DNA from: Desulfosediminicola flagellatus
GTDB taxonomy: Bacteria; Desulfobacterota; Desulfobulbia; Desulfobulbales; Desulfocapsaceae
Direction of reading: 5' to 3'
DNA: 64,000 bases
Assembly (NCBI RefSeq): GCF_005116655.2
Contig: NZ_CP050698.1
Span: 4,628,001-4,692,000, forward strand
Part shown: piece after piece, positions 1 through 64,000 of the stretch
Numbering within the stretch: position 1 is the stretch's first letter
How the letters are laid out: each line of letters opens with the position of its first letter
Notes under the pieces: model-generated
What the model saw: only the letters and a program-made list of their open reading frames with translations
Told to the model about the DNA's origin: nothing
Databases searched by the model: none
Position numbers and translations under genes: made by a program

Positions 1-243
1 GCTCAGGTGGTCAAAGGACTCAAAAAAGACGGCGTCCTGTTACTTGAAGGGTACACACCTGCCCAGCTTAAGAACAACACCGGTGGTCCGCCTAGTAAAG
101 AACTGTTGTTGACTCTTGAAATACTGAAAAATGATTTCGCCTCACTCAACATCCTCCATGCTATCGAACTTGAACGGGATATCATAGAAGGACGACTGCA
201 CACCGGGCCTGGAGCGGTGGTTCAGCTTATTGCGACAAAATAA
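1..243 (+). CDS. SAM-dependent methyltransferase, C-terminal part (cut by window edge)
   Basis: The reading frame is open from the first base, so the gene begins upstream of the window and only about 80 C-terminal residues are visible. The fragment has the late strand of a class I methyltransferase fold (LKKDGVLLLEGY) and ends with a RDIIEGRLHTG...VVQLIATK tail that I recognise from TehB-like methyltransferases. The SAM-binding glycine motif lies outside the window, so the substrate cannot be inferred. It is followed in the same direction by a glycan-type gene set, but a 295 bp gap with a possible terminator separates them, so co-transcription is uncertain. Confidence 0.7.
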   Translation, partial: AQVVKGLKKDGVLLLEGYTPAQLKNNTGGPPSKELLLTLEILKNDFASLNILHAIELERDIIEGRLHTGPGAVVQLIATK

Positions 244-352
244 TCGATCATTAGAAATTGGTTATGCACTGATTAAATCTCGTCTCATCATTAGCTGCCA
301 CCTGCGCGTGAGTTAATCAGTATGTCAGGAAACCTTTGGAAAATACTTGACA

Positions 353-400
353 GACTCCACCCTATTGACTAAAAAATTCACTGTCAGGAGTCCTTTTTTT
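353..400 (+). terminator. Possible weak rho-independent terminator
   Basis: GACTCC (353-358) can pair with GGAGTC (387-392), and a run of seven T follows. The 28-base loop is long and an alternative pairing (tgacag/ctgtca) competes, so this is a weak call. Nothing else is recognisable in 244-538 apart from a GAGG about 22 bases before the next gene. Confidence 0.3.
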
Positions 401-538
401 CTCATGTTTTCGCATAATCGTATTTACCTGTTCAGAAAGGCAACCCAACGAATGCAGTCCTGTTAACAATCAGGATCTATTTTGCACCCGGTTCATCTTT
501 TCTGACAACCATGAGGTTTTATTTTTTTTAAATTTTTC

Positions 539-1369
539 ATGTCAGAATTAACATCATCCTCTACGGATATTCTTGCAGTAGACAGCCACGTTCACCTCTA
601 CAACTGGGTGAATCTTGTTCCCATGCTTGATGAAGCACTTTCATCATTTAAAAAAGCGGTGCAAGAAAAAAAAGAAGGGCAACCATTTTACGGTGTGCTT
701 GTTCTCACAGAACCCAGGGACCGCGATACCTTTCCTAAACTGAGAGCTCAGCTTCAAACAGAGCAATCGTGTCGCCTCAGCAGTGACTGGACTCTTGAAA
801 AAACCGGAGAATCAGTTTCACTTGCAGCAGTTCACGCAAATGGAGCAACACTCTTTCTCATTTCCGGACAGCAGGTGATTACCCGTGAGTCGCTCGAAGT
901 ACTATCAATTGCAACAGAACAATCAATCCCGGATAAAATGAGTCTTGAAGAAACCATTTCCAGGATTCGCGACATAGACGGATACCCTGTGCTGCCCTGG
1001 GCTGTAGGAAAATGGCTGTTTGCGCGAGGGAAACACATCACCCGACTTATCAAGGCAAACCATGGCAAACCGCTTGCATTAGGCGATAACGGTGGAAGAC
1101 CCACATTCTGGAGTTCAGTAAGCCATTTCGACGCTGCTAAGCTTTACGATTTACCTATTCTAAACGGTACTGACCCACTACCAGCAAAGAGCACTAAGCG
1201 TATGGCAGGAAGTTACGGAACTATTATTTGCTATGCTTTTGACACAACCAGACCTGCCGCTTCACTGCTGGCAGCACTCAATGACAAATCCTGTGAGCGA
1301 ATCGGATATGGCGAATTAGAGGCACCTGCTGCCTTTGTTATCGATCAGATTTCCCTGAGACTCCCCTGA
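539..1369 (+). CDS. Putative amidohydrolase-like metal-dependent hydrolase
   Basis: A 276-residue soluble protein with no signal peptide. Residues about 15-19 read DSHVHLY, the HxH metal-ligand motif that follows the first strand of amidohydrolase/TIM-barrel hydrolases. A late NGTDPLP segment (about residue 215) resembles the conserved aspartate at the end of strand 8 in that superfamily. The middle of the protein is not recognisable, so the substrate is unknown. The gene starts a run of closely spaced plus-strand genes (22 bases before the glycerol-3-phosphate dehydrogenase), which suggests a role in the same glycan or lipid pathway. A PHP-type hydrolase is an alternative. The nearest purine-rich stretch is about 22 bases upstream, so the start is not strongly supported. 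Confidence 0.55.
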   Translation: MSELTSSSTDILAVDSHVHLYNWVNLVPMLDEALSSFKKAVQEKKEGQPFYGVLVLTEPRDRDTFPKLRAQLQTEQSCRLSSDWTLEKTGESVSLAAVHANGATLFLISGQQVITRESLEVLSIATEQSIPDKMSLEETISRIRDIDGYPVLPWAVGKWLFARGKHITRLIKANHGKPLALGDNGGRPTFWSSVSHFDAAKLYDLPILNGTDPLPAKSTKRMAGSYGTIICYAFDTTRPAASLLAALNDKSCERIGYGELEAPAAFVIDQISLRLP

Positions 1370-1391
1370 GAATAGAAGGACATCAATAACT

Positions 1392-3053
1392 ATGCAACGA
1401 GACACCCACTATCTTGCTGAGAATAGTTTTGAAGCCATTGTTATCGGAGGTGGCATTCATGGGGCTACGGTTTTTTATCAATTGGCAGCCGCTGGGCTGA
1501 AAGTCTGCCTTGTTGAAAAAGATGATTTCGGAGCTGGTACTTCTGCAAACAGCCTTAAAATCCTGCATGGCGGCCTTCGCTATCTTCAACACCTCAATAT
1601 CAAGCGTATGCGCGAATCAATAAACTCCCGCAAATACTATATGGAGATGGCTCCCCACCTGATTACGCCACTTCCCTGCGTCATTCCTACCTTCGGTCTC
1701 GGCATGAAGGGGAAACCGATAATGGCTGTGGCCATGAAACTTTTCGACTTGATCGGTTGGGACCGTAATAAAAACAGCCCTGCAGATAACAAGGTCGGGC
1801 GCGGACGCCTGCTCAGCAAAAAACAATGTCTTAAAATCGGACCAGGACTCAACCCCGAAGGGCTGACCGGCGGTGCCCTCTGGTACGACGATTTGATCAC
1901 CAACACTGAACGAATGGCACTCTCATTTATCAAGGCTGGTGTCCATTGCGGTGGCATTGCTGCTAACTATGTTCGTGTTCGCAAGCTCTCGCGCATAAAA
2001 AATACAATTAACGGCGCAGAAGTTACAGACTGTATAAGTGGTAGAGCCTTTATAATAAAGGCTGATCTTGTCATCAACGCCGCCGGCCCCTGGATTGATG
2101 AAATCCGCAAGGAATCACATCAGGCAAGCACCACCGAAGATCTTGCAAAAGCAGTGAATATTGTAATTAATAAGCCAATTTTCCGTGGCCACGGATTTGG
2201 TCTTGAAGGAACAGAAGAGTTCACCGACAAAGATGCTAAACTCAAGCGGTCCAAGCGGCTGTTCTTTTTCGTTCCGTGGAAAAATAATACGATTATAGGA
2301 ACAACATACACCTATTACGATGGTAAGCGCGATGATCTCCATGTTGGTGAAGAAGCTATTAATGAGATCTTGAATGAGGTAAATGCAATCTACCCGTGCG
2401 CTGCACTCAACTCTAAAGATGTTGTCTTTTCTCATGCGGGCCTGATGCCTGCCCATAAGCCGGACAAAGCACCTCGAAACGGCACACCACAACTCGTTAA
2501 GCACTCAAGAGTAATCGATCATGCTGATCTCGAAGGGTTGCAGGGGCTGCTTACAATTGAGGGTGTAAAATACACGACAGCACCGGCAATCGCCAGGCAA
2601 GTGGAAAAGCTACTCAGAAAGAAAAAAGTCATTAAAAACGGCAACACACCTCACTATTCATTCGCGCCCACACCTGACACAGAAAAAGATCAAGGACGTT
2701 TTGCGGGTTTCCAACGCAGATATCCGCATATAGAGCAAAATTATGGCAATGATTCCCGATCAGTCTATTCCATCATTGCCCAGGAAGGCGGCGCTGGGAA
2801 TTTTATCCCTTCAAAACAACCGCTTACTAAAGCTGAGATTATCTACTCAGTGCGCGAGGAGATGGCTGTAAAAATGTCCGATGTTGTATTGCGCAGAACT
2901 GAATGCGGCACTTCGGGCTGCCCCCCTGAAGCCGGGCTCAGGCAGATTGCCGAAATCATGGCAAACGAATTAAACTGGGATGAAGAAAACATCGAAAAAG
3001 AAATCGATCAGGTCCTCTTCCATTACAGAAACAGGCTGAATATAGAATTATGA
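1392..3053 (+). CDS. FAD-dependent glycerol-3-phosphate dehydrogenase family protein
   Basis: A 553-residue protein with an N-terminal Rossmann FAD motif (VIGGGIHGA, about residues 16-24), then LVEKDDFGAGTSANS and KILHGGLRYLQ, which are characteristic of the GlpD/GlpA family. These enzymes oxidise glycerol-3-phosphate to dihydroxyacetone phosphate and pass electrons to the quinone pool at the inner membrane. The C-terminal extension with CGTSGCPPEAGL matches the family's C-terminal domain. No glpB, glpC, glpF or glpK lies nearby. It sits between an amidohydrolase-like gene and a glycosyltransferase whose ATG overlaps its stop by 4 bases. It may therefore act on a glycerol-phosphate moiety of a surface polymer rather than in glycerol catabolism, which is an inference from context. 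Confidence 0.85.
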   Translation: MQRDTHYLAENSFEAIVIGGGIHGATVFYQLAAAGLKVCLVEKDDFGAGTSANSLKILHGGLRYLQHLNIKRMRESINSRKYYMEMAPHLITPLPCVIPTFGLGMKGKPIMAVAMKLFDLIGWDRNKNSPADNKVGRGRLLSKKQCLKIGPGLNPEGLTGGALWYDDLITNTERMALSFIKAGVHCGGIAANYVRVRKLSRIKNTINGAEVTDCISGRAFIIKADLVINAAGPWIDEIRKESHQASTTEDLAKAVNIVINKPIFRGHGFGLEGTEEFTDKDAKLKRSKRLFFFVPWKNNTIIGTTYTYYDGKRDDLHVGEEAINEILNEVNAIYPCAALNSKDVVFSHAGLMPAHKPDKAPRNGTPQLVKHSRVIDHADLEGLQGLLTIEGVKYTTAPAIARQVEKLLRKKKVIKNGNTPHYSFAPTPDTEKDQGRFAGFQRRYPHIEQNYGNDSRSVYSIIAQEGGAGNFIPSKQPLTKAEIIYSVREEMAVKMSDVVLRRTECGTSGCPPEAGLRQIAEIMANELNWDEENIEKEIDQVLFHYRNRLNIEL

Positions 3054-4222
3054 AAATACTGGTTCTTGCACCCCATCCGTTTTTTCAGGATCGCGGGACA
3101 CCTATAGCTCTGAAGATGCTGCTGGAAACATTGTCAGTTGAAGGGCACGAGTTAACGGTTATGGTATATCCGGAAGGTGAGAATATCTCTATTCCGGGCT
3201 GCAGATTTTTGCGGGTCAAACGACCTCCTTTGGTTAAAAACATTAAGCCTGGGTTTTCGTTAAAGAAAATCGCCTGCGATATTGTCATGTTTCAGATGGC
3301 GGGACGGCTACTTAAACATGAGCGGTTCGATCTTATCCATGCTGGCGAAGAGGCCGTTTTTCTTGCTCGATATTTCAGCAAAAAAATGAACATCCCGTAT
3401 GTCTATGATATGGATTCTTCTTTGCCGCAGCAGCTCTGCGAAAAGATGGGATTTCTGTCCCCGCTCCTCTCATTCTTTCAAAAATTTGAAAAAAATGCTG
3501 TAACTGACAGCACCGGCGTCCTTGCTGTTTGCAAACATCTGGAAAAGCTTGCCCGCTCATACGATGGCAGCAAACTCATTCAGCGACTTGAAGATGTAAC
3601 GCTTCTTTCTTCCGACATCCCTGAAGAAAAACGCAAAAAGACCAAACTCGGTTTAAAGAGAAATACCATTCACATCATGTATGTAGGTAACCTGGAAAGT
3701 TATCAGGGTATTGATCTGCTGCTTGAATCTTTTTCGCTAAGCTACCTCGAAAAAGAAGAGACCAGACTTGTTATCATCGGTGGTGCCAAATCGGATATTG
3801 CAAAATATAAGCGGAAGGCCAAAGATCTGGGTATAGCTGACGGGGTCATTTTCACAGGGCCCAAACCTGTAGAAGATCTGAACTGTTATCTTGCCCAGGC
3901 GGATATCCTCGTCTCTCCGAGGACCAAAGGCTACAACACCCCGATGAAAATTTACTCGTATATGGACTCAGGCAAGCCGGTGCTCGCCACACGCCTCGAA
4001 ACGCATACTCAGGTACTCGACAATTCAACAGCCATGCTGGTGGATGCTGTCGATACAGAAATGGCTGCAGGCATTACCCGACTGGTTCGAGACGCAGAAC
4101 TTCGCAATGAACTGGCCGCCAATGCCAGACAGCGTGTTGCAGAAGAGTACAATCGAGAGGCTTTTAACTTGAAGTTGATATCGTTTTATAAACGGGTTGA
4201 GCAGGAGATTGCACCTAAGTAG
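3050..4222 (+). CDS. Glycosyltransferase family 4
   Basis: A 390-residue cytosolic or membrane-associated GT-B glycosyltransferase. The N-terminal acceptor domain opens with MKILVLAPHPFFQDRGTP, the usual GT4 start with a loop after the first strand. The C-terminal donor domain contains MYVGNLESYQGIDLL (about 205-220), a family 4 landmark, and a late KIYSYMDSGKPVLAT helix where the EX7E-type nucleotide-sugar site lies. The ATG overlaps the stop of the preceding dehydrogenase gene (ATGA), indicating translational coupling. Donor and acceptor sugars cannot be predicted. Confidence 0.85.
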   Translation: MKILVLAPHPFFQDRGTPIALKMLLETLSVEGHELTVMVYPEGENISIPGCRFLRVKRPPLVKNIKPGFSLKKIACDIVMFQMAGRLLKHERFDLIHAGEEAVFLARYFSKKMNIPYVYDMDSSLPQQLCEKMGFLSPLLSFFQKFEKNAVTDSTGVLAVCKHLEKLARSYDGSKLIQRLEDVTLLSSDIPEEKRKKTKLGLKRNTIHIMYVGNLESYQGIDLLLESFSLSYLEKEETRLVIIGGAKSDIAKYKRKAKDLGIADGVIFTGPKPVEDLNCYLAQADILVSPRTKGYNTPMKIYSYMDSGKPVLATRLETHTQVLDNSTAMLVDAVDTEMAAGITRLVRDAELRNELAANARQRVAEEYNREAFNLKLISFYKRVEQEIAPK

Positions 4223-4281
4223 TTTTGTCCGGAAACGGCCTCTTTACTCTATTATTGTGTTTATGAGATTTTTTATCCTTC

Positions 4282-4443
4282 CCAGGAGGCTGCCCGAGAA
4301 TAGGAATAGGGGCTAAAATTGAGACATTTGCAAAAAAGCGTAGCCATATATTTGATATCGGAGTCTTCGCTTACCTGCAGCATTGTTTTTTTCGCAAATA
4401 ACGAAGAGTTTGGGCAAAAGGCCATTGTCGGACAGCCTCCTGG
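4282..4443. repeat. MITE-like element, copy 1 (about 162 bp, imperfect terminal inverted repeats)
   Basis: The left end CCAGGAGGCTGCCCGAGAAT (from 4282) and the right end ATTGTCGGACAGCCTCCTGG (to 4443) are inverted repeats with only two mismatches over 20 bases. There is no coding capacity. The interior shares aligned words with a second element at 7065-7238: an AAAAT(T/C)GAGA block, CAAAAA, AGCCAT(A/G), ATTTGATAT and CGAAGAGTTTG. Both copies are therefore relatives of one mobile sequence. I see no transposase that could mobilise them in this window. The element lies between the glycosyltransferase and the SDR gene and so interrupts the glycan gene run. Confidence 0.75.
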
Positions 4444-4507
4444 GGTTACTATCTACAACCTAGCCATCGAGCAATATCCGAACGAGCGACAATAGAATGG
4501 AGAACCA

Positions 4508-5488
4508 ATGAAAGTACTGGTTACAGGTGCAAGTGGTTTTACTGGAAGTGTGCTGGCGGAAAAACTCCTCGAACAGGGACACGAAGTTCGTGCCTTTGTT
4601 CGTAATAAATCCAAAATGAAGTCCCCCAACGCACACCGTATGGAAGTGATTGAAAGTGATATCACTGACACCGAGGCAATGAAACGCGCCGTTGAGGGCA
4701 TAGAAATAGTTTATCATATAGCGGCCCTCTTCCGTCAGGCCGGTGTGCCGGATCAGGTCTACTGGGACGTTAATGTTACAGCTACGGAGAATCTGTTAAA
4801 GCTCTCTCATGAAGCCGGCGTGAAGCGATTTGTCCATTGTTCGACCGTTGGTGTACATGGGCATATAGAAAACCCGCCTGCTGACGAAAATTACAGATTT
4901 TCGCCTGGTGATATCTACCAGATTACCAAACTGGCTGGTGAGCAGAAGGCTTTGGACTATTATAAAGAGACCGGTTTTCCAGTATCCGTTGTTCGTCCTG
5001 GCCCGATCTATGGTGTTGGTGATCTTCGGTTACTCAAACTCTTTAAACTTGCCGCCAAATCCGTAACACCGATTCTTGGTGATGGTAACATCTTTTTCAA
5101 TATGGTGTATGTCGAAGACCTTGCTGATATCTTTATTCTTGCCTCGCAAAAAGAAGAAGCCATAGGCCAGGTCTTTCTCGGTGCCGGGCCTGAGAATATG
5201 CGGCTCAATGATATAGTCGATACTATTGCCGGGATTCTCAACAAACCAAAGCGTAAAATTCACTTGCCGGCGGCACCTTTCCAACTTGCTGGAGATCTGT
5301 GCGAAAAGGTATGCATACCACTGGGTATCGAGCCACCAATATATCGCAGAAGAGTCGATTTCTTCACCAAAAGTCGTTCATTTACCATTGAAAAATCACG
5401 CCGTCTACTTGGCTACGATCCTAAATTCAACTACGCGCGAGGCCTCGCCGTAACCGCTGAATGGTACAAGGAACAACATCTGCTTTAA
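4508..5488 (+). CDS. NAD-dependent epimerase/dehydratase (extended SDR)
   Basis: A 326-residue extended short-chain dehydrogenase. It has the N-terminal NAD(P) motif TGASGFTG (about residues 6-13), a CSTVGVHG region with the catalytic Ser/Thr (about 117), and YQITK (about 139-143) providing the Tyr and Lys. It resembles HpnA/dihydroflavonol-reductase-like and sterol-dehydrogenase-like members more than GalE, and the substrate is uncertain. A purine-rich AATGGAGAACC precedes the ATG. The neighbours (a GT4 upstream across the MITE and a pyruvyl transferase downstream) suggest nucleotide-sugar or glycolipid modification. Confidence 0.85.
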   Translation: MKVLVTGASGFTGSVLAEKLLEQGHEVRAFVRNKSKMKSPNAHRMEVIESDITDTEAMKRAVEGIEIVYHIAALFRQAGVPDQVYWDVNVTATENLLKLSHEAGVKRFVHCSTVGVHGHIENPPADENYRFSPGDIYQITKLAGEQKALDYYKETGFPVSVVRPGPIYGVGDLRLLKLFKLAAKSVTPILGDGNIFFNMVYVEDLADIFILASQKEEAIGQVFLGAGPENMRLNDIVDTIAGILNKPKRKIHLPAAPFQLAGDLCEKVCIPLGIEPPIYRRRVDFFTKSRSFTIEKSRRLLGYDPKFNYARGLAVTAEWYKEQHLL

Positions 5489-5635
5489 GTTTTACCCCGA
5501 CAAAAGGGATACGTGACTTAGGGGCAATTCCAGCCGATATACTTTCCGTTTTTTTCGGTATGGTGAGACAGGTTTTCTGAAGTAAAGCACTCAATAGAAG
5601 GACGCTTTTTACTACTTTTACAGGAAGGATTTTTC

Positions 5636-6808
5636 ATGAAGAAAGTCACGCTTATTGGTAGTTTTTCCGGGCGTAATGCCGGTGATATCGCCATATTGGC
5701 AAACATTCTCGATGATTTTGCAGAGGTTCGCTCAGATATTCAGTTTCTTATTCCAACGTTAAAACCGAGTTTTGTCAGAGATCATTACGGCCACCATAAC
5801 GTCAAGCCGATGGGTATGATGCCATGGCATCTCTCGCTTAAAGCACTGGGGCTTGCCACCTATCGCTCTATGACGAATACTGACATGGTGTTAATTACCG
5901 ATAATGCACTGTTTGATCGTAAACTCTACAACCCCCTGGTCAATACCATGTTCAGCGTTGGCTTGATGGCACCGCTCTGTAAGAAACGCAATATCCCTAT
6001 AGTTTTTTACAATGCCAGCGTAGGCCCGATCGACACTCCAAAAGGTGCTGAGATACTGCAGACTATCCTTGATGCCTCCAAGCTTGTGACCCTGCGCGAC
6101 AAAAAAACTCAGGAGATTTTTGAAGAACTTAATCTCAAATCGCCTGAAATTCACCTACTGGCAGATGCAGCGATTAACACCAAACCTTCACCGGATTCAC
6201 GGCTTGAACAAATTATCCGTGATGAAGATCTTTTCCCTAACGGGGATGCGGGAACTATCAGTTTTAACGTTAACGCCTATATCGATAACTGGAGCAATAC
6301 CGGCAAGCTGACGCGAGAGCAGTTTTGCCAGATAATTGCAGCCTCCATAGATAAAGTCATTGATGATCTCGATGTGAATGTTCTGCTGACAGTAACCCAG
6401 GTAATGGATATCACAATTACCAATGAGGTAAAACAGTTCATCCGCAATCAGGATAAAATACGAATAATCACCAACGAGAAATATACCTGTAATGATATCG
6501 TAGGAATCCTCGATAAAGTTGATACACATATCGGCTTAAGAACTCATTCGCTCATATTCTGCGCAGCAATCAACACCCCAATGATTTCGATAAACTCCTA
6601 CCCCAAAAATGCCGGTTTTATGCGAAGTATCGCTCAGGATGATTGGATGATTGAGTTTGAAGATGTCAATGTCGAGCATATAGCAGGCATGGTGAGTAAA
6701 AGCTGGCACGAAAGAGAGCAGCGGAAAAGTGAACTCATCCCGATAACGGCAATTGAGAAGAAAAAAGCTAAACAAGCCGTTCAGCTCGTGAGCGATTTGC
6801 TGGGATAG
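5636..6808 (+). CDS. Polysaccharide pyruvyl transferase family protein
   Basis: A 390-residue protein with the family's opening GSFSGRNAGDIAIL (about residues 8-21), a mid-region NASVGPI and RDKKTQEIF, and a late GLRTHSLIFCAA (about 300). In CsaB and related enzymes the H of such an LRxHSLIFA-type motif is catalytic, and the family transfers pyruvate from PEP to make ketal-pyruvylated sugars. AGGAAGG precedes the ATG at a normal distance. It is the last gene of the glycan cluster. Negatively charged pyruvylated surface glycans anchor S-layers in other bacteria, but no S-layer protein is visible here. The family could also do a different PEP or methyl transfer, so the chemistry is not settled. 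Confidence 0.8.
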   Translation: MKKVTLIGSFSGRNAGDIAILANILDDFAEVRSDIQFLIPTLKPSFVRDHYGHHNVKPMGMMPWHLSLKALGLATYRSMTNTDMVLITDNALFDRKLYNPLVNTMFSVGLMAPLCKKRNIPIVFYNASVGPIDTPKGAEILQTILDASKLVTLRDKKTQEIFEELNLKSPEIHLLADAAINTKPSPDSRLEQIIRDEDLFPNGDAGTISFNVNAYIDNWSNTGKLTREQFCQIIAASIDKVIDDLDVNVLLTVTQVMDITITNEVKQFIRNQDKIRIITNEKYTCNDIVGILDKVDTHIGLRTHSLIFCAAINTPMISINSYPKNAGFMRSIAQDDWMIEFEDVNVEHIAGMVSKSWHEREQRKSELIPITAIEKKKAKQAVQLVSDLLG

Positions 6809-7064
6809 AATACAGTAAAGGAATTTTCTAAAGCATGTACTGACAAGATTTTAATAGAGGTCAATTGTATATATTGAAACCTTGTCAGTATAAAAAGAAG
6901 CAGAATAATGAGGTTCATCAAGGTATTGAGTGGTTCCATTCTTTGGCTATGAGGCTTTCCGACAAAGTAACGATATCGGAAAACCTTAGTAAAAGACACA
7001 TAGATGCGACTGGCCATAAGCATATTTCTTGCCCTTCTCCTTTCATATCACATCTTACAACTTA

Positions 7065-7238
7065 CCTGGGAGGCTGTCCGGGAATAAAGGTTTTGGTCAA
7101 AATCGAGATATTTTCAAAAACTAATCACAGCCATGCATTTGATATTGCGAGCATTATCTCTTGTAGATTCCGAAGAGTTTGACAGGTAAGCAAACAAAGC
7201 GAGACTCTGCAGAAAGCCATTCTCGGACACCCTCCTAG
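7065..7238. repeat. MITE-like element, copy 2 (about 174 bp)
   Basis: The left end CTGGGAGGCTGTCCGGGAAT and the right end ATTCTCGGACACCCTCCTAG form a terminal inverted repeat with a few mismatches. The interior is related to copy 1 at 4282-4443. The short open frames in 6865-7182 run across it and have no coding features, so I treat them as non-coding. Confidence 0.7.
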
Positions 7239-7289
7239 ACATAATGACTATCGGACAATGACCTTTGTTCAAGTTCACAATCGATATAT

Positions 7290-7320
7290 TTCTTCCCCCT
7301 ATTCTCGGGCAGCCCTCTAG
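7290..7320. repeat. Third terminal-repeat end of the same MITE family
   Basis: CCCCTATTCTCGGGCAGCC near 7297-7313 is the reverse complement of the outer end of copy 1 (GGCTGCCCGAGAATAGG). It lies about 55 bases beyond the right end of copy 2 with no matching left end of its own. It is either a deleted third copy or the true right end of a longer ancestral element. The rest of 6809-7552 holds no gene that I can support. Confidence 0.6.
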
Positions 7321-7515
7321 TTGAACTCAAATAACTCATTATAGAGCCACACCAATTCCAATTGTCCTCCATGGGTTTGAGATTGACTCGTTGAGGCTTG
7401 CCGATTAAATTCACGCTATCTATTTCGAATCAGCGCACAAAAAACAGTGATTACGCACACAACCACTTACAATCACTAATTTTTAAGTAACAAACACTTC
7501 CCCAAGAACTCCCCT

Positions 7516-7537
7516 GCACCTATGTGGTGCTTTTTTT
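7516..7537 (+). terminator. Terminator-like hairpin directly upstream of the 7553 gene
   Basis: GCACC (7516-7520) and GGTGC (7526-7530) pair around a five-base loop, followed by seven T. The T-run ends only 15 bases before the next ATG, and the AAGGAAAA ribosome-binding site lies between. It could end a transcript from upstream or act as a short attenuator of the 7553 gene. The stem is short, so termination efficiency may be low. Confidence 0.5.
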
Positions 7538-7552
7538 ACACAAGGAAAACGA

Positions 7553-8230
7553 ATGACTGCGTCAAAATTTTCATTTAACAAAATCATTTCAACCGTCGGC
7601 TTCTTCATGCTTATTCTCCTGCTCTATGTATCTGTTTTGGGAGAAAACGATAAATCCAAATCAGTTGTCGATAACCTTATAACCAATATCAAAGAAAATA
7701 ATTATGCTCTCGCAGAGCGGACGTATGCGACTGACTCCTCAAGAAAATTTACGACCCTGGATGAATCCATGAAATTCCATTTCATCCTGGAACTCAGTTT
7801 GCTCCAGCATTTTGGCTTAACAGATTCAAACGATTATCAGGTAAAAATAACCAGAGACAACATGTGGCTTCCATTTTTGGGTAGTGATAGGATTGATTTG
7901 AGTGTTGCACTCGTTTCAAACGACGCGAACTTCCCCCTTCCTACGTTTAAAAGTCCTGAACCTTTAGCAGCCTTTGTGAGCGTGAAAAGAGAAAATGGCA
8001 TGTGGAAGATAGCAGATTTAAACATTGAGAATTCTGAGATAAAGGACGTTTTTAATACTATCCAATCCACTCTACTGATTGACAAATATATTCAGCTGAG
8101 TAACAACAAAATAGTAATAAATCAGGCGCAGATAGACACAGATACAATAACTCCATTAGAGCGCAAACTTATTATCCACAGCCTGGAAACTGCTCTCGAA
8201 ACTCTTCGAAAGGTTAGCCTGTTACAATAA
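7553..8230 (+). CDS. Uncharacterised membrane-anchored protein
   Basis: A 225-residue protein that I do not recognise. Residues about 10-30 (IISTVGFFMLILLLYVSVLG) form one hydrophobic segment after a short lysine-containing N-terminus, so it is probably anchored in the inner membrane with a periplasmic domain or exported with an uncleaved signal. The rest is mixed alpha/beta, with a VKRENGMWKIADL stretch reminiscent of NTF2-like or lumazine-binding folds; that is only a resemblance. There are no cysteines and no catalytic motif. AAGGAAAA precedes the ATG. It is a single gene preceded by a terminator-like hairpin. Confidence 0.65.
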   Translation: MTASKFSFNKIISTVGFFMLILLLYVSVLGENDKSKSVVDNLITNIKENNYALAERTYATDSSRKFTTLDESMKFHFILELSLLQHFGLTDSNDYQVKITRDNMWLPFLGSDRIDLSVALVSNDANFPLPTFKSPEPLAAFVSVKRENGMWKIADLNIENSEIKDVFNTIQSTLLIDKYIQLSNNKIVINQAQIDTDTITPLERKLIIHSLETALETLRKVSLLQ

Positions 8231-8321
8231 CAGTCGTTGTTTCTCAAGAAAATACAACATCTAACGAAATAGCTACAATATGAGTATTTTATAAATACGA
8301 TAATGAGAAATGCGGTTTAAT

Positions 8322-8350
8322 GGTGCAGGGCATGCTATATACCCTGCGCC
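8322..8350. promoter_or_regulatory. Inverted repeat upstream of the MBL hydrolase
   Basis: GGTGCAGGG (8322-8330) and CCCTGCGCC (8342-8350) form a nine-base stem with one G-T pair and an 11-base loop. No T-run follows, so it is not a canonical terminator. It lies 32 bases before the ATG at 8383 and could be an operator or a leader hairpin. Confidence 0.4.
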
Positions 8351-8382
8351 AACTACTCGTTTAAAAAAAAGGATATTTCAAA

Positions 8383-9372
8383 ATGTCTTTTCGAATTTCT
8401 CCAATGTGGTGGCCAGTCTTAGCTGTATCTTCACCCGTACTTATCCCGCATCTTCTTCGTAAGAATCATCAATACAAACGAAACGTTCAAAGAGCACAAC
8501 TGGAGAATGCAAAACGAATCCGGAACGCTGGAAAAATAGAACTCCCAGAACTCACACAATTTGAACTGACGGTTCTGGTAGAGCAAAAAGCTGAACACGG
8601 TTTTAAACATGCACCCGGTGTTTCGTATCTCATCAAAACCGATCAGGGTTCTTTGCTTTTCGATTTAGGTTATGGCCCTGAGGATGACACCTTTGCTTCA
8701 AACGCTGCAAAGGTTGGATTTTCAGCTTCTGATGTTGATGCAATTACGATCTCTCACCTCCATCCCGATCATATGGGTGGCTTCAAGGCCGTTCGCGACA
8801 ATCATATTGCAATCCCCCTGAAGACTGAGAAACCACCCGTGCGCCAATGTTTCCTGCCAGCTAAAGCAGGTACAAATTGTCTGAAAACAACAGTAGTTGA
8901 GTTTCCACAATTACTCTCTGCTGGAATAGCCTCAACAGGACCACTGGCGCGAAGTCTCTTTTTGATGGGGTGGACAGAAGAGCAGGCAATTGTAGCCAGG
9001 ATTAAAGGTAAGGGCCTGGTGATCTTTACAGGGTGCGGGCATCCAACAATCGAGACAATAGTAGACATGGTCAGAAAGATATCTGATGAGAAAATATACG
9101 CGATAGGTGGAGGATTACATTTCCCAATAACAGATAGCCCGTTGCGTAAGCCGGGTCTAAAAGTACAAATGATCTGGGGAACCGGCAAACCACCCTGGAA
9201 ACAGATTAATGACCATGACCTTCAAACCACAATAAACAATCTTAATTGTGTTAATCCCGCCCGTGTTTTCCTCTCCGCCCACGACACATGTGACTATGCT
9301 ATTGATCGATTAGAGAAAGAACTCAATGCAGAGACAATAGTTCTTAAAGCCGGCGCAAAGTATCACATTTAA
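8383..9372 (+). CDS. MBL-fold metallohydrolase (dihydropterin/ribofuranosyl-aminobenzene synthase-like)
   Basis: A 329-residue metallo-beta-lactamase-fold protein. It contains LLFDLGYG (about 90-97), the metal motif SHLHPDHMGG (about 125-134), FTGCGHP (about 215) and a C-terminal LSAHDTCD, in the order seen in the COG1237-type branch that includes 7,8-dihydropterin-6-methyl-4-(beta-D-ribofuranosyl)aminobenzene-5-phosphate synthase. An N-terminal hydrophobic stretch of about 20 residues followed by basic residues (LLRKNHQYKRN) suggests a membrane-proximal anchor. AAGGA precedes the ATG. It is a single gene whose substrate is not predictable. Confidence 0.8.
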   Translation: MSFRISPMWWPVLAVSSPVLIPHLLRKNHQYKRNVQRAQLENAKRIRNAGKIELPELTQFELTVLVEQKAEHGFKHAPGVSYLIKTDQGSLLFDLGYGPEDDTFASNAAKVGFSASDVDAITISHLHPDHMGGFKAVRDNHIAIPLKTEKPPVRQCFLPAKAGTNCLKTTVVEFPQLLSAGIASTGPLARSLFLMGWTEEQAIVARIKGKGLVIFTGCGHPTIETIVDMVRKISDEKIYAIGGGLHFPITDSPLRKPGLKVQMIWGTGKPPWKQINDHDLQTTINNLNCVNPARVFLSAHDTCDYAIDRLEKELNAETIVLKAGAKYHI

Positions 9373-9470
9373 CATATTCACTCTCGACACTATGAAATTT
9401 TTCTTCGCAGTCCACCAATTTAAAGAACCACATACACTTTTTCATACACATACGATAACGGACCGTAATC

Positions 9471-9899
9471 ATGTCACAGTTACTAATTCGCGAATATACC
9501 AATACAGATGCTCATGCTCTGCAAACACTGATGATTGAACTTGGATACCACCTCCCAAAACACGATATCATCGAAAATATTAAGAATGTACAGGAACGTG
9601 GCGGCAGAATTTTTTTAGCACAATCAGGCGATACTATCATCGGTTGCGTATGTGCCATGATCGACGCACGTTTAGCGGAAGGATTATACGGAGAAATCGT
9701 TAGTCTGGTTGTTTCTGAAAACTCAAGAAGCCAAGGCATTGGGAAAAAACTGGTCAAACATGCAGAGAGCTGGCTAAAAGCGCGGGTTACAAAAATTCGC
9801 GTCAGAGCCAATACTGTTCGCTCTGATGCACATAATTTCTACGAATCATTGGGATACTCATCAGTAAAAGATCAGAAAATATTTACTAAAGTTATGTAG
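9471..9899 (+). CDS. GNAT-family N-acetyltransferase
   Basis: A 142-residue single-domain GNAT protein. Motif A SLVVSENSRSQGIGKKLV (about 83-100) carries the Q/RxxGxG/A acetyl-CoA pyrophosphate loop, and the C-terminal NFYESLGY (about 122-129) is the usual motif B. The family transfers an acetyl group from acetyl-CoA to an amine, and the substrate cannot be told from sequence. It stands alone, 98 bases after the MBL hydrolase. I see no strong Shine-Dalgarno, so the start is moderately supported. Confidence 0.85.
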   Translation: MSQLLIREYTNTDAHALQTLMIELGYHLPKHDIIENIKNVQERGGRIFLAQSGDTIIGCVCAMIDARLAEGLYGEIVSLVVSENSRSQGIGKKLVKHAESWLKARVTKIRVRANTVRSDAHNFYESLGYSSVKDQKIFTKVM

Positions 9900-10032
9900 A
9901 TCCAATCTTACAGATAGTAGACTGTCGGACTGATCCCTTTTTCTCAATCAGATTCTGCATAAAAATGAGACTCATGAGCTCTATTTACGACTGGCTTGAT
10001 CGCTTGCTGTTGCTCAATATACTTTAGGGGTA

Positions 10033-10473
10033 GGCCTCACAGAACACCACTTCAGCAATTGACAGAAATACCTATATCGCTAAGTCCGGTATTTCTGAGC
10101 CAGACAGTTGCACCCTGTACGAGGAAACTACCACAACACTGATGAAGTCTAAAGATAGCGGCTTTTCTTGTGGATATAGTATTTTTGCAAAAGCCATAAG
10201 TGACTTCGTGAAATATTCGATATCTTATCCACCAACAGCCGGTGTTGTCGGTTATGAAGTGAAAAAGGCCGACAAAAACGCAACGGGATCAGAGTTCCAA
10301 GTGATAAATCCATACAAGGAAGCATAGCCCACAGGCTTAGATTCGACAAAGGTGATCCTCCAGATGTCTGGACCACAGATATCTATATTAACAGTCAAGT
10401 CATGACATCCACAAATTTTAAAGTTACTCCTTCAGAACATTGTACATGCGCGTTCGGAGTAGATGCCAGTTAA
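10033..10473 (+). pseudogene. Probable decayed gene of unknown family
   Basis: A frame is open from about 10033 to the stop at 10325-10327. A second frame, shifted by one base, stays open from about 10280 to a stop at 10471-10473 and has protein-like composition (FDKGDPPDVWTTDIYINSQ). The two would join through a single frameshift near 10280-10320. There is no good start codon with a ribosome-binding site. I cannot assign a family. A terminator-like hairpin follows at 10499-10520. The surrounding gap 9900-10721 also holds a ten-base inverted repeat at 10063-10097 (CAGAAATACC/GGTATTTCTG) that I cannot explain. Confidence 0.3.
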
Positions 10474-10498
10474 ACCGATAAGGCAGCCTAAGACAGCG

Positions 10499-10520
10499 AA
10501 CAAGCACCACTGATCTGGTG
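10499..10520 (+). terminator. Terminator-like hairpin after the decayed gene
   Basis: ACAAGCACCA and TGGTGTTTGT pair with one mismatch around a six-base loop, followed a few bases later by a GATTTTC stretch. It lies shortly after the last stop of the possible pseudogene. The T-run is weak. Confidence 0.35.
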
Positions 10521-10721
10521 TTTGTCGATTTTCAATATCTTTCATTGACCAGAACAGCATAGTTTATCAAAGTCATGAACTTCATCATCATGCCCCACAC
10601 AGCCGCAGTGAACAATGCATTTAACACATTAATATTGTAGACATTTCAACAATTATCATTACAATCCTCTTCATATAACCCCTATCCGTTAAGTCTGCCA
10701 CACAGCAAGGAGATATTAAAC

Positions 10722-11378
10722 ATGGATGTAGATGTATTTGAGCGAACAAGCAGCACTGATCAGGTAATCAGTGCAGCCACATACAACATGATCATTGGCT
10801 TAACCCTTTGCTGGGGATTTGCCATCAACTGGTATATGGTTACCGCTATACCCACAGAAGCAATCAGCGATATTCATCCATTGATATTTTTTATTGGATA
10901 TTTTGCTTCGTGTTTTTTCGGCATTTACCTGTTCAATGGATCAAGCAACCCCATCGTCAGCTTTATAGGCTACAATTTCGTTGTTGTTCCCTTTGGCCTG
11001 ATTATTAATATTGTCGTAAGTCGATACGATGCGTCACTGGTTAGTGAGGCGATTCGGATAACAGGTATGGTGACCGTGGCCATGATGTGTCTTAGTTCAA
11101 TCTTTCCTTCATTTTTTGAAAAGATCGTTGGCCCGATTACAATCGCATTACTCATCGTCATCGTAGTTGAGTTGATTGAACTTTACGTATTCGGCATCCA
11201 TCATGGAATTATCGATTGGATAGTGGTATGCCTGTTCTGTGGTTACATTGGATACGATTGGGGAAGGGCCAACCAAATTCCCAAAACCGTTGATAACGCT
11301 ATTGACAGTGCAGCCGCTCTCTATATGGATATTATCAATCTTTTCCTTCGAATTGTACGAATTCTCGGACGCAAATAA
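10722..11378 (+). CDS. Bax inhibitor-1 (BI-1/YccA-like) family membrane protein
   Basis: A 218-residue integral membrane protein with about seven hydrophobic segments. The C-terminus has the family signature: GYDWGRANQIPKTVDNAIDS (about 180-199) followed by ALYMDIINLFLRIVRILGR. Bacterial BI-1 relatives are pH- or Ca2+-sensitive leak channels or FtsH-linked proteins, and the role here is unknown. AAGGAGATATTAAAC precedes the ATG. The gene is monocistronic with a strong hairpin just behind it. Confidence 0.85.
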   Translation: MDVDVFERTSSTDQVISAATYNMIIGLTLCWGFAINWYMVTAIPTEAISDIHPLIFFIGYFASCFFGIYLFNGSSNPIVSFIGYNFVVVPFGLIINIVVSRYDASLVSEAIRITGMVTVAMMCLSSIFPSFFEKIVGPITIALLIVIVVELIELYVFGIHHGIIDWIVVCLFCGYIGYDWGRANQIPKTVDNAIDSAAALYMDIINLFLRIVRILGRK

Positions 11379-11384
11379 GCGTAT

Positions 11385-11433
11385 AAAAGCAGTAGCCATG
11401 TACTGCCTTAACAGGTAGGTGTCTACTGCTTTT
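11385..11433 (+). terminator. Rho-independent terminator after the BI-1 gene
   Basis: AAAAGCAGTAG (11385-11395) is perfectly complementary to CTACTGCTTTT (11423-11433). The stem ends in a T-run and works in both directions, and the 27-base loop can form its own small helix. Confidence 0.7.
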
Positions 11434-11477
11434 CACGTTGTAATTAATCATTTTTTCTACTGCTAAACAGGCCGCAC

Positions 11478-11945
11478 ATGATCACCATAGGAACAATCCA
11501 CACACCATTTGATACCCTTGAAAATATGCCGATTCAACCCAAATGCGCAAAAGATATTACCGGGCATATCGAATTACTCCCAGAATACTCCGTCGGTCTC
11601 CAGGATCTGGATGGCTTCAGTCATATCTATCTCATTTACCAATTCCATAAAGCCACCCGTACAGAACTGCTGGTAACTCCATTTATGGATACAGTAAAGC
11701 GTGGCGTTTATTCCACCCGATCTCCCATCCGCCCAAATCATATTGGACTATCACTGGTTCAAGTGGTCTCTGTAGATAAAAATATCGTTAATATACAAGG
11801 TGTTGATGTACTCAATGGCACTCCACTTCTTGATATTAAACCATTTATTCCAGCATTCGATCAGGTTACCGATGCCAAAAGTGGCTGGATGAAAAGTTCA
11901 GAAAATGACGTTGTAAAAAAGCGTTCTGATAATAGATTTAGATAA
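11478..11945 (+). CDS. trmO: tRNA m6t6A37 methyltransferase TrmO (TsaA-like, UPF0066)
   Basis: A 155-residue protein of the TrmO/VirR (TsaA) family. It begins ITIGTIHTPF and contains DLDGFSHIYLIYQFH (about 44-58), RGVYSTRSPIRPNHIGLS (about 76-93) and a GVDVLNGTPLLDIKPF strand (about 112-127), which are the family's conserved segments. TrmO uses SAM to methylate t6A37 in tRNAs reading ACY codons. It is slightly shorter than the E. coli enzyme, which has an extra C-terminal domain. It is monocistronic and follows a strong terminator. Confidence 0.88.
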   Translation: MITIGTIHTPFDTLENMPIQPKCAKDITGHIELLPEYSVGLQDLDGFSHIYLIYQFHKATRTELLVTPFMDTVKRGVYSTRSPIRPNHIGLSLVQVVSVDKNIVNIQGVDVLNGTPLLDIKPFIPAFDQVTDAKSGWMKSSENDVVKKRSDNRFR

Positions 11946-12075
11946 TACATTCATACACATACACCTCGTCCAAAACCAATAATTCTTGCATTAAGTCATT
12001 CTCCTTTGCATATTTGGGATTAATTATCATTTTCTTCTTGCGTCACATATATATTATGTGTATTTTATATGCAAA

Positions 12076-12090
12076 TGATAATCAATATCA
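12076..12090. promoter_or_regulatory. Fur box
   Basis: TGATAATCAATATCA matches the 7-1-7 Fur consensus TGATAATCATTATCA at 14 of 15 positions. It lies in a very AT-rich promoter region about 75 bases before the next start codon at 12166. An earlier AATTATCATTTT at about 12022 could be a second degenerate half-site. This implies iron-dependent repression of the small gene or genes that follow. Confidence 0.65.
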
Positions 12091-12165
12091 TTAATTATAG
12101 CACAACTACTTGACATCAAGGGTCGCAGACACAACGTTAAGAACATGAGAGGAAAAACGAGAACT

Positions 12166-12387
12166 ATGGTTCCAGTTACTCAATCCACCCAAGGTGACAA
12201 CTTGAGCGATCTTAAAAATACGAAAGCAAAACCTGATGCAGATCGAGTAGCCGTGCTCCGCTCTCTTCCCCTGGAGATAAAGCAACAGATCACCGGAGAA
12301 GAAGCTGAAGCATTTATGTATAACCGGGAATTACCGGAAAGCCTGCTGGAAAAATTGAAAGATTATCTGGCGCCCGATAATTCTTAA
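12166..12387 (+). CDS. Small acidic protein of unknown function behind a Fur box
   Basis: A 73-residue protein. I prefer the ATG at 12166 because GAGAGG (12147-12152) lies upstream of it, whereas the in-frame ATG at 12145 overlaps that site. The N-terminal 25 residues are polar and probably disordered. The rest is helical and charged, with PLEIKQQITGEEAEAFM. There is no membrane segment and there are no cysteines. I do not recognise a family. The Fur box upstream suggests expression under iron limitation. Confidence 0.6.
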   Translation: MVPVTQSTQGDNLSDLKNTKAKPDADRVAVLRSLPLEIKQQITGEEAEAFMYNRELPESLLEKLKDYLAPDNS

Positions 12388-12447
12388 TTTTGTCGGCCAC
12401 TACGTGAAAAACGACACTGCCCCAATATTTAAACCAAGGAGCGAGTT

Positions 12448-12624
12448 ATGTCAGAAAAGACCAGAAAACCATGTCCAACCTGTCAGGGAAACAAAGTTAT
12501 TGAAGGCGTTTGTGAAGTGAGTTCAGAATGGCGCGGCAATCAAAACGACGATATTCTTGACGATATGCAATGTACTCCGGATCAGGACTGCCCAACCTGC
12601 AACGGTAAAGGTTACGAAGAATAA
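12448..12624 (+). CDS. Mini-protein with DnaJ-type zinc-finger repeats
   Basis: A 58-residue ORF. AAGGAGCGA sits just before the ATG. It contains CPTCQGNK near residue 10 and CPTCNGKGY near residue 50, two CxxCxGxG-type motifs as in the DnaJ/tryptophan-RNA-binding-attenuator-inhibitor style of zinc finger, with two further cysteines between them. It probably binds one zinc ion. It is followed by a strong terminator and is preceded 60 bases upstream by the Fur-box gene, so both may be one transcript. Function unknown. Confidence 0.7.
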   Translation: MSEKTRKPCPTCQGNKVIEGVCEVSSEWRGNQNDDILDDMQCTPDQDCPTCNGKGYEE

Positions 12625-12632
12625 ACAGCTCT

Positions 12633-12676
12633 AAGATCACTGCAGGAAGCTAAACTTCCGGCAGTGATCTTTTCTA
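12633..12676 (+). terminator. Strong rho-independent terminator
   Basis: AAGATCACTGC (12633-12643) pairs perfectly with GCAGTGATCTT (12661-12671), with an inner GGAAG/CTTCC extension in the loop and a T-rich tail. Confidence 0.85.
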
Positions 12677-12893
12677 TTTAGTCTGTTTTACAGAGCACTC
12701 GTCAAAGTAAAAGTAATTTTTTTATCTCACATATTGAAGATTCAAAAGCAATATGTCAGGATATCTGCGTAACATGATCCGGAGCATACAGGATGTTTCG
12801 GTTGAAATCACTTAGCACCTGTTTTCTCTTTAGAAGATTATTGATTCGTCAATGATTTAAATACTACTGAGAAATGCGGGTTCTCCTTCAAGG

Positions 12894-13229
12894 ATGCAGA
12901 TATCACTAATGTACATTAACTTTATACGTTTCTACTGGTTGCGCCTTTTTGGTGCAGTTTTCGCCCTGACCCTTGCCCTGCTTTATCTTACAGGTTTCGA
13001 AGGAATCTCTCTTATCGGCTTCGGTTGCATTGCATTTATAGCTATTTATATAACAATCAGGATTAATAACGGGACGCTGCCTGCCCAGTGTGATCTTTGT
13101 GGATCTAATGGAACCATGAATGCAGAATACGGTGCAGGTTTTTCTAATGCGAGATTGATACTTACCTGTCAAAACTGCGGCAGAGTCGTAAATGGTGCCA
13201 AAGGAAGTGTAAAGCCTCAGAAAGAGTAA
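12894..13229 (+). CDS. Two-TM membrane protein with C-terminal zinc ribbon
   Basis: A 111-residue protein. Two hydrophobic segments at about 14-32 and 36-53 are followed by a cytoplasmic-looking domain with CDLC (about 65-68) and CQNC (about 94-97), a four-cysteine zinc ribbon. The start is ambiguous: ATG 12894 overlaps the AAGGA site, while ATG 12909 lies 14 bases after it and gives a 106-residue product. The stop is 3 bases before the ATG of the selenoprotein gene, so the two are very likely co-transcribed and perhaps functionally linked. I do not recognise the family. Confidence 0.65.
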   Translation: MQISLMYINFIRFYWLRLFGAVFALTLALLYLTGFEGISLIGFGCIAFIAIYITIRINNGTLPAQCDLCGSNGTMNAEYGAGFSNARLILTCQNCGRVVNGAKGSVKPQKE

Positions 13230-13232
13230 TCT

Positions 13233-13850
13233 ATGAAATCAGAGCATGTGCTGGAAATATTTTCGGATTACATCTGACCTTACTGCTATTTCATTACCGG
13301 GAGTATTGAAAAACTGCAGTCAGAATATCGGGTCAATGTTATCTGGCGTGCATTTCCCCTTCATCCGGAAACACCTGAAGAAGGTCGCACCCTTGAAGAA
13401 CTTTTTAAGACTGACACCACTCATATATCGCGCATCATCAGCCAGTTGAAACAGCACGCAGATCAACTCGGTCTACCTTTTGGTGATCGTCACATGACCT
13501 TCAACAGCAGACTTGCTCAGGAGCTTGGTTTATGGGCTGAAGATAAGGGCTACGGGCACGCTTTTCATATGGAAGCCTTCACCCGATATTTTGCCGAAAG
13601 CTGTAACCTTGCAAAGCATGATGAATTGCTGAAAATAGTTGAGAGCTGCAATCTTCCGCGCAATGAAGCTCTGGATGTTATCGCTAACCGTTCCTATAAA
13701 GACGCAGTTGACCGCGACTGGGAAAGATCCCGAAAGATGCAGATAACTGCAGTACCAACATTTATTATTGAAGAATCCCGACTTGTCGGTGCTCAGAATT
13801 ATGCCAACCTTCAGGGGTTAATGCTTCAGCACGGAGTGGTCAAAAAATAA
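13233..13850 (+). CDS. DsbA/FrnE-family thiol oxidoreductase, predicted selenoprotein (Sec at residue 15)
   Basis: Reading from the ATG at 13233, the frame runs 205 residues to 13850 with a single in-frame TGA at 13275-13277. That codon falls exactly on the first active-site position: FSDYI-U-PYC, where DsbA/FrnE (2-hydroxychromene isomerase-like) proteins have a CPxC motif. Downstream residues continue the family pattern: RAFPLHPETPEEG (about 40), then AVPTF (cis-Pro loop) and LVGAQ near the end. The frame on both sides is intact, which argues against a dead gene. A SECIS-like hairpin follows the UGA. There is no signal peptide, so it is probably a cytosolic thioredoxin-fold redox enzyme. 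ORF callers will report only the fragment from 13446. A recent Cys-to-stop mutation is the main alternative. Confidence 0.87.
13282..13320 (+). promoter_or_regulatory. Predicted bacterial SECIS element
   Basis: Four bases after the UGA, ACTGC (13282-13286) pairs with GCAGT (13316-13320), TTTCA (13289-13293) with TGAAA (13307-13311), and TAC (13295-13297) with GTA (13303-13305), leaving the apical loop CGGGA (13298-13302). Bacterial SECIS hairpins lie inside the coding region just 3' of UGA and carry a G among the first two loop bases about 16-37 nt away. Here the G at 13299 is 21 nt from the UGA. Confidence 0.75.
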
Positions 13851-13882
13851 AACCCTTTTAGAAATCTCTCAGAAAAGATTAT

Positions 13883-13918
13883 GGAGGCTATGAGTACACA
13901 GCACTCATAGCTCCTTTA
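13883..13918 (+). terminator. Rho-independent terminator after the selenoprotein gene
   Basis: GGAGGCTATGAGT (13883-13895) pairs with ACTCATAGCTCC (13903-13914) with one bulged G, followed by TTTAT. Confidence 0.65.
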
Positions 13919-13951
13919 TAAAGACGTCATTAGATTGGTATTTTGAACGTA

Positions 13952-14005
13952 GCACGGATTTCTCATTAAGAGATTTTTATTCGAAAATCGAGTTACAATC
14001 CGTGC
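13952..14005 (-). terminator. Long-loop inverted repeat downstream of the 14074 gene
   Basis: GCACGGATT (13952-13960) and AATCCGTGC (13997-14005) are perfect complements around a 36-base AT-rich loop. It lies just 3' of the minus-strand gene ending at 14074. There is no clear T-run, so a terminator role is only suggested by position. Confidence 0.3.
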
Positions 14006-14073
14006 CGATGTAAAAAAGTGCTACAAGTGGTTCACACCGCTTCAACTGATAAAAATTCTATTAACACGAAGTG

Positions 14074-14700
14074 TTAGCAGACAGCACTGCCATCCTTCAT
14101 TCGTATTCCATAGCAACACATGTGGTTATCGACCACTGTCTCCACCTTAGACTTTTCACAACCGAAGCCGGAAATAAGAGATTCTGCATAGGCTTTATCC
14201 CCCTTGCCGCTTTTGCAGGCAAGCTGGATTATCTCAATGGGCTCTCCGGCAATAGTTATCTTTGCTGCGGCCTGACTGCGCATCGGCTGATGAAAAATGC
14301 AAAACGGTCCGACACCGGCACCTTGCCCGACGTTAAGTTCCTTTGCCATCCTGCTCTCCGCGTTGAACTCTTCAGTAATTTCCTTAAAACCGGTAGGCTC
14401 AGATGAGAAGAATTCTTTATAGTTACCTGTAAGCTCACCAAACGGGCAATGCTCAAGTCCGAAAACACCATCACCTATATGAACCGCACGACCTTCCAGG
14501 TTTGCCAGTGGAGTCTCACCTTTATCCAGTGCCTCTACAAACGCATCAAACGAGGGGAAATCCTTGGCCTCAACGTTATCGCCAGTGTTCATTGCTATTC
14601 TCATAAGATTTCCTTTGGCAACTTTGACACCGGTGGTATCTACAAGATTACGCAATAAATCTACAAACACAAGGTGGGAAAGGTCTACTGATTTGCTCAT
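14074..14700 (-). CDS. Conserved-looking cysteine-containing protein of unknown function
   Basis: A 208-residue soluble protein without a signal peptide or membrane segment. Cysteines and histidines cluster as HCPFG (about 83-87), FCIFHQP (about 132-138) and HMCCYG (about 193-198) plus a final cysteine, which would suit a metal or cofactor site. A V4R/4-vinyl-reductase-like or ATC-hydrolase-like small-molecule-binding fold is possible but I cannot confirm it. It is a single gene facing the selenoprotein gene (convergent), with terminator-like hairpins between them. Confidence 0.65.
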   Translation of the reverse strand: MSKSVDLSHLVFVDLLRNLVDTTGVKVAKGNLMRIAMNTGDNVEAKDFPSFDAFVEALDKGETPLANLEGRAVHIGDGVFGLEHCPFGELTGNYKEFFSSEPTGFKEITEEFNAESRMAKELNVGQGAGVGPFCIFHQPMRSQAAAKITIAGEPIEIIQLACKSGKGDKAYAESLISGFGCEKSKVETVVDNHMCCYGIRMKDGSAVC

Positions 14701-15210
14701 TCTAAAACCCTACAATTATTCATATTATTTTAATTCAAAGACATGCGTACAGCACTCAGAATAGCCTTCACCTAGCAGATAAAATCGCGGGGAGAATGAA
14801 ACAGAGGTAACGCATCGCAACACCAATACACTCGATTGGCAACTCTAAACAGAACAACAACGTATACATTTTTGATACTACAATACTATTCTCAAATTTA
14901 TCGTTATTTGCTTACCAGCCACTTCCTTTTCAGTTCTCCCCCAGAAACGAGGGATTTTCATCTACATAGAGGCACTCGACACATTTCACCACAACCATAT
15001 ATTGGATATTGCGATGATAAAATCTTGAAGGCCAGGAAGAGTTAAATGGAAAACACCGTTTGGGATGGGAATCATTTCGGGTCATCCGACGCCAATGTAG
15101 CCGCAAACACCTGAATAAGCAACACATTTCCTACATCGTGGCATTTCTCATACTAGCTCACTCTACTGTTGAAACAGAAGCGAATACCGAGCGGACCTGC
15201 TTACGTCCTT
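14701..15210. other. Intergenic stretch, no gene seen
   Basis: Short open frames on both strands here lack ribosome-binding sites and any recognisable protein pattern. The stretch probably carries the promoter of the minus-strand gene ending at 14074 at its left edge. I see no repeat or RNA gene. Confidence 0.5.
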
Positions 15211-15534
15211 TTAACTATTCTTTTTTGAGCAGTCCCGATCCAGTTCATCAGCAGTTGGGAGATAAATGGTAATATCCCTCAATATGTGCACCTGGCAGGC
15301 CAGACGCCAGCCTTGTTCAATAACGTGTTCACTCAATCTGACAGTCTCGTATTTATTAACCGGAGAGACACCTTTTTGCCCATCTATCAACCTCACTCTA
15401 CAACACCCACAACGTGCACGGCCGCCGCATACTGTATGAATTGGCACATCTTCATAGAGCAAAGAGTTCAGGAGACTCTGACCTGGTTGCGCTGCAATGG
15501 TTACTCCTAAATTTTTAATTGTTACATTGGCCAT
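15211..15534 (-). CDS. Plant-type [2Fe-2S] ferredoxin
   Basis: A 107-residue ferredoxin-fold protein. The cluster ligands are in CGGRARCGCC (about 35-44), the canonical CxxxxxCxxC spacing, with the fourth cysteine in RLACQ (about 79). I choose the ATG at 15534 (MANVTIKN) over the longer ATG at 15552, because ferredoxins of this type start immediately at the first beta strand. It is a small electron carrier in the cytoplasm with no partner gene adjacent. Just upstream on the same strand is the remnant of a PAS-type sensor, so the ferredoxin may have lost its original context. Confidence 0.85.
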   Translation of the reverse strand: MANVTIKNLGVTIAAQPGQSLLNSLLYEDVPIHTVCGGRARCGCCRVRLIDGQKGVSPVNKYETVRLSEHVIEQGWRLACQVHILRDITIYLPTADELDRDCSKKNS

Positions 15535-15548
15535 TATATCTCCTGTAA

Positions 15549-15815
15549 TCAAAGATCAGGATACGGTATTTTCTCACATTCCGGACAAATGGAATGAGAA
15601 AACTCAGCCTCAGAATGATCGCGAATGTACAATTCTATCTGATTCCAATACCCGCTATCATCACGTATTATCTTCCAATTTGTACAAATAGGCAAAAGTC
15701 CACCAAGCCGCTTAACTGTATCCAGCGCAGATTTCTATTCGCTAATGAGCAACTCGCGTTCATTCTCAACGGATTTTCTTCTCGATATATCAATAATAAT
15801 AGCTGAGACGAACAG
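15549..15815 (-). pseudogene. Remnant of a PAS-domain sensor protein (C-terminal end)
   Basis: Reading the minus strand toward the stop at 15551-15549 gives an IIIDISRRKSVENEREL segment (a PAC/PAS end), then an in-frame TAG, then LDTVKRLGGLLPICTNW, IRDDSGYWNQIELYI and FSHSICPECEK. That order is the characteristic tail of many PAS/GAF signalling proteins, which normally read LLPICxxCKKIRDD. Here the second Cys of the first CxxC is Trp (TGG). The upstream PAS part is shifted between frames. The gene is dead. The stretch 15816-16049 holds nothing I can support. Confidence 0.65.
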
Positions 15816-16049
15816 TTACTTCCCTCGCTTAAAATAAATCCAGGTTGTTTTTCCAGGTACCACAAGGTGATTAGCGTAATGGTCAACACCACCCTGAGAC
15901 ACCCTGCTTCTCATAGTTCATCACATTTTGCTGGTCACTGCAAATTCTACTTAAAGATGAGACACCCAAGGTGCTACAATGACGAGTCAGGTTGACATTT
16001 CATTTACTCCAGGAAATGCACCACCACCCCTCTTACAAAGCGGACAACC

Positions 16050-17264
16050 ATGCAAATAGACTTAGAGCAATACATTGATGCCCTTTCAGACACGCTTGAC
16101 CTTGTTGGTGTTGATGAGACACAGCATGGTAAACGCGTCGCATTTATGGCCCGCGAATGTGCTAAAATGCTTGGAAAGAAAGAGCCGGAACTTACCTTTT
16201 ATTATCGGGCAGGACTTCTTCACGATTGTGGTGTCTCTTCAACACGTGTGCATAAAAACCTTATCAATCAACTCGATTGGGTAGGCTCAACTGTCCATTG
16301 TGATGTTGGAGCCGAACGGATACGGCATTTCGCCCCGCTGCGCAATTATAGCGACACTATTAAATACCACCACACCCCTTGGAAAGACCTGCAAAAGCTC
16401 AAAATCGATGACAAAATTAAAACCCAGGCAAATCTTATTTATCTTGTTGACCGGGTGGATGCTCTGGCAGCACAGCAAAAAACGCAAAACCGGCTTGAAA
16501 CACGCGAGGCTATTTGCGCAACGATTTCATCGATGAAGAAAACATACTTTAAAGAGAAACTTGTCGATGCTTTTTTGACCATAGCTAAAAAAGAAGCTTT
16601 CTGGATAACCCAGGAACACAACTACCTCATGTCCCATTTGAGTGAAAAGGCCACTAACGGCAATTCAGTCTATCTTGATAGTGCGGATATGAAAAGTATG
16701 GCTATGCTCTTTGCTCATATTGTAGACGCTAAAAGTCCGTACACAGCTGAGCACTCCGTAGGAGTCAGCCGACTAGCTGGTTACCTTGCAGAAAAATGTG
16801 AACTCCCGGAGGATCTCATTAACAGGATTGAAATTGCAGGCCTGCTTCATGATCTGGGTAAACTGCAAATGCCAGATAATCTGCTTGAATGTGAAACAAA
16901 ACTCAGCGACCATGACCTTGCAATTATGCGTCACCACAGTTATGTGACCTTTAGTATACTTCACCGAATTGAAGGCTTGGAAGATATATGTGAGTGGGCA
17001 GCCAACCATCACGAAAAGCTTGATGGTGAAGGATACCCTTTTAAGAAGAATAGCGACGAGCTCGACATTGAGTCCAGAATTATCATGGTCGCAGATATAT
17101 ATCAGGCACTCGCCCAACACCGCCCCTATCGTAAAGCTTTCTCGACCGAAACAATTATGGACTATCTCTCAAATCTGGCGAACAAGGGCCAAATTGACCG
17201 CGACATAATACAGATAATTTCGACAGAGCCTGTTGCATGCCATCACGCAGCAATCGGCAAATGA
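16050..17264 (+). CDS. HD-GYP domain phosphodiesterase (two HD domains)
   Basis: A 404-residue soluble protein. The N-terminal half holds one HD domain (GLLHDCG about residue 54, KYHHTPW about 108) and the C-terminal half an HD-GYP domain with GLLHDLGKLQMP (about 265), RHHSYVTF (about 292) and NHHEKLDGEGYP (about 321). The GYP triplet and the HD metal ligands are all present, so c-di-GMP hydrolysis is likely. Such proteins control motility and biofilm transitions. It has no receiver or sensor domain, so the N-terminal HD domain may regulate it. It is monocistronic, and AAAGCGGACAACC lies before the ATG. Confidence 0.88.
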   Translation: MQIDLEQYIDALSDTLDLVGVDETQHGKRVAFMARECAKMLGKKEPELTFYYRAGLLHDCGVSSTRVHKNLINQLDWVGSTVHCDVGAERIRHFAPLRNYSDTIKYHHTPWKDLQKLKIDDKIKTQANLIYLVDRVDALAAQQKTQNRLETREAICATISSMKKTYFKEKLVDAFLTIAKKEAFWITQEHNYLMSHLSEKATNGNSVYLDSADMKSMAMLFAHIVDAKSPYTAEHSVGVSRLAGYLAEKCELPEDLINRIEIAGLLHDLGKLQMPDNLLECETKLSDHDLAIMRHHSYVTFSILHRIEGLEDICEWAANHHEKLDGEGYPFKKNSDELDIESRIIMVADIYQALAQHRPYRKAFSTETIMDYLSNLANKGQIDRDIIQIISTEPVACHHAAIGK

Positions 17265-17384
17265 TGTACATACAATGAACGATAATCAAAATAAAACAAT
17301 CAGAAGAGGGTCACCATTAAGACTACAGAAGAATTATCATAAATAGCCAAAGCAGTGAACATTTACAAGCAACCACTCACACTC

Positions 17385-18566
17385 TTAAACTGTTTTCAAC
17401 GCGATCAGCTTTTCTCCACTATAAATAAGCCCTGCGGATAAAATAGTTATAAATACCACCATCCCTGATGTAACATAGTAGGCCCATGCCATGCCAAAAT
17501 TATCCATGAAATAGCCTGAAAATATTGCACCGGTAAATACACCACCACTCATTGCCAGACTGAACACACCCATCATTGTTCCATGCCCGAAATGATTTCG
17601 GCCTTCTTCTGAAGCGTATGCACCGAGTACGGGCCAGATTATTGCTTCACCAGTACCTAGCAGCATATAAAGCAGAACCATCTGCGTTGTTACGGAAACT
17701 GATGGCACAAGCAGCATTGCAATCCCCATGCAGACCGTCCCCGCCAGAAGCAGCGGAATCTTAGGATAACGATCAGCTAACTTCCCGAAAGGCACTTGCA
17801 AGACGGCATTAACAAGAGTTCGTCCGGCTATAACCAAACCTATCTGAAGCCCGTTTACATTATCCCACCCCGACATTAGCAGTGGTAAAAATGCCATTGT
17901 CGGCACCATGACAATCATGGTTGCATAGCGGGCCAGTAGAATTCCTACTGTTCGCCTCCGCTGCATCATCAGTTTCATACTGAGAAGTAAACCTTTCTGA
18001 TCTTTTGATTTTGTCGGTACATAAACCGGCATATGTTTAACTACCAGAACAAAGGCCACAAAGGAAAACCCGGCCATCACATAGAAAACAGAAGCAAAAC
18101 CCCAGGCATCAGAGACAAGTCCGCCAAGAATAGGGCCGCAGCCAATACCGCAAAACACCGCAATATTGAGATACCCCATATACTTGCCCTCCTCGCCGGG
18201 AGGAGCCATAAAACTCATATATGCCATGGCGATAGGGACAATCATTGCAGACCCGACACCATGGAAACCACGGATGGTAATAAGGTCAAATACCGACTCG
18301 GCATGGGGAATAAGGAGACCTACAAGACCATAGATAAAAAGCCCTGCCACGAGAAACCATTTTCGACCGAAAATATCAGAGAGATTTCCGACAACCGGCT
18401 GCAACAGTCCGCGGGTTACTGAAAATGCTGCGATAATCATCCCAAGGGAAAATCCGCTTGCGCCCAGTTCTGCTGCAAACACGGGCATAACCGGAATGAT
18501 TATTCCAATTCCCAGAAGTGCAATAAAGACCGAGAGTAATAATGTAATGAGGGTCTGGCGTTCCAT
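17385..18566 (-). CDS. MFS transporter (probable drug efflux)
   Basis: A 393-residue major facilitator with twelve predicted helices. The loop 2-3 signature appears as GNLSDIFGRKWFLVAG (about 59-74), and a motif C-like GIGCGPILGG lies near residue 137. The automatically longest frame begins at 18626, but that start lies upstream of a terminator hairpin. I choose the ATG at 18566 (MERQTLI), which is 14 bases after the T-run. It is the last gene of the marR-MFP-RND-tolC set. Expression probably depends on readthrough of that terminator or on its own promoter. The substrate is unknown. Confidence 0.85.
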   Translation of the reverse strand: MERQTLITLLLSVFIALLGIGIIIPVMPVFAAELGASGFSLGMIIAAFSVTRGLLQPVVGNLSDIFGRKWFLVAGLFIYGLVGLLIPHAESVFDLITIRGFHGVGSAMIVPIAMAYMSFMAPPGEEGKYMGYLNIAVFCGIGCGPILGGLVSDAWGFASVFYVMAGFSFVAFVLVVKHMPVYVPTKSKDQKGLLLSMKLMMQRRRTVGILLARYATMIVMVPTMAFLPLLMSGWDNVNGLQIGLVIAGRTLVNAVLQVPFGKLADRYPKIPLLLAGTVCMGIAMLLVPSVSVTTQMVLLYMLLGTGEAIIWPVLGAYASEEGRNHFGHGTMMGVFSLAMSGGVFTGAIFSGYFMDNFGMAWAYYVTSGMVVFITILSAGLIYSGEKLIALKTV

Positions 18567-18579
18567 AAACTCTACAAAG

Positions 18580-18620
18580 AAAAAAAGCCCCGGCATTTTC
18601 CTGAGATGAAGTGCCGGGGC
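18580..18620 (-). terminator. Rho-independent terminator between tolC-like gene and MFS gene
   Basis: On the minus strand GCCCCGGCA pairs perfectly with TGCCGGGGC (18620-18612 with 18595-18587), followed by seven T (18586-18580). It is one of the strongest terminators in the window. It closes the RND operon just before the MFS start codon. Confidence 0.85.
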
Positions 18621-18680
18621 AAACAAGAATTTAGCCTGAAAAAAACAGTCGTCAGGCTGGTCATGTAAATTTTTTGATGA

Positions 18681-19946
18681 TCAGAAACCACCTACCATAC
18701 GCTGGATCTGAAAATAGTTAGCAAATACCGTTCGTGTAACAGCAACCTCATTCGCCTGGGCGCGCGAGAGGCTGGCAATAGCATCCAGAAGATCGGACTC
18801 ACGCTCAAGACCTTCGTCATATTTAAGCTGAGTTATACGCAGGTTTTCTTCCGCCTGCTCAATTGAACGTTTTGCCACTTCGACGTTTTCAAGGCTTACC
18901 CGGTAATCGATAAAGAGGTTTTGCAGATCGTTCTCAAGCGTTTCTTTAAGCTCTTGCAGGTCATATTGGAGGCCACGTTTTTCAAGTTTTGCCTTTCCAG
19001 TATTGGCCTCCTTGGTGAAACCACGAAAAAGATTCATTGACACCTGAAGCTGGGCGCGAAATTCATCTTCATCATTATCGCCCGCTCCGTTTATGAAATT
19101 ATCGTCATAGCGACTGTAACTGCCAATCAGATCCACATTCGGATAGTAGTCACTGTAAGCAACCTGTACCTGATACTCTGTGGCTTCAACAAGTGTTTCA
19201 AGCGCCTTGATCTCACTTCGCGAGTTGAGCATATTCTGCAGATATTCGTCTTCATTAAGAGGAGCCGGGAGCATTGTGAACTCGGCAAAATCAAGATCAG
19301 CCAACATCATTTGCGCACCTACCTGCCGTGAGAGACTGTTGACACTTTTATCTAACCCAGCCTTCGCTGCCTTCATGGTGATATCGGCATTATCGTAATC
19401 GACCCGGAATTTCAACAATTCGTTTTTTCCTATCAAACCGACATCATAACGATTCTCACCATCACGATACACTCGGGTCAGAGTCTTAAATGCATCTTCT
19501 GTTACCTTGAGGTTAGCCTTGCGATCGTAGACATTGAGATAACTGAGTGCAACTATCAACTGAATATCCTGTCGAGTACCCTGAAGTCTGTACTTTTCCA
19601 CCTCGCTAAGCTGTTCAGCTGAGGCAAGACCATACTTGTCTCTATAACCTGAAAAGATGTTGTAACTGACCTTGCCGGCAAACACGGAATTCTCAGAATC
19701 TTCTCCAGTCAAATTTGATTCATCAAGGCCATTAACGGTATAGAAAACATCCACGGATGGATAATACCCACCCTTTGCCCGTTGCACATCTTTTGCGCTC
19801 TTTTCAACATTAGTCATAAAGCGCTGTACGACCGCACGATTGCCAAGTGCTGTCTGCTGCATGGTTACCAAATCTGTTGCCTGCGCAGATGTACCCAGAC
19901 ATAACAATCCGGCGACACAAACTGCTGATAAAATTCGACTATTCAT
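18681..19946 (-). CDS. TolC-family outer membrane efflux protein
   Basis: About 421 residues from the ATG at 19946, which has GAAAGGAGCAGAGTCA before it. An N-terminal signal peptide (about 1-23, ending TSAQA) is followed by two repeats of the outer-membrane-efflux pattern, long helical coiled coils with FRG-F turns (LQVSMNLFRGF near residue 305). It forms the outer membrane exit duct of a tripartite pump. The ATG overlaps the end of the RND gene by 8 bases, so the two are translationally coupled. Confidence 0.9.
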   Translation of the reverse strand: MNSRILSAVCVAGLLCLGTSAQATDLVTMQQTALGNRAVVQRFMTNVEKSAKDVQRAKGGYYPSVDVFYTVNGLDESNLTGEDSENSVFAGKVSYNIFSGYRDKYGLASAEQLSEVEKYRLQGTRQDIQLIVALSYLNVYDRKANLKVTEDAFKTLTRVYRDGENRYDVGLIGKNELLKFRVDYDNADITMKAAKAGLDKSVNSLSRQVGAQMMLADLDFAEFTMLPAPLNEDEYLQNMLNSRSEIKALETLVEATEYQVQVAYSDYYPNVDLIGSYSRYDDNFINGAGDNDEDEFRAQLQVSMNLFRGFTKEANTGKAKLEKRGLQYDLQELKETLENDLQNLFIDYRVSLENVEVAKRSIEQAEENLRITQLKYDEGLERESDLLDAIASLSRAQANEVAVTRTVFANYFQIQRMVGGF

Positions 19947-22900
19947 TGACTCTGCTCCTTTCAAATCGAATAACAAAAGCTAAAAGTGATGGAATAACAA
20001 ACAACGTCAACACCGTTGAGAGTGCAAGTCCACCCAGAAGGATAGAACCAAGACCTCGATACAACTCACTGCCCGAACCAGTTGATAAAACAAGTGGTGT
20101 CATGGCAAGCAAGCTGGTTGTAGCACTCATAAAAATCGGACGAATACGGGTGCGAACCGCATCTGAAACTGCGGCGATCCCAACCATGCTATTATAACGA
20201 ACGTTATTAAGTGACTGGTGTACAATAAGAATAGCATTATTTACAACAGTTCCAATAAGAATAATGAAACCAAGCATTGCCAATACATCAAATCCCTGCG
20301 GTGCGACAAACGTATTTACCGCAACCAGCCCCACAAAACCTCCAGCTGCAGCCATCGGCACGCTAAAAAGAATGATAAGCGGATAGAGGAAATTCTCAAA
20401 TAATGCTGCCATGAGCAGATAGGTTATCAGCAGCGCCAGCAATAAGTTCCACTTCAATGCCTGACCAGTCTCTTCGAGCTTATCGGCATTACCGCCAATG
20501 CTGATATCCAGTCCCTGCAGCTTACCTTCTTTCTGCATTGGCTCAATAAGACCTTTCTGAATGGTGATCATCGCATCCTGAATAGCCACATTTTTGGGTG
20601 GAGTAACCTGTAGAGTAATGGTCCGTTTTCTCTCAAGATGATTAATCTGGGGCATTCCCTGACTGTATTCAAGATCCGCTACATCACCAAGCTGAATAAG
20701 ATCCCCATGGGCATTAACGATTGTCGCCTTAAGAATCTTCTCAGGTGTGTCGTATAGCTCGTCATTACCTTTTACTACCAGATCTATCTGTTTTACACCT
20801 TCCGGTCTAAAATCATCGACCTTGCGTCCATCCATCAGGATGTCCACATAGACTCCCAGATCACGCTCAGTAAGGCCGTTTGCCGCCAGCATCTCTCTAT
20901 TGGCAATGACCCTGATTTCAGGATAGCTTGTCTCAAAAGATGGCACAGGCCTCACCTGCGAACCTGGTACTGCCTGCATTGTTGCCCCATAGAGCATCAT
21001 GGCTGATCCGGCAATCTCTTCGATATTCTCACCGGAAATATTGACTTCCACCGTTCGCCCCTGACCAAGACCCGTCTCAAAGATACCAGCCTGCAGTGAT
21101 ACACCAAAGAAACCGGGAATTGCGTTCATAATTCTACTGAAAAGCGGAATCAGTTCAGCGGCCCGGGTCTCGTGGGTGCTAATGCCGCCAAAGAGAGTAA
21201 AACGATCGGAACCGACATAAAACATCTGTTTTATCTGCGGGAAACCATCCTTTCCATCTTCTTCAAAATACGGTTTTGTTGATTCAAAAACATATGCCCC
21301 GATCTCTTTAAGCTTATCTACCGAATAGCCCGGAGGCGGAATCAGGATATTTAGAATCAGGTTACGGTTACCCTGTGGCAGATATTCTGCACTTGGCTGC
21401 AACTTTAAAATCATACCCACAGAGAGGGTAGTAAATAGAACTACGGTCAGCAATCGGGTGAAAACATTTTTCAAACAGAGGTCTGAAAACCACATAAGAG
21501 CACCGGCAATTGCCGGTCCGGCAACAGAGCGCTGTATCCAGTTCTTTTTTTCCTCACCTGAGGTTTTTTTCCTGTAGAGGAGATTAATTAATGTCGGGAT
21601 AACAGTAATCGACACCAACAGACTCAGCATAATTGAGAAGGTGATGGCGATAGCGATATCGCGAAAGAGCTGGCCCGCCTCTTCCTGCATAAAGATTACA
21701 GGCAGGAAAACCGCAACGGTTGTGGCAGTTGAAGCAAAAACTGCGCCCCATACCTCATTAGCCCCTTCGAGTGCTGCCTTGAAGGCATTTTTTCCCATTT
21801 TCCTATGCCTGTCGATATTTTCCAGCACAACGATGGAGTTATCAACAAGCATACCGACTGCGAATGAAATTCCGGCAAGACTGACAACGTTTAAACTTCT
21901 ACCCGTCAACCAGAGAAATATAAAACATCCGATAACCGACACAGGAATAGCAACGGCGGTAGTTAGCGTTGAACGGATACTGCGGAGGAAAACCAGCAGC
22001 ACCAGAATCGCAAGTGCACCACCAAGCATTACATTCTTTTTCACCAGACCGATAGCGGTATTAATATATGGCCGCTGGTCATAGACCATGTCGATATAAA
22101 GCTGTTTTTCTGCAAGAATTCCGTCATTAAGCTTCTGAACAGCCTCTTCAACACGATCTGTCATGGCAAGCACGTTGGCTCCCGGCTCTTTACGAACTCC
22201 GACCACGATAACCTGAGTACCGTTATGAAAAACACCTCCCGACTCCTTGTCATAACCAGGAGTCACTTTGGCAATATCACGCAGGTAGACACGTTTGAGG
22301 CCATCATCGAACACCACGACATTAAGTGCATCTTCAGGGTTCTGAAATTGGCCAAGAGTTCGAATACGATAATTCTTTCGACCAATGCCTAACACACCTG
22401 CAGAAGTGGTTGCGTTGGCATTTTTTATGGCACCGGAAATCTGATTAATCGAGATATTATGCCTCGCCATCTCCTGCATATCGAGTGTTACATGCAGTTC
22501 GGCTTCTGTTCCACCGAAAATCAGCAGTGAACCAACCCCCTCAACACGCTCAAGATGCTGGCGCACATTATCTTCAAAGTACGTTCTAAAATTATTTATG
22601 TGATTGGGGTTACCATCCCGCGTTTTAAGCATCGACCAGATAACTGGTGAGCTGTTTGCACCAGCTGCTTCAATCACAGGTTTTTCTGCAGAATCTGGAT
22701 ATCCCGACACCTCATTCATTTTATTGGAAACGCGTAGCAGCGCATCATCAAGTTTGGTGTCCAGAGCAAAAGAGAGCGTCACTTCGCCAAAGTTATTATA
22801 ACTGGCGCTCTCCATTTTCGTCAGGCCCTGCAATCCCTTTAAGGCCTCTTCCTGTTTTTCGATGATATCTTTTTCTATCTCGTAAGGGGTAGCCCCACCC

Positions 22901-23052
22901 CAGGTAGTCTGTACCGTTATCTGTGGAGTCTCAACATCCGGTGTCAGCTGTACCGGCAGCTTGTTCAATCCGATCAGACCAAAGGTCGTAATCAATATTA
23001 CCGCGACCGCCACCGAGACCGGTTTTTTAAGTGCATATTCAACAATATTCAT
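19939..23052 (-). CDS. RND efflux transporter inner-membrane pump (AcrB/HAE1-like)
   Basis: A 1037-residue protein of normal RND length. It shows the duplicated layout of a TM helix, a large periplasmic loop and six TM helices. Landmarks are the N-terminal MNIVEYALKKPVSVA, PDVETPQI (about 38), GISFAVGMLVDNSIVVLENI (TM4, with the Asp pair used for proton transfer) and a C-terminal GFIILIGTVVNNAILI (TM10). These features fit the multidrug HAE1 branch rather than the heavy-metal CzcA branch, although the substrate is not certain. It is encoded between its membrane fusion protein (2-base gap) and its TolC partner (8-base overlap). Confidence 0.93.
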   Translation of the reverse strand: MNIVEYALKKPVSVAVAVILITTFGLIGLNKLPVQLTPDVETPQITVQTTWGGATPYEIEKDIIEKQEEALKGLQGLTKMESASYNNFGEVTLSFALDTKLDDALLRVSNKMNEVSGYPDSAEKPVIEAAGANSSPVIWSMLKTRDGNPNHINNFRTYFEDNVRQHLERVEGVGSLLIFGGTEAELHVTLDMQEMARHNISINQISGAIKNANATTSAGVLGIGRKNYRIRTLGQFQNPEDALNVVVFDDGLKRVYLRDIAKVTPGYDKESGGVFHNGTQVIVVGVRKEPGANVLAMTDRVEEAVQKLNDGILAEKQLYIDMVYDQRPYINTAIGLVKKNVMLGGALAILVLLVFLRSIRSTLTTAVAIPVSVIGCFIFLWLTGRSLNVVSLAGISFAVGMLVDNSIVVLENIDRHRKMGKNAFKAALEGANEVWGAVFASTATTVAVFLPVIFMQEEAGQLFRDIAIAITFSIMLSLLVSITVIPTLINLLYRKKTSGEEKKNWIQRSVAGPAIAGALMWFSDLCLKNVFTRLLTVVLFTTLSVGMILKLQPSAEYLPQGNRNLILNILIPPPGYSVDKLKEIGAYVFESTKPYFEEDGKDGFPQIKQMFYVGSDRFTLFGGISTHETRAAELIPLFSRIMNAIPGFFGVSLQAGIFETGLGQGRTVEVNISGENIEEIAGSAMMLYGATMQAVPGSQVRPVPSFETSYPEIRVIANREMLAANGLTERDLGVYVDILMDGRKVDDFRPEGVKQIDLVVKGNDELYDTPEKILKATIVNAHGDLIQLGDVADLEYSQGMPQINHLERKRTITLQVTPPKNVAIQDAMITIQKGLIEPMQKEGKLQGLDISIGGNADKLEETGQALKWNLLLALLITYLLMAALFENFLYPLIILFSVPMAAAGGFVGLVAVNTFVAPQGFDVLAMLGFIILIGTVVNNAILIVHQSLNNVRYNSMVGIAAVSDAVRTRIRPIFMSATTSLLAMTPLVLSTGSGSELYRGLGSILLGGLALSTVLTLFVIPSLLAFVIRFERSRVNE

Positions 23053-23054
23053 CG

Positions 23055-24125
23055 TTATTCTCCTGCTACAGTAACAGCCTGATCAGGACGTAAACGCTCG
23101 TTACCCTCGATCACCACTCCCATACCGGGAACGATGTATGGATTATCAACCGCTACGCTCTCGCCCATGAATGTGACGATGTTTACTGGCAGAATTGCCG
23201 CTTTGCCGTCTTTAACGGTATAGACAAAATCACTGCCCTTGAACTTAACGATTGCCGCTCGTGGAAGTACTTTTAACTGTTGCTTAGAACTTGAAGGGAC
23301 ATGGACAGTTGCTGACATATTCTGGGCAACCAGCGGAAGTGGTGCTATCTTAATTTTCAAGAAAATATTTTTTGTTTTCACATCCGCAACAGGATCAATA
23401 TCAATAACGGTACCTTCCGTTTCATTTCCGAAAGCGGTCACTGTAACCGGAACCTTGCCACCTATCTCAATATATTGAAGCAGATTTTCGGCAATAGGTG
23501 CCCTTACGTAAAGATCTTCACTCGATCCTAGACTTACAAGCTGCTTCCCCTGCTGTACCCAGCCACCCGAATCGACATCTTTAGTAAGAATAATCCCACC
23601 ATATGGTGCAGTAATGATGCTGCGTTTTTTCTGGATCATAAGCTTTTTCAGGGTATCCTGACTCGCCTTCTTCTCCATCTGAGCATCCTGAAAGGCATAT
23701 TCAGCATCATCAAAATCTTTTTCGCTAACGCCAGCCTCTTTATAGAGTTTTTCTAATCTTTTGAAATTCTTAAGCGTATTATCAATGCGAAGCTGTGCCT
23801 GACTGATACGGGTTTTGGTAAGGGAAATTTCCTGATCAAGAATTTCAGTGTTCAACTCTACCAGAGTATCACCCTGTTTTACCCTGTCACCCTGATCAAC
23901 CTTTACGTTATCTACAAGACCGGCCACTTCAGTCGAAATATCACTTGTGCGCTCATAGTAGAGAACACCTATAACCGAACGATTCTGTGCCACCTCCTGC
24001 TGTACGACCTTACCAAGTACCACCCTTGCCGGTGGCGGCCCTGCTGCCCAGACAGTCTGTCCGGCACAGAGTATAGGAATCAACAAAAACAGTAACCAGC
24101 TACTCTGAATTTTCCGTGATTTCAT
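23055..24125 (-). CDS. RND pump periplasmic adaptor (membrane fusion protein)
   Basis: 356 residues with an N-terminal signal peptide or anchor (about 8-27), then the split lipoyl/barrel-sandwich halves (LVDNVKVDQGDRVKQGDTLVE about 70-90, and ITAPYGGIILTKDVDSGGWVQQG about 163) flanking a helical hairpin of about 70 residues. It ends with a beta-barrel and membrane-proximal domain. It bridges the RND pump and the TolC duct. Its ATG overlaps the marR stop (ATGA), so regulator and pump are one operon. Confidence 0.92.
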   Translation of the reverse strand: MKSRKIQSSWLLFLLIPILCAGQTVWAAGPPPARVVLGKVVQQEVAQNRSVIGVLYYERTSDISTEVAGLVDNVKVDQGDRVKQGDTLVELNTEILDQEISLTKTRISQAQLRIDNTLKNFKRLEKLYKEAGVSEKDFDDAEYAFQDAQMEKKASQDTLKKLMIQKKRSIITAPYGGIILTKDVDSGGWVQQGKQLVSLGSSEDLYVRAPIAENLLQYIEIGGKVPVTVTAFGNETEGTVIDIDPVADVKTKNIFLKIKIAPLPLVAQNMSATVHVPSSSKQQLKVLPRAAIVKFKGSDFVYTVKDGKAAILPVNIVTFMGESVAVDNPYIVPGMGVVIEGNERLRPDQAVTVAGE

Positions 24126-24571
24126 CTCGCGTTTTCTCCCGTTATTTCATCGATATTACTGCATATCATCTTCAGGTTTCGCCGCATCTGTTCAATCTCC
24201 TGCTGGCTGATACCTGCCGTTACTTTACTTTCACAATTCGCCAATCTCTCTATTACCTGGGATAACAGACCTTCACCGGTAGCAGTTAAATATACGAGCG
24301 TAGAGCGGCGATCTTCGGGGTTATCCCTGCGCTCGACATACTCTTTTTTAGCAAGTCGATCTAAAATTCTAGTGATATTGGCAGGACTTTTTGCCACAAG
24401 CTCACACAATCTGGACTGCACAGCACCATCTTCTTCTGAAAGCGATTTTAGTACCTGGTATTGTTCAACGGTGAGATCGTACGGCTTCAACCTGCTTTCA
24501 AGATACTTCTTCAGAGCCATCGTAGTCATATAAATGACACGACCTATTGGCTCAGGATTACACTGTTTCAT
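24122..24571 (-). CDS. MarR-family transcriptional regulator
   Basis: I use the ATG at 24571 (MKQCNPEPIG), giving 149 residues, the normal MarR size. The longer frame to 24688 would place a coding extension across the operator palindrome. The winged helix is clear: QYQVLKSLSEEDGAVQSRLCE, SPANITRILDRLAKKEYVERR (recognition helix) and NPEDRRSTLVYLT (wing with the DxR signature). It probably represses the marR-MFP-RND-tolC operon and itself, releasing DNA on binding a ligand or drug. Confidence 0.9.
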   Translation of the reverse strand: MKQCNPEPIGRVIYMTTMALKKYLESRLKPYDLTVEQYQVLKSLSEEDGAVQSRLCELVAKSPANITRILDRLAKKEYVERRDNPEDRRSTLVYLTATGEGLLSQVIERLANCESKVTAGISQQEIEQMRRNLKMICSNIDEITGENAR

Positions 24572-24600
24572 AAACACCACGTAGAGTTCTGTGCAAATAA

Positions 24601-24636
24601 ACACGTTATTAGTTAATGCGGCAACTATTAACGTGT
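24601..24636. promoter_or_regulatory. Large palindrome upstream of marR, probable MarR operator
   Basis: ACACGTTATTAGT (24601-24613) and ACTATTAACGTGT (24624-24636) are 13-base arms that match at all but one position around a ten-base spacer. It lies 30 bases upstream of the marR start, where the promoter should be. A further ACGTGTCAACTA half-like sequence lies at 24646-24657. The 23-24 bp centre-to-centre spacing suggests two helical turns, as for a MarR dimer pair. Confidence 0.6.
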
Positions 24637-24844
24637 AAACCTTATACGTGTCAACTACTACAAAGTATATGAAGCAATATATTTTCAAGAGTGAATCGAA
24701 AAAACATTACAATGAGTATTTACAGTATCATTGAGGGATTAGAAACAGTGGAAAAAAGAACAGACGAGAGAGCAGATATTGCAGGACAAAGAGATGAGAT
24801 AACAACTAAATACGTTGCCTGCCCAGGCAAAAAGAATAGTATAA

Positions 24845-24889
24845 CAACACCGGATTTTTTTACGCTATGCAGTTATTTAACCGGTGTTG
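24845..24889 (-). terminator. Inverted repeat downstream of the carboxymuconolactone decarboxylase gene
   Basis: CAACACCGG (24845-24853) and CCGGTGTTG (24881-24889) are perfect nine-base complements with a 27-base AT-rich loop. It is located between the convergent end of the 24920 gene and the divergent marR promoter. It lacks a terminal T-run, so it may be a rho-type or regulatory structure. Confidence 0.35.
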
Positions 24890-24919
24890 TACTATATACC
24901 AAATTACATAACGATCCCG

Positions 24920-25252
24920 CTATTCTCCGCACTCTCCTTCGAGTATGTCTCGGCACCAGGAGATTGCTGCCATAGCTCGTGGAAAGCCACAAGTGGGGAT
25001 CAGCAGAATCAGACTATGATAGATTTCTTGCGTGTTGGCACCAGCTTCAAGAGCTCTACGTGCGTGCGAATGCACTGCACCCTCGGAATTGTTGGCTGCC
25101 GCTGCTGCAAGCTGGATAAGATGAGTTGTTTTCTCATCAAGCGGACCCGCATTTCTCACAGTTACGCCAAGTTCTTTTAGCGATCCCATAACATTGGGGT
25201 AACACTTTGAGACCTCATAATAAGTTCTGCTGGGGTATTTTTTGTCTCTCAT
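24920..25252 (-). CDS. Carboxymuconolactone decarboxylase (CMD/AhpD-like) family protein
   Basis: A 110-residue all-helical protein. HLIQLAAAAANNSEGAVHSH (about 44-63) followed by ARRALEAGANTQEI is the CMD family core, with the usual His of the AhpD-like active-site helix, and LLIPTCGFPRAM follows. It lacks the CxxC pair of true AhpD peroxidase reductants in that helix, so peroxidase activity is doubtful. A role in small-molecule decarboxylation or redox is possible. It is monocistronic. The stretch from 25253 to 25588 holds no gene or repeat that I can see. Confidence 0.85.
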   Translation of the reverse strand: MRDKKYPSRTYYEVSKCYPNVMGSLKELGVTVRNAGPLDEKTTHLIQLAAAAANNSEGAVHSHARRALEAGANTQEIYHSLILLIPTCGFPRAMAAISWCRDILEGECGE

Positions 25253-25588
25253 TTTCTGATCTTTATGGATAAGTTGTCTTCAGTTTAACAACACATGCCT
25301 ATCGACCATGACATTCATCCAGCCCAACTTCTGCAACGCTTTTCCAAATCATATTTGGGCCCCGTTTAATGCAAAAAGAAGTATAGGAGGAACAGTATCT
25401 GTAAACCTGGTTTCATAAACATGCATCTCCTAACTTTGCATTACCACATCCAGATAGAATTTCCAGCACTAATGACACTTTTTCACCACTATCTTAACTT
25501 CCACCAATATGAGTTGTTAAAGCAGTTGCTTAAACCCACCAGCAAACAACAGCATTAAACCTGTCATATCGTAGCCTTAATCGACAAA
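25253..25588. other. Intergenic stretch, no gene seen
   Basis: There is no open frame with coding character on either strand and no repeat. It should hold the promoter of the minus-strand CMD gene. Confidence 0.5.
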
Positions 25589-27988
25589 CTACATAGTCTC
25601 CCATACCAGACAGACCTGTACGTCGAATATGTCGCTTCTTCGCGGCTTAATTGCGAAAGTCTCAATCTCATACTGCTCTGGTTCAAATGATTCGGTTATT
25701 GTTTCAATTTCCTCTTCAATTTGAACAGCGAGGTCCTCAAGATCCTGCTGCACAAGCTCCACATCCTCTTCTGCCCGTTTCACATCACCTTTCTCCTTTA
25801 CCACTCTGCTTGCCTTGCGCATTCCTGTCGCCGCTCTCGATACACTCGTCGTGGAAAAGGATTTTCTGCCAAAAAAAGCACCAACAACTGCAACACCAAT
25901 CGATAGAAGTGTGTCCGTTGTCCGCGATTTCACATCGTACTCTTCTTTTTCAACTTTCTGCAGCGCCTTCATCAAACGCTGTTCAAGGCGCTGTTGTTTT
26001 ACCGCATATTTGCTACGCAGCTTTTCAACCGCTTCTTCTTTCCTGCCTCGTAACTCATCACTTATGCGCACCTTAAAATTGCCCAATTCTTCATCCGGTC
26101 TCGATTCAAGTTTGAGCAAGCGGCACCTGAACAGCTCAAGCCTTTGTGATTGATAGAGATAATCTGAAAATGACTTGGTCAACGTTCGCAGATTTTTTAA
26201 ACTACTTATGGATGACGGAAGCGGCATGTACCAGCTCTCCGATGGAGGAGAAGAAGTACAATCAGCTAATTCATACGAAAGCATCTCGGCTTCATCCCAT
26301 TTGGGATGGTTAAAGTGTTCGTCGATAGGGATTTTGCCGGCAACAGTTTTAACCTCATCAACGCCACATGTAGCTTTGAAAAAGCGTACCTTGCTGACTG
26401 CTGCAAGATATGGTTCAAATGTCATCCGGTCTTCAGTGATATTCTGCATAAAATACAGCTGTTCGATCTCAGCAGAAAGTACTGGTTTTTGGCTAACTGC
26501 AGAATCAGTAAATTGCGGCGGCTTTCTCGTGCTTTGGGTATGTGGATGCTTTATATCGGTCGCATTCTCACCCTTTTTACGGTGCGCCATGAGTACAGAA
26601 ATATCTTTCGACGAGATCGGTCCCTTGAGATAAGACATAACCCATCGACTTTCAAATAACACAGGCTCATCAAGGTTCGCGCTATTGAGTAAAAATTGTC
26701 TGGATTTCAGATTATTGAGCAACGCTTTTACCTGTCCTTCCTCGAGCCGCCCGCCACTCGCTCCTGCAATACCGGATGCAACACGTTGCTGATCCTGCTC
26801 GGTTTGTAATCGTCCGATAAACCAGGAACCTATATTTGACAGCCCCTTATAATCAAGATCCACCGGGTTCTGGGTGGCAAGAACAACTCCGCAGCCATAG
26901 GCTCTCGCCTGCTTAAGCAGTAACAGCATCGGCTTTTTTGAAGGAGGATTCGCTGTAGGCGGGAAGTATCCGAAAATTTCATCCATATAGAGAAGCGCTT
27001 TAAGCGAAGAACTTCCAGGTTGGGACCTCATCCAGGTGATAAACCGGGTAAGCAGCGTGGTTACAAAAAACATTCGCTCAGATTCACTCAAATGTGCCAA
27101 AGAAAAAATCGCAGTTTGGGGTTTACCTTCCGGACTGTAAAGAATGTGCTGAATATCCAAGGGATTTCCCTGCGTCCAGGCACTGAAGCCTGGACTGGCC
27201 AGAATATTATTAAGCAACATCGCAAGTTTCATTCTATCAGGCTGAGCGAAAAATGTATCAAGAGGGAAAACACCGATTGTATCAAAAGGAGGACTGACAA
27301 TTTGACCTATCAGCTGCTCAAGTGTAAGATTTTGACCGTTTCGCCAGCAATACAGCAGGAGTGAGCTGATCAGGATATGTTCTCTGCTCTGCAGAGGATC
27401 GCCTTTAATATTGATTAAGGCCAGAAGGCTTGTTGCTGTGGAATTAACCAGGCTATTGAAGGTGTCAGTGTCCTCAACTACTTCTGCATCAGGAGCATCA
27501 AACCCGCTTAACACTGAAACAGCTACCCCGGCACTTGAGCCCGGGGTATAGATAGTCATTGTGGTCTTTGAACTCAGTTCAGCAATTCGTGATGTGTCCT
27601 GATCCCAGGAAGCAAGTCCTTTTTTCCAGGTTTCTGCTATCCTCGTTGCATATTCATCAACAGATTCACCCTTGGCGGCGGCCTCTGCTGGATCAATCCA
27701 GGGTTTGAAATCTTCAGGTTTCAGATCGCTGAAATTCAACAGCAGGTTTCCCATGTCTCCTTTAGGGTCAATGATGATTGAGGGAATATTATCCATTATA
27801 GCTTCCTCAATCAGGCCGATCCCCAGCCCCGTCTTACCACTGCCGGTCATGCCGATTATTGCTCCATGAGTTGTAAGATTCCGGTTTCTATACAGCAGTG
27901 GGGTTGGTGTTGGAGTCATATCTGTAAGATCAAGCTCACGGCCCAGATAAAAAAGTCCTAATTTCTCGTATGCCTTGCCAATCCCCAT
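25589..27988 (-). CDS. HerA/DUF87-like P-loop ATPase with coiled-coil C-terminus
   Basis: 799 residues. The Walker A motif GMTGSGKTG (about 46-54) and IIIDPKGDMGN (about 72-82) open a RecA-like domain. The Walker B motif LLYMDEIFGYFPP (about 333-345) and a sensor region LATQNPVDLDYKGLSNIG (about 375-392) complete a HerA/VirD4-type motor. From about residue 600 the protein becomes charged coiled coil, with a short hydrophobic TLLSIGVAVVGAFFG segment near residue 695 that could insert in a membrane. HerA-type ATPases pump DNA with the NurA nuclease or move substrates in secretion, and no nurA or conjugation gene is adjacent here. It is monocistronic. Its role is unknown. Confidence 0.8.
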   Translation of the reverse strand: MGIGKAYEKLGLFYLGRELDLTDMTPTPTPLLYRNRNLTTHGAIIGMTGSGKTGLGIGLIEEAIMDNIPSIIIDPKGDMGNLLLNFSDLKPEDFKPWIDPAEAAAKGESVDEYATRIAETWKKGLASWDQDTSRIAELSSKTTMTIYTPGSSAGVAVSVLSGFDAPDAEVVEDTDTFNSLVNSTATSLLALINIKGDPLQSREHILISSLLLYCWRNGQNLTLEQLIGQIVSPPFDTIGVFPLDTFFAQPDRMKLAMLLNNILASPGFSAWTQGNPLDIQHILYSPEGKPQTAIFSLAHLSESERMFFVTTLLTRFITWMRSQPGSSSLKALLYMDEIFGYFPPTANPPSKKPMLLLLKQARAYGCGVVLATQNPVDLDYKGLSNIGSWFIGRLQTEQDQQRVASGIAGASGGRLEEGQVKALLNNLKSRQFLLNSANLDEPVLFESRWVMSYLKGPISSKDISVLMAHRKKGENATDIKHPHTQSTRKPPQFTDSAVSQKPVLSAEIEQLYFMQNITEDRMTFEPYLAAVSKVRFFKATCGVDEVKTVAGKIPIDEHFNHPKWDEAEMLSYELADCTSSPPSESWYMPLPSSISSLKNLRTLTKSFSDYLYQSQRLELFRCRLLKLESRPDEELGNFKVRISDELRGRKEEAVEKLRSKYAVKQQRLEQRLMKALQKVEKEEYDVKSRTTDTLLSIGVAVVGAFFGRKSFSTTSVSRAATGMRKASRVVKEKGDVKRAEEDVELVQQDLEDLAVQIEEEIETITESFEPEQYEIETFAIKPRRSDIFDVQVCLVWETM

Positions 27989-28484
27989 GTTTCAACTCCC
28001 TTCATAAGAATTCATCTGTATACTTTCTGCCTATAATTCACAGCAAACCCAACAACTACCTGGAGCATATTCGATTTTATGCTTTTCGCACAATCACCTG
28101 GTACAAAATTTTCACAAGCGTGTAAATAATTTCAGGTAGAAACAATAACCTGTGAGCACAATCAAAAAAAATCACAATGTCATTACACACGAATTTCCGC
28201 AAAAGTATCCGTATTTGCATGCAATGTACAAACGGAATCTATTTACTCTGCCACAAGCTGTATCAAAATCAGTCTCTGTTTAGAGTTTTTTACTGAATTT
28301 TCAATGGGGAGGATAATTCCTACTTTCAGAATTAGATTTGATTCACTGGCTTATTCCTATTATAATGATGGAGATTTTTACTGATTCTTAACAAATACTC
28401 ATTACCTGCAATTTCAGAAGATGCCTTGCTCCAGGGGGCTGAACATTTTCGGCCAGCCTGACACGATCCATATACAGGTGATAG
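27989..28484. promoter_or_regulatory. Divergent promoter region between the HerA-like gene and the nqr operon
   Basis: 496 bases without a credible gene. It must carry promoters in both directions. A TTGTGAAAATTTTGTA-like stretch near 28103-28118 on the minus strand resembles one half of a Rex (NADH-sensing) site, but the other half does not fit, so I do not call it. Confidence 0.4.
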
Positions 28485-28673
28485 ATGACGAGCAAAAAAG
28501 ATAACCGCAGAAATTTTCTTCAGATTGTTGCAAAGGCTGATGGTCTTGCAACTATTGTCATGGTACTTGATAAAGAGAACGGACTCACCCTGCTCAACCC
28601 CATGGACGGCTGCGCAGGATATCTGATCGACAAGAAACTCAACAGTTATCACACCTCAAATTTCTTTGGCTGA
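28485..28673 (+). CDS. Small protein preceding nqrA
   Basis: 62 residues. AGGTG lies four bases before the ATG. The stop TGA at 28671-28673 is followed by one base and then the ATG of nqrA, an arrangement typical of translational coupling, so I think this ORF is real. It is basic at the N-terminus, and the core LQIVAKADGLATIVMVLDKE resembles the opening of DUF4911-type small proteins, though this is not certain. There is no TM segment. It might act in NQR expression or assembly; this is inference from position only. Confidence 0.6.
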   Translation: MTSKKDNRRNFLQIVAKADGLATIVMVLDKENGLTLLNPMDGCAGYLIDKKLNSYHTSNFFG

Positions 28674-28674
28674 T

Positions 28675-30024
28675 ATGAAACACTTTGATATTAAAAAAGG
28701 GTTGGACCTGCCAATTACCGGTGCTCCTGCCTCTACAATCAGGCCCGGTTCGCCGGTCAGTCAGGTTGCAATAGTCGGCGACGACTCCATTGGCATGAAA
28801 CCGACGATGGAGGTAAATGTTGGCGACATGGTGAAAACCGGTCAGCTGCTCTTTACCGATAAAAAATCGCCGGGAATTAAATACACAGCCCCGGGATGCG
28901 GTAAAGTTATCGCTATAAACAGGGGGAAAAAGAGAAAGTTTGAGTCACTGATAATCGAATTGAACGGAGAAGATTCAGTCTCCTTCATGACCAATCCTGC
29001 TCAGCCGCTTGAATATTACAGCAACGAACAGATTATCACTGCACTCATCGATTCGGGCCTCTGGACAAGCTTTCGAACACGCCCGTATGGCAAGGTGCCT
29101 GCTATCGGCACCACTCCTGTCTCACTTTTTATCACCGCGATTGACAGTGAGCCGCTTTCACCAAACCCCGAAATTATCATCAAGAGATCGGGCGAAGATT
29201 ATAAAAGCGGCCTGCACATTCTCAAAAAAATTCTCGATATTCCTTTTCATTACTGTACTGAAAATCGGGAAATCCTGAACCATGAATTAGCGGAAGGGCT
29301 AACCTACTGGTCATTCACCGGCCCTCATCCTTCCGGGTTGCCTTCTACCCATATTCATCTGATTGACCCGGTTCATGAAAATAAAACAGTCTGGCAGATA
29401 GGGTATCAGGATATTATCGCCATTGGTTACCTTTTTCGAACCGGTGAACTGATGACCGAGAGAATCATCTCGCTTGCCGGTCCCGGTGTAAAAGAACCTT
29501 CGCTTGTTGAAACACGAACAGGTGCAGATCTAGAAGAACTCTGTCGCGGTGAACTGATCGACGATAGGCTTCGTATTATATCAGGATCTGCTCTTAGCGG
29601 ACGCACAGGAACTGATGTTCACGGCTTTCTCGGACGCTACCACAATCAGGTGACTGTTCTGCCTGATAACAGCGGCCGCAGTATCTTTAACTGGGCAATG
29701 CCCGGAAGTGACCGTTTCTCGGTTAAGCCGGTATTTATTTCGGCACTGAACAAGATGCTTAAACTTCCTATGAACACAGCAACCTGGGGCGGAAAGCGGG
29801 CACTTTACCCGCTTGGCACATACGAGGATGTGATGCCACTGGATATCATCCCCATCTATCTGTTAAAAGCTCTGGAAGTGGAAGATTCGGAAAAATCCAA
29901 GGCACTCGGCTGTCTTGAGCTTATAGAAGAAGATCTCGCGCTCTGCTCCTTCACCTGTCCGGGAAAAGGTGAATTCGGTGAGAATTTGCGCAACGTGTTG
30001 ACAACCATCGAACTGGAAGGCTGA
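28675..30024 (+). CDS. nqrA: Na+-translocating NADH:quinone reductase subunit A
   Basis: 449 residues from the ATG at 28675, which gives the usual NqrA start (KHFDIKKGLDLPITGAP). A TTG three codons upstream is less likely. The conserved IKKGLDLPI, the barrel-sandwich region (VGDMVKTGQLLFTDKKSPG about 56-74) and SYFFRTGEL-like segments fit NqrA. It is the cytoplasm-facing subunit implicated in quinone binding. It is the second gene of a compact operon that also holds nqrBCDEF and nqrM. Confidence 0.93.
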   Translation: MKHFDIKKGLDLPITGAPASTIRPGSPVSQVAIVGDDSIGMKPTMEVNVGDMVKTGQLLFTDKKSPGIKYTAPGCGKVIAINRGKKRKFESLIIELNGEDSVSFMTNPAQPLEYYSNEQIITALIDSGLWTSFRTRPYGKVPAIGTTPVSLFITAIDSEPLSPNPEIIIKRSGEDYKSGLHILKKILDIPFHYCTENREILNHELAEGLTYWSFTGPHPSGLPSTHIHLIDPVHENKTVWQIGYQDIIAIGYLFRTGELMTERIISLAGPGVKEPSLVETRTGADLEELCRGELIDDRLRIISGSALSGRTGTDVHGFLGRYHNQVTVLPDNSGRSIFNWAMPGSDRFSVKPVFISALNKMLKLPMNTATWGGKRALYPLGTYEDVMPLDIIPIYLLKALEVEDSEKSKALGCLELIEEDLALCSFTCPGKGEFGENLRNVLTTIELEG

Positions 30025-30052
30025 TCCCGGTTCTACCACACAACGAGACACC

Positions 30053-31261
30053 ATGAAAAAACTCAGTAAATATATGGAAGATCTTGGCCGCCATTTTGAA
30101 TCCGGCGGTAGCCTTGAGCGGTGGTACCCGCTTTATGAGGCATTTGACTCCTTCCTCTTTGGCAGCAACACCACTACCAAAACGGCACCCCATGTCCGGG
30201 ACGGCATAGACCTGAAACGGATCATGACAACGGTGCTCATTGCACTTATTCCCTGCACCTTCATGGCACTGTGGAATACCGGTTATCAGGCCAACGCCGC
30301 ACTCGCCGCACTGGGCTTAACAGCCCCTGAAGGCTGGCGCGGTTCTATCATGATGATGGTTGGTTGTGACCCTGCAAGCCTTTTGTCTAACCTGCTGCAT
30401 GGTGCACTCTATTTCCTTCCGATCTATATCGTTACCATGCTGGTCGGCTCGTTCTGGGAAGGAGTTTTCAACATTATACGCGGCCATGAATTCTCAGAAG
30501 CCTTTCTGGTAACCGGTCTGCTCTTTACCCTTACCCTGCCGCCGACAATTCCGCTGTGGCAGGTCGCTGTGGGCATCAGCTTTGGCCTGGTTTTCGCAAA
30601 AGAGGTGTTTGGCGGGGTTGGCAGGAACTTTATGAATCCGGCGCTTGCTTCTCGAGCCTTTATCTATTTTGCCTACCCGGCTCAGATAACAGGCGATGCT
30701 ATCTGGACAGCAGTTGACGGCGTAACCAGCGCAACACCGCTTGGAGCTATTGCAGTTGCCGATCCATCAACAGGTATTGCCAGTCTCGGTTATAGCTGGA
30801 CCCAACTCTTTATCGGAAATTTCCCAGGGTCAATGGGAGAAACCTCCACACTGGCCTGCCTGCTTGGTGCGATCGTCCTCCTGGCAACGCGGGTTGCACC
30901 CTGGAGAGTTATTGTATCGATGTTGATAGGCGGCTTAATCGCTTCGCTCTTTTTTATGCTGCAGGCCGAACCTGCTAATGCACTCTACACCATTCCACCC
31001 CATTACCATCTTGTACTTGGTAGTTTTGCCTTTGGCATGGTCTTCATGGCTACTGATCCGGTTTCCGCAGCTCACACCCGCATGGGGCAGTGGTTTTACG
31101 GAGGACTGATCGGGTTTTTATGCATCCTTATTCGGGTGGCCAACCCGGCGTACCCGGAAGGAGTTATGCTGGCAATTCTGCTCGGCAATGTCTTCGCCCC
31201 GCTCATAGATTATTTTGTTCTCCAGGCCAACATCAAGAGGAGGATGCTTCGTCATGGTTGA
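30053..31261 (+). CDS. nqrB: Na+-translocating NADH:quinone reductase subunit B
   Basis: 402 residues with about ten TM helices. GVTSATPLGAIAVADP (about 223-238) contains the (S/T)xAT motif whose Thr carries covalently linked FMN in the family (here about Thr228). GRNFMNPALASRAFIYFAYP is another family landmark. It houses the sodium channel and the riboflavin-binding site. ACACCATG follows a GAGACA stretch. The nqrC start overlaps its last 8 bases. Confidence 0.95.
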   Translation: MKKLSKYMEDLGRHFESGGSLERWYPLYEAFDSFLFGSNTTTKTAPHVRDGIDLKRIMTTVLIALIPCTFMALWNTGYQANAALAALGLTAPEGWRGSIMMMVGCDPASLLSNLLHGALYFLPIYIVTMLVGSFWEGVFNIIRGHEFSEAFLVTGLLFTLTLPPTIPLWQVAVGISFGLVFAKEVFGGVGRNFMNPALASRAFIYFAYPAQITGDAIWTAVDGVTSATPLGAIAVADPSTGIASLGYSWTQLFIGNFPGSMGETSTLACLLGAIVLLATRVAPWRVIVSMLIGGLIASLFFMLQAEPANALYTIPPHYHLVLGSFAFGMVFMATDPVSAAHTRMGQWFYGGLIGFLCILIRVANPAYPEGVMLAILLGNVFAPLIDYFVLQANIKRRMLRHG

Positions 31262-32036
31262 TATTACTCCTGCAAAGCCATTTTATTCTGTACTGATTCT
31301 GGCCTTTGCCTGCTCTGCCCTTGTTGCCGGTGCAGCTGTCGGACTGAGGCCGAAACAGGAAGCCAACCGCCAGCTTGACCGCCAGAAAAACATCCTCTAC
31401 GCGGCCGGTCTCTATCAGGAGAACACTCCTGTTGAAGAGCTCTTTGCTGATATTGATACCCGTATTGTCGAACTTGAAACCGGAAAATTCGTTAGCGACG
31501 ACACTGTCAATCCACGGACATTCAATCAACGTAGAGCTGCTTTCACCGACGATTTTGGCCGCGAAATACCCGCTGATTCAGATGTAGCCAAACTCGGCAG
31601 ACAGGAGAAATACTCTCTTGTCTATATGGTGAACAAAGACGGCAAATTATCGCAGATCATACTACCGGTTCGCGGTAAAGGATTGTGGTCTACCATGTAT
31701 GCTTATGTAGCAATAGACGCTGATCTCACGACTATCCGGGGAGTCTCTTTTTATGAGCACGGTGAAACTCCCGGCCTTGGTGGTGAAATAGAAAACCGCA
31801 AATGGCAGGATAGCTGGCAAGGCAAACAACTCTATAAAGACAACTCGCTTTCACTGAGCCTTATCAAGGGCAGTGTTGATAGCGCAAATCCTGATGCGGA
31901 CTATCAGATTGACGGCCTCTCAGGTGCAACCCTCACCTCAATCGGCGTAAGTGATCTGCTGGAATTCTGGTTTGGTGATCACGGTTTTAAACCGTTTTTT
32001 GCGCAACTCCAAAGTAAGGAGAGTACTAATGGCTGA
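31254..32036 (+). CDS. nqrC: Na+-translocating NADH:quinone reductase subunit C
   Basis: 260 residues from the ATG at 31254, preceded by AAGAGGAGG. An N-terminal TM helix (about 10-31) is followed by a periplasmic FMN-binding domain with [12 protein letters not shown] (about 178) and the flavin attachment motif SGATLTS (about 222-228), whose first Thr is modified with FMN by ApbE. No apbE gene is in this window, so the flavin transferase must be elsewhere. The next gene overlaps by 8 bases. Confidence 0.95.
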
Positions 32037-32652
32037 AACCAATAAAGAGCTGTTAACGCTCTCGATATTTAAGCGTAACCCCATTGCGCTGCTGATTCTC
32101 GGTATCTGTTCAGCTCTTGCTGTAACCGGACAGATGTCCACAGCCTTTGTCATGTCTATCTGTGTTACACTGGTTGTAGCTTTTTCGAGCCTTACCATCA
32201 GTATAGTTCGTTTCCAGATCCCGAACTCTGTGAGAATCGGCATACAGATTATGGTTATCGCTACACTTGTTATCCTTGTTGATCAGATACTGAAAGCGTA
32301 TGTTTTTGAACTCTCGAAACAGCTCTCTATCTACGTCGGCCTGATTATCACAAACTGTATCGTTATGGGACGCGCTGAAGGCTTTGCCATGAGTAATCCT
32401 CCGGTCGCATCGTTTATGGATGGTATCGGTAACGGGCTCGGCTACTCCGTCATACTCATGACGGTCGCGTTCATCCGTGAGCTTTTCGGATCAGGGTCGC
32501 TTTTTGGCTACGAGATCATGACACTCACCACCAACGGCGGCTGGTATGTACGAAATGGTTTTTTAGTACTGCCCGCCAGCGCCTTTTTTATTATCGCGCT
32601 CATCATCTGGGCAATTCGCTCTATCGATACGGATCAACAGGAGAAAGACTGA
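32029..32652 (+). CDS. nqrD: Na+-translocating NADH:quinone reductase subunit D
   Basis: 207 residues with six TM helices. I use the ATG at 32029 preceded by AAGGAGAG rather than the longer frame to 31951. Landmarks are [34 protein letters not shown] (with the Cys that, together with one in NqrE, holds the intramembrane [2Fe-2S] centre in the family) and [11 protein letters not shown]. It overlaps nqrC by 8 bases and nqrE by 1 base. Confidence 0.95.
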
Positions 32653-33260
32653 TGGGTCACTATCTCGATATAATACTTCGCTCAACGTTCCTGGAAAATC
32701 TGCCACTCAGTTTTTTCCTGGGGATGTGTACCTTTCTGGCGATCTCAAAACAGGTTAAAACTGCAATCGGCCTTGGTGCTGCGGTTCTTTTTCTGCAGAT
32801 CATCACGGTTCCGATAAACAACCTGATTCTTAACACTTTTCTAAAACCGGGTGCTCTGGCTTGGGCAGGTCAACCTGATCTCGACCTCACTTTTCTCGGG
32901 CTGCTCACCTATATTGCAATCATTGCAGCGGTTGTTCAGATCTTGGAAATGGTGCTCGATAAATTTCTGCCAGCCCTCTACAACACGCTGGGCATTTTCC
33001 TGCCGCTGCTTACTGTAAACTGCGCAATCCTTGGTGCTTCGCTCTTTATGGTTGAGCGTGATTACACCTTCGGCGAGAGTGTCTCCTACGGAATTGGAGC
33101 CGGAGCAGGCTTTTTTCTTGCTGTTGTTGCATTGGCAGGCATTCGTGAACGAAGTGAATACGCCGACCCGCCAGCCGGCCTCAGAGGCCTTGGAATGACC
33201 TTTATTACTGCAGGACTCATGGCCATCGCCTTTATGGGACTGGCCGGAATGGAACTGTAA
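32652..33260 (+). CDS. nqrE: Na+-translocating NADH:quinone reductase subunit E
   Basis: 202 residues with six TM helices, the inverted-topology partner of Nqr[21 protein letters not shown] (about 16-35) and [20 protein letters not shown] (about 115-134) are the conserved NqrE segments, with two cysteines in the positions expected to share the membrane Fe-S centre. The start codon overlaps the nqrD stop (TGATG). Confidence 0.95.
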
Positions 33261-33330
33261 TTTATCTGCCGTGGAGCCGAATAGAAAAAATGCTTATAAG
33301 AAAAGATAAGAAGACTATTGGAGGCAGATT

Positions 33331-34554
33331 ATGAATGAAATTATTTACGGTGTACTCTGTTTTCTCTCACTCCAGTTTATTCTGGTTACGCTTATCGTTG
33401 TCACCAAGAAAACACTGCTTCCCAGTGGAGACATTACGATCTCCATAAACGAGGATAAAGTTTTTACCACCAAACCAGGTGGTAAGCTGCTCACATCTTT
33501 AGCGGATAATGGCATCATTCTCTCATCCGCCTGTGGTGGTGGTGGCACCTGCGGCCAGTGTCGCTGCATAGTCGAAGAAGGGGGAGGTTCAATCCTGCCC
33601 ACCGAGAAAGGAAAGATTAATAACCGTGAAGCTCGTGAAGGAATGCGGCTTTCATGTCAGGTACCTGTCAAGCGAGACCTGAAGATAGAAGTTCCGCCGT
33701 CTATGCTGGATGCCCGAAAATGGAAGTGCAAAGTCGTCTCTAACGAGAATGTTGCAACCTTTATTAAAGAACTGGTGCTAGAACTTCCTCCAGGTGAGAA
33801 TGTTGATTTTAAAGCTGGCGGCTATATTCAGATAGAAGTTCCCGCCCATACGCTTTCATATGCCAACTTTGATATTGGCGAAAGCTATCTGAGTGACTGG
33901 ACCAAGTTTCAGATGTTTCAATACCAGTCACACGTTCACACTCCGGTTACCCGTGCCTACTCTATGGCCAACTACCCTGGTGAAATAGGGGTGATTAAGC
34001 TTAATGTCCGAATCGCAAGCCCTCCGCCGGGAGCGACAAAACCCATCCCGCCTGGTCAGGTTTCTTCATACATCTTCAACCTCAAAGAAGGTGATGAAGT
34101 CATAATTTCAGGGCCTTTTGGTGAGTTCTTCATGGATGATAGTGACTCAGAAGTTATCATCATAGGTGGTGGCGCGGGTATGGCTCCACTCAGAAGTCAT
34201 GTTTTTGATCTGTTTAAGGCTAAGAATACTGATCGCAAGGTTTCATTCTGGTATGGAGGAAGAAGCCTCAAGGAGTGTTTTTATCTCGAGGATTTTGCCG
34301 AAATTGAAAATAATAACAGCAACTTCAAATTCCATCTCGCTTTATCAGATCCTCTCCCTGAAGATAACTGGGACGGAGATAGTGGATTTATCCATAATGT
34401 GCTGTATGAAAAATACTTAAAAGATCATCCGGCCCCGGAAGATATTAATTATTATATCTGCGGCCCGCCTATTATGAATACTTCAGTTATTAGCATGCTC
34501 GAGAATCTTGGTGTAGAAACAGATAATATACACTGTGATGATTTTGGTGGTTAA
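33331..34554 (+). CDS. nqrF: Na+-translocating NADH:quinone reductase subunit F
   Basis: 407 residues. An N-terminal TM helix is followed by a ferredoxin-like domain with [10 protein letters not shown] (about 68-77) plus a later Cys (LSCQ, about 111), then a ferredoxin-reductase module with the FAD motif RAYSMANYP (about 210) and NADH-binding [12 protein letters not shown] (about 280) and CGPPIMN near the C-terminus. It is the NADH-oxidising entry point. TTGGAGGCAG lies before the ATG. Confidence 0.95.
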
Positions 34555-34590
34555 CCGACGAGCGTTCAGATTTTATTATAAGGGAGACAG

Positions 34591-34791
34591 ATGACTGCCT
34601 TTTTACTGCTCTTTACAATAACCTTTTTTATAGTGGGTACTTCAGCTCTCATTATTAACTATAGTAAACAACGGGCGAATCTTACCCGGCACGGCTTAAC
34701 CGGATTATGCCATAAAAGTGCAGGTGTGATGTGCTCAAGCTGCGCAAGTCAGCTTCAATCGGGAAATGAAAAATCAACGAGTAATGCTTGA
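34591..34791 (+). CDS. nqrM: NQR maturation protein NqrM (probable)
   Basis: 66 residues: one N-terminal TM helix (about 3-24) and a short cytosolic tail with four cysteines (GLCHKS and MCSSCAS, about 43-57). NqrM proteins have this size, topology and Cys cluster, and they are needed to install the Fe-S centre between NqrD and NqrE. Its position directly after nqrF, with AAGGGAGACAG before the ATG, supports the call. The sequence itself is divergent. Confidence 0.75.
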   Translation: MTAFLLLFTITFFIVGTSALIINYSKQRANLTRHGLTGLCHKSAGVMCSSCASQLQSGNEKSTSNA

Positions 34792-35335
34792 GTTCCTAAA
34801 TAGAAACCAGTGAACATAGCGAACAAACACAAAGGTCATGAACTGATCATCATTTTATGGCCTTTCACACTGTAAAGAAGAGCTCATCGTCACAAGCGAC
34901 CACCCTCCTGTAGCTCACCTCCACTCATATCACCTATCCCCGGCAAAAATATACACTGTTTACGTCAATGTTCATCAACAGTCCTGCGTTTTTCGTCAAT
35001 TTGAAACATGAATCACGATAAAAACCTTACTTCACCACTTTGTAATTTGCTCTCCACTTGTGCTATCGTGAAATAACCGATGACCAGTTGTGACTCGCAT
35101 GCCAATCGTTCATAACCGTGTTCCTATCTCTCAAACGATCGTCAGTCGGCATGTTCTTCACAAAATTTTTAGCAACAGATCAGTTTCGGAGAAGGCATAG
35201 ATTTTTTTATCCTGATCCGCCAGGAATCCTGATAAAATTCGGTTTCCTCAAGTTGACACCCAAGAAAACACAACTTACCTTTACCTCACTAATCATCTTT
35301 ATTTTTTAGCTTTACATAAAAATAAATATTTTATT
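34792..35335. other. Intergenic stretch between nqr operon and lrp, no gene seen
   Basis: No credible ORF. The right edge leads into the lrp promoter. A short plus-strand frame around 35118-35309 has no coding character. There is no clear terminator after nqrM that I can pinpoint. Confidence 0.45.
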
Positions 35336-35364
35336 TTGACTTTTTGCAAAATTAAACGTATACA
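35336..35364 (+). promoter_or_regulatory. Sigma-70-type promoter upstream of lrp
   Basis: TTGACT (35336-35341) and TATACA (35359-35364) are separated by 17 bases, close to the -35/-10 consensus. The start would fall about 65 bases before the lrp ATG at 35438. An AT-rich upstream stretch (35300-35335) may act as an UP element. Confidence 0.6.
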
Positions 35365-35437
35365 GGCTTCAGCGTAAACAAAGATTCCAGACGGGTAAAG
35401 AATTGCTCGAACGTAAACACCCAGCCGAAGACAGATA

Positions 35438-35881
35438 ATGAAACTTGATGTAACCAACATGGCGATTATCCGGCACCTTAAAGATGGTCGCAAATCCTAT
35501 AAGCTGATAGCTCAAGACCTTTCTATTACCGAAAACACGGTTCGTAGTCGGGTCAACAAGATGATCGAAGAGGGTCTTCTTGATATATCCGGCAACATTC
35601 GGATTGATGTTCTTCCCGGTCACAACCTGCTGTACCTCGGGGTTAAGCTCAAGACCATGGAGTTACAAAAAAAAGCTCAGGAGTTCAGCAAGCTAAAAGG
35701 AGTGGTTTCAGCAGGAATCGTAACAGGAAGATATGACCTGATTCTGCAAGTACTGCTTAATGACGATTATGACCTCCTGGAATTCATCACCGGTCAGGTT
35801 ACCAAAATCGAAGACGTACAAACTGTTGAAAGCTTTATTGTCTACGAGGGCTTTAACCTGAAAGTCCCGTACATTTTATAG
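35438..35881 (+). CDS. Lrp/AsnC-family transcriptional regulator
   Basis: 147 residues: an N-terminal winged HTH (IIRHLKDGRKSYKLIAQDLSITENTVRSRVNKMIEEG, with the family's first and recognition helices) and a C-terminal RAM effector domain (about 70-145, with VSAGIVTGRYDLILQVL). It is followed by alanine dehydrogenase in the same direction, 104 bases apart, so it is most likely an AldR-type activator of ald that senses alanine or another amino acid. Confidence 0.9.
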   Translation: MKLDVTNMAIIRHLKDGRKSYKLIAQDLSITENTVRSRVNKMIEEGLLDISGNIRIDVLPGHNLLYLGVKLKTMELQKKAQEFSKLKGVVSAGIVTGRYDLILQVLLNDDYDLLEFITGQVTKIEDVQTVESFIVYEGFNLKVPYIL

Positions 35882-35984
35882 GCAGGAAATTTCCTGGTGT
35901 GGCTTCATGTCCACCCTCTCCTCCGGATGTGGAGTCGCACCAGGATGTATACACTCATCATTATTACTCAGAAAAGGTGACAGA

Positions 35985-37103
35985 ATGATCGTTGGAATTC
36001 TTAAGGAAATAAAAGTACTGGAAAATCGTGTTGCAATGACCCCTGCTGGCGTTGAAGTTATGATTGCCAACAAGCACAAGGTTATCGTAGAAAACAACGC
36101 TGGATTAGGAAGCGGATTTGCAAACGAAGAGTATGTTGCAGCCGGCGCTACCATTGTTGAAACACCTGCAGAAATCTACAAAGAGTCAGACATGGTAATG
36201 CATGTCAAAGAGCCTCAGCCATCTGAGTATGATATGATCCGTGAAGATCAGATCGTTTTCACCTATCTTCACCTCGCAGCTGATGAGCCACAGACCAATG
36301 CTCTCGTTAAAGCTAACTCCATCAACATTGCTTACGAAACCATCCAGAAAGCTGACGGTTCCCTGCCACTGCTCACCCCAATGAGTGAAGTTGCCGGCCG
36401 TATGGCAACCATGCAGGGTGCACATCACCTGTCAATGCCTACCGGCGGACGCGGTATCCTTCTTGGTGGCGTACCTGGAGTTGAGCCTGCAACCGTAGTT
36501 GTAATCGGTGGTGGTATCGTTGGTATCAACGCTGCTAAAATGGCATGCGGTCTTGGTGCAAAAGTATATCTGATGGACACCAACCTTGACAGACTCCGTT
36601 ACCTTGACGATGTAATGCCTGCAAACTGCATCCCAGTAATGAGCAGCACTCCAAAACTTCGTGAGTTAATGGCGCAAGCAGATATCGTGGTCGGTGCAGT
36701 TCTCATTCCAGGCGCTAAAGCTCCTAAGCTTGTTACTCGCGAAATGCTTCAGGTTATGAAGCCAGGTTCTGTGCTTGTAGACGTTGCTATTGATCAGGGC
36801 GGTTGTTTTGAGACCTCTAAAGCTACCACCCACGCAGAGCCTACCTACGTCGTTGATGGTATCGTTCACTACTGTGTTGCCAATATGCCTGGCGCTTACG
36901 CCAAGACCTCTACTCTGGCACTTACAAATGCTACCCTCCCATACGCAGTACAGATCGCCAACAAAGGCTGGAAAAAAGCATGTCAGGACAATGCAGAAAT
37001 CGTTCCTGGCCTGAACGTAGTCAACGGCAAGATCACCTGCAAAGCAGTAGCTGAAGCTTTCGGTTTTGATTACGTAGCTGTTGAGTCAGTACTTCAGGAC
37101 TAA
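35985..37103 (+). CDS. ald: Alanine dehydrogenase
   Basis: 372 residues from the ATG at 35985, with AAAAGGTGACAGA just before it. The frame extends upstream to 35907, but family members begin at MIVGILKEIK. Conserved parts are the N-terminal substrate domain (ENRVAMTPAGV with Arg15, and MHVKEPQ with Lys75), the catalytic FTYLHLA His (about 95) and the NAD motif VIGGGIVGINAAKM (about 172-185). It interconverts L-alanine and pyruvate with NAD+, linking amino-acid nitrogen to energy metabolism. It ends just before a strong terminator. Confidence 0.95.
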   Translation: MIVGILKEIKVLENRVAMTPAGVEVMIANKHKVIVENNAGLGSGFANEEYVAAGATIVETPAEIYKESDMVMHVKEPQPSEYDMIREDQIVFTYLHLAADEPQTNALVKANSINIAYETIQKADGSLPLLTPMSEVAGRMATMQGAHHLSMPTGGRGILLGGVPGVEPATVVVIGGGIVGINAAKMACGLGAKVYLMDTNLDRLRYLDDVMPANCIPVMSSTPKLRELMAQADIVVGAVLIPGAKAPKLVTREMLQVMKPGSVLVDVAIDQGGCFETSKATTHAEPTYVVDGIVHYCVANMPGAYAKTSTLALTNATLPYAVQIANKGWKKACQDNAEIVPGLNVVNGKITCKAVAEAFGFDYVAVESVLQD

Positions 37104-37128
37104 TTCACTAGTCATCGATATACAGCTT

Positions 37129-37170
37129 AAAAAGCCGATGCTTCAAGATATGAAGCATCGGCTTTTTTTT
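37129..37170 (+). terminator. Rho-independent terminator after ald
   Basis: AAAGCCGATGCTTCA (37131-37145) pairs perfectly with TGAAGCATCGGCTTT (37151-37165), with a five-base loop and a run of T beyond. Confidence 0.92.
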
Positions 37171-37296
37171 TGCTTTTTCCAGAGGCATAATCACTCATCT
37201 GCAAGCTAAGCAGATAGATGAATCACAAATGACACCTAAGCTATAGAATTCGAAGATTGGTGTTACTGTTTAGAGATGCTCCCCCCCCAACAGGCA

Positions 37297-37467
37297 CTAC
37301 TTGGACTTCCCATACATATTTCGTAAACGTTCAGCGCGCTTCAAACGTTCCAAATCATACTGATCACGCGCCTTAATTTCATTTCTTCCTTCACCTATGC
37401 TAAACGACATATACCAACCAAAAGCACATGCTGTCAGTACTAACAAAATAACAGTATCTAAATCCAC
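37297..37467 (-). CDS. Small single-TM membrane protein
   Basis: 56 residues if translation starts at the GTG at 37467, which has AGGA eight bases upstream. It consists of VDLDTVILLVLTACAFGWYM (a TM helix) followed by a charged amphipathic tail rich in Arg, Lys and Glu (LERLKRAERLRNMYG). Such a helix plus a basic tail suits a small inner-membrane accessory protein. Function unknown. It faces the ald terminator. Confidence 0.5.
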   Translation of the reverse strand: MDLDTVILLVLTACAFGWYMSFSIGEGRNEIKARDQYDLERLKRAERLRNMYGKSK

Positions 37468-38090
37468 TTCGTATTTCCTATCTAAAACAGTATTACAATT
37501 TCCAGGGCTCCTGAGACCCATCAGCTGACATTATAAACCCCACGTCAAAATGCCACGCAGTGATATACCAGATTCAAAAAGTGAAAGCAATATTCCATTT
37601 ACAGGAAGAACAGAACTTCGAACAGATAACAGTGGATATTGCAATTAATTTCACACTCAAGCACCTCTTTTTTAAAAAAACAGTGCGTCATATTTACTTT
37701 ATGAACGCTCAATCAATTCACTATTCTACACATGTTTGATGGATCACGTTTTCCTGGAAATACGCCATTGACCTGCCCCAATCGTCTGACATTTTTCTTA
37801 CTCCGGTAATCTGCTCCCTTTCTGGATAATGATTTTAGAATTATCTGCAAATAATTTAATATTTCTCAGTCCACACTAATCAACCGAGAATACAACGATT
37901 AATATCCTACATCCGTCCATAACTTTCTTATAGAGAAAACACCATCCTTTCGCGCAGCAACAACTCAAGATATATGTCAGGCCCGCTTGATACACTAACC
38001 TCATACATAAAACTATTTCAACAGCCCTTGTAATATAAGGGCCTTCATGGATTCATGCCTGAAATCTAATAATCGACGGGGAGGTAGATT
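37468..38090. other. Intergenic stretch, no gene seen
   Basis: 623 AT-rich bases with no credible ORF. A short perfect inverted repeat GCCCTT-N8-AAGGGC lies at 38023-38042, about 50 bases before the next ATG, and might be an operator. Confidence 0.45.
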
Positions 38091-38285
38091 ATGTCATGGT
38101 TAACAGAGTACATCATTTTTATCTGGCTTATACCGGTTGCACTGAACCTCATTCTTCCAATGGTTGTTCTTTTTGTTTGGACCATTGATTATGCAATACG
38201 TCCGGGCAGACGTCACACAGTAAAGAAAGAGGCAGAAAAGCTGCATATCAACGAAGAACCTTCATTATCAGCCACGAGTAATTAG
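38091..38285 (+). CDS. Small membrane protein (paralogue 1 of a tandem pair)
   Basis: 64 residues. ACGGGGAGGTAGATT lies before the ATG. There is one hydrophobic segment (EYIIFIWLIPVALNLILPMVVLFVW, residues about 6-30) with a central Pro pair that could form a hairpin or kinked helix, then a positively charged tail. The EYIxxIWLIPV core recurs in the next ORF. Function unknown. Confidence 0.6.
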   Translation: MSWLTEYIIFIWLIPVALNLILPMVVLFVWTIDYAIRPGRRHTVKKEAEKLHINEEPSLSATSN

Positions 38286-38342
38286 CACAATCTATCGATT
38301 TGTTAACAATATCATACATTCAAATCCACAACGGAGAATACC

Positions 38343-38522
38343 ATGTTGAATATATCCGAATACATCGTCATCATCTGGCTCATTCCGGTAACTATGACTC
38401 TCGTTCTTCCGTTAACTTTGATGGTAATTCGGGGCATATCGCTTGTTGGGCGATCATTATGGAAGGGGATAAAAATGAATGCAGGCGGGCTGGAAGCAAA
38501 ACCGGTTCTAGGCTCAAATTAA
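38343..38522 (+). CDS. Small membrane protein (paralogue 2 of a tandem pair)
   Basis: 59 residues, starting at ATG 38343 with CAACGGAGAATACC before it. It contains EYIVIIWLIPVTMTLVLPLTLMV (residues about 6-28), which aligns with residues 6-28 of the preceding gene product: shared EYI, IWLIPV, LP and a following basic stretch. The tail differs. Together with the 38091 gene it looks like a tandem duplication or a two-part membrane device of unknown function. Confidence 0.6.
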   Translation: MLNISEYIVIIWLIPVTMTLVLPLTLMVIRGISLVGRSLWKGIKMNAGGLEAKPVLGSN

Positions 38523-38662
38523 AGGTTTAACCAGAAATTGAGCATTTTTTATCAGATCGGGGAGTGCTGAAACATCAGGGGAAACCTTGGAGTTACCATC
38601 AGAATCATCTTTTTCCACAGTGTCAATGAGATGAAGAAACAGGGTAATCGCCTGACTGTTTT

Positions 38663-39922
38663 TTAAAAAGAAAGGTCATCGGCTTGCGCGCGGCCGACGA
38701 GTTCTGCCAGATGCAGCACGGGTATATTACGTCCTTTTGCAGCTATAGCAGTTTTCCACTGCATCAGACAACCTGAACAACTGCTAGTAATAATCTCCGG
38801 TTCCTTTGCCAGGACTTTGTCTGCAAGATCGTCACGTATTATTGCTGACAGTTCAGGTGCACCAAGGTGAAACAACCCTCCCTGACCGCAGCATTGCGGG
38901 CCGTCATCAAGTTCAATGAGTTCAATTGCCTCAAACCTCTTCAGAATATTTCGTGGTTCACGGGTAATATTGAGTTCATTTCGCAAATGACACGGGTCGT
39001 GATAGAATACTTTTGTTTTCTGGATATCAGTAGCATTATGAGTACCCGTAGTATTTCGGGGCATCCATTGATCTAGAAACTGATTTATTTCAACGAGCCT
39101 CTCACAGACATATTCTGCCCTCTCCTTCCATAACGGTTCTTGAGACAGGATCTCAACATATCGTTTCAGATGGGCAAAGCAGGAGCCACACGAAACGAGA
39201 ATGCTACCTGAGGTTCTTTCAAGAGCGAGGACATTTTTCTTTGCAAGCTTTTCTGCCGTCTCCGGATCACCCGCCGCATCCATCGCCACACCGCAACAGG
39301 CAAGGTCCCTGGGGACAACGAGAGAATAACCAATAGATTTACATAGGGATTTGCAGGAACCAACAATCTCCGGATAGAGGTGGCTCGCACTGCAACCGGG
39401 GAAATAGACCAGAGGTTCCAAAGCGACATCAACCTCAGTTTCAGACTTCATCTCGGGGAGATTTCTTGAAGTAATATTATGGTCAAAAATTGCCAGCTGT
39501 AATCTGAGGCCGCTTTCAGCCGGAAGAGTTTTTTCCAGGAGTGGTGAAAATGATCTGCCGAATTTTCTTACTACACTCAGCAATCCAGCCTTTTCAAGAA
39601 CTTTTCTGGCCAGAAATTTCTTGTAGCCGTGTTCGCCGTAAAAGGCACTGAAACCGGCCCGGGCTTGACGCACCTCACCTGTAATATCAACATCACGCGG
39701 GCAGGCCTTGACACATGCTCCACAAAGCAGACATTTAGAGAATATGTCTTCAAAAACGGGAGAGGGACTCCCCTCTCCCGTTTTTCCTACAGTTTCGAGC
39801 AGATATTTTTTGCCTCGGCCGGAGTAGAACTCTTTTCCGCCGCTTGCCAGGTAAACCGGGCAGACAACAGTACAGGAACCACATTTAGCACAACGCTGGG
39901 TTTCTTTTGTGATTTTTATAAT
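38663..39922 (-). CDS. Fe-S oxidoreductase, GlcF/HdrD-like (two 4Fe-4S motifs, two CCG domains); non-AUG start
   Basis: About 419 residues. In frame upstream of the first GTG (39673), the sequence continues with CAKCGSCTVVCP and CLLCGACVKACP, the two 4Fe-4S motifs such proteins need. The two CCG domains follow (PRDLACCGVAMDAAG and GPQCCGQGG). The frame has no ATG/GTG/TTG between those motifs and the in-frame TGA at 39934-39932. I place the start at ATT 39922-39920, since GTGAGG lies seven bases before it. Another reading is an ATG mutated to ATT or a sequencing error. The family moves electrons in lactate/glycolate oxidation or heterodisulfide reduction. It may be the last gene of the corC-lnt-prfB run. 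Confidence 0.75.
   Translation of the reverse strand: MIKITKETQRCAKCGSCTVVCPVYLASGGKEFYSGRGKKYLLETVGKTGEGSPSPVFEDIFSKCLLCGACVKACPRDVDITGEVRQARAGFSAFYGEHGYKKFLARKVLEKAGLLSVVRKFGRSFSPLLEKTLPAESGLRLQLAIFDHNITSRNLPEMKSETEVDVALEPLVYFPGCSASHLYPEIVGSCKSLCKSIGYSLVVPRDLACCGVAMDAAGDPETAEKLAKKNVLALERTSGSILVSCGSCFAHLKRYVEILSQEPLWKERAEYVCERLVEINQFLDQWMPRNTTGTHNATDIQKTKVFYHDPCHLRNELNITREPRNILKRFEAIELIELDDGPQCCGQGGLFHLGAPELSAIIRDDLADKVLAKEPEIITSSCSGCLMQWKTAIAAKGRNIPVLHLAELVGRAQADDLSF
39752..39785. terminator. Perfect terminator-like palindrome inside the Fe-S protein gene
   Basis: AAAAACGGGAGAGGG (39752-39766) is perfectly complementary to CCCTCTCCCGTTTTT (39771-39785), with a four-base loop and T-runs at the end in both directions. 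It sits in coding sequence between the two 4Fe-4S motifs, where the minus-strand frame reads VGKTGEGSPSPVFED. A true terminator here would truncate most transcripts about 170 bases into the gene. Confidence 0.7.
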
Positions 39923-39966
39923 AACGATGCCTCACATAACCCTGAATTTCCAGCTAAAACAGTAAA

Positions 39967-41077
39967 CTATTTCTTCCACAACAAGTACGCCTTGATAAAC
40001 GGATCTATTTTACCATCAAGAACAGCATCAACATTACCAGCCTCTTGGTCTGTCCGGTGATCCTTTATCATCCTATACGGCTGCAGGACATACGACCTGA
40101 TCTGACTCCCCCAGGCGATTTCTTTCTTGTCCCCGCTCAAGCCCTGCTGCTGTTCAGCCTGTCGCTGTTTTTCCAGTTCATAGAGCCGTGCTGCAAGCAT
40201 CTTCATAGCCATATCTTTATTACGATGCTGCGACCGTTCATTCTGGCACTGTACCACAACACCTGTAGGCAAATGCGTCAGTCGAATAGCGGAATCGGTC
40301 TTATTGACATGCTGCCCACCGGCACCACTTGCCCTGTAGGTGTCAACGCGCAGATCTTTGTCATCAATATCAATATTTACACTATCATCAAGCTCGGGCA
40401 TAACCATGACTGATGCAAACGATGTATGCCTTCTACCACTTGAATCAAATGGCGATATTCGAACCAGGCGGTGAATACCCAACTCCGAACGCATATACCC
40501 ATATGCATTACGTCCCTTGATCAGCAGGGTAACGCCCTTAACACCGGCCTCATCACCTGGAAGATAGTCAAGAATATCTGTTTTGAAAGCTTTATCCTCA
40601 GCCCATCGCAGGTACATGCGCAACAGAATATCCGTCCAGTCCTGAGCTTCGGTACCACCGGCACCTGCATGAATGGATATTATAGCGTTGTTGCTATCAT
40701 GTTCACCACTGAACATGCACTCAACCTCAGCCACAGAAATCTCTTCCCGCATTGCCCGGAGTCTCTCAGCGACCTCAATTTCTGAATCAGCATCACCTTC
40801 TTCAACTGCCATTTCCAGCAAGAGTTCAATCTCTTCAAGATCGTCCCAGCGCGCTTCCCACTCTTTTATTACATCCTGAATCTGGCCGTGCTCCTTCTGC
40901 ACATTCTGGGCATTGGCCGCATCATTCCAAAAATCGGGAGCCAATGTCAGTCGTTCGAGTTTTTCCAGTTCTTCTTTTTTGCGGGGTAAGTCAAAGATGC
41001 TCCTTCAAGGCCAGTAAACGGCCTTTCAGATCGCTAATAATCTGCTTTGAAACTCCAGCACCTGTATCTATAGACAT
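39967..41077 (-). CDS. prfB: Peptide chain release factor 2 with programmed +1 frameshift
   Basis: The first frame begins at ATG 41077 and ends after 28 codons at CTT TGA C (40996-40991). A +1 shift on CTT enters the long frame that reads DLPRKKEELEKLERL and continues to 39967. AAGGAG (41005-41000) lies three bases before CTT, the internal Shine-Dalgarno that drives the shift in this family. The long frame has the GGQ motif (SGAGGQHVNKTDSA), the SPF/GAGGTEAQD region and the RF2 stop-codon reader. RF2 releases at UGA and UAA, and the frameshift lets it sense its own level at the UGA. Automated tools will report only the downstream 325-residue frame. Confidence 0.93.
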
Positions 41078-41182
41078 AATTACTATCCAAAACCTGTGTT
41101 GTTTATATATAGAGTGGTACCCGGCAACTCTGTTGCCTCTAAGCACCACCCAACCCTACTATAATACGTCCTTTATAATACG

Positions 41183-42751
41183 TTAATCGACTGGTGTTGT
41201 CTTTTTTCTTCTTATCAGAAAGACTGTTAGCAGTAACATGCTGCCTGCGAAACAGCCAGGAGCAAACCAGTGACCCCAGCGTACATAATGCGTTTTCCCA
41301 TTGAGTAATGCAACCCTCTCAGCCCCTGCCCAAATGGTAAATATTTCACTTGGTGCTTCCACCCGACCGAGCGGATCAATAAATCCTGAAATACCTGTGT
41401 TGGCAGAACGCACCACGCTTCTTCGAGTTTCTACTGCCCGAAACACAGTCATTGCCATACTGTGATACGGGGCACTCGACTTACCATACCAGGCATCATT
41501 GGTCAAATTGACCAGGACATTAGCTCCATTTAGAACCCACTCCCTCGCTATATCTGGAAAAATCGATTCAAAACAGACAAGTACACCGGCCTTAGCTCCA
41601 CGCCATTCAAGCGGAGTACCTACCACGCCCGGACTGAAATCACCCACAGCTTCCACCAGTGGTGCAAGAAACGGTAAGAGTTTTTTTAGAGGTACATACT
41701 CACCAAAAGGCACCAGATGAGATTTATAATAACTTCCCCCAAAAGAACCATCAGCGTTCAGCAATTGGGCACTATTGAAATATTTTATTTTTTTCTTGCT
41801 TCGGTCAATTATTTCAAACCATGGAGCACCGGTTAACAGCGCTGTATCATGCTCTTTCACCAAATCACTAAAAATTGCAACATCCCTGTAGGTCTGTAAA
41901 TACAAAGGCAATGCAGTTTCCGGCCAAACTAATAAATCAGGATGATCATCAGCAAAGAGCGCTTTTGAATTCTCGACATAAGTAGTGATGGTATGGTGCT
42001 GAAAAAGTGGTGCCCACTTCACACTCTGGTCAATATTGCCCTGGACCACCCCAATCACAATTGAATCTGTCAATTCGGCAGCAAGAGTTTCCTGGACCGA
42101 CGCCCAGCGATTAACTGAATAAACAGCAGTCAGGACAAGTAAAAGTGCTGCCGGCAAACCAAGCTGAAGAGTACATCGTAAACGATTGTTGCTCAGTAGA
42201 ATAAGCGCGACAAGGGTATTTACAAAAACAACGACAAAAGAAACACCACCATGCCCGAAGAGATCTGCAATCTGGATAATTTTCGGATTTCCTGCAAGTG
42301 CATAACCGATATCCATCCACGGAAAACCACTGAACATCACACTGCGTAACCAATCAAGACCGACCCACAACGCAGGAATTGCAAACAATGAAATCATAGG
42401 ATGAGTAGCGGTCAGCAGGATTCTGGCCACATAGGCAAAACCGGCCAGATACACTGACATGTATACGGCAAGCAGAACAAGTGCAGGTATTGAAACAAAA
42501 AACGGAAGGCCGCCGTAACGCCCGAGAACGATTACTATCCAGTACAAAAGAAGCAGATAAAGCAGAGTCCCGGTTGCCAGACCACCAATAACTGACCGCC
42601 TGCTGCTCATCTCCGGTAAAGCAACCAGCATCGGCACAAGCGCTACGGACAGAAGCGGCCAGATTTCGCCGCCCCCCGGATACGCAGACCAAAGCAAAAC
42701 CGCGGTCAGCAGTGAGAGCAAAAGCGGCCTACGCCGCAAAAATGCGGTCAT
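41183..42751 (-). CDS. lnt: Apolipoprotein N-acyltransferase
   Basis: 522 residues. About six to seven N-terminal TM helices are followed by a periplasmic nitrilase-like domain with the Glu-Lys-Cys triad: LVWPETALP (Glu, about 267-275), the Lys in YKSHLVPFGEYVP (about 335-347), and Cys in GVLVCFESIFP (about 385-395). It N-acylates lipoproteins. A last TM helix (GCFAGSMLLLTVFLI) follows near the C-terminus. The ATG overlaps the corC stop by 4 bases (ATGA), and corC-lnt order is common in Gram-negative bacteria. Confidence 0.93.
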   Translation of the reverse strand: MTAFLRRRPLLLSLLTAVLLWSAYPGGGEIWPLLSVALVPMLVALPEMSSRRSVIGGLATGTLLYLLLLYWIVIVLGRYGGLPFFVSIPALVLLAVYMSVYLAGFAYVARILLTATHPMISLFAIPALWVGLDWLRSVMFSGFPWMDIGYALAGNPKIIQIADLFGHGGVSFVVVFVNTLVALILLSNNRLRCTLQLGLPAALLLVLTAVYSVNRWASVQETLAAELTDSIVIGVVQGNIDQSVKWAPLFQHHTITTYVENSKALFADDHPDLLVWPETALPLYLQTYRDVAIFSDLVKEHDTALLTGAPWFEIIDRSKKKIKYFNSAQLLNADGSFGGSYYKSHLVPFGEYVPLKKLLPFLAPLVEAVGDFSPGVVGTPLEWRGAKAGVLVCFESIFPDIAREWVLNGANVLVNLTNDAWYGKSSAPYHSMAMTVFRAVETRRSVVRSANTGISGFIDPLGRVEAPSEIFTIWAGAERVALLNGKTHYVRWGHWFAPGCFAGSMLLLTVFLIRRKKTTPVD

Positions 42752-43629
42752 TCCGTGTTTTCTCCGGCACCAATACGCTGCACTTTCACTATCTTTATAT
42801 GGCGCGCTGAAGCACTCTGTACTTCAAAACACAAATCATCCGTTTTCACTATGTCGCCAGTTTCACCAAGACGACCAAGCAGATGAATAACCAGGCCACC
42901 AATGGACTCAAACGGTCCCTCAGGCAATTCCACATCGAAATATTCTTCTATTTTTTCGATATCGAGACGGGCGTGAGCAAGAATCGTATCCACATCTATT
43001 ATTTCTATGGCATCCTGTTCTTCATCATATTCATCGTCAATCTCGCCGACGATTTCCTCCAGGATATCTTCAAGCGTGATCAGACCACGCACGGTGCCGA
43101 ATTCATCCGTTACCATTGCCATATGATTTTTACGCATCTGAAATTCGCGTAACAGGTCAACAATAGGCTTATTTTCCGGAACGAAAAAAACAGGACGCAA
43201 AACATCCTCAATTCGCCCCTGCTCCTCATCTTTTTTTGCACAGAGTCTTAACAGATCTTTAGCATGCAGAACGCCTATAACTCTGTCGGGGATTTCCTGA
43301 TGGATGGGAATACGGGTAAACCCGTTTTCAACGACCGAATCAATAATTTCAGACATCGGCGTAGATGCTTCAAGGCTTATCACCTCAGCTGCCGGTGTCA
43401 TGATTTCTGCAGCAAGTGTATCCCGAAAATCAAAAATTGAGTTGATCATCTTCTCTTCTAGAGAAGATATCAATCCGTGCTCTTCGCCTTCTTCAAGCAA
43501 CTCAAGTATTTCGTTTTCAAGATCTTCGGTAGTTTCCGGGCGGCCGAACGGCACCTTGGATAACAGCAGTTTAAGTAAGCCCTTACGTTCAGGGGGCTCC
43601 TGTTGGTCAGATTCTATTTCTGTGTTCAT
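42748..43629 (-). CDS. corC: CorC/HlyC-type CBS-domain protein
   Basis: 293 residues. An N-terminal IMTPAAEVISL leads into a pair of CBS domains (TRIPIHQEIPDRVIGVLHAKDLL and MVTDEFGTVRGLITLEDILEEIVGEIDDE, about 100-200). A CorC/HlyC (transporter-associated) domain forms the last 80 residues. There is no DUF21 membrane domain, so it is a cytosolic CorC protein. It is linked to lnt with a 4-base overlap. It is likely involved in Mg2+/Co2+ homeostasis or envelope function. Confidence 0.9.
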   Translation of the reverse strand: MNTEIESDQQEPPERKGLLKLLLSKVPFGRPETTEDLENEILELLEEGEEHGLISSLEEKMINSIFDFRDTLAAEIMTPAAEVISLEASTPMSEIIDSVVENGFTRIPIHQEIPDRVIGVLHAKDLLRLCAKKDEEQGRIEDVLRPVFFVPENKPIVDLLREFQMRKNHMAMVTDEFGTVRGLITLEDILEEIVGEIDDEYDEEQDAIEIIDVDTILAHARLDIEKIEEYFDVELPEGPFESIGGLVIHLLGRLGETGDIVKTDDLCFEVQSASARHIKIVKVQRIGAGENTE

Positions 43630-44040
43630 CGTCTACTTTTAATTAATATTTAGCCTGAGGCGGGAAGCCCCAGACGCCCCCGTTACAAACGGTAGCATCC
43701 CTCATTTATTCTTTTGTATAAACAAACAATTGTCACGAGGAAATGAAAAAGCAATAAACTATATTGGTTGGTAACAATCCAGCTAGCTTAGCTTCTATGG
43801 ATAATCAAAACTCTTGTCAAGAAGAAAAGTCCAATTCACCTCATAGACGCCAGCATTGACAAATGGGTCTGAAAAAGTGCATAATATCTCTTTTCTATTT
43901 GACGTTGCGTGACTATAGTAGTCTCGATTTTCATTTCTCCGAGCTCTGATACTTCAATTTTTACGGAAGATCGGAGTTTTTTTAGTATCGGCTAATACCC
44001 CCCAACCACAGATCAACAATTGCAAATTACGAGGGAAAAC
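43630..44040. promoter_or_regulatory. Divergent regulatory region between corC and accC with an attenuator-like hairpin
   Basis: CTCCGA (43937-43942) and TCGGAG (43971-43976) can pair around a 28-base loop, followed by seven T (43977-43983), about 60 bases before accC. This could attenuate accC transcription, or end a plus-strand transcript from upstream. Otherwise no gene is visible here. Confidence 0.45.
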
Positions 44041-45444
44041 TTGGAAGGAAAGGTACTCATAGCAAATCGTGGTGAGATCGCCATCCGTATAATGAACGCC
44101 TGCATAGACCTCGGGCTCGACTACGCCGTCGTGTACACCGAGGCAGACAAAGACTCCGAGCATGTGCAGCGTAACATTACCAGCGGACCAGGCCAGAACG
44201 CCTGGCGAATCACCAGTTATACAGACCCCAACGATATTCTTGCCGTCGCCGATTATTCGGGATGTACAGCCATTCACCCTGGCTACGGCTTTTTTTCAGA
44301 AGACTTTCGCTTCGCCCGCAGGGCAACCATTCGCGACCGTGCATTGACATTTATCGGACCGAACTGGGAAGTGATACGAGATCTTGGCGACAAGATCAAC
44401 ACCAAACGTGTTGCCAATAAACTCGGCATCCCGACAATCCCCGGAACAGACGCTCCCATTTATAATGAAATGGAAGCTGAAGAGATCGCACAGCGGCTTC
44501 TTGATGACCAGGTTGAGCAGGGAATACAAGATCCCTCCATTCTGGTAAAAGCAGCAGCTGGTGGCGGTGGCATGGGAATTGAGGAAGTTACCGAGATTGA
44601 ACAGTTCCGTCGCACTTATAGACAACTACAAAACTATGCCAAACGTCAGTTTGGTGATGGTGGCGTACTGATTGAGCAATGTATCAGGGACTTCAATCAT
44701 CTCGAAGTACAGCTAGTCTGTTCTCGACACGGAGATCGGATGCATTTCAGTTCCCGAAACTGCACAATCCAGTCAACAGGTCGTCAGAAACGGGTTGAGG
44801 CTGCACCGGGCTTTCATAATTCGTGTTTTGATTATGATTTCGATGAACAAAAGGTCATGGACAAAATCATCGAATATTCCCTTAAACTTGCCAACGCTGT
44901 GAAATATGACAACGTCGGTACCTGGGAATGGATCGTGACCAGATCAGGCCAGCCATATCTTCTTGAGGTGAATACACGAATTCAGGTTGAAAATGATATT
45001 TCAGCCCGAATCAGTTATCTCAATGACGAGCAGCCGAACCTTATTCGTGAGCAGATCCGTCTCGCTCTTGGTGATAAAATCGGCTACAAGCAGAATGCCA
45101 TCGAATTCAGAGGTGCATCTATCGAGCTGCGAATCGTAGCCGAAGATACCCGCCGTGGTTTTGCACCATGGATCGGTACCATCACAGAATTCTCCTTTCC
45201 GCAACATGACTGGTCGGTAGTATATACCCACGTGCCTTTTGACCGAGCATACCCCATCCCCAGTGACTTCGATCCAAACCTTGCCCTGGCGCTTGTCTGG
45301 GGAAAAGACATGGATGAAGCCAAGGCACGGGCAGCCCAGTTCATCGACGAGACGGTTATCAATGGTGAAGATTCAAGCGGTAACCCGATTATCACGAATC
45401 TGGACTACTTGAAAAATAACCTGGATCGTCTGCTGGCATTCTAG
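44041..45444 (+). CDS. accC: Biotin carboxylase subunit of an acyl-CoA carboxylase
   Basis: 467 residues from TTG 44041, preceded by GAGGG. The TTG at 44020 is less likely because the protein should begin close to KVLIANRGEIAIR. The ATP-grasp core has KAAAGGGGMGIEEV (about 172-185), EQCIRDFNHLEVQL and the catalytic EVNTRIQVEND (about 313-323). It carboxylates biotin with ATP and bicarbonate. There is no BCCP domain and none in the neighbour, so the biotin carrier must be encoded elsewhere. It is followed after 27 bases by the carboxyltransferase. Confidence 0.92.
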   Translation: MEGKVLIANRGEIAIRIMNACIDLGLDYAVVYTEADKDSEHVQRNITSGPGQNAWRITSYTDPNDILAVADYSGCTAIHPGYGFFSEDFRFARRATIRDRALTFIGPNWEVIRDLGDKINTKRVANKLGIPTIPGTDAPIYNEMEAEEIAQRLLDDQVEQGIQDPSILVKAAAGGGGMGIEEVTEIEQFRRTYRQLQNYAKRQFGDGGVLIEQCIRDFNHLEVQLVCSRHGDRMHFSSRNCTIQSTGRQKRVEAAPGFHNSCFDYDFDEQKVMDKIIEYSLKLANAVKYDNVGTWEWIVTRSGQPYLLEVNTRIQVENDISARISYLNDEQPNLIREQIRLALGDKIGYKQNAIEFRGASIELRIVAEDTRRGFAPWIGTITEFSFPQHDWSVVYTHVPFDRAYPIPSDFDPNLALALVWGKDMDEAKARAAQFIDETVINGEDSSGNPIITNLDYLKNNLDRLLAF

Positions 45445-45471
45445 ACTGACACCAAACAGACGGAACACAAT

Positions 45472-47736
45472 ATGAATGATCAACTGAAAAAACTTCTCAA
45501 AATCGAGGAGCGGATTAACTATCTGCTCCAGATTAAAGACTATACAAACTGGGGGAACCTCGAAGGCTTCAAGACAACCTGCGAAAAACTGAAGCAGACC
45601 GTCTATGATCACACCGAAGAGGAACTTTGCGGTGAAATTCGAAAGCTTCACGATTCAATTACCTTTCTTGAAGAACGGGCAGAAGAGCACCTCACGCCAA
45701 TGGAACGCGTCCGCATTGTGCGCTCCATCCAGCGTTTCAGCCTCAAGGACATTCTTGAAAATGTCTATGAGGATTACACAGAGCTCGGCGGTGAAGAAGA
45801 TGCCAACGTCGACCCGGCAATGGTATGTGCCAAAGCGACTATCGTCCGCAGGGTAAAAAACAAGACCTACACCTCCTCTGTTATGGTCATCGGCCAGGAA
45901 AGCGGCCACGGAGAGGAATTCAGGAACGGCGGTTCCTGTAAGCCCGAAGGTAATGAAAAGGCACTTAGATTTTTAAAAGTTGCTGAAACTGAAGGTATTC
46001 CTGTTCACAGCTATATTTTCACTCCGGGGTCCTATCCGGTTGAAGAATATCCGGGTGCAGCTCAGCAGATTGCCAGAAATATCTATGCTCTGACAAAACT
46101 CAGGGTACCGGTAATCTCCATGACCTCAGAAGGTGGATCAGGTGGTGCAGAAGCCATCGGCCTTTCTGACTACCGCCTTATGACCAGCCACGGATACTAT
46201 TCAGTAATATCTCCTGAAGGTGCTGCGGCTATTGAGGGTAAGATTCGTGAAGGCTCCAAGGTACCCAAAGAGCTTATCGAAGTGTGTGCAGACCGTCTCA
46301 GGCTGACCGCGTATGATAACATTAAAAACGGCACCATCGATCGTGTAATTCATGAGCCGCCTCTTGGAGCACGCAGGGACGATTTTGCTTTTTTTGCCTT
46401 ATTGCGAAATGAGATGATCCGCGCAACTGATAAAGTTGTACTCACTACCAAGAACTTCAAAGCATTCCGTTCATGGGAAATCCGTCGCAAAAAGACCAAT
46501 GTCGAACAGGAAGACCAGGTAATGGTTTCCTGGGATCTCAATAAAGAAGAGATCAAACGTCTTCTCGCACTGCGCTCTAAGAAATATTGGGCAATGGGTA
46601 TTGGTGGTTACACAGGTGAGCCGGAAGCAACTCTTAACGCCTATAACCTTGCCAGAGTCAAGACAGAGAAGATTTACTACAACCTGCGCTACGACATCCT
46701 TAAGAATCATAAAAAGGAAGTTCGTAAAGTGATCAAGGATGTATCAGGTGAAGGTTCTGTAATGATCAAGCGCCTTACCGAGCCGATCACTGCTGTGATG
46801 GACCTGTGGGCCAAGAAGAAAGATAAAAAGCCTACACGACTTATCACCTATACTCCACAGCAGGTTGAGGAATCACGACCTGTTGACCCACTTGAGCTGA
46901 CTGACACCTACACCAGTCCGCTGGCAAATGAGGACCGTACGGTCACCTGCCCCAATCATGAAAAACGGGGTTGCAAGGATCTGTGGATTCCTGATCTCTA
47001 TGGCGAGTTTGCAGGTGTCTGCGAGACCTGTGGGCATCACTTCCCGCTGGAGTATCAGTGGTATCTGCAGAACATCTTTGACAAGAACTCCATCCGCTTC
47101 TTTAACTCCAACATTTCCTCAGGAAACCCGCTGGAGTACACCGGTTTCACCAAGCGTCTTGAAGGTGCAAAGCAGAAAACCGGTAAAAATGCAGGTAACC
47201 TGACTTTCCATGCCAAAGTGAATGACATAAAAATTGTCACCACCATGCTCTATTCTGACTTCCGTAATGGAACAGTCGGTAGTGCTGAAGGCGAGAAATT
47301 TGCTCAGGCCTGTGCCCTTGCCAAGCGCAAGAAACGTCCGCTGCTTGCGTATGTGCATACAACTGGCGGTATCCGCATCCAGGAAGGTACTCTGGGTGTT
47401 GTTCAGATGCCCAAGTGTACCATGGCAGTTCGCGAGTATATCGACTCAGGCGGGCTCTATATTGTTGTCTATGATAACAACAGTTACGCCGGACCGGTTG
47501 CATCGTTCCTTGGTTGTTCCCCTTACCAGTTTGCCATTCGCTCCAGCCGGGTCGGATTCGCAGGCCCTCGTGTAATCAGGGAGACAACCGGAATCGACAT
47601 ACCGCCCGATTACCACTCTGCACGAAATGCCTTAAGACGTGGTCATATTCAGGGTATCTGGGACAGGCGTGAATTCCGCCGCAATCTGCATAAGGCACTG
47701 CTCACCATGGGTAGCCCAAGCCTCTACTACAGATGA
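45472..47736 (+). CDS. Fused acetyl-CoA carboxylase carboxyltransferase (AccA-like plus AccD-like)
   Basis: 754 residues. The first half resembles AccA: LTPMERVRIVRSIQRF and VISMTSEGGSGGAEAIGLSD. A zinc finger follows (CPNH..C and CETC, about 493-518), then an AccD half with QEGTLGVVQMPK, YAGPVASFLGC and FAGPRVIRETTG (about 630-705). The order is thus alpha then beta in one chain, the reverse of the separate accD-accA operon order in many bacteria. It transfers CO2 from biotin to acetyl-CoA or propionyl-CoA. It pairs with the adjacent accC. No biotinyl-Lys (MKM) motif is visible in it. Confidence 0.9.
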   Translation: MNDQLKKLLKIEERINYLLQIKDYTNWGNLEGFKTTCEKLKQTVYDHTEEELCGEIRKLHDSITFLEERAEEHLTPMERVRIVRSIQRFSLKDILENVYEDYTELGGEEDANVDPAMVCAKATIVRRVKNKTYTSSVMVIGQESGHGEEFRNGGSCKPEGNEKALRFLKVAETEGIPVHSYIFTPGSYPVEEYPGAAQQIARNIYALTKLRVPVISMTSEGGSGGAEAIGLSDYRLMTSHGYYSVISPEGAAAIEGKIREGSKVPKELIEVCADRLRLTAYDNIKNGTIDRVIHEPPLGARRDDFAFFALLRNEMIRATDKVVLTTKNFKAFRSWEIRRKKTNVEQEDQVMVSWDLNKEEIKRLLALRSKKYWAMGIGGYTGEPEATLNAYNLARVKTEKIYYNLRYDILKNHKKEVRKVIKDVSGEGSVMIKRLTEPITAVMDLWAKKKDKKPTRLITYTPQQVEESRPVDPLELTDTYTSPLANEDRTVTCPNHEKRGCKDLWIPDLYGEFAGVCETCGHHFPLEYQWYLQNIFDKNSIRFFNSNISSGNPLEYTGFTKRLEGAKQKTGKNAGNLTFHAKVNDIKIVTTMLYSDFRNGTVGSAEGEKFAQACALAKRKKRPLLAYVHTTGGIRIQEGTLGVVQMPKCTMAVREYIDSGGLYIVVYDNNSYAGPVASFLGCSPYQFAIRSSRVGFAGPRVIRETTGIDIPPDYHSARNALRRGHIQGIWDRREFRRNLHKALLTMGSPSLYYR

Positions 47737-47767
47737 TCAGCAACCAGACATAATTCAGTACATACAC

Positions 47768-47803
47768 AAAGAGGAGACAGATATTCTGTCTCCTCTTTTT
47801 TTA
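47768..47803 (+). terminator. Rho-independent terminator after the carboxylase genes
   Basis: AAAGAGGAGACAGA pairs perfectly with TCTGTCTCCTCTTT around a three-base loop, with a T-run beyond. Confidence 0.92.
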
Positions 47804-47941
47804 TTCCTTATTCCACATCCTCACTTCTCACTCTTCATATTTTACGTTTAAATCTGTTTACAGTCACTAGCCCAGGTCTTAATTTATACGCATATTCATC
47901 AGGTGTACTATTTAATCTGATCCCACACCCTCCAACATCGT

Positions 47942-49183
47942 ATGTCCACTATGATAAAACGTTTGAGCGTCGTAAACCTGGTCCTGATTATTCTGTTATC
48001 ACAACAGATCGACGGGACAGCTGCAGAAACCTTACCACCAGCCAAGCTTGATGGAACCACAATTTCCTGTCTGCAAAAGGCTGATTGGCAATGTGCCATC
48101 GACATACTGATCCCCCAATACTATGAGCAGGGAACTGACTCGAATCTACAATACTACATTGCTTATGGATTTGTAGGCCAGGCCCGGGAAGCACTGCTCG
48201 ATAAAAATTATCCGCTGGCGGCTGAATATCTCGAACAGGCGCTATCATACGATGACACAAATGCTGTTATCCACAGTGAATTGGGCATGGTATTCTATCA
48301 GCTTTCCCGTTACGATGAAGCGGAAAGCAGCTTCTACTCTGCCATGGAGCTGGATCAAAGCAATCACCATTATCCGGAAATGCTCGGTCAGATAAGCTAC
48401 CTCAAAGGTAATCTGCAGGATGCTGCCACATATTGGCAGCAGGCACTCGACATTTTCCCGGACAACGATCAACTCCGAAAAAAACTCAGCCGGATACATG
48501 AACAAACACTCACCGAGCAACAGGGAACCACAGAATTAAGCCATATCTTCCGCATCACTTTTGATCAGGGCATGAAAAAGGAAATTTACGATGATGTATG
48601 GAAAATCCTCGAAAACAGCTGGTATGAAATTGGCCTGGAACTTCAGCTGTATCCGAAACGACAAATACCTGTTCTACTCCTCACCAGAGAAAAATATCAG
48701 GCTATTACCAATGCGCCCGGCTGGTCTGGAGGAGTGTATGAAGGCCAGATAAAAATTCCGGTCGCAAACTTTACACCTGAGCTACACAAAGAAGTTATAA
48801 CTCATGAATATACTCATGCCCTGCTCTACGACAGTATGGCAAATCGCTGTCCCTGGTGGCTCAATGAAGGACTCGCTCAATACTTTTCCATGGACAAAAA
48901 CACTCAACAACAGAGCCTTCAATTCGCACGAAATTATTTGAGGAGTAATCCCAACGTTGATCCTGATAAACTTCCAGGGAATATACGCGCCACAAGCGAT
49001 GCAAAACTCGCCTATGCACTTGGTTTATCAGCAACAGACTTTCTTATAGATCGATTTTCTATCATCACCACCCGAAATATTTTAGCAGATATGGCAACCG
49101 GGATGAACTTTGCTGAAGGGCTGGAAAACAATACCGGGTATTCCTATACGCAATTCGTCAGCATGTGGAGTAATAGTATATAG
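47942..49183 (+). CDS. TPR-containing exported zinc metallopeptidase (peptidase MA-like)
   Basis: 413 residues. A signal peptide (about 1-28) is followed by TPR repeats (about 75-170, including NAVIHSELGMVFYQLSRYDE) and a gluzincin-type domain: HEYTH (288-292) and NEGLAQYFS (about 307, with the downstream Glu). The zinc ligands are thus complete. It probably acts in the periplasm or is membrane tethered. It is a single gene followed by phnP after 87 bases. The substrate is unknown. Confidence 0.82.
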   Translation: MSTMIKRLSVVNLVLIILLSQQIDGTAAETLPPAKLDGTTISCLQKADWQCAIDILIPQYYEQGTDSNLQYYIAYGFVGQAREALLDKNYPLAAEYLEQALSYDDTNAVIHSELGMVFYQLSRYDEAESSFYSAMELDQSNHHYPEMLGQISYLKGNLQDAATYWQQALDIFPDNDQLRKKLSRIHEQTLTEQQGTTELSHIFRITFDQGMKKEIYDDVWKILENSWYEIGLELQLYPKRQIPVLLLTREKYQAITNAPGWSGGVYEGQIKIPVANFTPELHKEVITHEYTHALLYDSMANRCPWWLNEGLAQYFSMDKNTQQQSLQFARNYLRSNPNVDPDKLPGNIRATSDAKLAYALGLSATDFLIDRFSIITTRNILADMATGMNFAEGLENNTGYSYTQFVSMWSNSI

Positions 49184-49270
49184 ACGCAAGCAGAACGTGT
49201 AGTCACTTCATATTGATAACAATAACAGCCAACATGAGTATCACTTTCAGAGCTGTTCAGGAGAGAGGGT

Positions 49271-50035
49271 ATGGATCTGGAGTTTCTTGGTACAGGTAAC
49301 TGTGCAGGGGTCCCCGTTTACGGCTGCGAATGCGAAATCTGCAGTGAAGCCCGGGTCAATCCGAAACTACGCCGCTTATCGACCTGTGCCAAGATTGCTA
49401 CTATAGAGCAGACAATCCTCATTGATGCCGGCATAACCGAACTTGGTGATCGCTTTCCCCGAAGCAGCATCGACAGAATCATACTCAGCCATTACCATAT
49501 CGATCATGTATATGGTCTCTTTCCAATGCGTTGGGGACATTGCGAACACCAGTTGCCGGTTCATGGTCCCGATGATAAAAATGGCTGTGACGATTTACTC
49601 AAACATCACGGAATTCTTGATTTCAGCGATACTCTCGCACCTTTTGTCAGACGAAAATTTGCAGATATTGAAATAACACCACTACCGCTGAATCATTCTA
49701 AGCTCACACTAGGCTACGCAATTTCATCAGACAACGGCTGCCGACTGGCCTGGCTTGCTGATACAAGCGGTTTACCCGATCACTCTGCAGATTTCCTGAA
49801 AGAATGGCAACCCCATGTAATGGTTATTGATTGCTCATTCCCTCCCCTTGATTGCCCTCATCCAAACCATAATGACATCCGCACTGCAATTGAAATACAT
49901 GAAAAGATTCATCCGGGTAAGACATATTTCACACACATAGATCATGAGCTTGATCAATGGCTGAAGCTGCATGGAAATGACCTGCCTGAAACTATTACAA
50001 TAGCCAGGGACAACCTCACCATTAAAATTGGGTGA
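49271..50035 (+). CDS. phnP: Phosphoribosyl 1,2-cyclic phosphate phosphodiesterase PhnP
   Basis: 254 residues, close to the E. coli PhnP length and alignable throughout. It has LGTGNCAGVPVYGCECEIC at the N-terminus (the Cys cluster that binds a structural zinc), the metal motif HYHIDHVYGLFPMRWG (about 77-92), HGPDDKNGCDDL, PLPLNHSKLT and a late THIDHELD. In the C-P lyase pathway it opens 5-phosphoribosyl 1,2-cyclic phosphate. No other phn genes (phnG-M) are in this window, so it may serve another cyclic nucleotide or work with a distant phn locus. Confidence 0.9.
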   Translation: MDLEFLGTGNCAGVPVYGCECEICSEARVNPKLRRLSTCAKIATIEQTILIDAGITELGDRFPRSSIDRIILSHYHIDHVYGLFPMRWGHCEHQLPVHGPDDKNGCDDLLKHHGILDFSDTLAPFVRRKFADIEITPLPLNHSKLTLGYAISSDNGCRLAWLADTSGLPDHSADFLKEWQPHVMVIDCSFPPLDCPHPNHNDIRTAIEIHEKIHPGKTYFTHIDHELDQWLKLHGNDLPETITIARDNLTIKIG

Positions 50036-50268
50036 TATTTATAAACTACGTTTTCAGCAGTGCCGCATCATACTGAAATAAATTATTAAATATTATTTAC
50101 AAAAAGCAGCATTGTGAAAAACCTACGGTTTTGGTAAATAATCGGACAACTCACCCCTATTACGCACCACACTCCTCCCACCATAAGGCAGAAATGACTC
50201 AGGTATTCTCACCCCTGTCAACGCCTTCGGAAGGCGTGCACAATCGATACTTATAAGGCTTGTAAACA

Positions 50269-51123
50269 ATGGCAAACGCGAAGTATGTATCTGTCCATGG
50301 TGGTCACAGCGGAGAATTCTGCCACCATGCAAAAGACCAGCTAGAAAAGATAATACTCTCATATATTAATCATGGATTTTCATGGGTTGGAATCACCGAG
50401 CACGTTCCCGGCTTCAGTCAGGAACTCTTGTACCCAGATCAGCAGGAAGCCGGCTTTACCCCTGAGTTTCTTTTGGAGCGCTTTGATCGTTATATGCAGA
50501 AATGCAAACAATTACAGGTAAAGTACGCTGATCAGATAAAGATCTACGCCGCCATGGAGATCGAAACCTACACCGACTACGACAGCTTCATTCCCGCACT
50601 CATTACCAGGTTTAAGCCAGATTATATTGTCGGTTCCGTCCATTATGTCGACGATTTAGGCTTTGATTATTCGAAACAACAGTATGATAATACTGCAGAA
50701 GCAATTGGTGGGTATGATGAATTATACTGTCGCTACTTTGATATTCAGTACAATATGATCAAAACCCTGCAACCTGCGGTCGTCGGACATTTTGATCTTA
50801 TCAGAATTTTTGACGAAGATTATCCTACCCGGCTGATGAAACCGGAAATCATGAAGCGCATTGTGAGAAATCTCGAACTCATTAAAGAGCTTGACCTGAT
50901 AATGGATTTTAATCTTCGCTCCCTGTTAAAAGGTGCCACAGAGCCATATATCTCGGGACCTATTCTGAAAATTGCCCGTGAAATGGATATCGCTGTAGTC
51001 CCAGGTGATGACTCACATGGTCTCGCCAATATTCAGATCAATATGGATCAGGCTATCGCCACTCTTGCTGAGTACGGATTTTCCACAAACTGGCAACAAC
51101 CCAAAGTAATCACCTACGAATAA
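50269..51123 (+). CDS. PHP-domain histidinol-phosphatase
   Basis: 284 residues of the PHP family. VHGGHSGEFCHHA (about 9-21) opens the fold with its metal-binding His pair. ITEHVPG (about 42-48), AMEIETY (about 95-101), GSVHYVDD (about 120-127) and VVPGDDSHG (about 245-253) supply further metal ligands. It resembles HisK-type histidinol-phosphate phosphatases. There is no his operon here, so the gene stands alone. It is followed by a strong terminator. Confidence 0.85.
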   Translation: MANAKYVSVHGGHSGEFCHHAKDQLEKIILSYINHGFSWVGITEHVPGFSQELLYPDQQEAGFTPEFLLERFDRYMQKCKQLQVKYADQIKIYAAMEIETYTDYDSFIPALITRFKPDYIVGSVHYVDDLGFDYSKQQYDNTAEAIGGYDELYCRYFDIQYNMIKTLQPAVVGHFDLIRIFDEDYPTRLMKPEIMKRIVRNLELIKELDLIMDFNLRSLLKGATEPYISGPILKIAREMDIAVVPGDDSHGLANIQINMDQAIATLAEYGFSTNWQQPKVITYE

Positions 51124-51126
51124 CAG

Positions 51127-51166
51127 AAAAGGTACCATCGCAATCGTATTGCAATGGTACCTTTTT
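51127..51166 (+). terminator. Rho-independent terminator after the PHP phosphatase
   Basis: AAAAGGTACCAT and ATGGTACCTTTTT pair as a 12-base stem with a second inner helix (GCAAT/ATTGC) inside the loop, and a T-run ends the structure. Confidence 0.92.
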
Positions 51167-51329
51167 CATTTTCTCCTTGCTATTCTTTTAGTAGCGCGCT
51201 ACGTTTTTAATAGCGCACTTTCAGACAGTCAGAGCAACACGCATTTTCAGTCAACGAACCAGTTCAACGTGTTTTTAATCTATGAACTTCTTCGAGGCCA
51301 TCCAATCGAAAAAAAATATGGAGAAATAG

Positions 51330-51530
51330 ATGCCGGTTATTACAATCACTATGGGAAAAGGCCAGGCCAGCAAAGAGCAGAAAAAACAAATTATTGAACA
51401 ATTTACTACACAGGCTGTAGAGATCACCCGACTGCCAGCTCAGGCTTTCACTATCCTTATCAATGAACTGAACGCAGACGCCATAGGTGTTGGAGGGATA
51501 ACTCTGGAGGAGAAGTACGCAACCAGCTAA
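51330..51530 (+). CDS. Tautomerase (4-oxalocrotonate tautomerase-like)
   Basis: 66 residues, the usual size of a 4-OT subunit. Pro follows the initiator Met (MPVITITMGKG), and that Pro1 is the catalytic base in the family. Met removal would expose it. The fold forms a hexamer. It lies before an HxlR regulator gene, so a detoxification or aromatic-compound role is plausible but unproven. Confidence 0.88.
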   Translation: MPVITITMGKGQASKEQKKQIIEQFTTQAVEITRLPAQAFTILINELNADAIGVGGITLEEKYATS

Positions 51531-51549
51531 CCTTTTTGCCTTTCCTTTT

Positions 51550-51590
51550 TTTGCCTGTGGCGCTACAGTATTCGTAGCACCACAGGCAAA
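51550..51590. promoter_or_regulatory. Long inverted repeat upstream of hxlR
   Basis: TTTGCCTGTGG..GCTAC and GTAGC..CCACAGGCAAA (51550-51590) pair with one mismatch around a seven-base loop. No T-run follows, and the arms end 19 bases before the HxlR ATG. As a long palindrome upstream of a regulator it is a likely operator, though as RNA it could also cover the AAGGAAAC ribosome-binding site. Confidence 0.45.
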
Positions 51591-51609
51591 CTCAACACAA
51601 GGAAACACC

Positions 51610-51987
51610 ATGGCAATCCCCTGTCCGGGCAAACCGGTCCGCGGCTCTCAAACGGGAGCCCCAATTATGGCAGCATTTGACCTTCTTGGCAGAAGATGGG
51701 CCATGGGCATTATCTGGAATCTCAGTAGCGGCGCCGCAACATTTCGCAGTTTGCAGAGCGCCTGTGAAACCATCTCCCCGTCTATTCTCAACAGCAGGTT
51801 AAAAGATCTTCGGGAAGCTGGGCTTATCGATCGCTCTGATGATGGTTATATTCTAACTCCCATGGGCGAAGAGCTTTTTCAAATTCTCACGCCGTTTGGC
51901 GACTGGGCGATCAAGTGGGCAAAAGACGTCACCAATGAATCGGCAGAATATTGGGACAATTATAGAAAAAGTGACACGAAAAAATAA
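51610..51987 (+). CDS. HxlR-family transcriptional regulator
   Basis: 125 residues with the family's winged HTH: FDLLGRRWAMGIIWNLSSGAATFRSLQ, then ISPSILNSRLKDLREAGLIDR (recognition helix) and a wing ILTPMGEEL. CPGKPVR near the start includes a Cys that in other HxlR proteins can act as a redox or electrophile switch. A tautomerase gene lies just upstream. AAGGAAACACC precedes the ATG. Confidence 0.9.
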   Translation: MAIPCPGKPVRGSQTGAPIMAAFDLLGRRWAMGIIWNLSSGAATFRSLQSACETISPSILNSRLKDLREAGLIDRSDDGYILTPMGEELFQILTPFGDWAIKWAKDVTNESAEYWDNYRKSDTKK

Positions 51988-52044
51988 TCAGCAATTATCC
52001 TGAAGTGTTAACACAACCCCAAAAAAATACTTAATAGATATACA

Positions 52045-52881
52045 GTGCAAGACTTCTTACTATCCAACAGCCAGTTTCAACTTAACTGCAACCAGGCTCT
52101 CCCCGATAACCAGCCCTGTTTCTGGTTTTTATTACACAAGGATTCAATATATCTTTTTGAAAATGGCGAACAACTTCACGTCCCCCATTTTTTAGAGCCT
52201 CCTATTGCTGCAAATACTATTGCCTATACCAGATGCATAGGTACATTCGGGAAATCAGCCTGCATGGTTCTGGAACTTAACACATCTCCTGATACCCACC
52301 TGGTACCTGTCAGCCTGCGTGAGTCCCATGCTCATATAGGAAGTGATTTCTGGACAATTGCCGGAAGAGCAAGCCAGATACTACGCTGGAAAAATGATCA
52401 TAAACATTGTGGCAGATGTGGAACGGAGATGGAGGAAGAGCACAGTGAACTTATTAGAAAATGTCCACAATGCGGTTTCTTCACCTACCCTCGTATCTCG
52501 CCCGCAGTGATAATGTCGGTTATTAAAGACGATGCAATTCTGCTTGGCCGTTCTCCTCGTTTTCCCAACGGAATGTTCAGTGTACTTGCGGGCTTTGTTG
52601 AAGCAGGCGAGACCTTAGAAGAAGCCGTGGCCCGCGAAGTTAAGGAAGAAGTGGATATCGATATCTGCGATATACAATACATAGGAAGTCAGCCCTGGCC
52701 TTTCCCACACTCACTGATGGTTGCCTTTACCGCACGGTACGCAGGCGGAGAAATCCAGGTGGACGGAAGAGAAATTGAAGATGCAAACTGGTTTACACCA
52801 GCCGACCTTCCCCGCCTGCCGACAAAAATCAGTATTGCCCGTAAGCTTATTGATCTCTGGCTTGAAGAACATGACCGGTGA
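52045..52881 (+). CDS. nudC: NADH/NAD+ pyrophosphatase (NAD-cap hydrolase) NudC
   Basis: 278 residues from a GTG at 52045. The zinc ribbon (CGRCG and CPQCG, about 122-145) is followed by the Nudix box GFVEAGETLEEAVAREVKEEV (about 190-210) and the family-specific SQPWPFPHSLM (about 224-234), which binds NADH. It hydrolyses NADH and removes NAD caps from RNA. There is no strong Shine-Dalgarno before the GTG, so the exact start is uncertain. Confidence 0.93.
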   Translation: MQDFLLSNSQFQLNCNQALPDNQPCFWFLLHKDSIYLFENGEQLHVPHFLEPPIAANTIAYTRCIGTFGKSACMVLELNTSPDTHLVPVSLRESHAHIGSDFWTIAGRASQILRWKNDHKHCGRCGTEMEEEHSELIRKCPQCGFFTYPRISPAVIMSVIKDDAILLGRSPRFPNGMFSVLAGFVEAGETLEEAVAREVKEEVDIDICDIQYIGSQPWPFPHSLMVAFTARYAGGEIQVDGREIEDANWFTPADLPRLPTKISIARKLIDLWLEEHDR

Positions 52882-53086
52882 ATTATCTCTACCTCGTTTG
52901 GGCACGAGAACTAAGCGAGGTGCGAAAAAACAATGAACTATTGAGTTTTCATCCTAAAACTCAGCATTATGTTCAAGATCGAAGCGCAGTTCGGATTTTT
53001 ACCGCAAGCATATAGCTGATATTCTGAGGATAAAAATCTAGGCTGCAACGCTGATATTGGCCAGAAGGGTCGTTTTCGGCTGGAAA

Positions 53087-54535
53087 CTATTTAACAACTT
53101 CGAATTGACCCATCATCCCGCCATCTTCATGTTCCAATAGATGACAATGATACATATATATCCCGGTATAATCCTCAAACCGGGCAATTATCCGCACTGT
53201 TTCATTCGGATATATCAGCACAGTATCTTTTCGGCCACGCTCTCGTGGATCGGGTTTTCTGCCATTTCTATCAAGAATCTGAAACTGGACATCATGAAGA
53301 TGCATTGAATGGATCATTTGCATCATCCCGCCTGAATAATTGCTCACTTCCCATATTTCGGTGCTCCCCAACTGTATTTTTTCATCAATGCGATTCATAT
53401 CCATATGCTTGCCATTGATGGTCAGGCGTCCTCCCTCAGAAAAAGTTTGCATCTGCATTTGTCTGGTGCGGACAGCGTCTTTTTCATTAAGCCATTCTAT
53501 CTCGGTGAGTTTTTCAGGGATGTTATGATATTTCGCTACCGGCTCTCCTATTGTAAACTGCATTGCCTCATACTGACCACCAGGCAGTTGATCCACTACA
53601 AGCATTACTGTCGAAGCAGCTGAATCGTTGGAAAAATCTACAAGTATCTCTGAGCGCTCCCCCGGAGAAAGTTCAACTTCAGTCAACGAAACAGGCGCTT
53701 CCATAAAGCCGCCATCGGTTGCTATCTGGTTGAATGCACGATTATCTGAAAACCGTATACGGTATAAAGATCCATTGGAACCATTAAGCAACCTAAGCCT
53801 CACCATACCACCTGCAACATTCAGGTTTGGCCATTCAACCCCATTAACCAGCATGATATTACCAATTACCCCGTGCATGACATCCATCATTGATTGCACA
53901 TAGGCCAGATTACCGTCCTGAAAAAAACGACGGTCCTGCAAAATTACAGGGAAGTCATCCACACCATATTTTTTCGGAATATCGAGAGAATCAGAGACAG
54001 CATCATCAATATAGAACATGCCGGCAAGCCCCATATATACATGCTCACCCGTTAACCCCATAGCGTGCGGATGGTACCATAGCGTGGCGGCGGGTTGCTT
54101 AATGGTAAATTGAGGATTCCAGACAGCATCAGGCAAAATGATCTGGCGTGGACCACCATCAAACTCGGCAGGGACATGTAAACCGTGCCAATGAACTGTA
54201 GTTTTCTCTCCCAGCTCATTGGTAACCTCAACATGAACTTTCTGACCATTCCTGACACGGATAGTTGGACCGAGATAGTTACCATTATACCCCATAGTTG
54301 GAGTGGTGAAATCGTCTATGAGTTGGCTCTCTCCACGCGTTGCTTTAAGAGAAAATCTGGCAGTACCTTTATCATCAGCCAGGCTTTCGAGGAGGGGTGG
54401 AACAGGCAGGTCACGTTTAAATCGCTCGTACTCTCCAGCCCATACGGCAGGTGGAATTGCAAACAACGAATGAGCGCCAAGCAGACCCAGGCTCACTGCA
54501 CCATGTTTCAGAAAAGTTCGACGCCTCATTCTCAC
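53087..54535 (-). CDS. Tat-exported multicopper oxidase (CueO/SufI-like)
   Basis: 482 residues. A Tat signal with RRRTFLK (about 4-10) is followed by the cupredoxin domains. All four copper-ligand motifs are present: HWHGLH (115-120), HPH (155-157), HSMHLH (about 408) and HCHLLEHEDGGMM (463-475). A complete set argues for a working oxidase rather than a SufI-type scaffold that has lost ligands. Multicopper oxidases reduce O2 to water, which is unusual for a presumed anaerobe and suggests oxygen or copper defence. Confidence 0.88.
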   Translation of the reverse strand: MRMRRRTFLKHGAVSLGLLGAHSLFAIPPAVWAGEYERFKRDLPVPPLLESLADDKGTARFSLKATRGESQLIDDFTTPTMGYNGNYLGPTIRVRNGQKVHVEVTNELGEKTTVHWHGLHVPAEFDGGPRQIILPDAVWNPQFTIKQPAATLWYHPHAMGLTGEHVYMGLAGMFYIDDAVSDSLDIPKKYGVDDFPVILQDRRFFQDGNLAYVQSMMDVMHGVIGNIMLVNGVEWPNLNVAGGMVRLRLLNGSNGSLYRIRFSDNRAFNQIATDGGFMEAPVSLTEVELSPGERSEILVDFSNDSAASTVMLVVDQLPGGQYEAMQFTIGEPVAKYHNIPEKLTEIEWLNEKDAVRTRQMQMQTFSEGGRLTINGKHMDMNRIDEKIQLGSTEIWEVSNYSGGMMQMIHSMHLHDVQFQILDRNGRKPDPRERGRKDTVLIYPNETVRIIARFEDYTGIYMYHCHLLEHEDGGMMGQFEVVK

Positions 54536-54693
54536 GCTCCTTATGGCATTATAGTAATGCGGTCAGACTATCCACAGTGAGGGACTCCCATACAATGTTT
54601 CCCTCGTAACTGGTTTCAAACATTAATCATGGTTTCAGATTTATATGAGAGAATAACGGAGAATTACAATTTGAAGAGAGAATTTTCAACGTA

Positions 54694-54719
54694 ACGAACC
54701 ACATTCGATTATGGTTCGT
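54694..54719. promoter_or_regulatory. Perfect inverted repeat upstream of the multicopper oxidase gene
   Basis: ACGAACCA (54694-54701) and TGGTTCGT (54712-54719) pair around a ten-base spacer, within the 215 bases between the oxidase start and the stop of the glucosaminidase gene. It could be a metal-responsive operator or a terminator of the upstream gene. Confidence 0.4.
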
Positions 54720-54750
54720 CACACTGAAATATCGTTCACACGAGGGGAGT

Positions 54751-55674
54751 TTACCTTGAGAATTGCACAGTGAGATCTTTCGTTGAACTTTTGAGTTGGA
54801 CAGTATTGAGCTTTTCAAGTTCATACCGTTTTATGATATAGCGAAGATCATGGACGTACCGGACACCCAGTTCCGAATAGCGTTCAAGCCCGATGGCAAG
54901 ATCATGCCCGGTTAATGCCAACTCGTGTTTTTTCAATTCTGCGCGTATTTCGCGTAAACCTGAATACGCCCAGACACTGTTAAGATTGTGAATATAACTC
55001 CGGGTCGCCTCATAGATCGAATCAAACGCTGCAACTTTAACATTGCCACGTCTGGAGACAATGTACTGGCCTTTATTTCCCTTAGAAAAATGCTGGCCAT
55101 ACAAGGCGTTCCCTTCCAACGCAAACCGCGAAGTCCCCCAGCCAGATTCATTAATAGCCTGGGCCAGCGCTAATGCTACAGGTACAACATCAACCCTGAG
55201 CAGCAACTCTTTGGTATCCTCAGGGTTGCATCCATACCCCCATGCCAACCTGTTCAACCACCACTGCTCTTTTTGAGTGAGCCGCTTAAATTGTCTTCTT
55301 TTCTCAAATAATCCTTTCAAGCGGCCCCGTGTGGCGCTGATCTCATTATTCACCCGTAAAATATTTGGTAATACAAGTGAGATAAAGATTGATGTTTTAT
55401 CAGGGACAGGAAGCCGCCCAAGATTTATTGGAAGATTTTCAGAGTATACAGGCGGTGCGAGCTTACTCTTGCGTATCTCATCAAGGTGACCATCATACTC
55501 ATCGAGTATTTGGGTATAATGGCCTGCACCTGCCAACTCGTGCACACCACCACTGAATCGCCCTCCGTAAGTTTCCGGAAAAAGCAGGGGAGCGACACCA
55601 TACCGAAGCGAAAGGCAGAAAAGCACAGAAACAGCTGTATACAGGGACAAAAATGCGGTCCGGGATATTTTCAT
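54751..55674 (-). CDS. Exported glucosaminidase-domain protein (Bax-like)
   Basis: 307 residues. It has a signal anchor (about 7-27), then a region of about 120 residues without identified features. A C-terminal glucosaminidase domain (QAINESGWGTSRFALEGNALYGQHF near 195) ends in VHDLRYIIKRYEL. The NESGWGTSRFA motif with its catalytic Glu is characteristic of Bax/FlgJ-like peptidoglycan N-acetylglucosaminidases. It probably remodels the cell wall. Confidence 0.85.
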   Translation of the reverse strand: MKISRTAFLSLYTAVSVLFCLSLRYGVAPLLFPETYGGRFSGGVHELAGAGHYTQILDEYDGHLDEIRKSKLAPPVYSENLPINLGRLPVPDKTSIFISLVLPNILRVNNEISATRGRLKGLFEKRRQFKRLTQKEQWWLNRLAWGYGCNPEDTKELLLRVDVVPVALALAQAINESGWGTSRFALEGNALYGQHFSKGNKGQYIVSRRGNVKVAAFDSIYEATRSYIHNLNSVWAYSGLREIRAELKKHELALTGHDLAIGLERYSELGVRYVHDLRYIIKRYELEKLNTVQLKSSTKDLTVQFSR

Positions 55675-55753
55675 TGAAGTTAACGCTATGGGAGGGAAAG
55701 GCAGGGACAGGGGTCACAATGCTGAATGCTCAGTGGCCAACCGACTGACTAAT

Positions 55754-56107
55754 CTATTCCATTTCCTTAAATTTCTTTTTATCTTTTTTATGATAGAGAT
55801 CGAAAAATATTACGCTGTTATCAGGGATAGCATCACAACCATCGCATCGATCTTCAAGTCGTTTATTTTCTTTGCGGCAGAGACGACACCAATAATATAT
55901 CAACCTGTAATCTTTACGGCCGACGTACTTCTTGAACCTACCGTTATACAACCCGTTCATTTTTCCATCCGCATTCGATGGATCATCAAGTAATCTGTCG
56001 ATTATCTTATGTATACGAGCAAAACCAGATGGATCTGAACGCTCGACACTATTAAGCTTTTTCTCAAAATAGGGCATCGGCTGATATACAAATCTTTCTA
56101 TATCCAT
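55754..56107 (-). CDS. RelE-like toxin-fold protein with internal CxxC...CxxC
   Basis: 117 residues. FARIHKIIDRLLDDP, NGRFKKYVGRKDYRLIYYW and the late NSVIFFDLYHKKDKK match the ParE/RelE toxin fold (a long helical N-terminus, then beta strands with basic residues). Between strands, WCRLCRKE and CDGCD insert two CxxC pairs that should bind zinc. No antitoxin gene is visible on either side. A solitary toxin or a non-toxin relative is possible. Confidence 0.7.
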   Translation of the reverse strand: MDIERFVYQPMPYFEKKLNSVERSDPSGFARIHKIIDRLLDDPSNADGKMNGLYNGRFKKYVGRKDYRLIYYWCRLCRKENKRLEDRCDGCDAIPDNSVIFFDLYHKKDKKKFKEME

Positions 56108-56334
56108 GGGGGAGTAAACCTTTCCATTTTATGCTCAATCCTACAACGATGTGCGAGTCATTATCCAAATAACGGATTAATATTTACCAGAATAATCAAA
56201 ATGTAGCAAACTGCACAAAACCTATTCTCCTAAATACAGATCTTTACAAACCATCATGCTGTGTACATTGTTTCACTTTGTAGATGTATACAGCATCGAT
56301 TGATTCCCACGTAACCAGAATAAAAAGGATTGAT

Positions 56335-57426
56335 ATGTCAAGTAGTTTTGGAACGCTATATAAGGTAAGTACCTTCGGAGAATCACATTGTAAAGCAGTT
56401 GGTGTGGTTATTGACGGATGCCCTCCGGGTCTTGAGCTTACAGAATCGGATATACAGGTGCAACTTGACCGCAGGCGCCCAGGCCAGTCGCATCTTTCAA
56501 CCGACCGGCAGGAGAAGGATGCAGTAACCATCATCTCAGGTACAGAGCACGGCAAAACACTGGGAACACCTATCGCACTGCAAGTCGCAAACAGGGATCA
56601 ACGCCCTTCTGACTATGGTGAGATGGCCCAAATCCCGAGGCCGTCGCACGCGGATTATACCTATCAAATGAAATATGGCCTGCGCGCATCTTCAGGAGGC
56701 GGCAGATCGAGCGCCAGAGAAACTATCGGCACAGTCGCTGCCGGTGCCGTAGCCGAGAAGGTGCTGAAAGAACGGTACAACATTGAAATTATAGCGTGGG
56801 TTGAGAGTGTCGGTGAACTTGTTGCGACTAAAGTGGACCATAACAGCATTTCCCGCGAAATGGTTGACAGCAATATTGTCCGATGCCCTGACCAGGAAGC
56901 AGCTGCCAAAATGCAGGACCTGATCAGCGAACTAAAAGATGCCGGAGATTCTGTAGGTGGCGTCGTTTCATGCGTTATCCGTAACGTCCCTGTCGGCCTT
57001 GGCGAACCCACCTACGAGAAGCTCGAAGCAAAACTTGCCCAGGCTATGCTGGCCATTCCGGCAACCAAGGGGTTTGAAATAGGCTCAGGCTTTGCCGGCA
57101 CAAAGCTTCGCGGGTCTATCCATAATGACCCGTTCATCCAAAAAGGTTCACATCTTGGAACTGTTACCAACAACTCCGGCGGCATCCAGGGTGGAATTTC
57201 AAACGGCGAAGCTATTTACTTCCGAGTCGCCTTCAAACCACCTGCAACCATTGCACTTCCGCAAAAAACAGTAGATTTCCGGGGAGTCAGCACCCTGCTG
57301 GAAGCCAAAGGACGGCATGACCCGTGTGTTGTCCCGCGGGCGATACCGATTGTCGAGTCAATGTCTTCACTTGTCCTGCTCGATATGGCACTCAGACAGG
57401 AAGCCAGAAAGAGCATGATAGGCTGA
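56335..57426 (+). CDS. aroC: Chorismate synthase
   Basis: 363 residues from ATG 56335 ([11 protein letters not shown]), with AAAAAGGATTGAT before it; the longer frame to 56284 is not needed. Conserved motifs are [18 protein letters not shown] (about 13-30), [21 protein letters not shown] (FMN site) and GGISNGEAI and [10 protein letters not shown] near the C-terminus. It catalyses the last step of the shikimate pathway with reduced FMN. It is a single gene with no aro neighbours. Confidence 0.95.
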
Positions 57427-57822
57427 CAAGTAACATATTAAAAACACTTAGGTATCATTAACTGCAGCATTGTCTTCATCGTAATCAAGGATATGGGGAC
57501 AATGCTTTGCCTTTCAGGAGAGGCAAATTTTAATAATTATGGAGGAAAGCCCTCTTACCTAAAAAAATAGTGCTTGAATCTATGGTCTGAACACTGTAGA
57601 AAAAATGTGATGTTGTTGTCACGCACTAAACTGACGATAACTTTATACCGAAATGTGCTTGCGATACCGACGTGACATAGTACCTGGCTATGCCCCGTGA
57701 TGGTGTCGCTGTTGCTGTTTGCACTGTACCCTCAAAGAGGCATTGGATATTTCCCCACCAAATCCTCTGTATCTCGGCAATATTTCCAGGAGTGTCGTTT
57801 AACCGGCAGCCATATCATTCGC

Positions 57823-59910
57823 ATGACTCCTAAACGAAGCACTCTCAGTTATTATCTGGATAGGCTCGGACCTCCCGAAGGTCTGCTCCTACTTATTCTT
57901 TCAGTTATTGTCGGCGCCGGTACCGGTTTAGCTGCAGTGCTGTTCATCAAATTAATCCATGCCATTCAACATCTTTCATACACCTCCTTCTCAGCAGCCG
58001 TTCCGATACTTGGTAAATGGGTCTATGTCATTGTTCCGATAGTTGGTGGCTTGCTTGTCGGTCCGCTGATTCTTTTCGCGCAGGAAGCCAAAGGACACGG
58101 TGTACCTGAAGTAATGCAGGCACTCATCCTGCGGGGCGGTCGTATCCGCGCCAGAGTAGCCGCTGCAAAAATTGCCGCATCAGCACTTTGTATAGGAACC
58201 GGTGGTTCTGCCGGTCGTGAAGGTCCGATTGTACAGGTTGGCTCTGCTCTCGGCTCAAGCCTCGGGCAGATTCTGAGACTCTCTGATGAACGTATACGTA
58301 ATCTTGTCGCCTGTGGCGCTGCAGCTGGTATTGCCGCCACCTTTAATGCCCCTATTGCAGGTGTCGCCTTTGCCATCGAAGTATTGATGTGCGGCCTTCA
58401 GGTTCGTCATTTCGGCAATGTTGTCATAGCTGCCGTCTCCGCCTCTATTGTCAGTCACTTCTTCTTTGGTAATCGTGTTGCATTTGAGGTTCCAGTATAC
58501 ACTATGAACACACCGGTAGAGTTGGTTCTCTACCTTGTGCTCGGTTTATCCGCCGCCATTATTGGTATCATGTTCATACGGATGCTCAATTTCAGTGAGA
58601 ATCTATTTGATAACTGGGACTTCCCGCAAATCTTTAAACCAGCCGTAGGTGCTGTATTTCTAGGAATTCTTGGTTTTGCCTATATGCACCTCCCTGAAGT
58701 TGCCCAGCCCATGAGCGGCGGAGCACACGGTGGCTCGGGAGCTATCATCCCGCATATGTACGGATCAGGCTTTCCGTTTATTGAGCTTGCTATTCAGGGC
58801 AAAGCCAGCCTCTGGATTCTTGCAATTCTTGTAATCCTCAAGCCACTTGCGACCTCCTTTACTCTTGGTTCAGGTAATTCTGGTGGTGTTTTCGCACCAT
58901 CCCTTTTCACCGGTGCCATGCTTGGTGGCGCAATGGGGCATCTCTTTCAATACCTGTTCCCTGATATCGCTGGCAGTCCAGGCTCCTATGCTCTGGTCGG
59001 AATGGCAGCCCTTTTCTCGGCCACTGCCCGCGCCCCGCTCACAGCAATGCTCATCGTCTTTGAAATGAGCAATGATTATTACATGATCCTGCCACTGATG
59101 ATTGCCGGCATCGCCGCCTGTTATTTTGCCCAGTGGCTCCACCCAGAATCGATCTACACGTTGAAGCTGGCAAAACGTGGCGTACGCTTCTCTGAAGGCC
59201 GTGACATGGATATCATGCAGGGTGTGAAGATAAGCGAGGTGATGAAAGTTCAGCCGGTAACAATCCATAAAGATCAACCACTGTCTGACCTGATGGCTCT
59301 CTTTCAGGAAACGAATCTCCACGGATTCCCGGTAATGAAAGATGGTGGTAAGGTGTGGGGTATTGTCACATTAAATGATATCAATCGTGCCCAGATGCAG
59401 GAGAATTTTTCAACAAAAGGGTTGCGCGTCTCAGATGTCGCGGTTGAAGATCCGATCACTGTATTTCCCGACGAACCTATCTGGGTCGCGATCCAGAAAA
59501 TGTCACCGCGTGATCTTGCCCGCCTGCCTGTTGTACGGCGTGGCAATTCCGGCCGCCTCGCCGGTCTTATCAGTCGCTCTGATATCCTTCGGGCCTATGA
59601 TGTGGGTGTTGTAAGAAAGCAGCGTGGACAGATTATCCAGGATGATGTTGAGCTGAGAAAACCTGCAGATAACGGCTTTGCGGAATTTGTTTTGAAAGAC
59701 AGCGATGCCTGTAACAATTCTATGGTTAAAGACATGCAGCTGCCGGACACGGTCAATCTCGTTTCCATAAAACGTGCCGGGCAGATCATTATCCCTCGAG
59801 GATCTACCTATCTTGAAATAGGGGACGTGGTAACTGTATATGGCAAAACAGCAGATATCGGAAGATTAAAAGATATCCTCAACAGCTGCCAGATACCACA
59901 ACCTCAATAG
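57823..59910 (+). CDS. ClC-type chloride channel/antiporter with CBS pair and TrkA-C domain
   Basis: Most likely from ATG 57823 (MTPKRSTL), about 695 residues; a longer frame from 57697 would add 42 residues without a ribosome-binding site. The ClC core shows the anion-filter motifs GTGGSAGREGP and GSGNSGGVFAPSLF. Glu in GREGP is the proton/gating glutamate. The C-terminus carries two CBS domains and then an RCK-like TrkA-C segment (MQLPDTVNLVSIKRAGQI) ending in YLEIGDVVTVYGK. This domain order is less common than CBS alone. Confidence 0.88.
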   Translation: MTPKRSTLSYYLDRLGPPEGLLLLILSVIVGAGTGLAAVLFIKLIHAIQHLSYTSFSAAVPILGKWVYVIVPIVGGLLVGPLILFAQEAKGHGVPEVMQALILRGGRIRARVAAAKIAASALCIGTGGSAGREGPIVQVGSALGSSLGQILRLSDERIRNLVACGAAAGIAATFNAPIAGVAFAIEVLMCGLQVRHFGNVVIAAVSASIVSHFFFGNRVAFEVPVYTMNTPVELVLYLVLGLSAAIIGIMFIRMLNFSENLFDNWDFPQIFKPAVGAVFLGILGFAYMHLPEVAQPMSGGAHGGSGAIIPHMYGSGFPFIELAIQGKASLWILAILVILKPLATSFTLGSGNSGGVFAPSLFTGAMLGGAMGHLFQYLFPDIAGSPGSYALVGMAALFSATARAPLTAMLIVFEMSNDYYMILPLMIAGIAACYFAQWLHPESIYTLKLAKRGVRFSEGRDMDIMQGVKISEVMKVQPVTIHKDQPLSDLMALFQETNLHGFPVMKDGGKVWGIVTLNDINRAQMQENFSTKGLRVSDVAVEDPITVFPDEPIWVAIQKMSPRDLARLPVVRRGNSGRLAGLISRSDILRAYDVGVVRKQRGQIIQDDVELRKPADNGFAEFVLKDSDACNNSMVKDMQLPDTVNLVSIKRAGQIIIPRGSTYLEIGDVVTVYGKTADIGRLKDILNSCQIPQPQ

Positions 59911-59927
59911 CATATTGAGGTTGTGGT
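59895..59927. terminator. Terminator-like palindrome overlapping the stop of the ClC gene
   Basis: ACCACAACCTCAAT (59895-59908) pairs perfectly with ATTGAGGTTGTGGT (59914-59927), with the stop codon in the stem-loop junction. Tail sequence CGTTTTC follows. It probably separates the converging ClC and gltD genes. Confidence 0.6.
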
Positions 59928-59960
59928 ACCTCGTTTTCGGACAAAATTATCTCGGGTTTC

Positions 59961-64000
<4,040 letters not shown>

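Follow-up and report, generated by a model that had tools for sequence, protein, structure and literature searches.

Proteins of the DsbA-like kind with domain PF01323 and a UxxC motif have been catalogued as a family of bacterial selenoproteins since at least 2006 (PMC1794560, PMC2398784, PMC9312934, PMC13188914). Form 1 of this family is listed with PF01323, UxxC and the example NIP15863.1 (PMC13188914, Table 1); it is called 'DsbA 1' in PMC2398784. Judged by the catalogue description, form 1 resembles the protein reported here in its DSBA domain and in a single selenocysteine (Sec, U) that takes the place of the first Cys in CxxC. It likewise occurs in sulfate reducers and marine bacteria. 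The prokaryotic-selenoprotein literature that we found names neither a FrnE-type member or subgroup nor the hairpin described below.

The closest solved fold is that of FrnE from Deinococcus radiodurans (DrFrnE, DR_0659; PDB 5cp1, 5cnw and 5co3), with TM scores of 0.83-0.90 at about 25% identity. DrFrnE is cytosolic and has a CPWC-type motif, with Cys where the present protein has Sec. It also differs in a C-terminal CXXXXC tail, which has been proposed to regenerate that enzyme (PMC8945050). This tail is found in many but not all FrnE members, and FrnE of S. roseofulvus also lacks it (PMC8945050). A second structural relative, SCO1869 of Streptomyces coelicolor (PDB 3gl5), has the same fold (TM 0.88) but only 22% identity and is not known as a selenoprotein. 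Among curated NCBIfam models the best match is NF041057, the Rcas_1661 family of thioredoxin-like (seleno)lipoproteins (DsbG-like), which is also a model of a thioredoxin-fold selenoprotein. With a score of 23.5 bits (cut-off 190) the protein is not a member, and no curated NCBIfam model accepts it above its cut-off.

A predicted selenoprotein gene

The stretch of DNA analysed, referred to as the window, comprises 64,000 nt of the Desulfosediminicola flagellatus genome. Positions 13233-13850 (+) hold a frame of 205 codons that starts with ATG, ends with TAA and contains a single internal stop, the TGA at 13275-13277. Read through this codon, the product reads LEIFSDYI-U-PYCYFITG around the TGA, which stands at the x of a thioredoxin-type x-P-Y-C motif. 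The first-pass annotation had described a frame intact apart from one TGA, placed on the first active-site Cys and followed by PYC; the read-through and the Cys found at this column in paralogues bear out both points. The DSBA domain PF01323 matches the read-through protein with E=2e-31 and 109.7 bits (cut-off 25.6). The protein thus has both the PF01323 domain and the UxxC motif (as UPYC) that define form 1 of the DsbA-like selenoproteins. Together with the orthologues and the fold, the domain match identifies the frame as the predicted gene for a selenoprotein oxidoreductase of the FrnE/DsbA type with 205 residues and the active site U15-P16-Y17-C18.

Comparison with four relatives, three of them congeners and the other also of the TGA type, showed that third-position differences exceed those at first and second positions, both 5' and 3' of the TGA. 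Because they dominate on both sides, both halves of the frame are under selection at the protein level. Standard gene calling at this locus would yield only a 134-aa 3' ORF, which starts at TTG 13446. Gene callers that treat TGA as a stop would shorten this enzyme or drop it.

When the entire window was scanned mechanically for TGA-joined frames, about 20 candidates emerged, including the 13233-13850 frame. On inspection none of them made a convincing further selenoprotein in the window; the other frames look like 5' extensions of ordinary genes, same-frame neighbours or short frames without a recognisable product.

Fold and function

An AlphaFold prediction was computed from a 34-sequence alignment (A2). 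The predicted fold has a pLDDT of 95.9 and a pTM of 0.90. Among solved structures, those of DrFrnE match it best, with 5cp1 at the top of the TM range given above, followed by SCO1869; the best solved chain by sequence is also FrnE (E=5e-12). The protein shares the FrnE fold with an N-terminal CxxC, the first position of which is Sec, and is without the C-terminal CXXXXC tail of DrFrnE. U/C15, P16, C18 and P175 are among the invariant residues of alignment A2, and this alignment contains no conserved Cys beyond U15/C18. Cys18 (13284-13286, +) would be the resolving residue of the UxxC motif. Pro175 (13755-13757, +) lies in an 'AVPTF' loop and is, from the fold class, expected to be a cis-proline that faces the active site. 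The first strand starts too close to the N-terminus for a signal peptide to precede it, and the protein is therefore probably cytosolic.

These features make a cytosolic disulfide reductase or isomerase of the FrnE/DsbA type the likely function. Their best reading is that Sec would serve as the nucleophile and Cys18 as the resolving residue. Alternatively, Sec could be inserted in a protein with another role: a selenol peroxidase, a detoxification enzyme of the DsbA-fold HCCA isomerase/GST kappa type, or a regulator. HCCA isomerase, GST kappa and YjbH are indeed among the next structural neighbours. We consider such a role rather unlikely, since FrnE and SCO1869 are closest in both sequence and fold and since U15 and C18 are both invariant, as dithiol-type chemistry would have it.

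Conservation of the TGA codon

Homologues were searched in 58 relatives and then in 93 genomes of the bacterial family, 43 of which contain one. This recovered 44 close homologues. TGA is present at the Sec codon in 38 of them, one being the gene in the window and the others coming from 37 further species; the remaining six have TGC or TGT there and read CPWC. TGA or a Cys codon is conserved at this site. Each of the close Sec-type orthologues has exactly one in-frame stop, which is always TGA and always at the same codon. According to the first-pass annotation, an alignment should reveal Cys codons at this column, while random stops or frame breaks in close homologues would speak against Sec. 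TGC or TGT does replace the TGA in the six paralogues, and the frames of all 44 homologues are free of other stops.

The same position is occupied by TGA in three more distant paralogues with a UPFC motif (L045, L046, L095) and in a sequence from another bacterial family (L043). Relatives from other phyla (L009-L020) are Cys forms, which is expected as the query itself held Cys. The viral contig L096 gave a 20-base match; it contains no related protein, and the match was dismissed as chance.

All six Cys genes fall into a single clade (support 100/100). This clade is drawn inside the TGA group, a nesting with modest support. Three genomes (G024, G096, G098) carry both the Sec and the Cys form.

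The hairpin downstream of the UGA

A predicted bacterial SECIS core hairpin, UUCA-U-UAC(CGGGA)GUA-U-UGAA, is located at 13290-13310 (+). Its apical loop CGGGA (13298-13302) contains GG and lies 20 nt after the TGA. The U-U mismatch at 13294/13306 is kept in all 38 TGA genes. An outer stem starts 4 nt after the TGA in this sequence, and the relatives are without it. The first-pass annotation had proposed a hairpin 4 bases after the TGA with a G-containing loop; the paired arms and the G loop were confirmed, but the stem at 4 nt is not kept and the conserved core is that at 13290-13310.

Several observations indicate that this element is maintained. The mean entropy of synonymous codons in the 38 TGA sequences is 0.37 bits at codons 19-26 versus 1.53 outside the hairpin (Mann-Whitney p=3e-5), and the three variable hairpin pairs are all intact in 36 of the 38 TGA genes and in 3/3 distant TGA paralogues but in 0/6 Cys genes (Fisher p=4e-6); both p-values overstate the independence of the data, because the sequences are related. 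Codons 20-23 are nearly frozen in the TGA genes, where TTC, ATT, ACC and GGG are each found in 37/38. For Gly23 this GGG compares with a share of only 20% among Gly codons further along these genes. The fifth loop position is the most freely varying base; it changes the residue between Ser, Arg, Gly and Cys and leaves the following GT unchanged. Across 18 distinct sequences 93.7% of the cells are paired, as opposed to 24-56% when the pairing partner is slid. Compensatory changes occur at three of the seven hairpin pairs (A-U to G-C, U-A to C-G and C-G to A-U).

The published bSECIS model asks for a loop of 3-9 nt with a G among its first two nucleotides, a distance of 16-37 nt from the UGA and an MFE of at most -7.5 (PMC13188914). 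The hairpin in the window agrees with this model: it has a 5-nt loop with G in second place, a distance of 20 nt and a folding energy of -10.1 kcal/mol, a value that includes the outer stem; the core alone is weak, at -2.6 kcal/mol. Rfam has no matching element at the hairpin. RNAfold prefers an alternative stem, CCUGGU/ACCGGG, for many relatives. It cannot form in the UPYC members, including this one, and was rejected because the UUCA-UUAC/GUA-UUGAA hairpin instead forms in nearly all.

The distant Sec-type UPFC paralogues, which belong to other genera (L045:1483-2085, L046:1453-2064 (-), L095:1450-2076 (-)), have a hairpin of different sequence at the same offset. In these hairpins GGG opens the loop, and compensated pairs keep the structure.

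The sequence 5' of the Sec codon is also constrained. The codon before the TGA (13272-13274 in the window; orthologues L022-L039, L074-L092) ends in TC in 37/38 cases, and 34 of the 35 Ile codons at this place are ATC, whereas ATC makes up 36% of Ile codons further along the genes. This pattern suggests that UGA decoding may have a 5' context requirement in addition to the downstream hairpin.

Selenocysteine machinery and decoding of the UGA

The genome was searched for the Sec machinery, a check that the first-pass annotation had called for, and selB, tRNA-Sec and two selD genes were found. SelB is full (368 bits), and the tRNA-Sec (selC) has the anticodon UCA (75.9 bits). The two selD genes (L047 and L048; genome positions 353922-354845 and 677220-678149) each have an in-frame TGA in a GxUxxK-type (UxxK) motif; because of these TGA codons the genome holds other known selenoproteins. 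No match to selA was obtained in the genome, but the gene that relatives carry after selA abuts a run of N here. In relatives, selA adjoins sequence that is either N or similar to 16S rRNA. An archaeal-type Sec pathway was considered as an explanation for the missing selA and rejected, as SepSecS was absent from the genome search and the expected place of selA is the N stretch.

Taken together, the TGA/Cys column, the hairpin, the fold and the presence of SelB, SelD and tRNA-Sec make it almost certain that Sec is inserted at TGA 13275. Could the TGA be read as tryptophan in an altered code, or by plain readthrough with a near-cognate residue? TGA-C is a leaky termination context, and C invariably follows the TGA. 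Such decoding is nevertheless highly improbable: homologues show Cys and never Trp at this column, genes in the window end in TGA (e.g. the TolC-like ORF 18681-19976), only TGA genes retain the hairpin, and the genome has SelB, SelD and tRNA-Sec. A decaying pseudogene with an ordinary nonsense mutation would fit a frame that is interrupted by a stop and called only as its 134-aa 3' part, but it is practically excluded by the same stop at the same codon in 38 genomes, by the excess of third-position changes on either side, by amino acids that stay while codons vary, by the frozen hairpin and by the common TGA/Cys column, which refutes it.

For the Sec reading we propose the following mechanism. 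SelB with Sec-tRNA(Sec) would bind the downstream hairpin as the ribosome meets UGA 13275, and Sec would be inserted in place of termination. The selenium of U15 would attack a disulfide, or the enzyme itself would be oxidised through U15; in either event U15 and Cys18 could form a selenenylsulfide. A thioredoxin- or glutathione-type reductant would presumably recycle the enzyme.

Relation to known selenoproteins

The protein is a new, well-supported member of the known DsbA-like UxxC kind. The novelty is smaller than the first-pass annotation implied, because 'DsbA-like UxxC' has already been catalogued (PMC13188914). More tentatively, the Sec genes of this bacterial family might represent a distinct, previously unseparated subfamily of FrnE-type Sec oxidoreductases, which would have an unusually rigid signal of NTC-UGA-C plus the U-U hairpin and would have given rise by duplication to a Cys paralogue without the signal. 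Under this duplication reading, both forms were retained in some genomes, such as G024, G096 and G098.

The coexistence of Sec and Cys paralogues within certain genomes, where the Sec copy keeps the SECIS and the Cys copy has lost it, offers a clean natural experiment. The family is a good reference for the rules of bacterial SECIS elements and for what Sec brings to a disulfide reductase.

Gene neighbourhood

The first-pass annotation had seen novelty in this member and in a partner gene; the former stands as a new member, and the latter fails. The proposed partner (12894-13229, +) encodes a 111-aa protein with a hydrophobic stretch and CxxC pairs, for which there is no Pfam family. Its stop codon lies 3 nt before the ATG of the selenoprotein gene, and the two genes are probably cotranscribed. 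The 111-aa gene adjoins the selenoprotein gene in only the four genomes of the genus, and it was rejected as a partner on this ground. No specific partner is supported by the neighbourhood.

A gene for a 58-aa protein with two CxxCxG-like motifs (12448-12624, +) has tblastn matches beside 15 orthologue loci, the window included. The protein has no family in Pfam and is conserved between TrmO and the selenoprotein gene in several genera; the TrmO gene is itself a neighbour in several genera. On the other side, the window encodes a 208-aa protein (14074-14700, -) that matches nothing in Pfam or NCBIfam and that is also found beside the orthologue in a congener (G001).
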